Shown here one piece after another: positions 1 through 64,000 of a stretch of DNA of 64,000 nt; position 1 is the first letter of the stretch, and each line of letters starts with the position of its first letter. This DNA comes from Bacteriovoracaceae bacterium. GTDB lineage: Bacteria; Bdellovibrionota; Bacteriovoracia; Bacteriovoracales; Bacteriovoracaceae. The position numbers and the translations under genes were made by a program. The notes beneath the pieces are model-generated. The model saw only the letters and a program-made list of their open reading frames with translations, did no database searches and was not told the origin of the DNA. Location of the stretch: assembly GCA_017858255.1 (NCBI GenBank), contig JAFMBV010000001.1, positions 62,001 to 126,000 on the forward strand. The letters are read 5' to 3'.

Positions 1-78
1 TTGAAATGGCTTTTTTGCTCGACTTAGTCTACTGATAAAGCTTCCCTGCAATATCAATTCTCAGTTCAGGATTTTATT

Positions 79-3000
79 TTGACGCATCTTAGAACAATTA
101 AAAATAAAATTAGCGAAAATCAAATCACTAATGATTTTCCCACAAAGCTTGTTGGACTAGACGCATCTAAGTATTTTTTATTTTTAAAATATAATATCGA
201 CTTTTTAAAAGAGGGACACACAAAGAATAATATTTTTATTTTTCCAGATCAAGATTCTGCGGAAGCCGCATACGACCTGGCCAAAGCTAGCCTTCACCAA
301 ACCAGAATTCTATTTTTCCCAGGCCTAGACCATAGTCCCTATGGCGGACACATTGCATCAGAGAGAACCGCTTTCGAAAGGTTTTTTACACTAAACAAAC
401 TATGTGACGACGCCGAGCATCCAGGTGGAATCATAATCACAACCATGGAAGCACTACATCAAAAGCTTCCACCGGCCCAACTTTTAAAAACTAAGAATCT
501 GTTATTACAGGTATCTGATATTGTAAGCCCCGACGAACTCAAGGGAAAACTCAGGGATCTGGGGTACCAAAACTCGATCACGGTTGAAGAACCGGCAACT
601 TTTAGTCATAAGGGCGAGATCTTCGACATATACCCAACAAGTGGTGATCCCTTCAGGATTCATTATTTCGACGACATGATTGAGGAAATTTTTCTTATCG
701 ATAGGGAAACACTTAAGACAAAGAGAGATTCTCCACTAGAAAAAGTTCATTGTGGAATATCACCAAGAGCATTTTGTAACCCAGAGTTTTCTACAAACCT
801 GAGATCTGCCATTCCTATGCCTGCCGTTTCTCATAAATTAAAGTTTGAAAAACGCAAAGATGTATTGAGCAAACTTAGCGATAGTTTTTTATTTGAAAGC
901 TATTCAACATTTATTCCACTTTTTACTGAAAAAAATGACTCATTATTTGATTACCTTGGAAATAAAGATTTTAGAGTCCATATTTTTAACAGTTTTAAGA
1001 CTCTAGAAGAGTGGTCCATATTATGGAGCGACCTTCTAGAAGAACATTCCAAATTTGAAAGTGACACTGAAAGTGACTGCATCTTATCCAGCCCTACGAA
1101 ACTATATTTTCAAACGCTAGAGGACAAACTTAATCAATCATCTACAGTCCATATAAACGAACTAGAGATTTCCGTAGATATGGAGAATGATTTTCACAAT
1201 CTTGAAATTAAGTTTGAAAACTTTAGTCATTATATTGATCTCGTATCACTGAAAAATAGAGATAAATCTGAATATCTAAAATTTGTTTTTGAAAAAATTA
1301 AAAAAGTTTTCACACACTCTGGAGAGATTTTATTCTTTCATACAAACGAGGCCAGTAAAAAGGAATTTGAATATTTATTAGATCTTTATGAATTTTCTAG
1401 AGATCAGATAAACCGTATCAGTTTTCACAGCTTTCCATTAGAAAACGGCTTCTTCTATGAAAATGAAAAAACTCTTTTTTTAACGGAAGGAGACCTTTTC
1501 TCAAGTAAGCGTAGAAAGGTTAAGGCCGTTTCTCAAAAGGAATTAGATCTCTTTGCAGAACAAATTGCGACTCTTTCTGTCGGAGACTATGTTATTCATA
1601 GTGACTACGGTGTTGGAAAATATTTAGGTCTCCAGTCTCTTGACCTTTCCGAAGACAAATCAGATTTTCTCGTTATTGAATATACGGGTAAAGATAAAGT
1701 TTACGTACCCGTTTATAAATTGAACCTCATTCAAAAGCATGCCAATAGTACTGCGACATTAAAGTTAGACAGTCTTAGGACCAATAAATTTTCAGCTCTT
1801 AAAAAGAGGGCCAGTCAGTCCATTAAGAAACTAGCGTTTGATCTTTTGAAACTTCAAGCAGAAAGAGACTCTTCCCAAGCTTTTTCTTTCTCTGAACCAG
1901 ATCATTATTTTAGAGAGTTTGAATTGGCATTTGAATTTCAAGAAACTCCAGATCAGACTATGGCCATTGAAAGAGTTTTGGAGGATATGCAAAAACCAAA
2001 ACCTATGGATCATCTGGTTTGTGGCGATGTCGGTTTCGGAAAGACTGAAGTGGCGATTAGAGCAGCATTCAAGGCTGTTATGGACCACAAACAAGTTGCC
2101 GTGCTTGCTCCAACGACTATTCTGACTCTTCAACATTTTTCATCTTTTAAAAAACGCTTTAAGAATTTTCCTGTGGAAATTGAGTACTTGAGTAGATTTA
2201 AGTCTCCTAAAGAAACTAAAGAGGTTATTGAGAAACTTGAACAGGGAAAGATTGATATTGTTATTGGTACTCACAAACTACTTTCAGATAAAGTGAAATT
2301 TTCCGATCTCGGGCTCGTTGTTGTCGATGAGGAGCAGCGATTTGGAGTTAATCATAAGGAGAAGTTAAAGTTACTAAAGTCTAACGTCGATTTCCTTACA
2401 CTTACTGCCACTCCAATCCCCAGAACTCTTCAGCTTAGCTTTCTTGGACTAAGAGACTTATCTCTTATAAAAACTCCTCCTCCTAAAAGACAATCAATCA
2501 AAACCTACATAATCAAAGAAGACCCACTTACTCTTCAAACTGCTATAAAAAAAGAGCTTAAGAGAGGCGGACAGGTTTTTATTGTCCACAATAAAGTTCA
2601 AGATATCGAAGACTTTGCGGGAAGAGTCAGGGAGTTAGTTCCTGAAGCAAATATTGTTATAGGTCATGGGCAACTACCAGAAAAGGAACTCGAAAAAAGG
2701 ATGCAGGGGTTTTACGAGGGCAAATATCAAATCCTTATTGCCACTACCATTATTGAGTCAGGTATCGATATTCCAAATGCCAATACCATGATCATAGATA
2801 GGGCCGACACTTATGGACTCTCACAACTTCATCAACTCCGCGGTAGAATTGGAAGGTCTGATAAAAAAGCTTACGCATACTTTGTTATACCAAATGATAG
2901 AAGTCTTACTAATGTCGCAGAAAAAAGATTAAAGGCATTACAAACTTATGCAGAAATGGGATCCGGATTTAATATAGCCGCATGTGACTTAGAAATTAGA

Positions 3001-3579
3001 GGTGCTGGGGATATATTGGGCGGGAATCAATCCGGGCATATTGAGGCCATTGGTTTAGAGCTTTACATGGAATTACTACAGGATGCGATAAGAGAACTTA
3101 AGGGTGAAAAGCAAAGCTTTAACAGGGATATTGAAATAACCAGTCCATTTCCCAGTTATATTCCCAATAATTATGTAGAGGATCCCAGCGAAAGGTTGAG
3201 ACAATATAAGCGTTTATCTAATGCAAAAAGCCTTGAGGATCTTGAGGATATGCTAGATGAATTCAATGATATTTACGGTCCTTTGCCTCAAGAATTAAAG
3301 AACTTAGCTGTCCTTCTTAAAGCAAGAATTTATCTAATGCATAGTGGTTTAAAAACAATGCAGCTCAATAGCCAAAGTATAAGCCTACAGTTTGATAAAG
3401 ATATTCTTGATAAGAACCAGGCTTTGGCCGGTAATATTGCCCAGACATTTTTATCCCAACCAAAGCTCTACCATTTTAGTCCAGATTATAAAGTTCTCTA
3501 TAAAAGTAAAAAAGAGTTAAATCAGGAAAGCTTTCTGGCGTTTTGTCAGAAAATTGCTGAGCAAATTGTTCCATGTTAG
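79..3579 (+). CDS. mfd: Transcription-repair coupling factor Mfd
   Basis: This is an ATP-driven DNA translocase that removes RNA polymerase stalled at lesions and recruits UvrA. The order is an N-terminal UvrB-like region, an RNA-polymerase-interacting CarD-like domain near residues 498-560 (VGDYVIHSDYGVGKYLG), a superfamily 2 helicase core with Walker A GDVGFGKTE near 648 and DEEQRFG near 750, motif VI with QLRGRIGRS, and a C-terminal TRCF domain. The length of 1166 residues is normal for the family. The start is TTG: an in-frame stop lies at 25-27 and the next in-frame Met is more than 100 residues in. The ribosome site is weak. uvrA lies about 2.8 kb downstream on the same strand. Confidence 0.96.
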   Translation: MTHLRTIKNKISENQITNDFPTKLVGLDASKYFLFLKYNIDFLKEGHTKNNIFIFPDQDSAEAAYDLAKASLHQTRILFFPGLDHSPYGGHIASERTAFERFFTLNKLCDDAEHPGGIIITTMEALHQKLPPAQLLKTKNLLLQVSDIVSPDELKGKLRDLGYQNSITVEEPATFSHKGEIFDIYPTSGDPFRIHYFDDMIEEIFLIDRETLKTKRDSPLEKVHCGISPRAFCNPEFSTNLRSAIPMPAVSHKLKFEKRKDVLSKLSDSFLFESYSTFIPLFTEKNDSLFDYLGNKDFRVHIFNSFKTLEEWSILWSDLLEEHSKFESDTESDCILSSPTKLYFQTLEDKLNQSSTVHINELEISVDMENDFHNLEIKFENFSHYIDLVSLKNRDKSEYLKFVFEKIKKVFTHSGEILFFHTNEASKKEFEYLLDLYEFSRDQINRISFHSFPLENGFFYENEKTLFLTEGDLFSSKRRKVKAVSQKELDLFAEQIATLSVGDYVIHSDYGVGKYLGLQSLDLSEDKSDFLVIEYTGKDKVYVPVYKLNLIQKHANSTATLKLDSLRTNKFSALKKRASQSIKKLAFDLLKLQAERDSSQAFSFSEPDHYFREFELAFEFQETPDQTMAIERVLEDMQKPKPMDHLVCGDVGFGKTEVAIRAAFKAVMDHKQVAVLAPTTILTLQHFSSFKKRFKNFPVEIEYLSRFKSPKETKEVIEKLEQGKIDIVIGTHKLLSDKVKFSDLGLVVVDEEQRFGVNHKEKLKLLKSNVDFLTLTATPIPRTLQLSFLGLRDLSLIKTPPPKRQSIKTYIIKEDPLTLQTAIKKELKRGGQVFIVHNKVQDIEDFAGRVRELVPEANIVIGHGQLPEKELEKRMQGFYEGKYQILIATTIIESGIDIPNANTMIIDRADTYGLSQLHQLRGRIGRSDKKAYAYFVIPNDRSLTNVAEKRLKALQTYAEMGSGFNIAACDLEIRGAGDILGGNQSGHIEAIGLELYMELLQDAIRELKGEKQSFNRDIEITSPFPSYIPNNYVEDPSERLRQYKRLSNAKSLEDLEDMLDEFNDIYGPLPQELKNLAVLLKARIYLMHSGLKTMQLNSQSISLQFDKDILDKNQALAGNIAQTFLSQPKLYHFSPDYKVLYKSKKELNQESFLAFCQKIAEQIVPC

Positions 3580-3647
3580 CGTTTTTACGTGAATAATATC
3601 TTTATATTGATATAATAAAAAAAAATAATTCTTCAGGGAAAGAGAGT

Positions 3648-4478
3648 ATGAGCAAAAGACTTGCGATTTATCTAATTACTTTTTTTATCGCATTCTCCGT
3701 GAGTGCCCAAAAAGATCCTACAGTTGCAACTGTAAATGGAGTCCAGATTAAGAAATCTGAGCTTGATAAAAAGTATTATCAAAATCTACTTTATGTTTCT
3801 GACAAAGTGGTAACCAAGAAAAAAGTATTAAACGATATGGTTAATAGAGTTCTAGGTATTCAAAGAGCTAAATCAAAAAAACTTACGAATGACCCTGTCG
3901 TAAAAGAAAAAATGGAAGATGTTCTCTATCATGCACAAATCTCTAAAGATCTTGAGCCTCAACTAAAGAAAATTGTCGTAACAGATGATGATGTTAAAAA
4001 GTATTATTCTGCGAATCCTGAATACAGAACGGCACACATTTTATTTAGAGTGAGAGCAAAACCTGATAAGAATGAAGCTCTTGCTGCACAAAAGAAATCA
4101 ATGGAAGTTTACGAAAGCCTTAAACAAAACCCAGACAAATTTGCTGAATTGGCCAATAGATATAGCCAAGCAAGCACTGCTCCAAATGGGGGAGACATGG
4201 GTTTTCAACCAGCAATTAGAATGGCTCCTGAATATTTTAATTCTGTTAATGGAAAGCCTGACAACTATGTTACGCCACCCATCAGAACCCAGTTTGGCTA
4301 TCACATCATAAAGGTTCTCTCTAAAAAGGATTTCGGTTCAATAAATACGGCCCTTTACAAAAAGATTGTTTATGACAAAAAAAGGGACAAAATATTGGAC
4401 AAGTATTTCGAAAGTTTACAGAAAGGTGCCAAAGTTAGCGTTAACGAGAAATACCTAGAATACGAGACACTCAAATAG
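3648..4478 (+). CDS. Periplasmic parvulin-type peptidyl-prolyl isomerase (PpiC/SurA family)
   Basis: This is a secreted prolyl isomerase or chaperone for envelope proteins. Residues 1-20 form a signal peptide (hydrophobic core, AxA-type end at SVSAQ). A SurA-N-like helical region follows, then a single parvulin domain near residues 125-225 with the hallmarks YRTAHILFRV, PNGGDMGF and FGYHIIKV. At 276 residues it is shorter than SurA, which has two parvulin domains. The ribosome site GGGAAAGAG precedes the ATG. A second related gene follows after a terminator-like hairpin, so the two probably act in the same outer-membrane protein maturation pathway. The assignment to this family is firm; the exact orthologue (PrsA-like, PpiC or SurA) is not decided. 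Confidence 0.88.
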   Translation: MSKRLAIYLITFFIAFSVSAQKDPTVATVNGVQIKKSELDKKYYQNLLYVSDKVVTKKKVLNDMVNRVLGIQRAKSKKLTNDPVVKEKMEDVLYHAQISKDLEPQLKKIVVTDDDVKKYYSANPEYRTAHILFRVRAKPDKNEALAAQKKSMEVYESLKQNPDKFAELANRYSQASTAPNGGDMGFQPAIRMAPEYFNSVNGKPDNYVTPPIRTQFGYHIIKVLSKKDFGSINTALYKKIVYDKKRDKILDKYFESLQKGAKVSVNEKYLEYETLK

Positions 4479-4520
4479 CTTAATGGCCCTTGTCCCAATG
4501 CAAAAAAATGATTAATGTTA

Positions 4521-4547
4521 AGCCCACTGCAACTTGTGGGCTTTTTT
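4521..4547 (+). terminator. Rho-independent terminator/attenuator directly before the next start codon
   Basis: A perfect 7-bp stem AGCCCAC/GTGGGCT with an 8-base loop (4528-4535) is followed by six T. It sits 42 bases after the stop of the parvulin gene. The T-run ends at 4547 and the probable start ATG of the next chaperone gene is 4548-4550, so either that gene is made from read-through or the hairpin acts as a leader control element. Confidence 0.8.
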
Positions 4548-5462
4548 ATGACTAAATTCTTTATTCTTTTCATTTTATTAACGACAACTTGTCATTCTGC
4601 TTTATTAGATAAGATTGTTGCGGTCGTTAATTCACAGACAATTCTACTTTCTCAAGTGAACAGAATTTCAGAAAACCTGGAAGCCAGAAGAAATATTTCA
4701 CCTCAGATTTATAGTAAAACTGAGTATTCATTTCGAGACCTTGTAAATATTAAAATTAACGAGCTTATTCTACGAGATAAACTTACAGAAATGGGCTATG
4801 TCATTAGTGATGAGCAAGTAGAGTCTCAAGTGAAAGCTACAGAGGAACGTTTAGGTTTAAACCGTAGTGCACTTCTTAACTTTTTAAAATCTAATAACTT
4901 TTCGTTTGATGAGTATTTTGAACTCATCAGAAGTTCAATTGAATACAATTTATTCCTGTCGCGAATTATTCAACCGCTAATCTCCATTACTGAACAAGAT
5001 GTTAAAAACTCTTATTATAAAAAATACTCTTCAAAAAAGAGACTTAGCTTTAAATATGAACTCGTAGATTTTTCACTTGATAAACGTTCTTTTAAAAAGG
5101 GAATGCTTAAGCAGTTTAAAAGTGTACTCAGTAGTTTTCAACAGACAGGTGTATTGCCCGAAGAGTTTTCTGATGTCTCGACTAATGTTCTTGGTGAAAT
5201 TCGTGAAGGTGGCTTGACGTCAAATCTTAAAAGCTTGCTCACAAAAACTGACGAAGGGAATTTCTCCAACCCATTACTCATGGGCCCTAATTACCATATC
5301 TTTTATGTTAAAAAGAAAGATCTCGTTGAATCAGAAGATTTTATGGGTCAGAGAAATCAAATTAGAGCTGAACTCTTCCAAAAATCAATGATAACAATCT
5401 CTGGCTCCTGGTTTAATTCAGAAGCAGACAAGCACTACATTAAGTTCTTCTTAAGCAAATGA
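4548..5462 (+). CDS. SurA-like periplasmic chaperone
   Basis: The product is a secreted protein of about 304 residues with a signal peptide (MTKFFILFILLTTTCHS, then ALLDKIVAVV). Its first mature segment matches the SurA N-terminal chaperone module: DKIVAVVNSQTILLSQV, then NINELILRDKL-like helices. The later parvulin part (about 165-280) is degenerate, so chaperone rather than isomerase activity is likely. I chose ATG 4548 over ATG 4515 because the signal peptide begins there and the upstream extension would be encoded by the terminator hairpin. No ribosome site is evident. It overlaps the following pdxA-like gene by 4 bases (ATGA), indicating translational coupling. Confidence 0.75.
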   Translation: MTKFFILFILLTTTCHSALLDKIVAVVNSQTILLSQVNRISENLEARRNISPQIYSKTEYSFRDLVNIKINELILRDKLTEMGYVISDEQVESQVKATEERLGLNRSALLNFLKSNNFSFDEYFELIRSSIEYNLFLSRIIQPLISITEQDVKNSYYKKYSSKKRLSFKYELVDFSLDKRSFKKGMLKQFKSVLSSFQQTGVLPEEFSDVSTNVLGEIREGGLTSNLKSLLTKTDEGNFSNPLLMGPNYHIFYVKKKDLVESEDFMGQRNQIRAELFQKSMITISGSWFNSEADKHYIKFFLSK

Positions 5463-6394
5463 TTCTCGTTACCCAAGGACATGAACACGGAGTTGGGTTA
5501 GAGGTTTTTCTAAAATCTTTACTGAGGCTCCCAAAGAATATTTGTAACGAGATTATCCTTTATACTTCTAAAGAAATATTAATAGAGAACCTTAGAATAC
5601 TCAACTGGACCTATGAGATTGATAATCATTATTTAAATTTCTTTGGGAAAAAAATTAAAATAGTAGAACCTTCCCCCAGCGAACTTCCTCAGTCGACATC
5701 CAGTTTATTGGCTGCGATTAAAGATATAGATGGCGACAAGGATGTATTGCTAACTTTGCCAACATCTAAGGATCAACTCATTTGGAAAGGAGTGAAAAAG
5801 GCTGGTTACACTGAATTTTTTAGAAGCTTTTTTAAAGAATCTAATATCGCCATGATTTTCAAAGGTATTGAAGGCTTCACCCTTTTACTTACTGATCATA
5901 TACCACTTAAAGAAGTTCCAACCTCAATTAGCAGTGAACTAGTTTTAAATAAATTTAAAACAGTAATCAAGGGACTAACAAAATACTTTAATACTCCCAG
6001 GGAGTTCATTATTGCTGGAATTAACCCTCATGCTGGTGAAGGAGGGTTACTCGGTAATGAAGAGAATAATTTAATTGCAGGGCTTAAGAGTGCTAGGCTC
6101 GAATACCCTCACATAAATTTTCAGGGACCTTTGCCTGGAGACACTCTTCATTTTGAAGCCAAAAATCGTGAAAGCAAAGTATTTGTTTACACCTATCACG
6201 ACCAAGGATTAACTTCCTTCAAAGAAAAGAATGGACTCCTAGGTATAAACCTTAGTCTAGGCCTACCTTTCCTTAGACTAAGTGTAGATCATGGGACTGC
6301 CTTCCATATTTATGGTAAGAATAAGGCTGATTCAAGCGGCTGCCTCTTCACCTTACAAGAGGCATATAGGGTGATCTCAAATGGCTATAAATGA
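5459..6394 (+). CDS. pdxA: PdxA-type 4-phospho-hydroxythreonine dehydrogenase (divergent)
   Basis: PdxA oxidises 4-phosphohydroxy-L-threonine in pyridoxal phosphate synthesis. The family blocks GINPHAGEGG (His191), YHDQGL (His247) and LRLSVDHGTA are present, and TDHIPLKEVP supplies His147; these have the same spacing as the three metal-binding His of E. coli PdxA (166, 211, 266). The N-terminal family motif GDPAGIGPE is altered to GHEHGVGLE and the protein is slightly short at 311 residues. It overlaps the gene before by 4 bases and uvrA after by 14 bases. A link with SurA, known in E. coli (surA-pdxA), supports the call. Substrate could differ because of the altered N-terminus. Confidence 0.85.
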   Translation: MILVTQGHEHGVGLEVFLKSLLRLPKNICNEIILYTSKEILIENLRILNWTYEIDNHYLNFFGKKIKIVEPSPSELPQSTSSLLAAIKDIDGDKDVLLTLPTSKDQLIWKGVKKAGYTEFFRSFFKESNIAMIFKGIEGFTLLLTDHIPLKEVPTSISSELVLNKFKTVIKGLTKYFNTPREFIIAGINPHAGEGGLLGNEENNLIAGLKSARLEYPHINFQGPLPGDTLHFEAKNRESKVFVYTYHDQGLTSFKEKNGLLGINLSLGLPFLRLSVDHGTAFHIYGKNKADSSGCLFTLQEAYRVISNGYK

Positions 6395-9191
6395 AATTAA
6401 AGTTGTTAAATCTAGGGTTCATAATCTAAAAGATGTATCTGTTACTATTCCAAAAAATAGTCTTACTGTAATTACGGGCCCAAGTGGTTCTGGAAAATCT
6501 TCACTTGCCTTTGATACTATTTATGTAGAGGGGCAAAGAAGATATATTGAATCTCTATCCAGCTACGCACGCCAATTCCTAGGACAATACCAACCACCAG
6601 ATGTCGAATCCATTACCGGTCTAAGTCCTGCAATAGCTATTGATCAAAAATCTACAACAAAAAATCCTCGCTCAACTGTTGGAACAATTACTGAAATCTA
6701 TGATTACCTAAGAGTAATGTATGCAAGAGTAGGGGATCTACACGATCCTGCCAGCGGAAAAATCGTTAAAAAATATACTCCTCCACAAATTGTTCGCGAA
6801 TTACTAGCATTACCAGAAAAGACAAAAGTCCAACTCTTGTCGCCTATCGAATGCCACACCAAAGTAGATGCTGAAAAAGAAATAAATAAGTTTCTTGCGA
6901 TGGGATACTCCAGAGCAAGAGTTAATTCAAAAATAACAACTCTTGATACTGATATCACATTTAGTAAAAAGAATTTTTTCTTTGATATTGTTGTTGATCG
7001 TGTCCTTATTAAAAAGGGTGTTGAAAAAAGACTTACTGAAAGTGTTGAGCATTGCTTAAAACTGGGAAATGGCTCCATTACAGTTTTAGTAAATGAAGAT
7101 TCTGTTCTTAGTTTCTCGGAGAATCTTGTTTCTGATATTACTGGTGAAAAGTTCCCTGATTTGGAGCCAAGACTATTTTCTTTCAATAGCCCCATTGGTG
7201 CATGTCCAAAATGTAACGGCCTTGGAGAAAGTAAAGAATTCTCAAAAGAGAGCATGGTTTTTGATGAAAACCTAGGCATTCTTAAAGGGGCCATTGAACC
7301 ACTTACAAAGAGAAATAACTTTCTCTACAAAATGGTTGAATGCTTTCTGAAAGAGGAGGGTTATGACGGAACAACACCTCTCAATAAATTAAAGAAATCT
7401 ACACTAACCAAATTGTGGGAAGGCACTGATAAAGTCTATACCTACTCCTTTAAGTCCGAAAACAGTCACTTCGAATTCAGCAAACCCTTTCCTGGCATAT
7501 TAGATTGGTTTGATAAAAAGTTTCATGAAACTGGTTCAGAAAAAGTACGAAAAAGTCTAGAGAACTTTATGAAGATACAGAGATGCCAGGCATGTGCTGG
7601 ATTCAGACTAAACCCCGCAGCACTCAACACCCTTATTGATAAAAAAAACATAATGGAAGTTTCTTTTTTGAGCATAGAAGAAGCTTATGCCTTTTTTAGC
7701 TCCAATTTTCTTAAAGGCGAAAAAGCCATTATCTCCGACAAACTCTTAAAGGAAATTCGCTCTCGCCTTAAATTTCTTGTAAACGTAGGTCTTGGTTATC
7801 TTAACCTAAACAGGTCTGCGGCCAGCCTTAGTGGTGGTGAGAGTCAAAGAATCAGACTAGCAACTCAGATTGGCTCTGCCTTAAGTGGTGTACTATATGT
7901 TTTAGATGAGCCCTCTATTGGACTTCATCAAAGAGACAACACTAAACTGATAAAAACCTTAAAGGCACTTCGAGATCTTGGTAATACAGTATTAGTGGTC
8001 GAGCATGATGAAGAAACAATGGCCGAGAGTGACTTTCTTATAGATCTAGGACCAGGCGCCGGTAGACACGGCGGGGAAGTGGTAAACATTGGAACCAAGA
8101 GTCAGTTTTTAAAAAATAAAAACTCATTAACAGCTGATTTTCTTACTGGAAAAAAATGTATTGATGTTCCAAAAGAACGTAGAAACATTGATAAGTCTAT
8201 TATCCTTAAAGGGGCAAAACACAATAATCTCAAAAACCTGGACCTTCACCTTCCAACAGAAGGACTCGTAAGCATCACCGGTGTTAGTGGTTCTGGAAAA
8301 TCGACATTGCTTCATGAGGTCTTTGTTCCTGCTTGCAAGAACTACCTAACACCAATGGGTGGTCTTTATGCTAGAAAAAATTATCACTCCATAAAAGGGC
8401 TTGAGCTTTTTAAATCTATTATCGAGTTAGACCAAAGCCCGATTGGTCGCACACCACACTCCAATCCAGCAACCTACACTGGCCTTTTTGATGACATCCG
8501 AAAAATTTACTCCAAAACACCGGAGTCACAAATTAGAGGTTATAAACAAGGTCGCTTTTCCTTCAATGTTAAAGGTGGAAGATGCGAAGACTGTGAAGGG
8601 AATGGCGTAAAAAAAATAGAAATGCACTTTTTACCTGATGTTTTCATCACATGCTCAGAATGCAAAGGTAAGCGCTACAATAACGAAACATTAAGTGTTC
8701 TTTACAAGGGAAAGAACATTGCCGATGTACTGGATATGACTATCGAAGATGGCTGTGACTTCTTCAAAAACCATCCCAAACTTTTTAGAATTTTAAGTAC
8801 CCTTAAAAGTGTCGGCCTAGGCTATATGAAACTTGGTCAGCCCGCTACCACTCTTAGTGGAGGTGAGGCGCAAAGGCTTAAACTGAGTAGGGAATTGGCA
8901 AAGAAAACGAAAGGGAAGACACTCTATATTCTAGATGAGCCTACTACAGGTCTTCACTTTCACGATATTAAGATCTTACTTAAGGCAATTAATGATCTTG
9001 TTGATCAAGGGCATCTCGTTATTATTATTGAACATAACCTTGATATTATCAAAAATGCGGATCATATAATTGACCTAGGGCCGGAGGGTGGAGATAAGGG
9101 TGGTTATATTGTGGCCCAAGGTACTCCAGAGGAAGTTTCTAAGGTTAAGGCATCATTTACTGGTCAATACTTAAAGAAGATATTGAAATGA
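6381..9191 (+). CDS. uvrA: Excinuclease ABC subunit A
   Basis: This is the damage-recognition ATPase of nucleotide excision repair. There are two ABC modules: Walker A GPSGSGKS at residues 33-40 and GVSGSGKS near 634-641, each followed by an LSGGE(S/A)QR signature. Zinc ligand pairs are visible as CPKC (275/278) with CQAC (402/405), and CEDC (735/738) with CSEC (758/761). The length of 936 residues is standard. Its start lies within the last 14 bases of pdxA and its end overlaps the next gene by 4 bases, so translation is coupled through pdxA-uvrA-methyltransferase. Confidence 0.97.
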   Translation: MAINEIKVVKSRVHNLKDVSVTIPKNSLTVITGPSGSGKSSLAFDTIYVEGQRRYIESLSSYARQFLGQYQPPDVESITGLSPAIAIDQKSTTKNPRSTVGTITEIYDYLRVMYARVGDLHDPASGKIVKKYTPPQIVRELLALPEKTKVQLLSPIECHTKVDAEKEINKFLAMGYSRARVNSKITTLDTDITFSKKNFFFDIVVDRVLIKKGVEKRLTESVEHCLKLGNGSITVLVNEDSVLSFSENLVSDITGEKFPDLEPRLFSFNSPIGACPKCNGLGESKEFSKESMVFDENLGILKGAIEPLTKRNNFLYKMVECFLKEEGYDGTTPLNKLKKSTLTKLWEGTDKVYTYSFKSENSHFEFSKPFPGILDWFDKKFHETGSEKVRKSLENFMKIQRCQACAGFRLNPAALNTLIDKKNIMEVSFLSIEEAYAFFSSNFLKGEKAIISDKLLKEIRSRLKFLVNVGLGYLNLNRSAASLSGGESQRIRLATQIGSALSGVLYVLDEPSIGLHQRDNTKLIKTLKALRDLGNTVLVVEHDEETMAESDFLIDLGPGAGRHGGEVVNIGTKSQFLKNKNSLTADFLTGKKCIDVPKERRNIDKSIILKGAKHNNLKNLDLHLPTEGLVSITGVSGSGKSTLLHEVFVPACKNYLTPMGGLYARKNYHSIKGLELFKSIIELDQSPIGRTPHSNPATYTGLFDDIRKIYSKTPESQIRGYKQGRFSFNVKGGRCEDCEGNGVKKIEMHFLPDVFITCSECKGKRYNNETLSVLYKGKNIADVLDMTIEDGCDFFKNHPKLFRILSTLKSVGLGYMKLGQPATTLSGGEAQRLKLSRELAKKTKGKTLYILDEPTTGLHFHDIKILLKAINDLVDQGHLVIIIEHNLDIIKNADHIIDLGPEGGDKGGYIVAQGTPEEVSKVKASFTGQYLKKILK

Positions 9192-9901
9192 CCTCATTTA
9201 ATTTAAATTCTCTTAAGGATAGTGAAAACTATATTTTAGCCGACTCATATAAAGTTATATCAAAAATTTTGCATCATAGTGATCACAAGCCATTACACCT
9301 TTTCTTAGATGAAGATATTGAGTTCCCAGAAAATCTCGAATCTTTTTTCCCAAGTAAAAGTCGTGTGGATTTTAGCGAAATCCCTGGAGCCAAATATCAC
9401 AAAGGGATTATCGGTGTTTTTGAGAAAAACCAAAATCAAGAATTAAAGATTATTCCCCCTTTCGTAATCCTCAATGGCGTTACTAGTCCTGAAAACGTGG
9501 GTGCCATTGTACGAACCATTAGTGGCCTTGGCTTTAAAACTCTTATCTTTGATAATAAGTCAGTTAGTCCCTATCTTAGAAGATGTATTCGTGTATCTAT
9601 GGGTAATTTTGTTTTTCTTAATATATATAAATGCGATGACCTTAAAAAATTAATTAACAATAGTCCTTATCCTATTTATGCCACCGCCAACGATCCGTCG
9701 GCGATAAGTTTAAATAATTGGAATCCTGAAAAACAAAGTGGATTTATTATTGGTAGCGAAGGGCATGGAATGGATGAAGAAATTAAAGGTCTTTGTGACT
9801 TAACTGTAAAGATTCCTATTAAGATGGAGGTCCAACACCTTAATGCTGGACACTCCTGCGCAATAATAGCTTCTCGTTATTTATTCGATATTACCGATTA
9901 A
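9188..9901 (+). CDS. SpoU/TrmH-family RNA 2'-O-methyltransferase
   Basis: This is a SPOUT-class RNA methyltransferase using S-adenosylmethionine. All three SpoU motifs are visible: motif 1 [15 protein letters not shown], motif 2 [11 protein letters not shown], and motif 3 [18 protein letters not shown]. The N-terminal ~85 residues form a substrate-binding extension of the kind seen in RlmB/TrmH relatives. The rRNA or tRNA target cannot be told from sequence. It overlaps uvrA by 4 bases upstream, and its 3' end overlaps the convergent ribH by 21 bases. Confidence 0.88.
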
Positions 9902-10345
9902 CGTAGACATTTCAATTGCAGACATGGCCGCGTCCCAGCCCTTGTTTCCTGCTTTTGTCCCAGCTCTTTCTATTGCCTGCTCAATGTTATCAGTTGTTAT
10001 GACTCCAAAAATAACAGGAACATCTGTATCAAGAGAAACTCTTGAAATACCTTTTGCCACTTCAGCGGAGACAAAGTCAAAGTGAGGCGTGCTACCTCTT
10101 ATGACAGCGCCAAGACAAATAATGGCATCATAATTATTTGTAACCGCCATCTTTTTTGCGACCAAAGGAATTTCATAGGCTCCAGGAACCCAACTAACTG
10201 CTACATTATCCATATTTCCTGAATGTCTTTTTATACAGTCAATCGCTCCGCCTAATAATTTACTTGAAATAAATTCGTTGAAACGGCCAACGACGATTCC
10301 GAACTTCTTTCCTTCAGCTGATAAATGTCCTTCAAATGTTTTCAT
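9881..10345 (-). CDS. ribH: 6,7-dimethyl-8-ribityllumazine synthase
   Basis: This enzyme condenses 5-amino-6-ribitylaminouracil with dihydroxybutanone phosphate in riboflavin synthesis. Family blocks are FNEFIS near the N-terminus, [23 protein letters not shown] with the catalytic His, and the C-terminal [17 protein letters not shown]. An upstream in-frame ATG at 10354 exists; I favour ATG 10345 because GGAAG lies just ahead of it, though the spacing is short. It is the last gene of ribD-ribE-ribBA-ribH. It ends inside the convergent methyltransferase gene. Confidence 0.95.
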
Positions 10346-10368
10346 AACTTCCATCCATCTTTTAAGGT

Positions 10369-11595
10369 TTACTTAATATTATTTAAAATATGACCAAGTT
10401 TTTCTTTTTTAGTTTTTAAATATTCATAATTTACACTATTGGGCTCTATTTCGAGAGATACTCTTTCAACTAGTTCTAGATCAAATCCCTCTAGACCCAC
10501 TATTTTTCTTGGGTTATTTGTTAATAACCTGAATTTCTTAACACCTAATTGTTTAAGAATTTCTGCGCCAATACCATATTCGCGTAAATCATCTTTAAAG
10601 CCGAGCTTTTTATTGGCTTCAACAGTGTCATAACCCTCGTCTTGTAATGCGTAGGCTTTAATTTTATTTGGTAATCCAATGCCCCGGCCTTCTTGCCTTA
10701 AATAGACAAGAACTCCCTTTCCTTCTTTTGCAATTTCTTCCATGGCCTTCTCTAACTGTTTGCCACATTCGCATCGCATCGATCCAAAAATATCTCCCGT
10801 AAAACATTCCGAATGAACTCTTACTAACGTTGCCTCTTCAGGTTTTATGTCACCCATTGTGAGAGCAATATGATGGGGTTGTTTTGAAAGATCTGTCTCA
10901 AAAAGATGTAATTGAAATTCACCAAACTTATTAGGGAACTTAACCTTTGAAGTCTCTCTTATTTTTGGTCCAGATTCTTCAACTTCAGGTAACTTGTGAT
11001 TTCTTCTAAATTCAATTAAATCTTTAATTGTAATTATTTTTAAATTCCATTCCTTGGCCAGAACCAGAAGACGATCTCTTCTGGCCATTGTTCCATCTTC
11101 ATCCATAATTTCACAGATAACGCCTACAGGCTGACAATCTGCTAAAATGGCCAAGTCTACAGCTGCTTCAGTATGGCCAGCTCTCTCAAGGACACCACCA
11201 GGTTTTGAAATTAGTGGAAATATATGACCAGGTCTTAGTAGATCTCCTGGTTTTGTACTTTCTTTTGTTAATAATTCGATTGTATCTGATCTATCTTTAG
11301 CAGATATGCCAGTACCCCCAGCAGCACAGTCAATTGAAACAGTAAAAGCCGTTTCGTGAATTGAATCATTTTGATTAACCATTAAATCAAGTTCAAGTCT
11401 TTGAGCATTCTTCTTTGTAATTGGAGCACAAATAATGCCCCTGCCTTTTATGGCCATAAAGTTTATGGCCTCAGGAGTAACCTTATCGGCCGCCATAATG
11501 AGGTCACCCTCATTTTCTCGGTCTTCATCATCAAGGACAATAACCATTTTCCCCAATTTTAATTCTTCAATTGCTTCTTCTATTTTATCAAACAT
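10369..11595 (-). CDS. ribBA: Bifunctional DHBP synthase / GTP cyclohydrolase II
   Basis: It makes both riboflavin precursors. Residues 1 to ~200 are 3,4-dihydroxy-2-butanone-4-phosphate synthase ([30 protein letters not shown]). Residues ~210-408 are GTP cyclohydrolase II with the zinc-binding pattern [16 protein letters not shown] and [11 protein letters not shown]. Both active-site sets look intact, so the fusion should be fully bifunctional. ribE ends one base upstream and ribH starts shortly downstream, consistent with one transcript. Confidence 0.96.
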
Positions 11596-11596
11596 A

Positions 11597-12274
11597 TTAA
11601 TTCCAAAACCCTTGAGATTTTAACCACTCTTCGGTTACTTTGCTCTGTGACGTTTCTTTCACATATTTATCTGATTTACCACCATGAAACAGGAGGTTTT
11701 CCACATATTTGGCTAAGATATCCACTTCAATATTTAAAATATCCCCATGCTGTGAATATCTAAAAACCGTATTATCCCACGTATGGGGTATTATCGAAAC
11801 TTTCCCACAACACTTGTCTAAGTCCAAATCGCTTACCGTTAAACTAACTCCATTTAAAGTAATGGAGCCTTCTTTAACCACATACTTCATTAAGTCTTTT
11901 GAAATACTAAAATTCAGTTCGTAGTTTTTACCACTTTGGCTCCAACCTAATATTTTACCAGTGCCATTGACGTGTCCCTGGACCAAATGACCACCAAGCC
12001 TATCGCTTAACCTTAGTGCCAATTCTAAATTTACATAAGTGTTAGTCTTTAGATTTTGAAAATTCGTCTTTTCCAGAGTTGTTTTTACTGCTTGAACAGT
12101 AAAAGTTGTGTCCGTAAAGGATACTACCGTCTGGCATGCTCCATTTATTGAAACTGAATCATCAACCTTAACTTCTTTTGCTATCGTTGAATCATGAATC
12201 GTAATCTTATATCCCTCAGCTATTCTCACTACCGAAGAAACTTTACCTATTGAATTTACCAGCCCAGTAAACAT
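11597..12274 (-). CDS. ribE: Riboflavin synthase alpha chain
   Basis: It dismutates two lumazine molecules to riboflavin. The family N-terminus MFTGLV fixes the start at 12274; a longer frame to 12322 only reads into ribD. Two lumazine-binding repeats are present ([26 protein letters not shown] in the first; [13 protein letters not shown] in the second). The protein is 225 residues, slightly longer than typical because of a C-terminal tail. Its ATG shares one base with the ribD stop codon (TAATG), implying translational coupling. Confidence 0.94.
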
Positions 12275-13359
12275 TACTTTAAAACCTCGAGTACAGCTTC
12301 TTGGGAACGAAGTATTCTCCATGTCCCATTTAACTCTTTTGCTTCACTCATTAACTTATTTTTCTCATTATTGAATAATGAAGGTCCATTACCAATTACC
12401 TTTGTTGAAAAATAAAATGTTGCCTCATCATAACTTTCTTCTTCTATAAGAGATGAGATCAAAACGGCGCCACCCTCAACTAGGATTGAACAAATATTCT
12501 CTTTATAAAGATCTTTAAATGTTTCAGTCCATGTTGAGCTTTTTTTAATTGATTTTAAAAGAGGGTGCTTCAATTCTTTCTTGTTAAAAATATTGATGAC
12601 TGGCTTATCTGATTTAAAAATATTTAAGTGTAAATCCTTCTCTTCCAAATCCCCAATGATTATCTTATGAGTTTCTTTTAAAACTTTATCACTTTCCCTA
12701 GCATTTAAACTTGGATTATCCTGCCTCAAAGTATTCTTACCTATCATGACGGCATCATACTTTAATCGAAGAGCATGCACCTCTTGCCTTGCAAAATCTG
12801 AGGTAATCCACCTTGAGTCACCCTCACTTGTTGCGATCCTTCCATCCAAAGTGCTCGCTACCTTTAAGTGAATAAAGGGTTGTTTTTTTGCCATATTTTT
12901 AAAAAATATCTTATTTTGCTTCTTGGCCTCTTCCTCTAGAACCGAAAGTACAACATCCACACTATCGTTTCTCAAAGTATCCACACCCTTACCCGAAACC
13001 AAGGGGTTGGGATCCAGTGCTGCAATTACAACTCTCTTAATCTTCTTTTTAATTAGTAAATCAGTACATGGCGGAGTGATTTTATTCGTATGGCAACATG
13101 GCTCGAGAGTACAATATAATGTCGAACCCTCGACATCCTCACTTGCATTTTTTATAGCATTTACTTCAGCATGACCTTCACCCCTTACTTGATGATGGCC
13201 TTCGCCTATAATCTTCCCATTCTTTACTAAGACAGCTCCCACCAATGGGTTAGGGGACACAGTTGAGCTACCTAGCTCTGCTAAGTCTAAAGCTCTTCTC
13301 ATGTACTGAACGTCATTTTCTAGCATTGCATTAACTCTTTGTTTTTCTGTTTTTGACAT
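12274..13359 (-). CDS. ribD: Bifunctional pyrimidine deaminase / 5-amino-6-(5-phosphoribosylamino)uracil reductase
   Basis: It performs steps two and three of riboflavin synthesis. The N-terminal deaminase shows GHAEVNAI and a zinc motif PCCH...PPC in which the usual GRT is replaced (TNKITPPC). The C-terminal reductase shows STLDGRIATSEGDSRWIT and ILVEGGAVL. The longest frame starts at 13401, but ATG 13359 (MSKTEKQ) or ATG 13326 (MLEND) fits the family better; neither has a strong ribosome site. It is the first gene of the rib operon. I see no RFN (FMN riboswitch) pattern in the 180-base gap upstream. Confidence 0.93.
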   Translation of the reverse strand: MSKTEKQRVNAMLENDVQYMRRALDLAELGSSTVSPNPLVGAVLVKNGKIIGEGHHQVRGEGHAEVNAIKNASEDVEGSTLYCTLEPCCHTNKITPPCTDLLIKKKIKRVVIAALDPNPLVSGKGVDTLRNDSVDVVLSVLEEEAKKQNKIFFKNMAKKQPFIHLKVASTLDGRIATSEGDSRWITSDFARQEVHALRLKYDAVMIGKNTLRQDNPSLNARESDKVLKETHKIIIGDLEEKDLHLNIFKSDKPVINIFNKKELKHPLLKSIKKSSTWTETFKDLYKENICSILVEGGAVLISSLIEEESYDEATFYFSTKVIGNGPSLFNNEKNKLMSEAKELNGTWRILRSQEAVLEVLK

Positions 13360-13581
13360 ATCTCGTCTATAACCTAAAGACAAGAAAGTAAGGCCAAACA
13401 CCCTTTTCCTTCATAGTGTGTGGCCAAGATGACACCACTTTATTCATTAATACTTACATATGTATTTTATTGATTAACAAAAGGCGTTTTACAGCTAGTT
13501 CTTTAGCTTTGCGCAATGTGGAGCTCTGTTAATTCTTGTTAAGTTTATGGTGAATAATTTTATTAATCGGAGGAGAAATTT

Positions 13582-14784
13582 ATGAAATATTTATTTGTTT
13601 TTACCACCCTGCTTCTTTGCCTCAGTAATCAAGCCGAAAGCACTAAGTCCATTAACTTTAGTGGTCAAAATGGTGATGTATTTGAATTAGATTTAATTAA
13701 TACTGTAACGCGCTACAGAGAAGAAGATCGTGACACTACTTGTACACGGAAAGTTCCTTACCAAACTGAAGAGTGCGGTAACGAGACCAGGTACCGTCAA
13801 GAATGCCGCCAAGTTCCTGGCCGTAATGTTTGCCATACTGAATATGAAACACGGTGTAGAACAGTAACCAGATACCGTAGAGAATGTCGCAGAGGTCCAG
13901 ATAGACAAGTTTGCCGTACCACTGATCCTAGGCAAGTCTGTCGTAACGGGGAGTGTCGTACCGTACCTGGTCGCAGGATTTGCGACACACAACCTGGCCA
14001 ACAAACCTGTCGCCAAGTTCCATACCAAGATAGAGAGTGTACGCGTGAACCTAGAAGAGTTTGCAACTGGGAGCCTAGTAGAAATGTTTGTAGCCAAGTT
14101 CCTTACCAAGAATGGGTATGTCGTATGGTTACTCGCTATAGAGATGAAACATATGCCTGTAGAAGAACAGTTAGAATTCCCTATAGCTTTGATCGCAAGG
14201 TAAGCTCATCAGTGGAAATTAACTATAATGATGATGCTCCAAAAACCAATGTAGATTTTGATTTCATTATGGATGAATTATCAGAGGTCACTGTAAAGGC
14301 TAAAGACAAATCAAGAAAGCCAGTCCTAATTAGCATGAAAAAAGTTACATCTCGTCTTGATATGCCTGATTCATCGAGCTCTAGTGTTACCTTTGATTTT
14401 GAATTCTTTGATAAAGAGAAAGAACTTGAGCCAATTAAGAAAGCAATTCAAGGAATGGGTCTATCTCAAAGCGCAGCCTGGTTCACTATTGGTTATGTCT
14501 CTAAACCTGAAAGAATTAAAGTTGCCCTAAAGATAGTTAGAGATGGTCCGTTCTCTGGTGCAAAGACTTTATTTAATAAAACACTTAATCATACAGAGCT
14601 CTCCTTTCAACAAACCAATAACGGAACTAAGTTACTTGTCGACTTAAGTAAATATGGCGTTAGTTTGAAAGATAAGAAGCATGATGTCACTGTTGAGGTT
14701 TCACTTAACTTTGAAGATGAAATCATAAACAGAACAAGAGAGCCGTTAACTAGAAGACAAAATTTCGAAATTAAGGTTAACTAG
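13582..14784 (+). CDS. Secreted Cys/Arg-rich repeat protein of unknown function
   Basis: I do not recognise this protein. It has a clear signal peptide (residues 1-19, ending near QAES), then about residues 50-175 form a repeat region with 16 cysteines and very many arginines. Recurring units are TRYR-EC, C-R-VP-R/Y and RQVC. The cysteines are spaced 8-14 residues apart. Residues ~180-400 lack cysteine, alternate charged and beta-prone stretches, and look like an ordinary extracellular beta domain. A strong ribosome site (GGAGGAG) precedes the ATG, and a strong terminator follows, so it is probably a single-gene unit. The even cysteine count and export suggest disulfide bonding; this is inference. 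Confidence 0.9.
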   Translation: MKYLFVFTTLLLCLSNQAESTKSINFSGQNGDVFELDLINTVTRYREEDRDTTCTRKVPYQTEECGNETRYRQECRQVPGRNVCHTEYETRCRTVTRYRRECRRGPDRQVCRTTDPRQVCRNGECRTVPGRRICDTQPGQQTCRQVPYQDRECTREPRRVCNWEPSRNVCSQVPYQEWVCRMVTRYRDETYACRRTVRIPYSFDRKVSSSVEINYNDDAPKTNVDFDFIMDELSEVTVKAKDKSRKPVLISMKKVTSRLDMPDSSSSSVTFDFEFFDKEKELEPIKKAIQGMGLSQSAAWFTIGYVSKPERIKVALKIVRDGPFSGAKTLFNKTLNHTELSFQQTNNGTKLLVDLSKYGVSLKDKKHDVTVEVSLNFEDEIINRTREPLTRRQNFEIKVN

Positions 14785-14810
14785 AAATTTTTCAAAAATT
14801 TAAAAATAAA

Positions 14811-14840
14811 AAGGGGGCTCTTAGAGCCCCCTTCTTTTTG
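14811..14840. terminator. Bidirectional rho-independent terminator
   Basis: A perfect 10-bp stem AAGGGGGCTC/GAGCCCCCTT (14811-14820 and 14824-14833) has a TTA loop. It is followed by CTTTTT on the plus strand and by a run of T on the minus strand. It sits between the convergent Cys/Arg-rich gene and atpE, and can end both transcripts. Confidence 0.92.
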
Positions 14841-14858
14841 TATATATTTTTTTAAGAA

Positions 14859-15161
14859 TTATACAAGGAAGATTGTGATAAGTGTAAAGATCACAAGTGA
14901 TTCCATAAGAGCAAGACCAAGAATCATTGGTACAAAAAGCTTATCAGCTGCAGCTGGGTTACGGGCCATACCTTCAAGAGCTACAGAAGCAGCTGCTGAT
15001 TGAGCACGTGTACCTGCGTATGCTGCGAAAGCTACCGCTAGGAAATACATTGGAACTTTTGTGAATTCATTCATTGGGATAAGTGTAGTCATTCCACCCT
15101 CTTGAGCGAATACTGCACCAGAAACAACAACTGCCAAAAATGCTACTAGAAATTTGTTCAT
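14859..15161 (-). CDS. atpE: ATP synthase subunit c
   Basis: This is the ring-forming proteolipid of F0. Two membrane helices flank the polar loop ARNPAA. The ion-binding Glu87 lies in ALMESLVIF of helix 2. Gln54 in helix 1 and Ser88 align with Gln32 and Ser66 of sodium-type c rings, while the positions of Thr67 and Tyr70 are Leu89 and Phe92. The N-terminal ~19 residues look like a cleavable signal peptide (ending AVFA, then QEGG), making it 100 residues instead of about 80. ATG 15161 is preferred to 15167 because AGGAGA is 7 bases ahead. It is the last gene of the atpZ-I-B-E block. Confidence 0.95.
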   Translation of the reverse strand: MNKFLVAFLAVVVSGAVFAQEGGMTTLIPMNEFTKVPMYFLAVAFAAYAGTRAQSAAASVALEGMARNPAAADKLFVPMILGLALMESLVIFTLITIFLV

Positions 15162-15204
15162 AACCATTCTCCTAAATTAGTGGTTAAAAGTTTAAGCCTA
15201 TATC

Positions 15205-15972
15205 TTAGTGATGATCTTCATCATGATCGTGATGAGCAACCGCCATTTGAATATAAACCATTGTTAAAACTGTAAAAACATAAGCTTGAATTAACGAAAC
15301 TAGAATTCCTAGAATCATAAAGATAATTGGAACTCCAATAGCTACTAGGTTTGAAAACTGAGAGAGAACAATGTGGTCTCCCATCATGTTTGATCTTAAA
15401 CGAAGTGCAAGTGATAAAGGTCTAATTACGTTTGAGATTATTTCAATTGGAAAAATTAAAAAAGCTAAATACCAAAGCGGCCCTGCGAAATGCTTTATGT
15501 AATTCCAAGTACCTTGCTCTTTACATCCTTGATAATTGTAATAGATGAAAGAAAATGCACCTAATGCCAAGGTTGTAGACAGATACTCTGTTGGTGGTAA
15601 AAAACCAGGAACAAGACCGATTAGATTTGATATTAAAATTAAGATAAAGATTGAAGCAATAAAAGAAAAATACTTTGGACCTTCTTCTTCGCCAATAATG
15701 CCCTTGCATTGGCCGTATATGAACTCACCATAAAGCTCGACTATATTTCTAAATGTAATTCCTCTATCTGGAATAACAACATTGGAAACTTTTGCAATTT
15801 TTGATCTATAGAGCAGACCTGAAGCCAGAAGAACTATACCTACCAAGATAAATGTTAATGTGTGCCCTGGTATATGAAGAGTATGAGACAGATTCCCAAA
15901 CCAAGTATAGCCAGATGCGGCCAATGTATTTGTAGAAAGAACTGTCAAAAGTGCAATTAGTGATCTTTTCAT
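15205..15972 (-). CDS. atpB: ATP synthase subunit a
   Basis: This is the stator half-channel subunit of F0. The essential Arg is Arg191 in SLALRLRSN, matching Arg210 of E. coli. Several membrane helices are visible, including LILISNLIGLVPGFLPP and FLIFPIEIIS. The first ~19 residues are signal-peptide-like (TNTLAASG). The C-terminus is His/Asp-rich (HHDHDEDHH), which is unusual and might bind metal. It lies 43 bases upstream of atpE in an F0-only operon; the F1 genes are at 35.5-41.3 kb. Confidence 0.95.
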   Translation of the reverse strand: MKRSLIALLTVLSTNTLAASGYTWFGNLSHTLHIPGHTLTFILVGIVLLASGLLYRSKIAKVSNVVIPDRGITFRNIVELYGEFIYGQCKGIIGEEEGPKYFSFIASIFILILISNLIGLVPGFLPPTEYLSTTLALGAFSFIYYNYQGCKEQGTWNYIKHFAGPLWYLAFLIFPIEIISNVIRPLSLALRLRSNMMGDHIVLSQFSNLVAIGVPIIFMILGILVSLIQAYVFTVLTMVYIQMAVAHHDHDEDHH

Positions 15973-16006
15973 TTTATAAACCCATTAACATCCCTATGGA
16001 TGCTAC

Positions 16007-16378
16007 TTATTTCAAGTTTTTGCGTAGCCCAACGCCAAGCACAAAAATCTGAGTTACATAATTGAGTACCGCAAGTATTATCCTATTCCCCATAAAATGT
16101 ACACCTATACCAATTGAGCCAAACAGAAAAACCACATGGAAAAACATATAGAGTGCCAATCTTCCTTTCTTTAACTTGCCCGTGACCCTCGACTCTTGAT
16201 CCATCACCAAAGTAAGTAGAATGGCCATTAGCATGAATAGGCTTATGATTGTTGCTATATAAACGAATATAATTGAATATACTTCGGTAGAGTTTCTTCC
16301 AAATAAGCAAAACAGGAAAGTGCTTACTATTGAAAGCGGCCAAAATAACTTGTGATCAATCTTTTTTATTAATTCCAT
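16007..16378 (-). CDS. atpI: Small membrane protein, AtpI-like
   Basis: The 123-residue protein has about four predicted membrane segments and basic ends. No signature residues identify it. The name comes from position, size and topology: it sits between an AtpZ-like gene and atpB, exactly where the c-ring assembly factor AtpI lies in other F0 operons. It overlaps the preceding small gene by 23 bases. It could instead be an unrelated membrane protein. Confidence 0.6.
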   Translation of the reverse strand: MELIKKIDHKLFWPLSIVSTFLFCLFGRNSTEVYSIIFVYIATIISLFMLMAILLTLVMDQESRVTGKLKKGRLALYMFFHVVFLFGSIGIGVHFMGNRIILAVLNYVTQIFVLGVGLRKNLK

Positions 16379-16556
16379 GCCAGATCAATAGTCCAAAAGT
16401 ACTTATAATTACAAATAAAAATAATATTATTCCAACCGTTCTGGATATAAAACCCTTGTCCACCATCCAAAATGACAAAAGGGCGATACCGAAAATTGTA
16501 GACGGTAGCGAGAGTGCGATTCCTAATGCGGCCATCCAATTGCGTGGAACCTTCAA
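16356..16556 (-). CDS. atpZ: AtpZ-like two-helix membrane protein
   Basis: The 66-residue product has two membrane segments (about residues 8-30 and 37-58) separated by a short loop, the size and topology of the AtpZ/AtpI-accessory family (F0F1-ATPase subunit, putative). It starts 4 bases after the TPR lipoprotein gene and overlaps the AtpI-like gene, so it belongs to the same transcript as atpB and atpE. The family may influence ion uptake or F0 assembly; this is inferred from context. Confidence 0.62.
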   Translation of the reverse strand: MKVPRNWMAALGIALSLPSTIFGIALLSFWMVDKGFISRTVGIILFLFVIISTFGLLIWHGINKKD

Positions 16557-16560
16557 TTAA

Positions 16561-17346
16561 TTACCGCTTTCTAGCGACTCTTCTCTCATATATTCCTTTT
16601 AAGCGATTTTTTATTACCTCAGTATTGGGATATTCACCGAGAATCGAATAATACAAATTATAGGCAACTTTAAGTTTCTCCATAGTTTCATAGGCATTCG
16701 CCATTAAAAACTTTGTTTGGACTATATTATCCCTTCTTTTTTCTCTCTTAAGATAAAACTTCCAAATCTCAACAGATTTTTCCCACTTTTTTTCTTGAAA
16801 ATAAATAAGGCCTTCATAGTAAGTAGCTCGATCCCTATACTCATGCCCTTTATTTTTTTTAATTTCATCAAAAAGCATAAAAGATTCTACGTATTCTTCA
16901 TTATTAAAAGTACTTAATGCGTACCTAAAACTATAGAAATCCTGCTTTGCAAGTTTTGGGCTAAAGAGACTTAACTTTTTATAGATATCTTTGGATTTAG
17001 TATAATTCTTTAAATAACTGAAATAAATTTCACCCATTCTCTCCTGAGTTTTTACCAGCCATAACGGCTCATCACTCATTTTCATAATGGTTTGATAAAA
17101 GGGGAGAGCCTCTCTGTTTTTGGAAAGATAAATAGAATACAAGTCTCCCAACTGATAATTAATTTTAACTTGAATTTCATTGGGAGGATTTTTTCTCAGT
17201 ATCGATTTGTATTTTTTAATCGCAGCTTCATAATTTTGCTGAATAATATATTGCTGCGCTTGAAGTATTTCCTTATTTAAAGGGGGAGTAAAGTCACATG
17301 AAAGTGACAATACTCCTATTATCAATAGAAGAAATTTATTCTTCAT
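16561..17346 (-). CDS. TPR-repeat lipoprotein (putative)
   Basis: The probable start is ATG 17346, giving a 261-residue protein with a lipoprotein-type signal ending at Cys17 (GVLSLSC). The -3 residue is Ser, so the lipobox is relaxed. The Asp after the Cys is a signal for inner-membrane retention in enterobacteria. The rest is helical with tetratricopeptide-like pairs (for example [32 protein letters not shown]), typical of assembly scaffolds such as BamD/YfgL partners, but no specific homologue is recognised. It overlaps the gyrA stop by 11 bases, so it is translated from the gyrase transcript. Confidence 0.75.
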
Positions 17347-19795
17347 CTTCCTCAACAATATTTTCAACAGCAACAACCTTTTCACCGTCTTTAAGTCTAA
17401 TAATACGAACTCCTTGTGTGGCCCGTCCCATTAAACTAATACCAGAAATTTTGGTTCTTATAACTTGTCCCTTATTGGTAATGATCATTAAATCATCTTC
17501 TTCAGTTACAGGTTTTATTGCGCAAATTTCACCGTTTTTATCTGTGAGACGCATGGCAAGTATACCTTTACCGCCTCTTGTTTGCTTACGGTACTGAGCT
17601 GCTGAAGTACGCTTACCGTAGCCATTCTCTGTAAGTGATAGAATCTCTACATTATCATCAATGATTTCCATACCGATAATTCTTTCAGTATCATCAATAT
17701 TTATACCTTTTACACCTTGAGAAACTCTACCCATCGGACGGCAGTCTTCTTCTGAAAATCTAATAATTTTCCCAGAGGTTGAGCATAAGAGAACATCATG
17801 TTCACCTGTGGTGACCCTAACATTTAATAGGTTATCTCCATCAATGATCTTGATCGCTCTTAAACCACTTTGTTTGATATTTTTGTAATCTGATAGCGAT
17901 GACTTTTTAACAAGTCCTCTCTCAGTTGCAAAAAGTAAAAATTTTCCTTCGATTGCTTCCTCATCCGGAATACAAATAATTTCCTTTATCTTCTCACCAC
18001 TTGGGATTTGAATTAAGTTGGCAATATTTCGTCCCTTATTGGTACGAGATCCTTCTGGAACTGTATAAACCTTCTTAGAAAAAACTGTACCTCTAGAGGT
18101 AAAGAAGAAAAGTGTAGAGTGGGTATTCGCTGTAAATATATTCGTAAAAAAGTCGTCATCACTATTAGCGCCTTTTACACCTGTTCCACCACGTTTCTGA
18201 GTTTTGTAGGTATCAGTTGCCATTCGTTTTATGTAGCCTTTATGGGTAACAGTGACGATAACATCTTCTTTTTTTACTAAATCTTCGATCTGAATTTCAT
18301 CAGCTTTTGCAATGATGTCCGTTTTTCTTTCATCACCATAACTCTCTAGGATTTCTTTAAACTCTTCCTTGATAATCCCTTTAATCAATTCTTCACTATT
18401 GAGTATGCTATCTAAACGAGCAATTTCCTTCATGATAGCTTCATAATCAGCGATTATTTTATCTCTCTCAAGACCTGTTAATCTCTGTAATCTCATATCT
18501 AAGATTGCTTGAGATTGAATTTCAGAAAGTGTGTATGTGGCCATTAGCTTTTGCTTAGCTTGGGCTGGACCTTCTGACTTTTTGATTATCTCTACTAGTT
18601 CGTCAATATTTTCTACGGCAGTTTTTAAACCCAAGAGTATATGGGCTTTTTCTTTGGCTTTTTTAAGTTCGAATACAGTTCTTCGAATAACTACTTCTCT
18701 TCTATGATCAACAAAAGCAAGAAGTTGCTCTTTTAGGTTCATCACTTTTGGAGAACCATTTGAAATACTTAAGAAAATTATTCCAAAAGATGTTTGTAAT
18801 TGTGTGTGCTTATATAGCCTGTTTAAAATTACAGTACCTATTTCACCTTTCTTTAAATCAAGTGCTACTCTAATTCCCTCACGAGAAGATTCATCTCTAA
18901 TATCGGAAATACCTACAATCTGCTTACCATTTACGAGTTCCGCAATTTTCTCAATTAACTTCGCCTTATTTACTTGGTAGGGGAGTTCAGTAATAACAAT
19001 TCTTTCTCTATCCCCGGATTTTCCATGACTCTCTATATCTGTCTTTGCTCTTATTTGAAGAACACCTTTACCAGTATGATAGGCAGACTTTATTCCTTCT
19101 GTTCCATGAATCGTTCCGGAGGTTGGAAAATCTGGTCCAGGAATAATTTGCATCAGTTCATTAATTGTTGTTTCTTCATTATCTAACAATAGAAGTAATG
19201 CATTCATTATTTCAGTTAGGTTATGAGGAGGTATATTAGTGGCCATACCAACTGCAATACCAGATGAACCATTTACTAGAAGATTTGGTACTCTCGTGGG
19301 TAGCACTCTTGGCTCTTTTAATGAGTCATCGTAGTTTGGTTGCCACTCAACAGTTTCTTTATCTAAATCTTTAAGCATCTCTTCTGTCAGCTTCTTCATA
19401 CGGATTTCCGTATATCTCATCGCCGCAGCACTATCACCATCAATTGAACCAAAGTTTCCTTGTCCATCTACTAGCTGGTATCTCATAGAAAAATCTTGAG
19501 CAAGCCTTACAATTGTATTGTAAACCGCAGAATCACCATGTGGGTGGTACTTACCAATAACATCACCAACAACTCTGGCAGATTTTAGAAATGGTTTATT
19601 GTGATAATTTCCCATGGAATGCATGGCATACAAAACTCTTCTATGGACAGGCTTTAATCCATCCCTAACATCAGGTAAAGCACGTCCAATAATAACGGAC
19701 ATGGCATAATCAAGATAACAGCTCCTCATTTCATCTTGGATGAGAACTGGAGCTACATTACTATGAGTTGGATTTTCATTATTACTATTGGCCAT
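17336..19795 (-). CDS. gyrA: DNA gyrase subunit A
   Basis: This is the breakage-reunion subunit of gyrase. The catalytic Tyr is Tyr128 in AAAMRYTE. The quinolone region reads [15 protein letters not shown]: Ser89 matches E. coli Ser83 but Asn93 replaces Asp87. The GyrA box is QKRGGTG near residue 535 (consensus QRRGGKG), which together with six C-terminal beta-pinwheel blades marks it as gyrase rather than topoisomerase IV. The tail is acidic (VEEDEE). It lies 14 bases after gyrB. Confidence 0.97.
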
Positions 19796-19809
19796 GAATT
19801 ATTCCTGTA

Positions 19810-22278
<2,469 letters not shown>

Positions 22279-22306
22279 CTATTAATTTTTAGGTTTCAAA
22301 AAAACC

Positions 22307-23410
22307 TTAAACTTTTTGAACAATTCCAGAGCTAACTAACAATTTATTTGCGCTTTCTATGGTGTCCAAAACTTCTTTAAAACTATCGTTTGCAGTAGTT
22401 ATTAATACCTGGAAGTTTTTATTCTTTAGGTACTCTACCAAGCGACGCCATCTGAGCTTATCTAACTCGCCTGAAACGTCGTCTAACAATACGATAGGGA
22501 AAGAATTAAATTTATACCTAAATAGCTCTATGTAAGCAAATAAGAGGCTCAAATAAGACATTTTTTGTTGTCCCAAAGAACAGTAATCGAAAGAGTTTAA
22601 TCCATCAAAAAGAAGCACATAGTCATCTTTATGGATTCCATATGAAGTGTGGCCTATTATTATGTCTTTTTCACGGTTTCTTTGACACATATCTAGATAA
22701 AAATCACGATTCATATTTGTTATTTTTGTGTCCAGCATTATTTCAAGGTCATGTTCTGTCGAAAATAAATTTTTAAACGATTCTCGCACAAATGGCCGTA
22801 GATCTTCTAAAAATGCTAAGCGTTTCTGAGTAAGAAATATTGAATTATCGGCCATTTCTTCATCAATGGCATTGATTTGCTTTTGAAATTGGGATGGCTT
22901 TTGAGAGAGGAGTTTATTTCTAAATCTAAGACTTTTAGTAAATCGGCTAAGTGCTTTTTTATACTCTTTATCTAATTGTCCTAAATGATCATCGATCCAA
23001 GTCCTTCTCTGTGAGGATGATAAATGAAAACCTTGGCTATCAAAGGGACTAATAAATACAATTCCTATTTCTAGCTTTTTACTTGTGCTTTTTCCCTGAT
23101 AAAACCACGCGTGGCCATTTTCATTTAATTTACCAGAGTAGGTATAAGCCTCAGATGTGTCTTCATCCGTAAAAAGGGATTGAAAAGATATTTCTGTGTT
23201 TTCCCCATCTATACCTAGAATTTGTGGAAAACTTGCGTTTTTTCTAAAAGATTTTCTTTTTATTAGAAAGTATAGAGCTTCAAGAATATTGGTTTTGCCA
23301 TTACCATTTTCTCCAAAGATACAATTTATCCCATTACTAAACTCTATTATTTCTTCATCTAAGTTTCTAAAATTCTTTACTTGAAGCTTGCTAATTTTAA
23401 GAGGGAGCAT
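22307..23410 (-). CDS. recF: DNA replication and repair protein RecF
   Basis: This SMC-like ABC ATPase loads RecA at gaps. Walker A is GENGNGKT at residues 33-40, the signature motif is SLGQQKMSYLSL, and Walker B is PIVLLDDVSGELD. The length of 367 residues and position between dnaN and gyrB are canonical. It begins 6 bases after dnaN, so the pair is co-transcribed. Confidence 0.95.
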   Translation of the reverse strand: MLPLKISKLQVKNFRNLDEEIIEFSNGINCIFGENGNGKTNILEALYFLIKRKSFRKNASFPQILGIDGENTEISFQSLFTDEDTSEAYTYSGKLNENGHAWFYQGKSTSKKLEIGIVFISPFDSQGFHLSSSQRRTWIDDHLGQLDKEYKKALSRFTKSLRFRNKLLSQKPSQFQKQINAIDEEMADNSIFLTQKRLAFLEDLRPFVRESFKNLFSTEHDLEIMLDTKITNMNRDFYLDMCQRNREKDIIIGHTSYGIHKDDYVLLFDGLNSFDYCSLGQQKMSYLSLLFAYIELFRYKFNSFPIVLLDDVSGELDKLRWRRLVEYLKNKNFQVLITTANDSFKEVLDTIESANKLLVSSGIVQKV

Positions 23411-23416
23411 ACCTAC

Positions 23417-24532
23417 CTAAAGCTTTAGGGGCATTATGATTCCTAACATATTTGGAACATTCGGTGACTTGATAACGACAGCGCTGAATTCGTTATTCAA
23501 TTCAAATTGAATCTCGCCCTCTTCAAATGTCGCTAAAGTATCAATAAGGTACTTTGCATTGAAGCCGATTTCCATTTCTTTACCGGTGTAATCGACAGGT
23601 ATCGTTTCTCTAGCATCACCAAGAGAAGGATGGTTGGCCATTAAAGTTATCTCTCTCTCGCAGAGCTTCACTCTAACGCCATTGCTTTTCTCGTTAGACA
23701 TTATTTTAATTCTTCTAAGAGCATCAAAAAGAGAGGCTTTATCTGCTGTCATAGTGAACGATGTTTTCTGTGGAATGACTGCCTGGTATTTTGGATATTC
23801 TCTTGAGATTAATCTTATGCTCAAGAAATATTTTTCATCGCAATTCACATACATGAAAGAGTCATCCACACTTATGTTTATAAGTGCCTTAGGGAACGAC
23901 TCTGCAACTCTTTTTAATTCGTTAACACCCTTTCTTGGAATAATGATTCCATTAATTAGATTTTCGATATTGTTGTCTTCAAGCTCTGTATCAATCATTG
24001 AAAGTCTATGACCGTCTGTTGCTACAGCTCTAAGTTTAGAGTCTATTTCTTGAAGGTATATACCATTTAAAAATAATCTAGTTTCATCAGTGCTTATTGC
24101 ATGTGATGTTTTTGAAATTATTTCTAAGACTTTTTCACTTGAAATGCTAAATTCGTTTTGCTTATTTTGGAATACAAGTTGTGGAAAATCTTCATTTTTA
24201 TAAATCAAAAGTGTGAAATGAATATCACCACAATTTATTTTTAAGCTATTTTCATTCTCATCTAATTTCAATTCTAAGTTTGAATTAGGAAGTTCTCTTA
24301 AAATATCTGAAAAGTTTTTAGCGTTTACGCAGAATGATCCTGCCACTTCTGTTACAGCTTCTATCGTGACTTTAGCTGAAACCTCCAAGTCGGTAGCAGA
24401 GAAGCTTAATTGGCCGTCTCTTGCTTCGACAAGAGTGTAGGCGAGAATAGGTCTTGTGTTCTTCCTGTCGACCACAGAAGTAACTTTGGTAATGGCTTCT
24501 CTAATCGATTCGGTACTAACTTGTGCGTGCAT
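23417..24532 (-). CDS. dnaN: DNA polymerase III beta subunit (sliding clamp)
   Basis: This is the ring-shaped processivity clamp. Three topologically similar domains are visible over 371 residues, with family segments RPILAYTLVEA, FSATDLEVSA, ATDGHRLSMID and the C-terminal VVIKSPN...LGIIMPLKL. AAGGA lies 8 bases ahead of the ATG. It is the first gene of dnaN-recF-gyrB-gyrA. The oriC region lies between it and dnaA. Confidence 0.96.
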   Translation of the reverse strand: MHAQVSTESIREAITKVTSVVDRKNTRPILAYTLVEARDGQLSFSATDLEVSAKVTIEAVTEVAGSFCVNAKNFSDILRELPNSNLELKLDENENSLKINCGDIHFTLLIYKNEDFPQLVFQNKQNEFSISSEKVLEIISKTSHAISTDETRLFLNGIYLQEIDSKLRAVATDGHRLSMIDTELEDNNIENLINGIIIPRKGVNELKRVAESFPKALINISVDDSFMYVNCDEKYFLSIRLISREYPKYQAVIPQKTSFTMTADKASLFDALRRIKIMSNEKSNGVRVKLCEREITLMANHPSLGDARETIPVDYTGKEMEIGFNAKYLIDTLATFEEGEIQFELNNEFSAVVIKSPNVPNMLGIIMPLKL

Positions 24533-24607
24533 ATCAATTTCCTTGAATCTTATTTCTATCCTAATGGCTCTTCCTAAGCAAGAGGCCTATTTGGGATAGG
24601 TTTTGTG

Positions 24608-24644
24608 TATTATATATATATATATTTAATTAATATTTAATATA
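24608..24644. other. AT-rich DNA unwinding element (predicted)
   Basis: 37 bases made almost only of A and T, mostly alternating TA, lie on the dnaN side of the DnaA box cluster. A TGTTGATAA near-box (24648-24656) adjoins it. The minus strand of the same tract also contains TATAAT (24609-24614), a possible -10 element for dnaN. Confidence 0.7.
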
Positions 24645-24880
24645 GGCTGTTGATAAGGTGATAACCTCCGAAATACCCATTATTTCTAAGATTTAGTGTT
24701 TCTCTCTTTGGTAGGAATGTTTATAAATAAATTATTTGCAGATGCTTAATGCGGATATTACTTATTTTCGCTCAATATTTTGACTGTTTTTAACGTCTAA
24801 TCCACTTTTTATCCACATCAATTTTCTTTCACGTATGAATTCACGGAATGGGCCACTAATTCCAAACTTTCTCCCCATTA

Positions 24881-24898
24881 ATATCCACATGTGGATAA
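24881..24898. promoter_or_regulatory. Head-to-head DnaA box pair forming a perfect palindrome
   Basis: The near-box ATATCCACA is immediately followed by the perfect reverse box TGTGGATAA. Positions 24882-24897 form a perfect 16-bp palindrome. Two DnaA molecules would bind back-to-back with no spacer. Confidence 0.75.
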
Positions 24899-25012
24899 GT
24901 CTTGGTACTAATTGTTGATAATGTGAATAAATTGTTTTTCACAGTTGATAACCTTGTGGATAACTGGCTGTTAATTCAATATTTTTTAAGGATTTACTAA
25001 TATTTGTGGGTA

Positions 25013-25037
25013 TTAAAAAGCCGACTGAATAGTCGGC
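25013..25037 (-). terminator. Rho-independent terminator of dnaA
   Basis: The 7-bp stem GCCGACT/AGTCGGC (25020-25026 and 25031-25037) has a GAAT loop. Read on the minus strand it is followed by CTTTTTAATA. It lies 31 bases after the dnaA stop codon and shields oriC from dnaA transcription. Confidence 0.88.
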
Positions 25038-25068
25038 CTTAGTTATCTGTAATTTAGCTCTTATTTTA

Positions 25069-26643
25069 TTAAATGCTATTTTCTAGAAAGATCAAATCTT
25101 TTGAAAGTTTCGGATCATTTTTGAGGTTGTTACTAATTTTATTAACTCCGTGAATGACAGATGAGTGGTCTCTGTTGCTGTAATATTGAGCAATTTCTTT
25201 AAATGTAACTCCAACAATATTCTTGCTCAAATACCAGGCTATGTGACGGGCACGTACAATATCTTTATTTCTACTTTTTGATTTAAGATCTGCGACAGCA
25301 ATTTTAAAATATTGTGAGCTGGCCCTGCAAACACTCTCTAGCGTTGCTGCTGGTTTTTCATTCAAATCTTGTAGCTTTAAAATGTCTCGAGCCATCTCTG
25401 TGTCTATTTCAGCTTCCATTAGCTCTGCATGAGCTTGGAGTCTTATTAGAGAACCCTCAAGCTCTCTAATAGATGATTTAATGGAACTTGCAATAAGATT
25501 TAAAACTTCATCCTGAACGAAGAGATCGAGTTCAACCGCTTTCTTTTTTAAAATAGCTGTTCTTGTTTCAAAATCGGGTTTTTGAATATCTATAACTAGA
25601 CCCCACTGAAGTCTGGTTATAATTCTTTCTTCAATACCTGTAATTTTATCTGGTGACTTATCTGAGGTAAAAATAAGTTGCTTTCCTTTATCGTGAAGGA
25701 AATTAAAAATATGAAAGAACTCTTCTTGTGTAGAATTTTTATTTTTAAGTTCGTGAATGTCATCGATCATCAAAACATCAATACTCTCTGTATATTTTCT
25801 TTGGAATTCATTTAATGTTTTATCTTTGTATGCATTTATTAACTCTTTCATAAAGTCACGAGCTGATATTAGGCATACTGCTAAATCTGGGTGATTTTCA
25901 AATACTCCATTAGCGATGGCATGGAGTAGGTGAGTTTTACCAAGTCCAGAGTCTGAGTAAATATACAAACATGGGTACTTGCCAGTTATTCCAGGTGAAT
26001 CAGATACTGCAGATGCAGTTGCAAAGGCCAAGTTGTTTGAAGGCCCAACGATATAATTCTCAAAATTCTTCTTTGGGTCTATTGTCTTGCCCGAAGTTTC
26101 CTTTTCCATGTGGTCCAAAAATCTACTTTGGGCCTGGTCGGCAACTTCATTTGTCTTTGGAGATAAGTCGAGAGTGAAAGATGGCTTATTACTTTTCTTA
26201 GGTATTATTGCATCATCAATAATTAAGTTGTTGAAAATTGGGTGATTTTCCGTTCTTACAACAATATTAATTCTATAGTTTGTCCCCATTAGCTCAAGCA
26301 AAGCTTTTTGAATGGAATCTATATATGAATTTTCTATTGTTGATTTAATAAACTTAGTTTGAGCGACAAAATTTGCTTCTTCATTTGTAATTTCAAGTAG
26401 TTCAATCTTATTTTTAATAAAAGTATCAAACTTTATCTTCTCAACCTTGCTCTCTAGAATTTCAAATAGTCCTGTAGTGATAGGTTCAAGGGCATTTACC
26501 CCTGGGCTCCTTTCATTTTGTACAACGACTTCTTCTTTCTCTGATTTAGGGGAATTAAAAATATTTTCTAATAAGTCTTTGTTTTTGTTAGTTTTATATT
26601 CCTGATTTTTAAGGAATTTTTCAAAAGGAAAATCCTGAGTCAT
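25069..26643 (-). CDS. dnaA: Chromosomal replication initiator protein DnaA
   Basis: This AAA+ ATPase binds DnaA boxes and opens oriC. The AAA+ core has Walker A DSGLGKTHLLHA near residue 233 and Walker B VLMIDDIHE near 292. The C-terminal DNA-binding domain IV carries NRDHSSVIHGVNKI near 490. The 524-residue length exceeds the usual ~450 because of an N-terminal extension of about 50 charged residues before domain I and a long domain II linker. GGAG lies 8 bases ahead of ATG 26643. Its terminator borders oriC. Confidence 0.96.
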   Translation of the reverse strand: MTQDFPFEKFLKNQEYKTNKNKDLLENIFNSPKSEKEEVVVQNERSPGVNALEPITTGLFEILESKVEKIKFDTFIKNKIELLEITNEEANFVAQTKFIKSTIENSYIDSIQKALLELMGTNYRINIVVRTENHPIFNNLIIDDAIIPKKSNKPSFTLDLSPKTNEVADQAQSRFLDHMEKETSGKTIDPKKNFENYIVGPSNNLAFATASAVSDSPGITGKYPCLYIYSDSGLGKTHLLHAIANGVFENHPDLAVCLISARDFMKELINAYKDKTLNEFQRKYTESIDVLMIDDIHELKNKNSTQEEFFHIFNFLHDKGKQLIFTSDKSPDKITGIEERIITRLQWGLVIDIQKPDFETRTAILKKKAVELDLFVQDEVLNLIASSIKSSIRELEGSLIRLQAHAELMEAEIDTEMARDILKLQDLNEKPAATLESVCRASSQYFKIAVADLKSKSRNKDIVRARHIAWYLSKNIVGVTFKEIAQYYSNRDHSSVIHGVNKISNNLKNDPKLSKDLIFLENSI

Positions 26644-26901
26644 TCAAACGTCTCCAAATTAATTATTGGTGTGTCTTCTTTTGCATGCCTGTTTATGTGC
26701 GGTCCCGCTTTGTACATTAGGGCTGCAGAAGAATCAATACTGTGCGGAGCGCAAATATTCTGACCTCTTCTTACAAAATGTTGGATAATTGGCACCCTGT
26801 ATTTTGCATTTGGCCATTGCCTTTTTAAGCTCCATTTTGTACATTCCGCTTCTTATTGTAGATATGTTAATAGTTAATGTTATAGGTTCCGTGAGGATGT
26901 T
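26644..26901. other. Divergent dnaA-rpmH intergenic region
   Basis: 258 bases separate two diverging genes, so both promoters must lie here. I see no convincing DnaA box cluster, RNA gene or coding frame with a ribosome site. A possible weak rpmH promoter is TTGTAG (26856-26861) with TTATAG (26880-26885), spacing 18. TGTACATT occurs twice (26711 and 26839 vicinity) and may be a shared regulatory motif, but this is uncertain. Confidence 0.4.
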
Positions 26902-27054
26902 ATGAGTAAAAGAACTTGGCAACCAAAGAGAAAAAAACGTCTCCGTGTACATGGCTTTTTGAAGCGTATGGCTACTGCCGGTGGAAAAAAAGTTATCAAT
27001 GCTAGACGAGCTAAAGGCCGTAAAAGGTTAACTGTCTCTGTTGGTACAAAGTAA
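26902..27054 (+). CDS. rpmH: Ribosomal protein bL34
   Basis: The 50-residue product starts [19 protein letters not shown] and ends [13 protein letters not shown], the typical L34 sequence: KRTxQPxxxxR near the N-terminus and RRxxGRxxL near the end. It is a very basic component of the large ribosomal subunit. GAGG precedes the ATG. It is followed by rnpA after 11 bases, the conserved rpmH-rnpA pair. Confidence 0.96.
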
Positions 27055-27065
27055 GAACTTGATCT

Positions 27066-27428
27066 GTGGCTTCTTTTCCTAAAGAGTCGCGTTTATTGAA
27101 CTCTACTGATTTTGAATATCTGAGAAGGGGTGCCAAGGTTCTTAGCACTCCTTTATTGCGTTTCTATTATAAAGACTCTCGTCTACCTAGTACTCGCTCC
27201 AGAATTGGATTGAGTATTTCTAAAAAAGCTGGAAATTCCGTTCAGAGGAATGTCATTAAACGCTTCCTTCGGGAAAATTTTAGAAATAGTGATTGGGTTG
27301 GTACCGGTGAAGACATTCTTATTGTGGCCTCACCTCGATTGAAAGCGCTTTTTAAGGAAAAACGAGACGTAAAGACAGAGTTAAAGAAATCGTGGTTGAA
27401 AGCGATGGAGAGGAGGAGTTCTAAGTGA
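27066..27428 (+). CDS. rnpA: Ribonuclease P protein component
   Basis: This is the protein cofactor of RNase P, which matures tRNA 5' ends. The family RNR box is present as SVQRNVIKRFLRENFR, along with the N-terminal LLNSTDFEYLRRGAK. The length of 120 residues is typical. The start is GTG 27066. Its TGA stop overlaps the yidD GTG start by 4 bases. Confidence 0.94.
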   Translation: MASFPKESRLLNSTDFEYLRRGAKVLSTPLLRFYYKDSRLPSTRSRIGLSISKKAGNSVQRNVIKRFLRENFRNSDWVGTGEDILIVASPRLKALFKEKRDVKTELKKSWLKAMERRSSK

Positions 27429-27643
27429 TTAATCGTTTATTTCTGACTCTCTTATGGATTTATCAAAAACTAATCTCTCCTTTTCTTGGAATAAATTGTC
27501 GATATTATCCAACATGTTCTCAATATAGTCGTGAATGTTTTCATACCTTTCCAGCCTATAAGGCCGTGTGGTATTCATTCACCCGTATATGCAAATGTCA
27601 CCCTTATCAACCTGGTGGGTTCGATCCCGTTCCCAGAAGGTAA
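27425..27643 (+). CDS. yidD: Membrane protein insertion efficiency factor YidD
   Basis: This small protein of 72 residues has the family pattern YQKLISPFLG, CRYYPTCSQYS and CHPYQPGGFDPVP with conserved cysteines. It is peripheral to the inner membrane and assists YidC. It starts with GTG overlapping the end of rnpA, behind a strong GGAGGAG site, and is followed by yidC after 21 bases. Confidence 0.94.
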   Translation: MINRLFLTLLWIYQKLISPFLGINCRYYPTCSQYSRECFHTFPAYKAVWYSFTRICKCHPYQPGGFDPVPRR

Positions 27644-27664
27644 GCTAATTTAAAGGAATTATAT

Positions 27665-29155
27665 ATGGCTTCTGAGCAGAAAAGATTATTCTTAGCCCTC
27701 GCATTGTCAGGTTTAGTGCTTTTCACTTGGCAGGCTTATTTCGCTCCCAAAGACAACTTTGATGCCACTATAAGTGATTCTAAAAGCAAAGATAACCTTA
27801 GGGATACATCTGTAAAAACAGCTAATGCTGTTAATCCAAATGTGGCCGACCCTTCTGTTACGAAGACTGCTGAAAATACTCCTCAAGTCAGTGATGTTAA
27901 TGTTCAGAAGGCCGTACTTGTTAATGGTGATAATACTTTAGAGATAACTAATAATTTTAGTATCTCAGGCTATGAGTCAGTACTAGCGAATGATTCCTTT
28001 CAGGACTTAGTAGGTGCCAGAAGTCCTTTACAGGTATTTGTTATTCAAAATGGAGAAGCTAGGAGACTAGTATTTGACCAGTTTACAGCAACCGGAGCAA
28101 CCCTTAATGGCCTTAATGAAACGCTAGGAATCACACTCACAGGCTCTTTAAATGAAGATGGTGTCTTTAATTGGAGTCTTGTTTCTAGTCAGCCTTATCA
28201 GTATTTCATTAGTGCTCAATCTGAAAAGAAAGAAGGGGAAGCTCGTCAAATTAGACAATTCCTCACTTATTTTAAGGATGTAGATAGAAATAATATTGAT
28301 GATGAAGAGGCCGTTGACGGTAAAATTCAGTGGTTTGGAATTGATTTCCATTATCATTTGTTCGCTACAGTTTTTGAAAATAAATTGGTGGCATCGTCAT
28401 CTATTAAGAATGAAAACCTCGGTATCAAGCTTGTAGAGCCTACTACCAACCTTACAGCATATAGTATCTTTACTAAAAAATCTTATGATGACCTGAGTAA
28501 GCTTGGGAGGAACCTACAGCTTAGTGTTGATTTCGGTGTGTTTGGTGTTATCGCCGTACCAATTCTTAGAGGTCTACAGTTCTTTTATAAATATATTCCA
28601 AACTATGGTTTCGCCATCATTCTGATAACTTTATTAATCAGAACCCTTCTTTTTCCTCTTCAGTATAAGAGTTTTAAGAGTATGAAGAAGATGCAAAAAC
28701 TCCAACCAGAGCTTGCGAAAGTTAAGGAAAAATATGGAGATGATCCGCAAAGAATGCAAAAAGAAACCATGGAGCTATTTAAGAAGAATGGCGCAAATCC
28801 AATGGGTGGTTGTTTACCTCTAGTTCTTCAAATGCCTGTGTTCTTTGCCTTCTATCAAGTTCTCTTTAATAGTGTCGAACTCTTGAATGCTCCTTTTATA
28901 CTATGGATTGAAGATCTTTCTGCTAAAGACCCTTACTACGTGTTACCTGTTCTAATGGGCGCAGCAATGTTTGGACAAACTAAACTGAATCCTTCAACGA
29001 CTGCTGATCCTACACAGCAAAAGATGATGATGTTTATGCCACTTATCTTTACATTTTTTATGAAAGATCTTCCGGCTGGACTAAATCTTTATATCTTTGT
29101 ATCGACAGTTTTTGGTGTTCTTCAGCAGCTCTTCGTATACAAGACTGTTGACTAG
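27665..29155 (+). CDS. yidC: Membrane protein insertase YidC
   Basis: This inner-membrane insertase has Gram-negative architecture: one N-terminal helix (residues ~8-25), a large periplasmic beta domain (~60-290) and a C-terminal five-helix core. The conserved hydrophilic-groove Arg is Arg326 in LLIRTLLFPLQ. Other family segments are MKKMQKLQPEL, NPMGGCLPLVLQMPVFFAFY and LPAGLNLYIF. The ribosome site is AAGGA. mnmE follows after 2 bases; the jag/khpB gene often found here is absent. Confidence 0.95.
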   Translation: MASEQKRLFLALALSGLVLFTWQAYFAPKDNFDATISDSKSKDNLRDTSVKTANAVNPNVADPSVTKTAENTPQVSDVNVQKAVLVNGDNTLEITNNFSISGYESVLANDSFQDLVGARSPLQVFVIQNGEARRLVFDQFTATGATLNGLNETLGITLTGSLNEDGVFNWSLVSSQPYQYFISAQSEKKEGEARQIRQFLTYFKDVDRNNIDDEEAVDGKIQWFGIDFHYHLFATVFENKLVASSSIKNENLGIKLVEPTTNLTAYSIFTKKSYDDLSKLGRNLQLSVDFGVFGVIAVPILRGLQFFYKYIPNYGFAIILITLLIRTLLFPLQYKSFKSMKKMQKLQPELAKVKEKYGDDPQRMQKETMELFKKNGANPMGGCLPLVLQMPVFFAFYQVLFNSVELLNAPFILWIEDLSAKDPYYVLPVLMGAAMFGQTKLNPSTTADPTQQKMMMFMPLIFTFFMKDLPAGLNLYIFVSTVFGVLQQLFVYKTVD

Positions 29156-29157
29156 CT

Positions 29158-30624
29158 ATGACCAAGTACAATCAGCCTGGGCCCATTGTCGCAATTAGTA
29201 CCGGTCTGGGTGAAAAGAGTGCTTTGGGAATCGTTCGAGTTAGCGGCTGCAAAGATCTTTCTTTTCTCAATCATATTACCAAAAAGCCGGTGAGCTTTTC
29301 TCCGGCTCCTCGTAAAGCCTATTTCTCAAGATTTTACGATTCTAAGAATGATACTCTGGACGAAGGTCTTTTTATCTTCTTTAAGGGTCCAGAGAGCTTT
29401 ACAGGTGAAGATACTGTTGAGTTCAATCTTCACGGTAACCCATTGATTTTAAATAACTTTTGTCAATATTTGGTAAGTGAATTTGGTTTTCGCCTTGCCG
29501 AACCAGGGGAGTTTTCTTTTCGGGCACTTCAAAATGAAAAGCTTAATCTAACTCAGATAGAGGGGCTTGATTTAATCCTCAATGCAAATTCCGGCTTTGG
29601 TCTTAAGGCCGGCACCGAGCTTCTTAATAACGATGTCTTCAAAAGTTATAAAGAGCTAAAGAGTTTATTCTTAGAAATCAAAATGTCGCTCGAAATCTTA
29701 ATTGATTTTTCAGAGGACGTTGGCGAAGAAGAAATCTTTAAAAAACTTGATGGTGTTCATGGGCGTTTTTCAAAATTGATTAACAAGCTTTTTAATCGCA
29801 CCCAAGGAAACATAGAGCATCTTCTTTCTCCTTCAGTATCTCTTTTTGGTGCAACCAATGCTGGTAAGAGTACCTTCTTTAATATGCTCCTAGGCGACAA
29901 TAGGGCAATTGTGAGCAATATCCACGGCACTACAAGGGATTACATTTCTGAGTTTATTTACTTAAATGGAACCTCCTTCAAGCTTATTGATACCGCAGGG
30001 TTAAGAGTAACCCACGAAGAGGTTGAAACACTTGGAATAGAGAGAACTTATAAAATTAACGAAGAAAGCTTCTTTAAAATTTTCGTTATTAATCCTTTTG
30101 ATGATTTGGTTGATTATGAGGGGCTTTTATTTGATGCCATTGTATTCACGCATGCCGATCTTCCTGGTGTTGATAAGAAAATTCAGGAAATTTCAAAAAC
30201 TCTCAGGGGAGAATATTATTTATCTTCAGGCCCCAAAAGTGGTCCTATGGGGGCAGAAAATAGTGGTCCTATAGGACCAAAAAAGAATGGTCCTATGGGG
30301 GCAACTTTTAGTGGTTCTATAGGGGCAGCTTTTAAATTTGATGGTCCTATAGGACCAGAGACATCTCTTGAGAATAAAATATTCGAGAAATATCAACAAC
30401 TTACGTCTACCAATCCAATTGCTATTTCTCGCCACAGGGATGTAATTACAGATATTTATGAGACTTTTAACGAATATTTAAGTACTTATGGGGAGACTAG
30501 GGATTGTGCGATTCTTAGCTCTTATGCAAATAGACTAGGTGCATCACTAGATGAGCTCATTGGCGTTGTATCACCTCAAGAGGTTCTGGATTCGATCTTT
30601 AGTAATTTCTGCATAGGAAAGTAG
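29158..30624 (+). CDS. mnmE: tRNA modification GTPase MnmE with a repeat insertion
   Basis: With MnmG it makes the 5-aminomethyluridine-type modification at tRNA wobble U34. The N-terminal tetrahydrofolate-binding domain is followed by helical segments and an embedded G domain: G1 GATNAGKST (231-239), G2 GTTRD, G3 DTAG (278-281). The C-terminal CIGK motif (Cys485) is intact. Two oddities are seen. The G4 motif NKxD is replaced by THAD (331-334). An insertion at about residues 361-402, made of Gly-Pro octapeptide repeats, lies near the G5 position. The protein is 488 residues against a usual ~455, which the insertion accounts for. Confidence 0.94.
   Translation: MTKYNQPGPIVAISTGLGEKSALGIVRVSGCKDLSFLNHITKKPVSFSPAPRKAYFSRFYDSKNDTLDEGLFIFFKGPESFTGEDTVEFNLHGNPLILNNFCQYLVSEFGFRLAEPGEFSFRALQNEKLNLTQIEGLDLILNANSGFGLKAGTELLNNDVFKSYKELKSLFLEIKMSLEILIDFSEDVGEEEIFKKLDGVHGRFSKLINKLFNRTQGNIEHLLSPSVSLFGATNAGKSTFFNMLLGDNRAIVSNIHGTTRDYISEFIYLNGTSFKLIDTAGLRVTHEEVETLGIERTYKINEESFFKIFVINPFDDLVDYEGLLFDAIVFTHADLPGVDKKIQEISKTLRGEYYLSSGPKSGPMGAENSGPIGPKKNGPMGATFSGSIGAAFKFDGPIGPETSLENKIFEKYQQLTSTNPIAISRHRDVITDIYETFNEYLSTYGETRDCAILSSYANRLGASLDELIGVVSPQEVLDSIFSNFCIGK
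30238..30363 (+). repeat. 24-bp tandem repeat array with palindromic core inside mnmE
   Basis: Five units start at 30238, 30262, 30286, 30310 and 30340 (24-bp units, the fourth 30 bp). The core GGTCCTATRGGRSC appears at 30241-30254, 30265-30278, 30289-30302, 30313-30326 and 30343-30356. The second and fifth copies extend to the perfect 16-bp palindrome TGGTCCTATAGGACCA (30264-30279, 30342-30357). Each unit encodes x-G-P-M/I-G-A/P-x-x. Conservation runs through wobble positions, which points to recent duplication or DNA-level function. Confidence 0.93.
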
Positions 30625-30677
30625 TATTTACAATATCTTATACTGTTTTCTGGACAAGAATGGTCAATTAATTGTAA

Positions 30678-32543
30678 ATGTTCTACGTGGAACAGTTTCA
30701 AAATAAATTCGATGTTTTAATTATGGGTGGTGGTCATGCTGGACTCGAGGCTGCTTGGTCTGCATATCAGTTTGGTCTTCGCGTTGGTATTGTGTCGCTC
30801 CCTGGTGTTGGTCTTGGTTCGGCACCATGTAATCCGGCAGTTGGTGGCGTAGGCAAGGGCCAGGTTGTAAGAGAAATAGATGCTCTTGGTGGAGTAATGG
30901 GGATTCTTGCTGACAAGGCTGGAATTCAATATAGAGTTCTAAATGAAAGCAAGGGTTATGCAGTTCAGTCGACTCGTATCCAAATCGATAAAGAAAAATA
31001 TAGTAAATACGCCGAAGATCTAATCTCCGAAACCGAAATCATCGTTGTTCGAGATAGGATTAACAAAGTTCTTCCAAAGAGTGGTGAATACTTCACGCTG
31101 GAAGGCGATGCTGGTTCTTATCGCTCAAAAAAACTAATTGTTACTACGGGTACATTCTTGGCAGGCATGCTTCATACTGGTGCCGAGATTTCAACCGGTG
31201 GTAGGGTAGGAAAACCATCTTCAAATAGCATTGAAGACCTGTTTAGCAAGGTAAAAACTCTCAAAAAACGCTTTAAGACTGGAACGCCTCCAAGAATTAA
31301 GAGGTCCTCAATCGATTTTAGTAAAATGGAACCTCAGCCAAGTGATTATGGAGCGGTAAACTTTCACTGGGCCAATGATAGCTACTACAGAAAGCAACCC
31401 CAGGTTGATTGTTACCTTACAAGAACCAATGACAAAGCACTTGAAATAATCAGAGAAAACAAAGAGAAGAGCCCAATATTTAATGGTCAAATTAAAGGTA
31501 TCGGGCCGAGGTACTGTCCCAGCATCGAGGACAAGGCTTTTCGCTACCTAGATAGGAATGTTCATCATGTATTTGTAGAGCCTGAGGGCCTAGATATTGA
31601 TACTTTTTATCCGAATGGTATATCGACATCACTACCAAAGGAAGTACAGCTAGAGTTCTTGAGGAAGATACCTGGATTGGAAGCAGCGGAAATTGCCGTT
31701 TACGGGTATGCTGTTGAGTACGATGTGGTAAACACACTTGATCTCAAGAGAACAATGGAACATAAGGATGTAGAAGGGCTATATTTTGCCGGCCAGGTGT
31801 GTGGTACTTCCGGTTATGAGGAAGCCGCTGGACAAGGGCTTATGGCGGGTTTAAACGCTTCTTTAGCGACGCTGGGTAAAGACCCAATCATACTAAATAG
31901 AAATGAAAGCTATATTGGTGTTATGCTTGAAGATTTAGTTACCTATGAAAGAGATGAGCCTTATAGGCTATTTACCGCAAGGTCTGAGAATAGGTTATTT
32001 ATTCGTGAAGATAATTCTACCTTTAGAATGGCAAAGTATCGAAAAAGTCTAGGACTGCATCAGTCTATAGACAAATACAATGAAGACTTCTTGGTAAAGT
32101 TCAGTATTTTAGAGAGGGCGTGCGATGAAATCAGTTACATGCCAACTAAAGAGAACGTGGAGTTGTTCAGCAGTAATTCCTGGGGTGGTCTGAAGGAAAA
32201 GATCACATTGTCTGAAGTTCTTCAGAGAAGTAATGTGGATCCAGTTTCGGCACTCAAGAAGGTTTTAAATATATCAGGCCTAAGTTTTGATTCAAGAATT
32301 GTTAGGGCCGTTGCGGTTTCTATAAAATACCGTGGATATATTGTTAGAGAAGAGATTGAGAATAGAAACCTTAGAAAACTCGAAGACAAGAAATTGGATT
32401 GGCGCAACCTTCTAACTAGAAAAAACCTAAGTTTTGAATGCAAGCAAAGGATTGAAAAAATAAAACCTGAAACTTTTGGGCAATTAAAAAGAATAGAAGG
32501 CATAAGGCCTGCAACTCTTGCCTTCATCGCTTCAGGTCTATAA
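30678..32543 (+). CDS. mnmG: tRNA uridine-5-carboxymethylaminomethyl modification enzyme MnmG
   Basis: This FAD-dependent partner of MnmE has the dinucleotide-binding MGGGHAGLEAA near residue 15, the family block CNPAVGGVGKGQ, and GQVCGTSGYEEAAGQGL. Length (621) and C-terminal helical domain (ending near RPATLAFIA) are normal. The initiator codon is embedded in a parS-like sequence, so its first residues (MFYVEQF) are constrained by that site. rsmG begins immediately at the next base. Confidence 0.96.
   Translation: MFYVEQFQNKFDVLIMGGGHAGLEAAWSAYQFGLRVGIVSLPGVGLGSAPCNPAVGGVGKGQVVREIDALGGVMGILADKAGIQYRVLNESKGYAVQSTRIQIDKEKYSKYAEDLISETEIIVVRDRINKVLPKSGEYFTLEGDAGSYRSKKLIVTTGTFLAGMLHTGAEISTGGRVGKPSSNSIEDLFSKVKTLKKRFKTGTPPRIKRSSIDFSKMEPQPSDYGAVNFHWANDSYYRKQPQVDCYLTRTNDKALEIIRENKEKSPIFNGQIKGIGPRYCPSIEDKAFRYLDRNVHHVFVEPEGLDIDTFYPNGISTSLPKEVQLEFLRKIPGLEAAEIAVYGYAVEYDVVNTLDLKRTMEHKDVEGLYFAGQVCGTSGYEEAAGQGLMAGLNASLATLGKDPIILNRNESYIGVMLEDLVTYERDEPYRLFTARSENRLFIREDNSTFRMAKYRKSLGLHQSIDKYNEDFLVKFSILERACDEISYMPTKENVELFSSNSWGGLKEKITLSEVLQRSNVDPVSALKKVLNISGLSFDSRIVRAVAVSIKYRGYIVREEIENRNLRKLEDKKLDWRNLLTRKNLSFECKQRIEKIKPETFGQLKRIEGIRPATLAFIASGL
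30679..30694. promoter_or_regulatory. parS-like centromere site overlapping the mnmG start
   Basis: TGTTCTACGTGGAACA differs at one or two arm positions from the perfect palindrome found at 33119 and from the bacterial parS consensus TGTTNCACGTGAAACA. It overlaps the mnmG start codon (30678-30680). ParB is encoded 3.4 kb downstream. Confidence 0.82.
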
Positions 32544-33170
32544 ATGAGAGATTTTTCCGATAAACTCCTCGATCTACTTAATAATAAATACGGTTCATTA
32601 AATTTAACAAGAATTAATGAAGCCGAGGAATTCTTCCAGAAACAGGTTCTGGACTCTATGTTACCCTGTGATTTGTTCGAGTCTTATTCAGCAAATATTG
32701 AAAAGGGTCTTCATCTCGATATTGGCTTTGGTGGTGGCTTTCCACTTTTACCTCTGGCCAATAGGTTTGCTGAAACTAAATTTTTAGGATTTGAGGCCAG
32801 AAGAAAAAAAGCCGATGCGGTAAGAGATATCGCTGAAGATCTAGCTCTCGTTAATATTAAAACCTTTCACCATAGAATTGAAGACATCTTGATTGATAGG
32901 CCTTGTAGTATTTCATTCAAGGCAGTAGGTAAGATATCAGATTATCTAAAAAAAATTAATTCCAACCATAAGGTCACCGTTTACTTCTATAAAGGTCCAA
33001 ATGTTAAAGAGTTGGAATCGGTGCCGGAAAAGATAGAAAGTTTTAGAAAAATTTTAGATGAGGAGTACGAACTCCCAGGCACTAACGGAAGGTCTTTCAT
33101 TGCATATGAGGGGCGATCTGTTCCACGTGGAACAAAGAAAGCGCTTGTCAAACTATCCGAACTTATTTAA
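32544..33170 (+). CDS. rsmG: 16S rRNA (guanine-527-N7) methyltransferase RsmG
   Basis: This SAM-dependent methyltransferase acts on 16S rRNA. Family features are NLTRI near residue 19, the SAM-binding HLDIGFGGGFPLLPLA, and GFEARRKKADAV where most homologues have a Ser/Asp-containing motif. The 208-residue length is usual. Codons near the 3' end (SVPRGT) overlap a perfect parS-like palindrome. It starts directly after mnmG. Confidence 0.92.
   Translation: MRDFSDKLLDLLNNKYGSLNLTRINEAEEFFQKQVLDSMLPCDLFESYSANIEKGLHLDIGFGGGFPLLPLANRFAETKFLGFEARRKKADAVRDIAEDLALVNIKTFHHRIEDILIDRPCSISFKAVGKISDYLKKINSNHKVTVYFYKGPNVKELESVPEKIESFRKILDEEYELPGTNGRSFIAYEGRSVPRGTKKALVKLSELI
33119..33134. promoter_or_regulatory. 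parS-like centromere site in the 3' end of rsmG
   Basis: TGTTCCACGTGGAACA is a perfect 16-bp palindrome matching the parS core. It is 90 bases ahead of parA, a common location for parS. Confidence 0.92.
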
Positions 33171-33207
33171 AAATTCCACAGCGGCAACAATATAACGGAG
33201 CACCTAA

Positions 33208-34053
33208 ATGACTAAAATTATTGCTTTAGCCAATCAAAAGGGCGGGGTTGGTAAGACAACAACGGCCATTAATCTTGCGGCGTGTCTAGCAGTGGCTGAG
33301 AAAAAAACTCTACTAATAGACCTAGATCCTCAAGGGAATGCCAGTGTTGGTGCTGGTTTAAACAAAGAGGACTTTGCAGATAGTAATATCTATCATGCAA
33401 TAATCGGAAAAAAGTCTATAAAGGACTGCATCTATCCTACTGAGCTCCCACATTTTGATGTGTGCCCAGCAGATCAAAATCTAATTGGCGCAGAGATTGA
33501 GTTAGTTAGCGAGTTTGCTCGTGAACATAAGCTAAAAGCTGCAATTGAACCTATTATAAAGGAATACGACTATATTTTGGTAGATTGCTTACCAAGTCTG
33601 AATGTATTGGCCGTAAACGCACTTACAGCATGTACGGGTGTAATAGTTCCATTACAAACTGAATATTATGCAATGGAAGGCTTGGCCCAGCTTTTAAATA
33701 CCATAAGGCTTGTTAGGTCTTCACTTAATCCGACATTGGCTTTAGAGGGCATTCTCTTAACGATGTTTGATTCTAGAACTTCTTTGCATAAGCAAGTGTC
33801 TGCAGAAGTGAAAACGCACTTTGGTGATAAGGTTTTTGAAACAATCATTCCAAGAAACGTAAAAATATCGGAATGCCCATCCTTTGGTAAACCAATAATT
33901 CTTTATGATATCGAATCTAAGGGAAGCAAGGCTTACCTTTCATTAGCGAAGGAAATGATTTTAAGGGAGAGAATGGAAACTCCAGAAAATCAGCCAGAGT
34001 TAAATTTTACGATTCCAGAAATACCAAAAGACCACAGAGATCAATTACAGTAA
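33208..34053 (+). CDS. parA: Chromosome partitioning ATPase ParA
   Basis: This deviant Walker ATPase binds nucleoid DNA and moves ParB-parS complexes. The Walker A box KGGVGKTTTAINLA is at residues ~11-24; LLIDLDPQGNAS and DYILVDCLPSLN are the Walker A' and B regions. The length of 281 residues, without an N-terminal HTH, is the chromosomal (Soj) type. CGGAG lies ahead of the ATG. parB follows after 13 bases. Confidence 0.96.
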   Translation: MTKIIALANQKGGVGKTTTAINLAACLAVAEKKTLLIDLDPQGNASVGAGLNKEDFADSNIYHAIIGKKSIKDCIYPTELPHFDVCPADQNLIGAEIELVSEFAREHKLKAAIEPIIKEYDYILVDCLPSLNVLAVNALTACTGVIVPLQTEYYAMEGLAQLLNTIRLVRSSLNPTLALEGILLTMFDSRTSLHKQVSAEVKTHFGDKVFETIIPRNVKISECPSFGKPIILYDIESKGSKAYLSLAKEMILRERMETPENQPELNFTIPEIPKDHRDQLQ

Positions 34054-34066
34054 TCAGGATTAGAAA

Positions 34067-34966
34067 ATGGCGAAGAAAGTAGCATTAGGAAAAGGTATAG
34101 CATCATTAATTCAGGACACTCCTAACGAGATACTTAAGGCATCTTTGAAGGACCTGGGTGGAACAAAGGCCAGTGAAGAGAGTCTTGGAGAAAACCCGGC
34201 GTTAGTTGCTATTAGTGAAATTAAGGCAAACCCAAATCAACCAAGAAAAATATTCAAAGAAAAAGAATTAAAAGAGCTTTCGGATTCAATAAAAGAAAAT
34301 GGAGTAATTCAGCCCTTGGTTGTTCTTAAAGCAGAGAAGGGTTTTGAGTTAATCGCAGGTGAGAGAAGGTTGAGAGCTGCGAAAATGGCAGGTCTTGATA
34401 GGGTTCCCGTTGTAATTAAAAAAGTTACCGATAGAGAGAGAATGGTTATCTCTATCATTGAAAATGTTCAAAGAAGCGATTTAAACTGCGTAGAAGAAGC
34501 CTTGGCATATTACCAATTAATGAATGAGTTTGAGCTAACTCAAGAAGAGGTTGGTAAAAGATTAGGAAAAGAAAGATCAACCATTGCTAACTTTATAAGA
34601 ATCTTAAAGCTGCCCAGAGATGTGATCGAATTATTGCAAAAAGAATTCTTAAGTTTTGGCCATGCAAAGGTTTTAGCGGCAGAGAAAGAGCGTGAGCGTT
34701 GTATAAGGCTGGCGAACCAAGCGGTTACTGAAAACATGTCAGTAAGAGAGCTTGAAAAACTACTTAAGAAGAGAGAGTTGGGACTCAAAAAGCCTCAAGA
34801 GAAATATTTTGATGCAAAGTTGGACCAATTTAAGCAAAAGCTAGAGCAGAAGACTGGATATCACTTCGATTTAAAGTCAAAAAAAGCAGGTAAGGGTGAA
34901 TTTGTGATAAAATTCACAAATGAAGCGGAATTCAACGATATATATGAATATCTGTTAAAACGTTAA
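34067..34966 (+). CDS. parB: Chromosome partitioning protein ParB
   Basis: This is a CTP-dependent parS-binding clamp. The N-terminal CTPase domain includes NPNQPRKIF, GERRLRAAKMAG and ENVQRSDLN. The central HTH region is LTQEEVGKRLGKERSTIANF, and a C-terminal dimerisation segment ends the protein. Length (299) fits chromosomal ParB/Spo0J. A 16-bp palindrome begins at the base after its stop codon. Confidence 0.96.
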   Translation: MAKKVALGKGIASLIQDTPNEILKASLKDLGGTKASEESLGENPALVAISEIKANPNQPRKIFKEKELKELSDSIKENGVIQPLVVLKAEKGFELIAGERRLRAAKMAGLDRVPVVIKKVTDRERMVISIIENVQRSDLNCVEEALAYYQLMNEFELTQEEVGKRLGKERSTIANFIRILKLPRDVIELLQKEFLSFGHAKVLAAEKERERCIRLANQAVTENMSVRELEKLLKKRELGLKKPQEKYFDAKLDQFKQKLEQKTGYHFDLKSKKAGKGEFVIKFTNEAEFNDIYEYLLKR

Positions 34967-34982
34967 TGGTCCTATAGGACCA
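34967..34982. repeat. Third exact copy of the 16-bp palindrome TGGTCCTATAGGACCA
   Basis: The palindrome begins directly after the parB TAA (34964-34966). It is identical to the two perfect copies in mnmE. There is no T-run after it, so it is not a standard terminator. Confidence 0.93.
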
Positions 34983-35005
34983 CTAAGTGAATCAAGGATT
35001 GTGCA

Positions 35006-35341
35006 GTGAGGCATAAGGGTGAAATATCGGCCATCATCGAAGAAGGTTGTAAATTTGAGGGTAACTTAAGTTTTAACGGAGTTGCCAGAATTGCCGGTAT
35101 CGTAAACGGTTCTGTGTTCTCAAACGACACAGTAATTGTGTCTGAGGGTGCTGTCGTTAATGCAGATATAAATGCCAATGTTATTTTAATATCTGGAACA
35201 GTGAAAGGTAACATTAAAGCGAGTAGCAGGGTTGAGATTATAAAGCCTGCCAGATTTGAAGGAACTATTACCACACCGAGTCTAATCGTAGAGGAAGGGG
35301 TGATTTTTCACGGAACAACAAAAATGCGTGAAAAAAGGTAA
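35006..35341 (+). CDS. Bactofilin
   Basis: This 111-residue cytoskeletal beta-helix protein has repeating segments such as CKFEGNLSFNGVARIAGIVNG, SVFSNDTVIVSEGAVVNADI and ISGTVKGNIKASSRVEI, the bactofilin (formerly DUF583) pattern. GTG 35006 is chosen because AAGGA lies 7 bases ahead. It sits 39 bases after parB; in Myxococcus, bactofilins are encoded beside parAB and scaffold the segregation machinery, so a similar role is likely. Confidence 0.9.
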   Translation: MRHKGEISAIIEEGCKFEGNLSFNGVARIAGIVNGSVFSNDTVIVSEGAVVNADINANVILISGTVKGNIKASSRVEIIKPARFEGTITTPSLIVEEGVIFHGTTKMREKR

Positions 35342-35406
35342 TAGAAAAAAACTACCCATCTAAGGTTCTAAGCCTTAATTAAAGCCTATTAAGAACATAT
35401 TACACT

Positions 35407-35435
35407 TTGACAAACTTGCCAGAGATGAATACATA
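35407..35435 (+). promoter_or_regulatory. Candidate promoter of the F1 ATP synthase operon
   Basis: A consensus TTGACA (35407-35412) is followed after 17 bases by TACATA (35430-35435), a weak -10; TATAAG lies a few bases further on. About 75 bases separate it from the first gene, and that leader contains a short inverted repeat AGCCC/GGGCT (35471-35475, 35486-35490). Confidence 0.45.
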
Positions 35436-35509
35436 TAAGGTTCAATTTTGAGCATCGTTTTATCTGGTAAAGCCCATTGGAAAAAGGGCTCTCAGGGGAT
35501 TTAAATCTT

Positions 35510-35953
35510 ATGGATAAATTTATTGGTATTTTCCAAAAACTAGGTGTCGATCAATCCATTTTTTATCAGTTCGCCATCTTCGTTGTTATTTTCTTTCTTT
35601 TAAAAACAATGTTCTTCAGCAAGCTTTTGTTTGTTCTTCAGATTAGAGAATCTAAAACTACAAAGTTAGATGAAGAGGCAGGCGCCAAGTTTAAAGAGGC
35701 AGAAAAGCTTTCAGAAAAGTTTGATATAGAAATACAGGCTGCAAGTGAGGAAGCTCACTTAAAGATGTCTGAGTTTAAAAATAATTCAGTTAAAGAAATT
35801 ACTGCAAATCAAAAGAAGCAGGAATCCCAAGTACTTGCTCAATATGAAGAAAAGAAAAAGAGCGTTATGGCCGAAGTTGAGGCAAATAGATCTGCTGTAT
35901 TGGAAAGTGCGGGCACCTTATCTGAAAGCCTAATAAACAAATTGGTAAATTAA
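35510..35953 (+). CDS. ATP synthase subunit b' (first b-type subunit)
   Basis: The product is a stator stalk subunit: one N-terminal membrane helix (about FAIFVVIFFLLKTMFF) followed by a long charged coiled coil rich in Glu, Lys and Ala. ATG 35510 (147 residues) is preferred to an in-frame TTG at 35477, because the membrane helix then starts near the N-terminus and GGGGA lies upstream. A second b-type gene follows directly, so the stator stalk is probably a b/b' heterodimer. Confidence 0.85.
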   Translation: MDKFIGIFQKLGVDQSIFYQFAIFVVIFFLLKTMFFSKLLFVLQIRESKTTKLDEEAGAKFKEAEKLSEKFDIEIQAASEEAHLKMSEFKNNSVKEITANQKKQESQVLAQYEEKKKSVMAEVEANRSAVLESAGTLSESLINKLVN

Positions 35954-35968
35954 TTTAGGACCATCAAG

Positions 35969-36502
35969 ATGAAAACTTTTGTAACTTTATTGACTTTGTT
36001 TGTAGCTGACATGGCTTTGGCTGCGGGTGGCGCAGCTCACGGAAGTGTGACTGATCTCGTATATCCAGCAGTTAACTTTTTTGCCTTGTTTTTCTTTCTA
36101 ATCTTTATGCTTAAGAAGCCTCTGAGAGAAATGTTTGATAAGAAAGCAGATGATGTAACAAACCTCTATGAGTTTGCAGACAAAAGAGACAAAGAAGCAA
36201 AGATAAAGCTAGAAATGTTTCAAAAGAAAATGAATAACCTAGAGTCTGAAAAAAACAAAATCGAAAAGAATGCAGAAAAAGAAGCGAAGGAATTCGTAAC
36301 AAGAGCGCAACAAGAATCTGAAGAATACCTAAAAAGGTTAGATCGAGATTCCGAGAGTAAAATTAACCATGAGAGAACTTCTTTAGAAAACCAACTAAAA
36401 GAAGACCTAGTCTCTGAGGTAATTGAGAAAGCTAAGAATAAAATTAGTAATGATAAAGAACTTAATAAAAAAGCGACAAGTAAACTAATTTCCGAGATTT
36501 AG
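35969..36502 (+). CDS. atpF: ATP synthase subunit b
   Basis: The 177-residue product has a signal-peptide-like start (MKTFVTLLTLFVADMALA, then AGG), one membrane helix (about residues 33-50, PAVNFFALFFFLIFML) and a long charged coiled coil (~60-170). It pairs with the b' gene before it and contacts subunit delta, encoded next. The N-terminal leader parallels those of AtpE and AtpB in this window. Confidence 0.9.
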   Translation: MKTFVTLLTLFVADMALAAGGAAHGSVTDLVYPAVNFFALFFFLIFMLKKPLREMFDKKADDVTNLYEFADKRDKEAKIKLEMFQKKMNNLESEKNKIEKNAEKEAKEFVTRAQQESEEYLKRLDRDSESKINHERTSLENQLKEDLVSEVIEKAKNKISNDKELNKKATSKLISEI

Positions 36503-36509
36503 GTATTTT

Positions 36510-38575
<2,066 letters not shown>

Positions 38576-38588
38576 TTAGGTAGCTGAA

Positions 38589-40881
<2,293 letters not shown>

Positions 40882-40892
40882 GGGTATAGATA

Positions 40893-41306
40893 ATGAATTA
40901 CTTTACTGTTGACCTTTTAACTCCAGAAAAAGTTGTGGCCAGGGGAATACCCGCGGAATCTTTATTGATTCCAACGGTACGTGGCCAAATTAATATACTT
41001 CCGCACCACACTCATTTGATAAATCGATTGAGTACGGGGGTACTTTCTATTTTTGGTGGAGCAGATGACCCTGATAGGCACTTTTCAGTTACCTACGGAA
41101 TTTGTAAGGTACTTGAAGATAAGATCATTATTATGTCACATACTTCTGAAGAGCAAAGCGAAATAAGCTTAGAGCGTGCAGAGCAAGCATTAGAAAATGC
41201 TGAAAAGCACTTGAGTAGTGGCGAAGCGTTGAGTGATCAAGAAATTCAAAAGTTTCAGCTCAAGGTCGAGAGAGCTAAGTTAAGAATTCAGCTTTCAAAG
41301 CAATAA
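40893..41306 (+). CDS. atpC: ATP synthase subunit epsilon
   Basis: The 137-residue product has an N-terminal beta sandwich (LTPEKVVARGIPAESLLIPT, GQINILPHHTHLI) and a C-terminal helical hairpin (about residues 90-137), the part that inhibits ATP hydrolysis in bacteria. It is the last gene of the operon, 30 bases before a terminator. Confidence 0.95.
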   Translation: MNYFTVDLLTPEKVVARGIPAESLLIPTVRGQINILPHHTHLINRLSTGVLSIFGGADDPDRHFSVTYGICKVLEDKIIIMSHTSEEQSEISLERAEQALENAEKHLSSGEALSDQEIQKFQLKVERAKLRIQLSKQ

Positions 41307-41335
41307 AAAATTCTGATTAGTCATGACTATCCATT

Positions 41336-41364
41336 GCCTCTTCTTTAAGAAGGGGCTTTTTTTT
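41336..41364 (+). terminator. Rho-independent terminator of the atp operon
   Basis: An 8-bp stem GCCTCTTC/GAAGGGGC with one G-T pair (41336-41343, 41349-41356) and a 5-base loop is followed by eight T. It lies 29 bases past atpC. Confidence 0.9.
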
Positions 41365-41464
41365 GTAAACATTGTTGGCCTTGTGTAATGGATACTTAAA
41401 ATGTGAGTGAAAAAAACTCCATTAGGTGGAAAAAACTCAATCCTCTGAGACAATGTACATAAGT

Positions 41465-43579
41465 ATGAAAAGAATTTTTGGAATGTCTGCCATGTATATA
41501 ATCTATCTTCTTGTCTTAGGGCAAGGATGTAGCGCACTTAAAAGTGTGGACCATATCATCGCGGTACCTATACCCACTTTTAAATCATTAACGAAAGTTA
41601 CAAGCCCTACTCTAAGACCTATTTCTTTCACTGTGGCCCCAAAATTAAAAACAATTGATGCTCCAGAAATACTAACTAAAAGTAGCAGAAAAATAGTTAT
41701 AAATAAGAGGGCTTCTCTTTCCCTTACAGAGATCCAAAAACCAAAAATAAAAGTCATCAATAAGAAATATGAAATAACAGATAATGAAAGTTATGAATTA
41801 AAAAAACTGGATATCATTAGTCCTACTCCTAGAGAATTATTGAATAATGTTAATAAAGATAATAAAGAATTATCCCTAGATGAGGGTATTGATCATTTCG
41901 GTTTTGAAGTTGAAACCCAGGTGAATATTGTTCAGTGGAGCCCATCTTTAGAGGGAATCATTGCTGAAAAATTAGCTCTACTTGCAAAGGGCGAAACACA
42001 GGCGAATCAACAGGTAACTGGGTTTGATACAGTTACAAGTCATCAATCAGCATTGGAGACTAAAGCGGAAGCCTACGATCCAGCTGATCCAAAAATGTTA
42101 ACCATGTTCAATAGAAATGAATTGGATTTAAACCTTATAAAGAAAGAAGAGAAATCAGTCGAAACTAACAAAGAAGATGAATTAGTTTTCATTGACTACT
42201 CAAATGAAGAAAATAATCTAGAGAAAGGAATAGCAGCAGTGGCCGCAACACCAATCTCTCAATCGGTAAAGCGGGTTATAGAAAGGGAAATGGCGCCTGC
42301 TGATAAATCAGTGGTTCAAAACCTATTGGCTGTAAGTAGTTTTAATAGAAATGAGAGAGCACAAAAACCTAAGTTAGATACAGATACGCATGCAGAGTCG
42401 GATAGCAAAAAGAATAATTCAAAAAGTGAAGTCACTCTTCATACAGTTGAGGCCAATTTAAACGAAGGCCTTAGTGAGACAGTCCATAATTTTAACTTTA
42501 TACCTAGTTACGACACTAATGAAGTAGTTGAAGATTTTAATGAAGGCTCTTTGAGTTTTGACTACTCATTAAAAAATAACACCGGAATTCTTAGGGGAGT
42601 AATAGTTAAGAATCATTTTATAAGAACAACTTTTGAAATCGCTTTAGGTGGAGAATATTCAAAGTTTGAAATCCCCATGGTTAGTCAAGACTCTATTCAA
42701 GCGTACTTAGATGAAAATAAATTAGAAGGTTATGGAGGCTTTTATTTGGCCGACCTCGGTGAATATCTAGAAGACATAGAACTTGAGAAATTTTCAAATG
42801 AAAAGAAAACCGTATATGAACACAGACTTTTGCTGGATGAGAACTTCAAGAAAGTAGCAGATGGGCAAGGCTTTCGTTATGTACTCTTTATAGGTGTGGA
42901 GCCAGGAAATATTAACGTCCGCTACCTCGGTATAAATGGTCAACAAACGTCAAAGATTACATTTGTAGCGCCAGAGGAGCTGACTTATGACTTTAGTCAA
43001 TTGGAGCGACCGATTGATTATAAAGTACAAACCAAACTACAAAATACACTTGGAAAGACACCAACCATACTGGACATGGATCCTCAGAATATCATTAACT
43101 TTATAAGTGACAATAAATCTAAGAAGGTAGCACCTGGAGAATACTTATTTTCAACTCCATGGAAGATAAAAGGCGCTAGATCTTACTTCGAGTTGGCCTA
43201 CATGGAAGATTCTATATTTGTAGGGATTGACGGTGATAAAAACCTAGAACTACCAAGTACAGACTTTATTGGAGAAGTGTTACGCTCTTTTAATATGGAT
43301 GGACTAAACCAGGAATGCTTGGTCCAGATAAATTTAGAAGAACCAATAAAAGAGATAAAGATATTGGGCGAAAGCTTTCGCGGCCCATCCGTTTTTGACC
43401 ATGCGTACTTAGACAAAGACGGAGTGTTTTCCGCAGAATTATCACCCATGACTGAAAAGTTATTCTTGTTAGGTAGTGAAGAAGGTATTTTTAATTTAAA
43501 AATAGAATATGAATCAGGACTTACTGATTACCTAAGAACTTACTGCTCGCCTTCTACTTATCTCTTAGAGCAACTTTGA
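41465..43579 (+). CDS. Large exported protein of unknown function
   Basis: I do not recognise this protein. From ATG 41465 it has 704 residues with a hydrophobic leader ending at a Cys (YLLVLGQGC, Cys22); it is lipobox-like but -3 is Gly, so lipidation is uncertain. Residues ~30-370 are low-complexity, Lys/Glu/Asn-rich and probably disordered. Residues ~370-704 look folded, with alternating beta-type segments (FDYSLKNNTGILRGVIV, GFYLADLGEYLEDIELE, YVLFIGVEPGNINVRYLG) reminiscent of surface or regulatory beta-sandwich repeats. A longer frame from ATG 41426 exists but would hide the leader. Its 3' end overlaps the convergent transglycosylase gene by 22 bases. Confidence 0.8.
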   Translation: MKRIFGMSAMYIIYLLVLGQGCSALKSVDHIIAVPIPTFKSLTKVTSPTLRPISFTVAPKLKTIDAPEILTKSSRKIVINKRASLSLTEIQKPKIKVINKKYEITDNESYELKKLDIISPTPRELLNNVNKDNKELSLDEGIDHFGFEVETQVNIVQWSPSLEGIIAEKLALLAKGETQANQQVTGFDTVTSHQSALETKAEAYDPADPKMLTMFNRNELDLNLIKKEEKSVETNKEDELVFIDYSNEENNLEKGIAAVAATPISQSVKRVIEREMAPADKSVVQNLLAVSSFNRNERAQKPKLDTDTHAESDSKKNNSKSEVTLHTVEANLNEGLSETVHNFNFIPSYDTNEVVEDFNEGSLSFDYSLKNNTGILRGVIVKNHFIRTTFEIALGGEYSKFEIPMVSQDSIQAYLDENKLEGYGGFYLADLGEYLEDIELEKFSNEKKTVYEHRLLLDENFKKVADGQGFRYVLFIGVEPGNINVRYLGINGQQTSKITFVAPEELTYDFSQLERPIDYKVQTKLQNTLGKTPTILDMDPQNIINFISDNKSKKVAPGEYLFSTPWKIKGARSYFELAYMEDSIFVGIDGDKNLELPSTDFIGEVLRSFNMDGLNQECLVQINLEEPIKEIKILGESFRGPSVFDHAYLDKDGVFSAELSPMTEKLFLLGSEEGIFNLKIEYESGLTDYLRTYCSPSTYLLEQL

Positions 43580-44922
43580 TTCTTAACAAATTTATATAAA
43601 TTCTTTGGATACCTTCGTCTAAGCTTTTGATGTTCTACTTTTAGGTATTTCTTTTCCGTTAATTCCACATCAGATAAAATAATGGTACCTTTAGGAAAGT
43701 TAGACCTTTTATAGTTCCTATTTAGGTGATTGTTAAGCGCCATAAGGTTCTTCTTACTTGAGGTTAGCGTAGGTAAAAGCTTAAGGATAGGGATCTTACA
43801 TTTTGCGACGTAAATATTGATCAACCCATCTTTATCGTTAAAATGAGAACCATATATTTCTTTCTTATAGGCCAGTGTATAAACCAGTGCCAAGAATTCA
43901 CTATAAAAGTTTTTAGCGGCAAAACCCCAGTTCGGGTGTTTAAAGTGATCAATGAGGTGAGAGACCCTAGGGTCTTTAAAACCTTTTGCTTTTAGTGTTC
44001 TTACGCCTCTTCTAAGTAGACCCGTGCCACTATTATAAGCATTAACAGCAAGGTCCCAGGACTTCATGATCTTTATATTTTGCGCAAGTAAATGCAAAGC
44101 TCCTGCAGTACTTAAAACAGCACTTTTTCTTTGATCCGCATATTTACTCATATTAAAGAAGTGCCTACCTATAACGTTCATGAACTGCCATGGGCCTGTA
44201 GCACCGACCTTCGATTTAGCATGAATGTTAAAAGAAGATTCTAAAAAACTGATCGCCAATAGTTCGTGAGGAAGTTGAAAGGATTTAAATAGAATTTCGA
44301 TAGTCTCGGTATACCCTTCAAGATTTTTAAGACCCTGAAGTATATGGTCCATTTGTCCAGTTTGGGTTCTAAGGTTATTAGAAAGTTCCTTGAAAAATAA
44401 GCGTCGCTTAGAGGATGATTTTGGAATAGTTACATTGCTCTTTTTAAGAGAATGAAGGATTGTTTGGCACTTTTCTAAGTCGCAATCCTTTTTTTCAAGT
44501 AGCTTAAATGCTTTCTTATAGGTTTTAACAATTCCTCTCATCGCCTTGTTTTGTAGGCTGTATCTGGTGTTTTTGTTAAGTCCGGATTTTTTTAATTCCT
44601 GAAAGTTAATTACGTCGTAAATGATGCCAAGATTTTTAATATCATGAAGAACGGAGTGACTGCTATCATGCTGAGTATAAACCATATACCAAAATTGAAC
44701 ACGATCCCTTAGCTCTTTGGGAAATCTAAAGTCCTTTTCAATTCTATTTTCAGGATCCTTTAGGAACTTCCCGAATATTGGGTCTTTACTAGCGGATTTA
44801 TGAGTAGCGGAAACTTTTATTGATAAATTATCGATTTTACTAAGGTCATCTTGAAAAATATTTTCTGGAGAAAAACCAAAGATATTAAAGCTCAAGACAA
44901 AAAGTAAGACTAACTTTCCCAT
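43558..44922 (-). CDS. Lytic transglycosylase (SLT domain, MltD-like)
   Basis: This periplasmic enzyme cleaves the glycan strands of peptidoglycan. It has a signal peptide (MGKLVLLFVLSFNIFGFS), a helical region to ~residue 200, then an SLT domain: FLESSFN with catalytic Glu228, GATGPWQFM, and NAYNSGTG. There is no clear C-terminal LysM motif, unlike E. coli MltD; the tail is very basic. Its start overlaps the patatin gene by 13 bases, so they are co-translated. Roles in wall growth or in attacking prey wall are both possible. Confidence 0.88.
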   Translation of the reverse strand: MGKLVLLFVLSFNIFGFSPENIFQDDLSKIDNLSIKVSATHKSASKDPIFGKFLKDPENRIEKDFRFPKELRDRVQFWYMVYTQHDSSHSVLHDIKNLGIIYDVINFQELKKSGLNKNTRYSLQNKAMRGIVKTYKKAFKLLEKKDCDLEKCQTILHSLKKSNVTIPKSSSKRRLFFKELSNNLRTQTGQMDHILQGLKNLEGYTETIEILFKSFQLPHELLAISFLESSFNIHAKSKVGATGPWQFMNVIGRHFFNMSKYADQRKSAVLSTAGALHLLAQNIKIMKSWDLAVNAYNSGTGLLRRGVRTLKAKGFKDPRVSHLIDHFKHPNWGFAAKNFYSEFLALVYTLAYKKEIYGSHFNDKDGLINIYVAKCKIPILKLLPTLTSSKKNLMALNNHLNRNYKRSNFPKGTIILSDVELTEKKYLKVEHQKLRRRYPKNLYKFVKNQSCSKR

Positions 44923-46085
44923 TCATGCCTTTTGAATATTTCAATGGTTCGTGTGTAACCCAATTTAACGAGCTCTTTCATACGTTCAGGATTAAGCGAG
45001 AAACTATTCTTAAAAAAGATATCGTAATTTTCATGCGAAGGACAAATATCTACGAAGCGAACATTTGGATTGTGATTAAGCTTTCGCTCTAATATTTTAG
45101 TAAGATTAGTTCTGTGTTCATGGCTGAATTTATTAACTTTAAGATATTCATTAACCGTATTAATAATATCTTCAGCACTAGATCTTCTGGCCCTTGAAGC
45201 GACGATCTTTTTTTGAATCATTAGGTAGATGGCCTGAGTACAGATTGCAGGTAGGCCATAGTTGACTAGACTACCGATGGCATCTTGATAATGATAGGGA
45301 GTATGTGTCCAGCTGCTGATAACAAAATCACATTTATTATCTACGGCAACATGGGTGCTCAATGTTTCACGAATTTCACCATCAATATAGTAATCAACTT
45401 GACCCGTAATCGGATTGGTAACAGGGCTAGGCGAATAAAAAGGTGGCACCGACATTGAGGCGGAGACACTTTCGCTGATTGGAATATTTGTATAATAACT
45501 AGCAGTCTTGTCATGATAAGGAGAAGGATATTTATATTTAGAAAAAATAACCTTTCTACTGTGATCAAGCTGGGTCGCAACTACAAAAACATCTGCATCG
45601 TAGTCTTCATAATTATTAGATATTAATACTTCTCTTTCTAAATATGCCTTAAGGCCAGACGTTGTGAATAAACCATTAAAATTAAGTAATGGATTGATCA
45701 GTGTTTTGAGCAAAGGTGGAAATTCTGAAAAAGGAGCGTAGTTCTTTCCCTTAGGAGGATTTGGCTTGTCTCGTTTAAGGGTAAGCATATCTTTATAGGT
45801 AACTGGTTTGATTAAACGATCATTTTCATTCATGTGAGCATGAATTATATCAATTGGTCGAAAACCACTGGCAAAATATAGGCTAATGAGGGCACCGGCG
45901 CTACTACCAACATAGGTTGAGATTTCTAAGTTACTTTTTTCACTTTTATTGCTCTTTAAGGTGAATCCTAGTTCTTCTAGCGCCAGGCCGACACCAATAT
46001 GCCAAGCAGCAGCTTTAACGACTCCGCCACTTAAAACCAGGGCGACTTTCTTCCCCTTAAAGTTACTTAACTCAACTCTTCTCAT
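44910..46085 (-). CDS. Patatin-like phospholipase
   Basis: This Ser-Asp dyad lipid hydrolase shows LVLSGGVVKAAAWHIG (oxyanion hole region), GSSAGAL with nucleophile Ser62, and YYIDGEIRE with Asp235. The oxyanion motif is less Gly-rich than usual and the Asp motif is DGE instead of DGG. No signal peptide is seen, so it is cytoplasmic or exported by another route. Its end overlaps the transglycosylase start, linking lipid and peptidoglycan hydrolysis in one transcript. Target lipid is unknown. Confidence 0.85.
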   Translation of the reverse strand: MRRVELSNFKGKKVALVLSGGVVKAAAWHIGVGLALEELGFTLKSNKSEKSNLEISTYVGSSAGALISLYFASGFRPIDIIHAHMNENDRLIKPVTYKDMLTLKRDKPNPPKGKNYAPFSEFPPLLKTLINPLLNFNGLFTTSGLKAYLEREVLISNNYEDYDADVFVVATQLDHSRKVIFSKYKYPSPYHDKTASYYTNIPISESVSASMSVPPFYSPSPVTNPITGQVDYYIDGEIRETLSTHVAVDNKCDFVISSWTHTPYHYQDAIGSLVNYGLPAICTQAIYLMIQKKIVASRARRSSAEDIINTVNEYLKVNKFSHEHRTNLTKILERKLNHNPNVRFVDICPSHENYDIFFKNSFSLNPERMKELVKLGYTRTIEIFKRHEWES

Positions 46086-46174
46086 GATTAACCTATCGGT
46101 AGTCTATACTTAATATAAAATCCAATTCTTTTAAATTTTAAGGATTTAGCTTAATATTAAAAGAGGAGATTTTT

Positions 46175-46507
46175 ATGGTAGGAAAATGGTTATCAATAAC
46201 TGAATACTCAGCTTACAGAAATATATCAATATCGACTGTTAGGCGCTATATAAAAGGCAATAGGCTACGAACAAAACTAAGTTCGGGTAAGTACCTTATA
46301 CATGTTTCAGATGAAAACTATACTATTAGAGTCAACAAAAAGGAGAGAGAAGAGCTCTCCATGAAACTCGAGATACACGAGTTAAATGATCGGATAAGGT
46401 TGTTGGAAGAAGAGAACAATGACCTCAAGATGTTGGTTCAACTATATGAATCCCAACTCTTTAATTCCTCAAGCAAGGCCTTACCTGACTTACCAAGAGA
46501 ACAATAA
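46175..46507 (+). CDS. Small HTH protein with coiled-coil tail
   Basis: The 110-residue product has an N-terminal helix-turn-helix of the MerR/excisionase type (WLSITEYSAYRNISISTVRRYI, about residues 5-27, with a wing around GNRLRTKLSSGKYLI). A charged coiled coil (about 58-95) may dimerise it. GAGGAG lies ahead of the ATG. Its stop shares one base with the start of the next gene, so both are probably regulated or used together. No specific family name is assigned. Confidence 0.78.
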   Translation: MVGKWLSITEYSAYRNISISTVRRYIKGNRLRTKLSSGKYLIHVSDENYTIRVNKKEREELSMKLEIHELNDRIRLLEEENNDLKMLVQLYESQLFNSSSKALPDLPREQ

Positions 46508-47967
46508 TGAAAGCAAAGCAAATACTTATCTGGTTCCTACTCGCAATGTCACTTCCTTCATTTGGAAGCATGAGACGCTGTATGCTTTTACCTATAAAAG
46601 ATAGTGTTGGGGGAGCTCTTGGGTTTAAGGTTTTTACTGAAGTGGAAGCCTATTTAAAAGATTCTGACTGGTGTTATTACACAAGTAATAGTGAAATTTT
46701 AAATATTCTATCAAATTATAAAAGAAATCTAGATACCATTTTGCAAAACCCAAAGGTTTTAAAAATCATATCTGAGAAAACAAATACAGGAAGTTTGATC
46801 AGAGTGGAGTTAATAAACCAAATAAGGGGAGTAGATGTAAATATAAAGGTATTAGGTGAGAACGGAGAGGATGTTTTTTTTAAGGAACAAACGAGATTAA
46901 CAGTTGATGATCCAAAGGTAATAGCACAAACAATTAAAAACTGGCTTTCTGTTTATGAAAAACAGATTCCGTACGATGGACTGATTATTGGGGTTTTGGG
47001 TAATCAGTTTTCTATAGACGTAGGAACCAATAGAAGTTTATTTGAAGGAAATGAACTTTTCATACTAAGACCAACAAGAAAAAGAAGACACCCTTTGTTA
47101 AAAGAAATTATTGATTGGGAAAGTGAAAAGTTAGGAACGGCTAAGATAATCCACTCAACAGAGAACCAATCCCAGGCCAGTGTCTTACAGTATGATACAA
47201 CAAAAAAAATACGAAATAAAGATTGGGTTGTTCTTAAAAAGGACTCAAAGATTGGAATGGTTGAGCAGAAGAAATTCGTCGGCGAGGATGATTATAAGTT
47301 TGGCAAACTAGGTGAATTATCTTTGATGTTTAATGTCGGGAAGGGGTCAGCCACTTCAGATATTACAACAACAAAGAAAGTAGGCGGAACTATACTGGGA
47401 GTAGATCTATCAGGAACACTTTGGGTAACGAGGAAGTACTGGGCTGGTTTGGACATAAGTCGACTAGTAGGTAGTTTATCCCAAGAGGAAGGTACTCTAA
47501 CTAATAATTCGAATTCGATGTCTAACAGCATATTCAGAATAAAAGGTGGTTACAAGTATTTACCGATGGGCTTCTTTTATGGGCCACAGATAGACGCTTA
47601 TGTTGGTTACGGTTCCTATACTTATAGTTTGGATACTTCTGTCAACGATGGCTTTACTGAGGTGAGCTTTTCAGGAATATTATTTGGTGCAAAGGGAAGT
47701 ATTCCGATCCAAAAAGTTTTGAGGGCCCATATAGAATTGTCATTTTTATTTAATCCAGCTTACACCGAGGAAGCAACAGTTTATGGTGAAGACGACTCTG
47801 CCAGAAACTATACATTAGAAATTGGTGGGCAATATCTCTATGCACCAAATATGACTTTCGACTTCGCTTATGGTGTAAATTCTAGTAAAGCTAGTTTTAC
47901 TGGACCGGTACGAAGTATTACCGTTAAGCAATCGACCCTTAAGCTAGGTACAACGTTTACATTTTAA
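46507..47967 (+). CDS. Outer-membrane barrel protein with FlgT-like N-terminal part
   Basis: The 486-residue product has a signal peptide (residues ~1-21). Residues ~30-150 form a mixed alpha/beta domain; ~155-240 resemble the FlgT C-terminal type (GLIIGVLGNQFSIDVG, GNELFILRP, KLGTAKIIHST). Residues ~255-486 are amphipathic beta strands with alternate aromatic residues, ending in TLKLGTTFTF with a terminal Phe typical of outer-membrane barrels. It is coupled to the HTH gene. The function is not known; a surface or flagellar-assembly role is only a guess. Confidence 0.7.
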   Translation: MKAKQILIWFLLAMSLPSFGSMRRCMLLPIKDSVGGALGFKVFTEVEAYLKDSDWCYYTSNSEILNILSNYKRNLDTILQNPKVLKIISEKTNTGSLIRVELINQIRGVDVNIKVLGENGEDVFFKEQTRLTVDDPKVIAQTIKNWLSVYEKQIPYDGLIIGVLGNQFSIDVGTNRSLFEGNELFILRPTRKRRHPLLKEIIDWESEKLGTAKIIHSTENQSQASVLQYDTTKKIRNKDWVVLKKDSKIGMVEQKKFVGEDDYKFGKLGELSLMFNVGKGSATSDITTTKKVGGTILGVDLSGTLWVTRKYWAGLDISRLVGSLSQEEGTLTNNSNSMSNSIFRIKGGYKYLPMGFFYGPQIDAYVGYGSYTYSLDTSVNDGFTEVSFSGILFGAKGSIPIQKVLRAHIELSFLFNPAYTEEATVYGEDDSARNYTLEIGGQYLYAPNMTFDFAYGVNSSKASFTGPVRSITVKQSTLKLGTTFTF

Positions 47968-47978
47968 CTGGAAGAGAA

Positions 47979-49862
47979 ATGAGTCGCATTAAAGAACTTG
48001 AAAATCAAATCAAGTATCATAAAGCTAAGTATTATCAAGGCCACCCCGAAATCTCAGACTTGGAATATGACAAATTAGAGGAAGAGCTTAAAAAGCTTGA
48101 TCCTAAAAATCAAGTCTTAGACATTATTGGATCTTCTCCCAAGGGCTCAAGGAAGGTTCCCCACGATACAAAAATGCTTTCTCTAAATAAAACGTACAAA
48201 TTTGAAGATTTAATGAACTGGGTTGGGGAATACGAGGTTGTAAGTACCTATAAGATTGATGGCGTAAGTTGTTCTTTAATTTTTGAAGACGGTTCTCTTA
48301 TCTTGGCCAAAACTAGGGGAGATGGTTCTGTTGGAGAAAATATTACAGACAAAGCTATATGGATGAAAAATATTCCAACTTCAGTAACAAGAAAAACAAG
48401 GTTCGAGGTAAGAGGAGAAATATATTGTGAAGAAAGTGACTTCTTTCATCTAAGTGAAGAAATGGAGGGCTTAGGTTTGGATAGACCTACATCCCAGAGA
48501 AATATAGTCGCCGGTTTAATTGGTAGAAAAGAAAATATAGAGTTATGTCGCTATATTCAATTTAGTGCCTTCGACATAATAGAAGAAGGTTTTAAGTTAA
48601 CGACTGAAATGGAAAAAATTAAAACCCTACAAACTCTAGAATTTTATCCAGAAGAGATGATTCTCCATAAAAAAGAGGAGGATATCATCCAGAGATTGAA
48701 AGAGGCCCAGCTTTTCATGAGTGAAGGGGAGTACCAAATAGATGGTCTCGTATTTTCCTATAATAATTTAAGTCTACATGAAGAATTGGGCTCCACCTCC
48801 CATCACCCGAGATTTAAATTAGCGTTTAAATTTCAGGGAGAGGCAAAGAATACAGAAATTAAGGAGATCGTGTGGCAAGTATCTCGCAATGGGATATTAA
48901 CCCCCATTGCCGAGGTTAAACCGGTTGAATTATCAGGTGCCAAAATAAGTCGAGTTACTCTTCATAATTTTGGAATGGTTAAGCAGTATAACCTAAAGAA
49001 AGGTGATGTAATTCAGATAATTAGAAGTGGTGAGGTTATTCCAAAGTTCATGGAAGTAATAACTTCTAAATCTGGCAAGATAGATTTCCCTGATTCTTGT
49101 CCGAGCTGTGGTAATTCATTACGTGAAGACGATATTCGTTTGAGATGTGATAATGATAATTGTCCTGCCCAAATAAAAGAATCTATTTTAAATTTTATTC
49201 AGAAAATTGGTATTGATGATTTATCTTCAAAAAGGTTAGACGAACTAATTAGGGTTAATCTTGTTAAAGAAATACCAGACTTGTATAAGCTGACAAGAAA
49301 TGACCTCATGACTCTAGATAAAGTAAAAGACAAGTTAGCTGATAAGCTCATTAAAGGGATTGTTGGGTCTAAAGAAGTGGATCTGATTACTTTTCTGGCC
49401 GCACTAGGAATTCAGGGGGGGGCTTACAATAAGTGTGAAAAGGTTGTTCTTGCTGGGCATAATTCATTAGAAAAAATAATGAAGTTAACGGTAGAAGCAC
49501 TTATGGACATTGAAGGCTTTGCTGAAAAATCTGCAAATGAGTTTTATAATAGTCTTTCTTTAAAAAAGAAAATGATCAATGAATTAGAAGAGTTAGGCTT
49601 TGCGTTTAATAGCGTTGAAATTAAGGATTCTCCCATTAGCAAAAAGAAGATTTGTATAACAGGCACTTTAAGTAGAAAAAGGTCAGATATAGAAAAGGCC
49701 ATTAGAGAAAATGGCGGAATCATTGTCGGGTCCGTTTCAAAAAATACAGACCTACTGTTAACGAATGAAACCGATGGAAGTAGTTCAAAGTTTAAAAAAG
49801 CAACAACACTTGGCATAGCAACCATTACGGAGGAGTCTCTCTATAAACTTATAGAGGAATAG
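47979..49862 (+). CDS. ligA: NAD-dependent DNA ligase LigA
   Basis: It seals nicks in replication. The adenylation motif is KIDG (STYKIDGVSC), with TRGDGSVGENIT. The Cys4 zinc finger is CPSCG...CDNDNC, then helix-hairpin-helix repeats and a C-terminal BRCT domain (KKICITGTLSRKRSDIEKAI). At 627 residues it is about 40 shorter than E. coli LigA, but all domains are present. Its stop overlaps the radA start. Confidence 0.95.
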   Translation: MSRIKELENQIKYHKAKYYQGHPEISDLEYDKLEEELKKLDPKNQVLDIIGSSPKGSRKVPHDTKMLSLNKTYKFEDLMNWVGEYEVVSTYKIDGVSCSLIFEDGSLILAKTRGDGSVGENITDKAIWMKNIPTSVTRKTRFEVRGEIYCEESDFFHLSEEMEGLGLDRPTSQRNIVAGLIGRKENIELCRYIQFSAFDIIEEGFKLTTEMEKIKTLQTLEFYPEEMILHKKEEDIIQRLKEAQLFMSEGEYQIDGLVFSYNNLSLHEELGSTSHHPRFKLAFKFQGEAKNTEIKEIVWQVSRNGILTPIAEVKPVELSGAKISRVTLHNFGMVKQYNLKKGDVIQIIRSGEVIPKFMEVITSKSGKIDFPDSCPSCGNSLREDDIRLRCDNDNCPAQIKESILNFIQKIGIDDLSSKRLDELIRVNLVKEIPDLYKLTRNDLMTLDKVKDKLADKLIKGIVGSKEVDLITFLAALGIQGGAYNKCEKVVLAGHNSLEKIMKLTVEALMDIEGFAEKSANEFYNSLSLKKKMINELEELGFAFNSVEIKDSPISKKKICITGTLSRKRSDIEKAIRENGGIIVGSVSKNTDLLLTNETDGSSSKFKKATTLGIATITEESLYKLIEE

Positions 49863-51214
49863 TGTTGGCCAAGTTATTAAAAGATGTATTTGTTTGTTCA
49901 GATTGTGAGTATGAAACATTTAAGTGGTTAGGAAAGTGCCCTCAGTGCACGAGTTGGAATAGCTTTCAATTGCAAAATCAAGTTAGAGAAAAGAAAAAAA
50001 CCAAAAAGTATTCAGCGATTCCATTAAATACGGTAAAGCAGGGAGAAAGTGAAAGACTCATAATCGATAATGGAGATTTTGATCGAATTATGGGAGGTGG
50101 TCTTATTAATGGCAGCTTAACACTAATTTCCGGAGAGCCCGGGGTAGGGAAATCAACACTGTTATTATGTTTGCTGCAGAGTTTTTCAATAAATCATAAA
50201 GATCTTAAAATACTTTATGTCTCTGGAGAGGAGTCTGTTACTCAAATAGCAGGGCGAGCAAGTCGCTTAAAGGTTAATGCCTCTAATATATATCTATTAA
50301 ATGAATCATCGTGGCAGGAGATATTATCTGTCGTAAATAAATTAAACCCTACATTAATAATCCTAGATTCGATTCAAACAATTAAGGACCAAGATATTCT
50401 AGCGACTCCTGGAAGTGCCAGTCAGGTAAGAGGGGTTACGCAAGAACTTCTGGATAATATTAAAGGTCGCGATAGAACGGCCATAGTCGTTGGACACATT
50501 ACAAAAGACGGCGCTATCGCTGGACCCAAAATATTAGAGCATATGGTCGATACTGTTGTGACATTTAAAAAAGAAGCTGACGAATTACGACGGATGGAAA
50601 TAAAAAAGAATAGATTTGGACCATCAGGAGAAGTGGCCTTTTATAAGATGAGTAAGGGTGGAATAGAGAGCGTTCGTCGAGAATCAGAAATGGTGAATCT
50701 TGGGGTTCAAAGAACGGGCATCTGTTATACCGTTTCGAGAGAAGGTGGATTGTTCTTAATAAAGGAAGGCCAGGCACTCGCCATTGAGAATAAGTTTGGC
50801 CCCGGAAAGAGAATTGTCCAAGGCCTAGAATCTAACCGAATCAACTTACTTGTCGCCGCCATTGAGAAATATTTAAAAATACCACTTTCCAATTATGACA
50901 TATATTTTAACGTAGCCCGTGGTAACCGATTTAATGAAAGATGGAGTGACCTAGGTATTGTGGCCTGTATTTTATCTAGTTATTATGAAGTTCCCATTCC
51001 TAAGGCAAGTATATTCTTGGGTGAAATTGGATTGAGTGGTGACATTAGAAAAGCAGCTCTCGATGAATTGGAAATTGAAAAATTAAGAGACTGGGGAGTG
51101 AAAAATATATTTTGGAAGGGATCAAGCAATCTTAATGTGGATAAGATGATAAATTATTTTGAAAAAAAAGAAATTCTTGATTTAAAAGAAATGTTTATAA
51201 ATAAAGCTTCTTAA
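49862..51214 (+). CDS. radA: DNA repair protein RadA (Sms)
   Basis: This is a RecA-like DnaB-type helicase for recombination branch migration. It has an N-terminal zinc finger (CSDCEYETFKWLGKCPQC), Walker A GEPGVGKSTLL, the family motif KNRFGPSGEV, and a C-terminal Lon-like domain. The start is GTG 49862, or TTG 49865 with better spacing from AGAGGA. It follows ligA with a one-base overlap. Its 3' end overlaps the convergent glpK by 20 bases. Confidence 0.94.
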   Translation: MLAKLLKDVFVCSDCEYETFKWLGKCPQCTSWNSFQLQNQVREKKKTKKYSAIPLNTVKQGESERLIIDNGDFDRIMGGGLINGSLTLISGEPGVGKSTLLLCLLQSFSINHKDLKILYVSGEESVTQIAGRASRLKVNASNIYLLNESSWQEILSVVNKLNPTLIILDSIQTIKDQDILATPGSASQVRGVTQELLDNIKGRDRTAIVVGHITKDGAIAGPKILEHMVDTVVTFKKEADELRRMEIKKNRFGPSGEVAFYKMSKGGIESVRRESEMVNLGVQRTGICYTVSREGGLFLIKEGQALAIENKFGPGKRIVQGLESNRINLLVAAIEKYLKIPLSNYDIYFNVARGNRFNERWSDLGIVACILSSYYEVPIPKASIFLGEIGLSGDIRKAALDELEIEKLRDWGVKNIFWKGSSNLNVDKMINYFEKKEILDLKEMFINKAS

Positions 51215-52673
51215 TGGTTTCTTTCCATTGACCCTTTTTCATCTCAAAATATTCACTCTTAATTGGTGTGAATGTAGACTCTTCTTGCCACATCTCTTCA
51301 AGTTGATCTTTACTAATGATGTTTTTACCAATCGCCGCAGCACAGGCTGCACCAAATGCAGTGGTCTCAATTACCTTAGGTCGAATAATTTTAGTATTAC
51401 TAATATTAGCTTGAGTTTGCATAAGGAAGTTATTAACGACGGCACCCCCATCTACCCGAAGCACTTTTACTTTTAGGCCACTATCTTTTTCTATACTTTC
51501 GATAAGGTCGTTTATTGCTAAGCATACCCCTTCGAGGCATGCCCTTGCGATTTCGGAGCGTCCAGTATCTCGAGTTAAGCCAGTAATTGCAGCTGTAGCT
51601 TCACCGACCCAATAGGGGGAGCCAAGACCAGTAAAAAATGGAAGAAAAAGTACGTTGGCCATTTTCTCATCACTTGATTGAAGTGCTAACTCTTCAACAG
51701 CTGGGCTGTCTGGAAAAAATTTTAACTGATCTCTTAACCATTGAACGGCCGCACCAGCAATATAACTACTTCCTTCCAAGGCATAAAAATCCTTACCATT
51801 TTCACGATAAGCAATGGTGCTAAGTAGCCCATTTTGCGATCGTATGCATTCGTCACCAGTATTAATTAAGTAGAAGGCACCAGTACCGTAGGTACATTTA
51901 CTCATGCCTTTTTTAACACCTGCTTGGCCGAATAGTGCTGATTGTTGATCGCCTAGGACACCGTTAATCGTAATACCATCAGGAAGAAACTCGAGCCCTG
52001 AGGTGGAGCCAAAGTCACCGAAACTATCTTTAACTTCGGGAAGATTTTTTTTATCTATAGCGAATATTTCTAGAAGCTCTTCGCACCAAACACCTTTATG
52101 AATATCAAATAGTAATGTTCTAGATGCATTGGAGGCCTCGGTGACGTGAGATTTTCCTCCAGTCAGTTTATGAATAAGAAAGGTATCTATTGTACCGAAG
52201 AAACAATTGTTGTCCTTGATCGCTTCTTGAACTTTTTTATCATTGGAGATGAGCCAATTGATTTTTGTTCCACTAAAGTAGGGATCGACAGGCAAGCCTG
52301 TTTTGGAGGTAATTTTTTCTTTTAGGTTAGAATCTAGATTCTTACAGAAATCATTGGTTCTTCTATCTTGCCATACGATGGCATTTCTAATGGGGCGCGA
52401 ATTTTTATCAAAAGCACAGATTGTTTCTCGTTGATTAGTAATCCCAATCGTTCGAATATCTTCACCATTAATATTAGCTTTCTTAAGAACTTCAGAGACT
52501 GTTTTACAAACAGTATCCCAAATATCATTTAGATTATGCTCAACCCAACCGGGTTTAGGAAAAATTTGTGGAAACTCATGATTAACTTTGGCCGCAACTT
52601 CTAGAGTATTAGCATCAATTAAGACGGCCGTTGTACCTGTTGTGCCCTGATCAATGGCTAGAATCATTCCCAT
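51195..52673 (-). CDS. glpK: Glycerol kinase
   Basis: It phosphorylates glycerol to glycerol-3-phosphate. FGGY-kinase features include AIDQGTTGTTAVLID, GWVEHNLNDIW, GTGAFYLINTG, and FLPFFTGLGSPYW; 492 residues is standard. AAGGA precedes ATG 52673. No glpF, glpD or glpR lies nearby, so its glycerol or lipid-derived source is not shown here. Confidence 0.95.
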   Translation of the reverse strand: MGMILAIDQGTTGTTAVLIDANTLEVAAKVNHEFPQIFPKPGWVEHNLNDIWDTVCKTVSEVLKKANINGEDIRTIGITNQRETICAFDKNSRPIRNAIVWQDRRTNDFCKNLDSNLKEKITSKTGLPVDPYFSGTKINWLISNDKKVQEAIKDNNCFFGTIDTFLIHKLTGGKSHVTEASNASRTLLFDIHKGVWCEELLEIFAIDKKNLPEVKDSFGDFGSTSGLEFLPDGITINGVLGDQQSALFGQAGVKKGMSKCTYGTGAFYLINTGDECIRSQNGLLSTIAYRENGKDFYALEGSSYIAGAAVQWLRDQLKFFPDSPAVEELALQSSDEKMANVLFLPFFTGLGSPYWVGEATAAITGLTRDTGRSEIARACLEGVCLAINDLIESIEKDSGLKVKVLRVDGGAVVNNFLMQTQANISNTKIIRPKVIETTAFGAACAAAIGKNIISKDQLEEMWQEESTFTPIKSEYFEMKKGQWKETIKKLYL

Positions 52674-52681
52674 GTCTTTCC

Positions 52682-52912
52682 TTAAAGCTCGAAGTCATTA
52701 TTCGTATTTGGCATGGCAACTGCTTGGACCAGTGCTTTCCATTGCTTAGAAACAGTTCCGTTAAAACCTGTTACCAGGGTCATTGATAAACCCATGAGAA
52801 TTAAAAGTAGAAATAAAAATTCAATAAACGATTGACCCTGTGAGTTATTGGTCAATTTTAAGAAGCTTCGTTTGTAAAAACTATGAATCTTTTGCCTAAA
52901 GTGATTAATCAT
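52682..52912 (-). CDS. Small type IV pilin/Flp-like protein (putative)
   Basis: From ATG 52912 the product has about 76 residues. A basic leader is followed by SQGQSFIEFLFLLLILMG: Gly-Gln-Ser-Phe-Ile-Glu gives the Glu at +5 expected for prepilin peptidase cleavage after Gly, and then a hydrophobic helix. The C-terminal part is short (~40 residues), as in Flp/TadE-like pseudopilins. The start is uncertain (ATG 52924 or 52978 are in frame). It lies 8 bases upstream of glpK on the same strand and is divergent from the thioredoxin gene. Confidence 0.55.
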   Translation of the reverse strand: MINHFRQKIHSFYKRSFLKLTNNSQGQSFIEFLFLLLILMGLSMTLVTGFNGTVSKQWKALVQAVAMPNTNNDFEL

Positions 52913-52958
52913 TAAAATTATCATACAATCTATTATAAAAAATCTTATGCTAATAACA

Positions 52959-53507
52959 ATGAAGAAATACATCCCCATATTCGTAGCTATTTTTGGATTA
53001 TCCTTTTATTTGGTGAGCCAAGGTCTATTTAATAATGGCGACCCTACGGCAAATACACCAGATAAATCGAGTAAGGTTAATAAACATTATTCAGAGGTTC
53101 TAAGAAAGCTGAAAGTAAAATCATGGGATGGCGTTTCTTTAACCTATAAGAAGCCTCCTAAGGTCTTGATCGTTAACTTTTGGGCGAGTTGGTGCACACC
53201 ATGTCTTGAAGAATTTCCTTCGCTTAACTCTCTACTAAAGAAATTCAAAGGAAAAGACATCCAGGTTTTAGGTGTTAATACTGATGAAAAAGATCAAGTA
53301 ACGAAAGTAAAAAAGACTATTGAAAAATATGATCTAGCTTTCCCAATAGTTCTTGATACAGATGGTAAGCTAATAAATGATTTCTTAATAACGGCGATAC
53401 CTATTTCTATCATTTACCATGAAGGCAAGGTTGTTGAAATCTCGAAAGGATCAAAAGATTTTGAGGCTGAAGAATTCATAGAACAAGTCACGCAATGGTT
53501 AGAGTGA
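52959..53507 (+). CDS. Membrane-anchored TlpA/ResA-type thioredoxin
   Basis: This periplasmic thiol-disulfide oxidoreductase has an N-terminal membrane anchor or signal (residues ~3-22) and a thioredoxin fold with active site FWASWCTPCLEEFPSL and cis-Pro segment TAIPISIIY. It belongs to the TlpA/ResA family, often reductases for cytochrome c or other thiol proteins. ATG 52959 is chosen over ATG 52947; no ribosome site is evident for either. Its 3' end overlaps the Kazal lipoprotein gene by 9 bases. Confidence 0.88.
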   Translation: MKKYIPIFVAIFGLSFYLVSQGLFNNGDPTANTPDKSSKVNKHYSEVLRKLKVKSWDGVSLTYKKPPKVLIVNFWASWCTPCLEEFPSLNSLLKKFKGKDIQVLGVNTDEKDQVTKVKKTIEKYDLAFPIVLDTDGKLINDFLITAIPISIIYHEGKVVEISKGSKDFEAEEFIEQVTQWLE

Positions 53508-53897
53508 TTGAGTACACTGACTTAGGTCGACCTTAGTAGCACCAGCAGACTCCAAGGCACACTCATCAGAAAAAATTCCCGCCGGCTGACAACTTACCCC
53601 TGTAGGGCATGATGGCAGACCACATACTTGACCAGATGCTTGGTTACATTGGGCACTGGCAGAGGGTGCGCAGACTCCATTGGTGTAATTAAAACCATTA
53701 CATTGAGCAATACAAGAATTTAAAAAAGTAATATAACGACTTCCGTCGAAACCACAAACAGGTTCCTTGAGATCACTACATGAGCAGGTCAGACCAGAAA
53801 AGTTAGAGGAACCTGATCCTCTGGATGAAGGCGTTCTTAGTTCCTGACCACAAGAAACTAGTATTAATGCAATACTTATATAAGAGAACCATTTCAT
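53499..53897 (-). CDS. Kazal-domain lipoprotein
   Basis: The 132-residue product has a lipoprotein signal with LVSC (Cys16). Residues ~36-77 form a Kazal-type protease inhibitor module: CSDLKEPVCGFDGSRY, NSCIAQCNG and GVC. A second, more divergent Cys-rich Kazal-like module follows (~83-130; SGQVCG, FSDECALESAG, DLSQC). Kazal inhibitors are mainly animal proteins; bacterial examples are few. A periplasmic or surface inhibitor of serine proteases is likely, but the reactive-site specificity is not clear. Confidence 0.8.
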   Translation of the reverse strand: MKWFSYISIALILVSCGQELRTPSSRGSGSSNFSGLTCSCSDLKEPVCGFDGSRYITFLNSCIAQCNGFNYTNGVCAPSASAQCNQASGQVCGLPSCPTGVSCQPAGIFSDECALESAGATKVDLSQCTQSL

Positions 53898-53937
53898 GTT
53901 TCATTATTCGGAACTTAATCGAAAAAACTTGAGAAAA

Positions 53938-55149
53938 TCAGACAGGAACTGAGAAGTTTCGACCCCAGTTATAAGTAATTTCGTCCACTTGGCCCACCTT
54001 AAATAATGAAAATCTCGGTTTAAGACCCTGAAGAATTGCACCTTGTTCTCTAAGCCCTAAGGAGTGTGCAGCATTTAGAGTTATTCCACACCATATTTCT
54101 GCCAATGAAAGCTTAAGAGTAGGGGCAGCAAGACTAGAAATCAATACGAGGTTATCGCAGTGGCAACTTCCAGGATTAAAGTCAGATGCTATAGAAAGCT
54201 TTGCCCCTTTATCGATTAATTTTCTAGCATCAGCCTGATCTTTACCTAAGAAAAAGCCGGTACCAGGAAGAATAGTTGCCACAGTATTTGATTTTGAAAG
54301 GGACTCAATGCCTTTGCTCCCTGTTCTCAAGAGGTGGTCGCAACTCAAAGCTTTATACTCACATGCCAGGGAGGCGCCGCCATTATCATTAAATTCATCA
54401 GCATGAACTTTAAGAGGTAAGTTTAGGTCTTGGCAGAATTTAAAAAACTGTTCGGTATCTTCTTTATTAAAATATCCCTCTTCGAAAAAAATATCTACAG
54501 CATCAATAATGTTTTTCTTATGAACCTGGTCAATAGAAGGGTAAACAATCTTTTCAAGATACTCTCTTCCATTAGCAAAACCTGTTGGGATCGCATGAGC
54601 AGGCATAAAGGTATTAAATATTTGTACGTTATTTTTAAACTCTATTTTTAAATCATTAATAATCTCAGCACATTCAATTTCTTTTTGAATATTGAGACCA
54701 TAACCAGATTTTATTTCAATAGTACCGATGCCATAGGAATGAATCCGTTCGATCCGCTTTTTAGCTATTGAGAAAAGTTCATCACGACTTGCCTCATTAG
54801 TTTGTTTCATTGTGGAAAGGATTCCACCGCCAGCCTTGGCAATGGCCTCATAGTCAGCACCATTGAGGCGCATACTATATTCCTTTGAGCGATTACCACC
54901 AAATACTAAATGAGTGTGAGAATCAACTATTTCAGGAGTAAGCACATGTCCATGTCCATCTCTCAAGGAAATATTTTGGTACTTTGTAGGAATATCTTTA
55001 GTTTGCCCAACCCATAAAATAGTATGATCATTATAAATGACTGCGCCATCTTCAATGATGTTGAGGTCTTCCGCGACTGGCCCTCGACCATCCTTTTTAT
55101 GGACGCCACTTAAGGTTAAAATTTGTGATAGGTTTTTAAAACCTTTCAT
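53938..55149 (-). CDS. hutI: Imidazolonepropionase
   Basis: It hydrolyses imidazolone-5-propionate to formiminoglutamate in histidine breakdown. The amidohydrolase metal motif is DSHTHLVFGG with NRSKEYSMRLNGADYEAIAKAGGGI-type family sequence (VHADEF, ASDFNPGSC). 403 residues is typical. Its start shares one base with the hutU stop. The next step enzyme (hutG or hutF) is not in the window. Confidence 0.95.
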   Translation of the reverse strand: MKGFKNLSQILTLSGVHKKDGRGPVAEDLNIIEDGAVIYNDHTILWVGQTKDIPTKYQNISLRDGHGHVLTPEIVDSHTHLVFGGNRSKEYSMRLNGADYEAIAKAGGGILSTMKQTNEASRDELFSIAKKRIERIHSYGIGTIEIKSGYGLNIQKEIECAEIINDLKIEFKNNVQIFNTFMPAHAIPTGFANGREYLEKIVYPSIDQVHKKNIIDAVDIFFEEGYFNKEDTEQFFKFCQDLNLPLKVHADEFNDNGGASLACEYKALSCDHLLRTGSKGIESLSKSNTVATILPGTGFFLGKDQADARKLIDKGAKLSIASDFNPGSCHCDNLVLISSLAAPTLKLSLAEIWCGITLNAAHSLGLREQGAILQGLKPRFSLFKVGQVDEITYNWGRNFSVPV

Positions 55150-56810
55150 TAGCTATCCAAACTTGGAAATTTAATATTAGTTCTTTTTCGCTCTTCCAGA
55201 GCAATGTCGTAGCCAGCATCGGCATGGCGAATGATCCCCATACCAGGATCACCATTTAGTACACGACTCAATCTTTTATCCATACCTTCTGTTCCGTCGG
55301 CACAAATCACCATTCCTGCATGTTGGCTAAAGCCAATACCAACACCTCCACCATGGTGAAAAGATGTCCACGAGGCACCATTCATTGTATTGATGGCCAT
55401 ATTTAAAATGGGCCAATCGGAAACAGCATCTGAACCGTCCTTCATGGCCTCTGTTTCTCTATTGGGAGAAGCTACGGAACCGCAATCCAAATGATCTCGA
55501 CCAATAACAATAGGGGCCTTAACTTTTCCATCTCTTACGAGTTTGTTAAAGATAAGACCTGCTTTTTCTCTGTCACCATACTTTAGCCAACAAATTCTAG
55601 ACGGTAGGCCTTGGAACTGAACCATTTCTTCTGCTTTTTTAAGCCAGTTGATAAGTTTTTTGTCTTCTGGAAAGGCTTCCATCAGCGCCTTGTCCGTTAC
55701 TCTAATATCCTCAGGGTCGCCAGAAAGTGCAATCCATCTAAATGGGCCAGATCCTGTGCAAAATAAGGGACGAATATAAGCAGGAACAAAGCCCGGAAAA
55801 TCAAAAGCGTTTTCTACGCCTGCTTTCTGGGCTCCTGCTCTTAGGTTGTTTCCGTAATCAAAAACATGGCTACCCCGTTTTTGAAATTCCAGCATGGCCA
55901 ATACATGAACAGCCATTGTTTCATAAGAAAGTTGCATATACTTAGCGGAATCATTCTTACGTAAATCATCAATTTCTACTTGAGTAAGGTGATGTGGAAC
56001 ATAACCGTAAAGAGGATCATGAGCACTTGTTTGGTCAGTAACTAAGTCAGGAAGAATATTTTTTTCTAGGAGGTAGTTGAAAAAGTCAGCAGCGTTACCC
56101 ACAACAGCAATAGAGATGGCCTTGTTTTCTTTCTTCGCTTTTAGGGCCAATTCAATGCCCTCATCAAAACTAGAGGCCAGTACGTCGACATACTTAGTCT
56201 TTAAGCGTTTTTCTATTCTCCACTTAGCGACATCACAACATAGGCAGACCCCGCCGGCCATTTTTACGGCGAGTGGCTGAGCTCCGCCCATTCCACCAAC
56301 ACCAGCAGTAAGAACAAGTTTTCCTTGGAGGTCTTTGCCTTCACCATAATGTTTTTCTGCAGCGGCCATAAAAGTTTCATAAGTTCCCTGAAGAATCCCT
56401 TGAGTGCCAATATAAATCCAACTTCCAGCAGTCATTTGGCCGTACATCATGAGGCCTTCATCTTTGAGCTGATTAAAATATTCCCAATTTGCCCATTCGG
56501 GAACGAGGTTGGAATTGGCTATAAGAACGCGCGGCCCTTCAGGATGGGAGGGGATAACAGCGACAGGTTTCCCTGACTGTACTAAAAGAGTTTCATTGTC
56601 TTCTAGGTTTTTTAGAGAACTTATAATGTCATTAAGCGCTTTGGGATTTCTTGCTGCTTGTCCATTACCACCATAAACGATGAGGTTTTCGCGGTCTTCA
56701 GCTACATCAGGATGGAGATTATTAAGAAGGCATCTTAGGGCAGCTTCTTGATGCCAACCCTTACATGTTAATTTACTTCCTGTCGGTGGGAGAGGGATTT
56801 CGAATGTCAT
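55149..56810 (-). CDS. hutU: Urocanate hydratase
   Basis: It hydrates urocanate using bound NAD. Family segments include [30 protein letters not shown], and [16 protein letters not shown] near the C-terminus. 553 residues is standard. It overlaps hutH upstream by 4 bases and hutI downstream by 1, so the three are translated together. Confidence 0.96.
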
Positions 56811-58345
56811 TTTAAACCTCCAATATGGGAATCTATGGCCTTAAATAATTCATCTGTCTTTATGACTTTAATAATGTTTTCAATATCAATTTGAAAAACA
56901 CGATCTTCATCAATGAATGGAACGTGTTTACGAAAAATTTGGTGAACATTCTCTAGTGCGGGAGAGGACTTATGTGGTCTTTGAAAATCAAGTGCCTGAG
57001 TAGCACATAAAAATTCGATTGCAATACAATGGAAAGCATTATCAATAACCTCTAAGAGTTTTCGGCCTGAAGTAACTCCCATAGAGACATGATCTTCTTT
57101 GTCTGTTGAAGTTGGAATACTGTCTATACTTGCAGGATGACATAGATACTTATTTTCAGAGGCAAGAGCGGCTGCAGTAACATGGGCAATCATTAAACCA
57201 GAGTTAAGACCAGAGGACTCTATCAAAAAAGCAGGAAGTTCAGAAAAGGTGGGATTCATCATCTTTTCTACTCTTCTCTCTGAAATATTACAAATTTCAG
57301 CGACACCCATCGCAAGGTAATCCATTGCCAGAGCAATAGCTTCACCATGGAAGTTTCCACCAGAGATAACATCGTCATCTTCAATAAAAATAAGTGGATT
57401 GTCCGTTACTGCATTTAATTCATAACTAAAAACTTCTTGAATATGTCTAAGTGTTTGTCTGCAAGCTCCATGAACTTGAGGCACGCATCTGAGAGAGTAG
57501 GGATCTTGAACCTTACCGCAGTCCATATGTGAGTTCATGACCTCACTACCCTTTAAAAGATTTCTTAAGTTATCAGCACATTCAATTTGACCAGGATGAG
57601 GTTTTAAACGCTGAATTCTTGGGTCAAATGCACTAATCGTTCCCCTTACCCCATCGCAGGTTAAGGCCGCTACGACATCGGCAAGTTTCATAATTCTTTC
57701 AGCTCTTTCAATCGCAAGGCTGCCAAGGGCCGCCATGACAGCAGTACCGTTAATGAGGGCAAGCCCATCCTTAGGTCCTAGCGAAATTGGTTTAAGTCCA
57801 ATTTGGTCAATTGCAAAGTCGGCGCGTACTTGTTTGTTTTTATAAATAACTTGTCCCTCGCCAATTAAGCATAGGGCCACATGACTAAGGGGAGCTAAAT
57901 CACCCGAGGCACCCACTGAACCTTTGCAGGGAACGATGGGAATAATGTCATGATTAAGAAACTCAAGAAGGAGTTCAACAGCCTTTGGATTAACACCTGA
58001 AAAACCAGAGGCGAGGCAATTCGCTCTTAAAAGCATAATCGCTCTTACGACATCTCTTTCAAATGGTATACCAACGCCAGTGCAGTGACTTCTTATAAGA
58101 TTTATTTGAAGTTTAGCGAGATCTTCTTTTGGAATGTGAACATCAGAGAGAGCACCGAAGCCAGTATTAATACCATAGACAGGCTTGCCATCTTCAACAA
58201 TTTTTTCAACATAACTTTTGGAAGCTTTTAGCAGCTTTAGACTACTCTCGCTGAGCTTTACTTGTACACTACCTACTCTTGCATTAGCGACTGTGACAAT
58301 TTGTTCTATGGTAATTTCAGAACCATTAATAATTATTTCTTTCAT
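56807..58345 (-). CDS. hutH: Histidine ammonia-lyase
   Basis: It converts histidine to urocanate. The MIO prosthetic group forms from Ala146-Ser147-Gly148 in [28 protein letters not shown] and the Tyr-containing [10 protein letters not shown] are also present. 512 residues is typical. It starts 10 bases after rpe; a weak ribosome site is seen. Confidence 0.96.
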
Positions 58346-58355
58346 GATTTTTCAA

Positions 58356-59009
58356 CTACCTTAGGGATTGAACCTTGTTTAAATATTCAGACGTATTATT
58401 TTTGAAAATAAAACTACCAGCGACAAGGTTGTCTGCTCCAGCTTCACGAACAACTTTTACATTTTTATCGCTTATTCCACCATCAATTTGAATTTGGAAG
58501 TTTAAAGAAAGTTCTTCTCTTCTACGCACAAGTTCTCTCATCTTGTCTAAAGAGCCTTCCATAAAAGATTGACCACCAAAACCTGGCTCTACAGACATCA
58601 CGAGGACCAAATCTAATTCCTTTAAAAGATCATCTGACAGTTCAGACACTTGAGTACCCGGCTTAATGCTGACACCAATGCTTTTGTAAAAGGATCTAAA
58701 CTTCTTAATCGTGTCGATAGGGTTTTTCGAGGCCTCAAGATGAAAGGTAATATTGTCTAAACCAAAGTCCTTCATTTCAGCCATATGAAACTCAGGATTA
58801 GAAACCATCAAATGGGCGTCTAGTGGTATATTTGTTTTTTTACTGATTTGTTCGATTATCGGAATTCCAAACGTAAGGTTTGGAACAAAGTGACCATCCA
58901 TTATATCAAGATGCAGCCAAAGGTCTTTTACACCCTCAAAGATTTTTATTTCGTTTTCGATGTTCAAAAAATCACAGCTCAAAATTGAAGGTGAGATAAT
59001 GCTATTCAT
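58356..59009 (-). CDS. rpe: Ribulose-phosphate 3-epimerase
   Basis: It interconverts ribulose- and xylulose-5-phosphate. TIM-barrel features include SPSILSCDFLN, HLDIMDGHFVPNLTFG, VMSVEPGFGGQSF and QIDGGIS. 217 residues is standard. It overlaps fmt by 8 bases; a GGAA site lies in the end of fmt. Confidence 0.95.
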   Translation of the reverse strand: MNSIISPSILSCDFLNIENEIKIFEGVKDLWLHLDIMDGHFVPNLTFGIPIIEQISKKTNIPLDAHLMVSNPEFHMAEMKDFGLDNITFHLEASKNPIDTIKKFRSFYKSIGVSIKPGTQVSELSDDLLKELDLVLVMSVEPGFGGQSFMEGSLDKMRELVRRREELSLNFQIQIDGGISDKNVKVVREAGADNLVAGSFIFKNNTSEYLNKVQSLR

Positions 59010-59961
59010 AGCGTTCCTTGTGTAGCTTGAGGGATATATTTTTGCTTTTAATACCGTTTAAAAAATCAACATCTCTCTGCGCCTTCTTCCCTTCAGGTTG
59101 AATACTGCCAAGACGAATAGTTCCTTTAGTTGTTCCAAGTAAGATGCTGCCTAGCGCGATATCAATTTCACCAGGTTGAAGGTTTTTGGGAAACGCTTCA
59201 ACGGCATGAACCTTAAGGCGAGCGTCGTTTAAAAAAATATGAAGCCCGGGCCATGGAGTGTAAGCACGAAGTTTATTGATAATCGTTTGGCAGTCCTCTT
59301 TAAAGGGATTAATAAGACCATCAGTTTTTAAAATAGTTGGTGCAAAGGTAGCCTTATTATTATCTTGTTGCGTATATGTTAGATCTCCACTGGTTTTTGA
59401 AAAGGTTTCCAAAAAGTTGTGAAGGCCTACAGCCGCTTCTTTTTCCAGCTTCTTGAAAAGAGTTCCAGAATTGTCTCCCGGTAAAATGGGGACTTCATGA
59501 TCGTAAACTAAATCACCTGCGTCCATCTGCTTAACCATTTTTTGAATGCTTACTCCAGTAACAGGGTCCCCATTTAGTAAAGCATACTGAATGGGAGCGG
59601 CACCCCTGTATTTAGGCAGTAGAGAAGTGTGGATATTAAATGCTCCGAATTTTGGAATTTCTAAAATTTTCGTTCCAAGAAATTGAGCAAAAGCAATTAC
59701 GATAAAAAAATCAATTTGATTATCATTAAGAAACTTTATTAGGTCAGGGTCTTTATTTATATTTTCTGTTTGAAAAAGTTGTAGCTCATGATCGATAGCA
59801 TATTGAGCTACTGGAGGAGTTTTAAGTTTGTGGCCTCGACCGGCTGGTCTGTCAGGCATTGAGATTACAGCAGATATTTCAAAGTCAGGGTTTTGATTGA
59901 TAACATCAAGAGATGGTACAGAGAAATCGGGTGTTCCAAAAAATGCTACTTTGTAAGACAT
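59002..59961 (-). CDS. fmt: Methionyl-tRNA formyltransferase
   Basis: It formylates the initiator Met-tRNA. Family blocks are VAFFGTPDFSVPSL, the formyl-transfer segment AFNIHTSLLPKYRGAAPIQ and ITGV-SIQKM-type strand with GVSIQKMVKQMDAGD. 319 residues is normal. Its ATG shares one base with the def stop. The rpe-fmt-def cluster is translated as a chain. Confidence 0.95.
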   Translation of the reverse strand: MSYKVAFFGTPDFSVPSLDVINQNPDFEISAVISMPDRPAGRGHKLKTPPVAQYAIDHELQLFQTENINKDPDLIKFLNDNQIDFFIVIAFAQFLGTKILEIPKFGAFNIHTSLLPKYRGAAPIQYALLNGDPVTGVSIQKMVKQMDAGDLVYDHEVPILPGDNSGTLFKKLEKEAAVGLHNFLETFSKTSGDLTYTQQDNNKATFAPTILKTDGLINPFKEDCQTIINKLRAYTPWPGLHIFLNDARLKVHAVEAFPKNLQPGEIDIALGSILLGTTKGTIRLGSIQPEGKKAQRDVDFLNGIKSKNISLKLHKERYE

Positions 59962-60566
59962 TAAACCTTCTTTTTCTTTTTCTTCAAATACTTCTTAGTG
60001 AGAAGGTTCTTTTTTATTAAACTAAGTCTTTCTAAGAAAACGATTCCATCCAAATGGTCATTTTCATGTTGAATACAAACAGCCAATAATTCGTCTGCAT
60101 CGATTGAATGATGAGACCCATTCCAGTCTTGAAATTTTACGGTAATGGATTCTGATCTTTTAACTTCTTCATAAATCCCTGGAACGGAAAGGCAGCCTTC
60201 TTGAAATAAGACTTCACCTTTTTTATTTTCAATAACAGGATTAATAAAAACGAGTGGATTAAATTCACTTAAATTATAATCAAGCGAGCCATCGGCCCTT
60301 GTTACTTTTTCTCTTTTGTAATCAATATCCATAACAAAAAGGCGGGAGCTAACTCCAACTTGTGGGGCAGCTAGGCCAATGCCAGGAGCTCGATACATTG
60401 TAAAAAGCATATTTTGACAAAGGTTTTTTAGTTCCTCGTTAAACTCATTAACAGTACCGGCGACTTTCTTGAGAACGGGTGATGGGTAAGTGTATATCTT
60501 TAATTCATCCCCACTAGGATTGTAGTTTGAGAAAGCCTCTTGATATACGGGAATTGATGATTTCAT
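59961..60566 (-). CDS. def: Peptide deformylase
   Basis: It removes the formyl group from new proteins. Motifs GIGLAAPQVG, EGCLSVP and QHENDHLDG (metal-binding Cys and two His) are all present. ATG 60566 gives 201 residues with ~20 residues before the usual IYTYPSPVLKKVA; a TTG at 60620 would add 18. Neither has a clear ribosome site, and TATAAA lies a few bases ahead of the ATG. The C-terminus ends KKYLKKKKKKV, an unusual Lys tail. Confidence 0.92.
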   Translation of the reverse strand: MKSSIPVYQEAFSNYNPSGDELKIYTYPSPVLKKVAGTVNEFNEELKNLCQNMLFTMYRAPGIGLAAPQVGVSSRLFVMDIDYKREKVTRADGSLDYNLSEFNPLVFINPVIENKKGEVLFQEGCLSVPGIYEEVKRSESITVKFQDWNGSHHSIDADELLAVCIQHENDHLDGIVFLERLSLIKKNLLTKKYLKKKKKKV

Positions 60567-60633
60567 GGGTGATTTTATAGCACGGCTGCTCTGCGTTAGT
60601 CCATTTTCCAGTTTTAACAAAGGCCATGAACTT

Positions 60634-62211
60634 TTACTTCTTTTTAGCCAAAATATAGTGCTCTTGAAGACTTTTAAGATCCCTATTTTTTAGGGCGATA
60701 AAAATTTGGGAGAGGCCAGAACCTCTTTTCCAGACCTTCCAACTATTTAATATTTCGTAAAATCGAGAGGATTCTTCTGATTTCGAAAATTCCCGCCTGC
60801 TGATGAAGACAAGATCACCACTAGAAATATCATTACTAGCAATTCCCATACTGGGCATGAGTGTAATATCCCTCTCAAGAGCTTCTTGAACAAAAAAGGG
60901 CTTTCGATAAGAGACAAAAATCGTTTTCGGGCTTTTTGCTATTTTAATAACTTCCACTGGGACTGTTGGCAGGATTCCGAGAGGAAGTAAAAACTGCCAA
61001 TAGAAAATAAAAGGGATTACAAGTACGAGGGTTTCTAGTCTTTTATGTGCACGATTAAACAACCATGTCCAAAGGGCCAAGCAAAAAAGTGCACCTAAGA
61101 AGTAAGGCCGAGCATTTTGTAGGACAAGGTCATTTCTAAAAAAGTAGAGAAATCCCAATATTATGAAGCCGAAGCTCATAAAGAAGCTCATCAGTATCTT
61201 TTGACTCTTTAAGAAAGTCTTTTGTATTTTGGAAGACAGTTGTTTGAAGTTATAGCAGATGTATAAGCATAAAATTGGTATTGCGGGTACAGCGTAGTGA
61301 TGTGATTTTTGTTTCGGAAGAAACCATAGAAAATAAAAACAAATGAAAGAAAAGCCAAGGAATTGATTAATGGGTTCCTTGAAATTTTTAAGACCTTTTG
61401 TTTTAAATATTGGAAAGAGAAAAAGAAAGACAGGAAAAGAGTAAATAAAAAGACCTTGAATAACACTCTTTATTGGATAGCTTTTTGCTGTAAATTTACC
61501 CAAGTTTTCACGAATAAAAAAATAATCGAAAAACTCTCTGCCAAATCTAAGATAGGAAAATACAAACCACAGCGAACCGAAAAGGACAGATAATAGACCA
61601 TATATAAGGAGTGGTTTGATTTGTTTTTTCGATTTGGTTAAAAATAAGAAAAAGGCGGGTGGAAAAATCATAACAAGAGATACAGGGCCCTTTACGAGTA
61701 CAGAGAGGCCAGAAATAAAGGAAGCAGCAAGAAGATTTTTAGAGTTTTGCTTTTTATAATAACTATAAAAATATAATGCACTTAGGGTAGTTAGGTACGC
61801 TAGCGCCATCTCCATCATAAAAATACGAGAATATTTTATAAAATAAAGAGGACAGATTAAAAAACCAAAGGCTTCATACCAGTTGCGCTTCAATTCCTTT
61901 TCATACCAAAGAGAGATAAGAAAGCAGGAGCCCAATGAAAAGATTAGGACAGACACTCTTGCCCACATCAGGAAGCTTCCACCAAAGAAATGATAAAGAG
62001 GTATCGGTAACCAAAACTGAAAAGGAGGCTTGCTCCAGTGATAGTCTCCATAAATTCTTGGTGTTAAAAAGTCCCGGGCCTCGTACATTTCTTGACTGAT
62101 GAGTAAATAGAAGCCTTCCGTCCCCTGTCTAAGGGCATTTAGATTACCAATGTCATAGAAGAAGAGAAGGAGGATAATACCAAAAAATAGAAGGGATAAA
62201 CGATTGTTCAT
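60634..62211 (-). CDS. ArnT/GT39-type membrane glycosyltransferase
   Basis: The 525-residue protein has about 11-12 membrane segments and the family start: LRQGTEGFYLLISQEM, ARDFLTPRIYGDYHWSKPPFQFWL. This pattern (acidic loop, then KPP) is typical of polyprenyl-phosphate sugar transferases such as ArnT. It transfers a sugar from a lipid carrier, probably to lipid A or a glycan at the periplasmic face. ATG 62211 is chosen because it overlaps the LptF/G gene stop (ATGA). The acceptor and sugar are unknown. Confidence 0.82.
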   Translation of the reverse strand: MNNRLSLLFFGIILLLFFYDIGNLNALRQGTEGFYLLISQEMYEARDFLTPRIYGDYHWSKPPFQFWLPIPLYHFFGGSFLMWARVSVLIFSLGSCFLISLWYEKELKRNWYEAFGFLICPLYFIKYSRIFMMEMALAYLTTLSALYFYSYYKKQNSKNLLAASFISGLSVLVKGPVSLVMIFPPAFFLFLTKSKKQIKPLLIYGLLSVLFGSLWFVFSYLRFGREFFDYFFIRENLGKFTAKSYPIKSVIQGLFIYSFPVFLFLFPIFKTKGLKNFKEPINQFLGFSFICFYFLWFLPKQKSHHYAVPAIPILCLYICYNFKQLSSKIQKTFLKSQKILMSFFMSFGFIILGFLYFFRNDLVLQNARPYFLGALFCLALWTWLFNRAHKRLETLVLVIPFIFYWQFLLPLGILPTVPVEVIKIAKSPKTIFVSYRKPFFVQEALERDITLMPSMGIASNDISSGDLVFISRREFSKSEESSRFYEILNSWKVWKRGSGLSQIFIALKNRDLKSLQEHYILAKKK

Positions 62212-63311
62212 ATAAGCTTTCGATTTCTTATAAATTGATACACAAGGAATAGGCCGAAAATAAAGGGAACCCCAAAGCAAGCGAGATAGGGATCAAGCTT
62301 GCTGGATTTTCCAAGTTCTATAAAGTAACTATTTACGAGCCAATATATAATTACGAAAATAAATACACCAAAAAGGTTTTTACCGAAAGAGTTACCCCTA
62401 CGGTTTGGTCGGAATGCTCCAATAGCTGCCACTAGACCAAAGATGACACAGACTATTGAAATAGAGAATTTTTCAAGAAAAATGACAAGGTATTCATTTA
62501 CGTTAATACCACCGTCTTGAAGTTTGTCGATATAGTTATAAAGGTCAATAATATTTAAAGTAGTGATATCAGCTTCTATTTCTCGAAAATCAAAAGGCGT
62601 TTCATTGATGGCAAGAGCGAGAGTTTCTGATTTTACAACAATTGGGAATTCACTAGTCTCAAGATTTTTGTAACTTAAGTTATCGGTTCCAATCCAAGCA
62701 TCACCTATGAATTGAATGTACTTACTTGATACTTTTTCTTTTAAGAAATTGTTTTCGTCATAAAAGTAAATGGAGGTGTCATTTAGTTGGTCTTTGGATT
62801 TATCAAATGTGGAAAAACTAAAAAAATAAGTTTCACTCTTAAACCACATTTTACCAGACCCAATCGTAGATGCCATAAGCCCTTGAGACCTAAGGTTCTT
62901 AAACTTGGACTCGCCATCTTTTATAAGGATGTCTTTTTTTGAAATAGCATAAGGTTCTAAAAAAGAGCTTATAAACAATTGACTCAGACTAACAACGATT
63001 GTTCCTATGGCAATATCTGTCATAAATCTCTTTCGAGAATATCCACTTGAAAATATAGCTGTAAGTTCATTTCTATTTTTAAGCTTATTAATGCTAAAGA
63101 GTGAGGCCACGAGGCAGCCGACGGGCATGATTAATTTTAATTTATCAGGAATCTCTAGAAAGTGATTAAAAATAACTTCCATAGGGGTAACATTACTGCG
63201 CAAAAAGCCTGTAATCAATTCTGCAACAGAAATAAGTAAAATAAGAACGATAAAGGCACCGAAGAAAAATCGAAACCATTCTTTAAGAATAAAGCTTCTT
63301 AAGGTCGTCAC
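62208..63311 (-). CDS. LptF/LptG-family lipopolysaccharide export permease
   Basis: The 367-residue protein fits the YjgP/YjgQ family: an N-terminal membrane helix pair (IVLILLISVAELITGF), the coupling region MPVGCLVASLFSINKLKNRNELTA, a periplasmic beta-jellyroll domain (~130-260), and three C-terminal helices. It would act with LptB and a second permease to move LPS. Only one permease gene is present here. The GT39 enzyme follows with a 4-base overlap, supporting a role in envelope glycolipid. Confidence 0.88.
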   Translation of the reverse strand: MTTLRSFILKEWFRFFFGAFIVLILLISVAELITGFLRSNVTPMEVIFNHFLEIPDKLKLIMPVGCLVASLFSINKLKNRNELTAIFSSGYSRKRFMTDIAIGTIVVSLSQLFISSFLEPYAISKKDILIKDGESKFKNLRSQGLMASTIGSGKMWFKSETYFFSFSTFDKSKDQLNDTSIYFYDENNFLKEKVSSKYIQFIGDAWIGTDNLSYKNLETSEFPIVVKSETLALAINETPFDFREIEADITTLNIIDLYNYIDKLQDGGINVNEYLVIFLEKFSISIVCVIFGLVAAIGAFRPNRRGNSFGKNLFGVFIFVIIYWLVNSYFIELGKSSKLDPYLACFGVPFIFGLFLVYQFIRNRKLI

Positions 63312-64000
63312 TTTTTATTTCCTAAAATTTTGAAATAAAAATAATGAAAGAGATAAAGAGGGAATTTGAAAATAAGGTCCAGGCGAAGCAGAACCTTATG
63401 TTTAAAATACATGGGACAAATAGTATCGTAATAAAACTTAATAAAAGAGAGGCCGAAGGGTTTGTTTTGAATAGTAGTTTTAAACAACCTTAAGTCGCTA
63501 GTAATGGCATGAGTTGGACCAAGAAGATCACTGCTTATAAAGCACCCTTTTGATTCAATGTGAATTCGCTCGTATGCCTGCTTAAAAGCTTTTGGATTAT
63601 GGGCAAGTCTTTTTCTTATGAAGGCTTTTATGGTTCTAGAATTAACATATTGAAATTTAAAACCAATTGTGAATTTTACGAATTGATCTAGGCATCTAAT
63701 GGATTCAAGGTGGAGGTTTGGGCTTCTATCGTATGCCTTAGCGAGGTCCCAGTAGGCATGACTAATAAGGAAGAGCTCTGCCAGATCCATTTCTGGATCG
63801 AATAATTTTGGATCAAGCTTTGATTCATCAACGTTATGAAAAAGGGCAAGAGCATTTAAATATTGGCTATAGTGTTCAACAGCTTTAGGTATCTCATCGG
63901 CAGCTGAGTATTCCTGTGCTTTCTTTAAAAGTTTAAGCCTCTCCGTGTAAACCTTTGGAGTGACTTCAGCCTTTACTTCATTATCTTTATCGCCTTTTTT
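63308..64000 (-). CDS. Partial gene: protein with CFI-box-like C-terminal domain
   Basis: The reading frame is open from 63308 to the window edge, so the 5' end lies beyond 64000; at least 230 residues are visible. The N-terminal part (70 residues before ATG 63790) is helical and TPR-like (AVEHYSQYLNALALF). The C-terminal ~75 residues read CFISSDLLGPTHAITSD, RLFKTTIQNKPFGLSFI and KFYYDTICPMYFK, resembling the CFI-box C-terminal domain (CFIATAAYGS..., then LR-FR, G-FV, YY). Its stop overlaps the permease ATG by 4 bases, so it is the upstream partner of that operon. Confidence 0.75.
   Translation of the reverse strand, partial: KKGDKDNEVKAEVTPKVYTERLKLLKKAQEYSAADEIPKAVEHYSQYLNALALFHNVDESKLDPKLFDPEMDLAELFLISHAYWDLAKAYDRSPNLHLESIRCLDQFVKFTIGFKFQYVNSRTIKAFIRKRLAHNPKAFKQAYERIHIESKGCFISSDLLGPTHAITSDLRLFKTTIQNKPFGLSFIKFYYDTICPMYFKHKVLLRLDLIFKFPLYLFHYFYFKILGNKK

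Follow-up and report, generated by a model that had tools for sequence, protein, structure and literature searches.

A 16-bp palindrome, TGGTCCTATAGGACCA, is a real, strongly selected DNA element of the chromosome origin region that is found family-wide in the Bacteriovoracaceae, a family of often predatory bacteria. The palindrome is probably a conserved protein-binding site of a second centromere-like class ('parS2'), and the likeliest binder would be ParB2, a Noc-like ParB protein encoded together with its own ParA.

Palindrome copies in the mnmE-parB locus

The window analysed is a 64,000-nt stretch of the Bacteriovoracaceae contig JAFMBV010000001.1, and all the window coordinates refer to this stretch (Table 1). 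Scanning it revealed three exact copies of the palindrome, two inside mnmE and one which, as the initial annotation had described, directly follows parB, abutting its stop codon (TAA, 34964-34966). Three further mnmE copies, overlooked in that annotation, carry three mismatches each and have the right half TRGGGGCA; the mnmE array was therefore corrected to five units, with start-to-start steps of 24, 24, 24 and 30 bp. Allowing up to three mismatches, the window contains six matches compared to 0.16 expected (none of 100 shuffles gave six), which rules out a chance origin and bears out the earlier claim of significance. The order palindrome(s)-parS-parS-parA-parB-palindrome was also correctly reported, and both parS-like sites were read directly.

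Table 1 Features of the mnmE-parB locus in the window.
Feature	Position	Strand	Description
mnmE (tRNA-modification GTPase)	29158..30624	+	TrmE_N, MMR_HSR1 and MnmE_helical domains
mnmE array site 1	30240..30255	+	TGGTCCTATGGGGGCA; right half degenerate; encodes GPMGA; half-site variant also in relatives
mnmE array site 2	30264..30279	+	Exact palindrome; encodes GPIGP
mnmE array site 3	30288..30303	+	Right half degenerate
mnmE array site 4	30312..30327	+	TGGTTCTATAGGGGCA
mnmE array site 5	30342..30357	+	Exact palindrome
parS-like site, mnmG start	30679..30694	+	TGTTCTACGTGGAACA; read directly; counterpart in most relatives surveyed
parS-like site, near rsmG 3' end	33119..33134	+	TGTTCCACGTGGAACA; read directly; kept in most relatives
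parA (chromosomal)	33208..34053	+	AAA_31 domain
parB (chromosomal ParB1)	34067..34966	+	Domain match; R173- and G201-equivalent parS-type residues
post-parB site	34967..34982	+	Exact palindrome; parB-bactofilin gap
bactofilin gene	35006..35341	+	Domain match; directly downstream of the post-parB site

The whole 4.08-Mb genome contains the exact 16-mer at only these three places, and every match outside the mnmE-parB locus, which lies close to dnaA, carries at least two mismatches. The same restriction was observed in relatives: all nine sites of G008 (3.44 Mb in two contigs) fall within 12.6 kb, between 3,419,873 and 3,432,515 of the 3.436-Mb chromosome contig, at its mnmE-parB end; in the other good assemblies the sites are likewise at the origin, with an occasional lone degenerate match elsewhere. 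Highly iterated palindromes and REP elements are also short repeated palindromes, but they occur genome-wide, whereas the copies counted over this genome and its relatives are not scattered but confined to a short origin-proximal stretch of a few kb. A highly iterated palindrome, one of the suggestions of the initial annotation, is consequently ruled out, as is a REP element.

Conservation across the Bacteriovoracaceae

The 14-bp core was present in 28 genomes among 98 relatives, all of them Bacteriovoracaceae (reversed control: 0), and the Bacteriovoracaceae genomes without the exact core have variant copies at the same places. A scan of the GTDB genomes gave matches mostly in Bacteriovoracaceae/Halobacteriovorax contigs; gene mapping located the sites within mnmE, downstream of parB or at other points of the dnaA-atp region. 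A tabulation of 240 sites by half-site is dominated by TGGTCCTATAGGACCA and variants one step away from it; the consensus is TGGTYCTATAGRACCA, with TGCCCC as an alternative half-site. This consensus was found in 116 of 129 Bacteriovoracaceae genomes compared to one of 240 from the rest of the phylum, and a looser pattern in 58/60 compared to 5/38 (single, chance-like sites in the latter), the reversed-pattern control being nearly always 0. The palindrome has been retained through more than 40 genera. Most of the genomes searched are draft MAGs. In three Bacteriovoracaceae genomes without an origin array (G048, G055, G036), mnmE was not found in the assembly, and another (G010) has two weak copies only.

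Two groups of exact copies elsewhere are unrelated to this system. Those of five Caulobacter species all lie in one conserved stretch, and those of Pseudonocardia spinosispora form the core of a species-specific hairpin of ~44-50 bp (CCGTGAGTGGCGAG TGGTCCTATAGGACCA CTCGCCACTCACGG), terminator- or REP-like and present at many genome places (loci L044, L058, L064, L071 and L072, among others).

The mnmE array is the constant feature of the Bacteriovoracaceae loci. Conservation at the parB 3' end, the lack of which the initial annotation had named as refuting, extends to about half of the loci: the parB-bactofilin gap carries a site in 15 of 33, and 18/33 lack it; the site is missing where the gap is shorter than ~40 bp. 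In some genomes, copies occur in the interval that separates the two parS sites, either within mnmG or in the rsmG-parA gap, and several have copies beyond atpC. A further single copy was located immediately after the last atp gene of several relatives (L042:1500, L045:1247, L069:3216, L076:946, L088:101), in some of them with an adjacent terminator-like hairpin, and with a long uncharacterised gene downstream.

These distributions bear on the proposal of the initial annotation that the palindromes limit ParB spreading; in such a reading, a protein bound to them would act as a roadblock to ParB1 sliding from parS. The parS sites and parAB do lie between the mnmE array and the post-parB site, in the window as in the other loci having a post-parB site. 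However, this bracket is not general: more than half of the loci have no post-parB site, several genomes have sites inside the bracket or beyond atpC, and multi-site arrays restricted to the mnmE side are common among the relatives. A boundary function is therefore improbable.

Selection on the DNA sequence

The mnmE array sits in frame and encodes a Gly-Pro-rich insert that follows the conserved portion of the G domain; a solved MnmE structure aligns up to residue 319 and resumes at ~419, with the array falling in between. The MnmE proteins of the Bacteriovoracaceae have a variable Gly-Pro-rich insert (GPIGP-type) at this point, separating the G domain from the C-terminal part (30230-30360 in the window). 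Practically all of the tabulated mnmE copies (189/191) share one frame, reading mostly G[PS][IM][GE][PA], and the codons of this peptide are nearly invariant: the first Gly codon is GGT in 175/176 (compared to 33% in the accompanying mnmG genes), the Ile codon is ATA in 146/151 (25% background), the fourth-position Gly codon is GGA or GGG in 127/127, and the fifth-position Pro codon is CCA or CCG in 152/152. These codons were counted by scanning for the peptide and not for the DNA, which avoids selection bias; the copies of one array are not independent, and this relatedness inflates the p-values. Amino acid changes from P to S and from G to E are common, and the Y/R wobble of the half-site is preserved through them. 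The copies in mnmG occupy another frame (RSYRT by direct translation), and those behind parB are intergenic, sometimes in arrays of 3-5 (steps of 23, 24, 27, 31, 32 and 34 bp). Synonymous positions frozen while the amino acids vary, another frame in mnmG and intergenic copies behind parB all indicate that selection acts on the DNA; the Gly-Pro-rich insert of MnmE arises as a by-product of this array.

The steps within mnmE (24, 27, 30, 33 and 36 bp) keep the reading frame but not the helical phase, as would suit sites that act independently better than a single phased complex. The array is tandem, in frame and variable in number, and so it probably grows by slippage or unequal exchange, as would be expected of a selfish or neutral repeat without any binding function, whether HIP/REP-like or a slippage-driven Gly-Pro repeat of MnmE. 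The probability of such a repeat is nevertheless negligible, given that the copies are not dispersed over the genome, that silent positions are fixed, that the site recurs in different genes and frames as well as between genes, and that it has been maintained across so many genera.

Relationship with parS and NBS

The palindrome has the format of the parS and NBS sites: 16 bp, a perfect or near-perfect palindrome, a conserved sequence, and few copies at defined chromosome positions, origin-proximal as in the case of parS. It does not match the canonical parS (TGTTYCACGTGRAACA), differing at positions 3, 7 and 8 and their mirror; both share T1, G2, T4, Y5 and C6 plus mirror, including the C/T wobble at position 5, and half-site agreement with the local parS is 5/8 bases (chance ~0.03). 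Since NBS departs from parS at two positions per half-site, the palindrome looks like a further member of the same grammar, although this likeness is only suggestive. The Noc-NBS system of Bacillus likewise combines a ParB paralogue with a 16-bp palindrome distinguished from parS by a small number of symmetric changes (PMC7383237, PMC8429893). The changes are at positions 2 and 7 in NBS, compared to 3, 7 and 8 here; NBS sites are described as scattered around the chromosome (PMC4331003), whereas the palindromes are confined to the origin region and partly arranged in arrays inside a gene.

The common format, the common locus and the shared half-site bases would also fit low-affinity or special-purpose sites of ParB1 itself. 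Nonetheless, the alignment indicates that ParB1 retains the parS-specifying residues (R173- and G201-equivalents, N178 and the GK pair), whose roles are taken from PMC7383237, and each of the 20 loci surveyed contains at least one near-consensus parS site; in most of these loci, such sites lie at the mnmE-mnmG junction and at the rsmG end. The palindrome, distinct at three half-site positions, was not seen to grade into parS. Accordingly, we consider a ParB1 site very improbable.

The ordinary ParABS of these loci resembles other chromosomal systems, such as that of Bdellovibrio bacteriovorus, with its origin-proximal 16-bp palindromes and a ParA-ParB pair. In B. bacteriovorus, a single ParABS is described, comprising two parS sites, and its parB is followed by a bactofilin gene (PMC10547168), an arrangement also found here; the neighbours of the two extra parA genes of this species have no strong homology to ParB (PMC7186360). 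The Bacteriovoracaceae differ in the sequence of the additional site and in that a second ParA-ParB pair would act at the same origin. Bactofilins are described as organising ParABS in Myxococcus (PMC5703909).

ParA2-ParB2, the candidate binder

A search with PF02195 detected a second ParB_N protein of ~300 aa in most Bacteriovoracaceae genomes. Its gene, parB2, directly follows its own parA2 in 20 of 20 loci read; the pair is recorded outside the window, at G000:C169:39980-40867 (L138:2481-3371). A 20-member ParB2 profile matched 56/60 Bacteriovoracaceae genomes compared to 0/38 outgroup genomes; overall, ParB2 was found in 115 of 125 Bacteriovoracaceae genomes and in 72 of the 73 of high quality. 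The exception among the latter (G032) might have been a counterexample, carrying sites without ParB2, but its contig ends inside parA2. In the two genomes where the distance was readable, ParB2 is ~0.37 Mb (G008) and ~0.4 Mb (G020) from the site cluster.

All the 20 ParB2 members have the ParB_N domain, and their alignment contains the nucleotide-binding motifs GERR[FY]RA and ENxxRE. The nearest solved structure, by sequence and by fold, is Noc: Foldseek comparison of the ParB2 model with known structures gave Noc (5e-12), then ParB and KorB, the predicted fold being that of ParB/Noc including the HTH, and the C-terminus, without a Pfam match to ParB_C, being predicted as a helical stretch (model pLDDT 75, pTM 0.47). 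The N-termini are basic (MAKxFAPRVSKKxRK). Of the DNA-contact positions named in PMC7383237, most differ between the recognition helix of ParB2 and parS-type ParBs. With respect to the parS-/NBS-type contacts, the HTH changes are Q162 to E, K171 to I (I in 19 members, V in one), R173 to K, N178 to R, G201 to Y and R204 to L, the alignment at 201-204 being less certain. The helix SK[ST]EVHR is kept in 20/20 members, from 20 genera. This recognition surface, altered and yet constant, fits a constant site other than parS.

A third, divergent ParB_N protein (~330 aa) is encoded in about half of the Bacteriovoracaceae genomes (G000:C146:8540-8731 and equivalents). It was rejected as the binder because of its patchy distribution and its absence from near-complete genomes that carry sites.

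ParB2 is also related to plasmid-type ParBs outside the Bacteriovoracaceae, with up to 36% identity among the matches listed; relatives on plasmids and viral contigs have ~26-42% identity over partial stretches. Plasmid ParABS systems share with ParA2-ParB2 a related ParB and a parA beside parB. ParA2-ParB2 differs in being chromosomal and family-wide, with its putative sites far from the genes. No such palindrome was found near the plasmid and viral relatives, nor beside the five plasmid parAB loci read.

Probable identity of the binding protein

The initial annotation had proposed a loading site for another chromosome-organising protein, and this is the suggestion that we favour, on the basis of the selection on the DNA, the restriction to the origin, the parS-like format and the Noc-like ParB2; the binding itself is what we infer. 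A ParB-type binder is the simplest fit to a parS-like 16-bp site in a family whose Noc-like ParB2 has an altered recognition helix. Several observations weaken the assignment to ParB2. Many parABS loci have their sites near the parAB genes, and no palindrome was found near parA2-parB2 in the 20 loci read; the resemblance to the parS half-site is modest; the plasmid and viral relatives of ParB2 have no site nearby; and the Pfam search detected no ParB_C dimerisation domain in ParB2. Moreover, the co-occurrence of the sites and ParB2 amounts to effectively one event, because both go back to one shared origin at the root of the Bacteriovoracaceae, and another family-wide DNA-binding protein could fit.

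The palindromes might thus bind a different family-specific protein, such as a membrane anchor, a replication-initiation regulator or an SMC-loading factor, with ParB2 acting elsewhere. All the evidence on the sites is independent of the identity of the binder, and both the distance from parA2-parB2 and the proximity of the locus to dnaA are consistent with such a protein. We consider it rather unlikely, in view of the parS-like format and the family-wide Noc-like ParB2, and the patchy third ParB-like protein cannot be a universal binder.

If ParB2 is the binder, a ParB2 dimer would nucleate on the 16-bp palindromes, bind CTP, close into a clamp and slide onto the flanking DNA, like ParB at parS and Noc at NBS. 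The arrays of independent sites would raise ParB2 loading at the origin, which ParB2 and ParA2 may serve to move, hold or mark in parallel with ParB1/parS; being encoded with its own ParA distinguishes ParB2 from Noc. We tentatively propose, as a possibility somewhat short of probable, that a single origin of one chromosome is served by two ParABS systems: ParB1 with parS, and Noc-like ParB2 with ParA2 on an interleaved second class of sites, the arrays of which would have evolved inside mnmE; that is, a double centromere in a single replicon.

Significance

The palindrome is unreported within the open-access literature searched: the 16-mer was not found there, and no description of such a site emerged from searches on ParB, palindromes or chromosome partitioning in Bacteriovorax or Halobacteriovorax. 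We also found no report in the open-access literature of one bacterial origin that combines two different ParB-type centromere sites with a pair of ParA motors, which is what binding by ParB2 would imply. The ParB/Noc family is a leading model for the divergence of DNA-binding specificity, and ParB2 with its palindrome would be a further natural pair of site and protein whose specificity code is different. The element is, furthermore, a DNA-site array kept within a housekeeping gene whose protein product pays for it with a variable insert, and it bears on chromosome segregation in the Bacteriovoracaceae.
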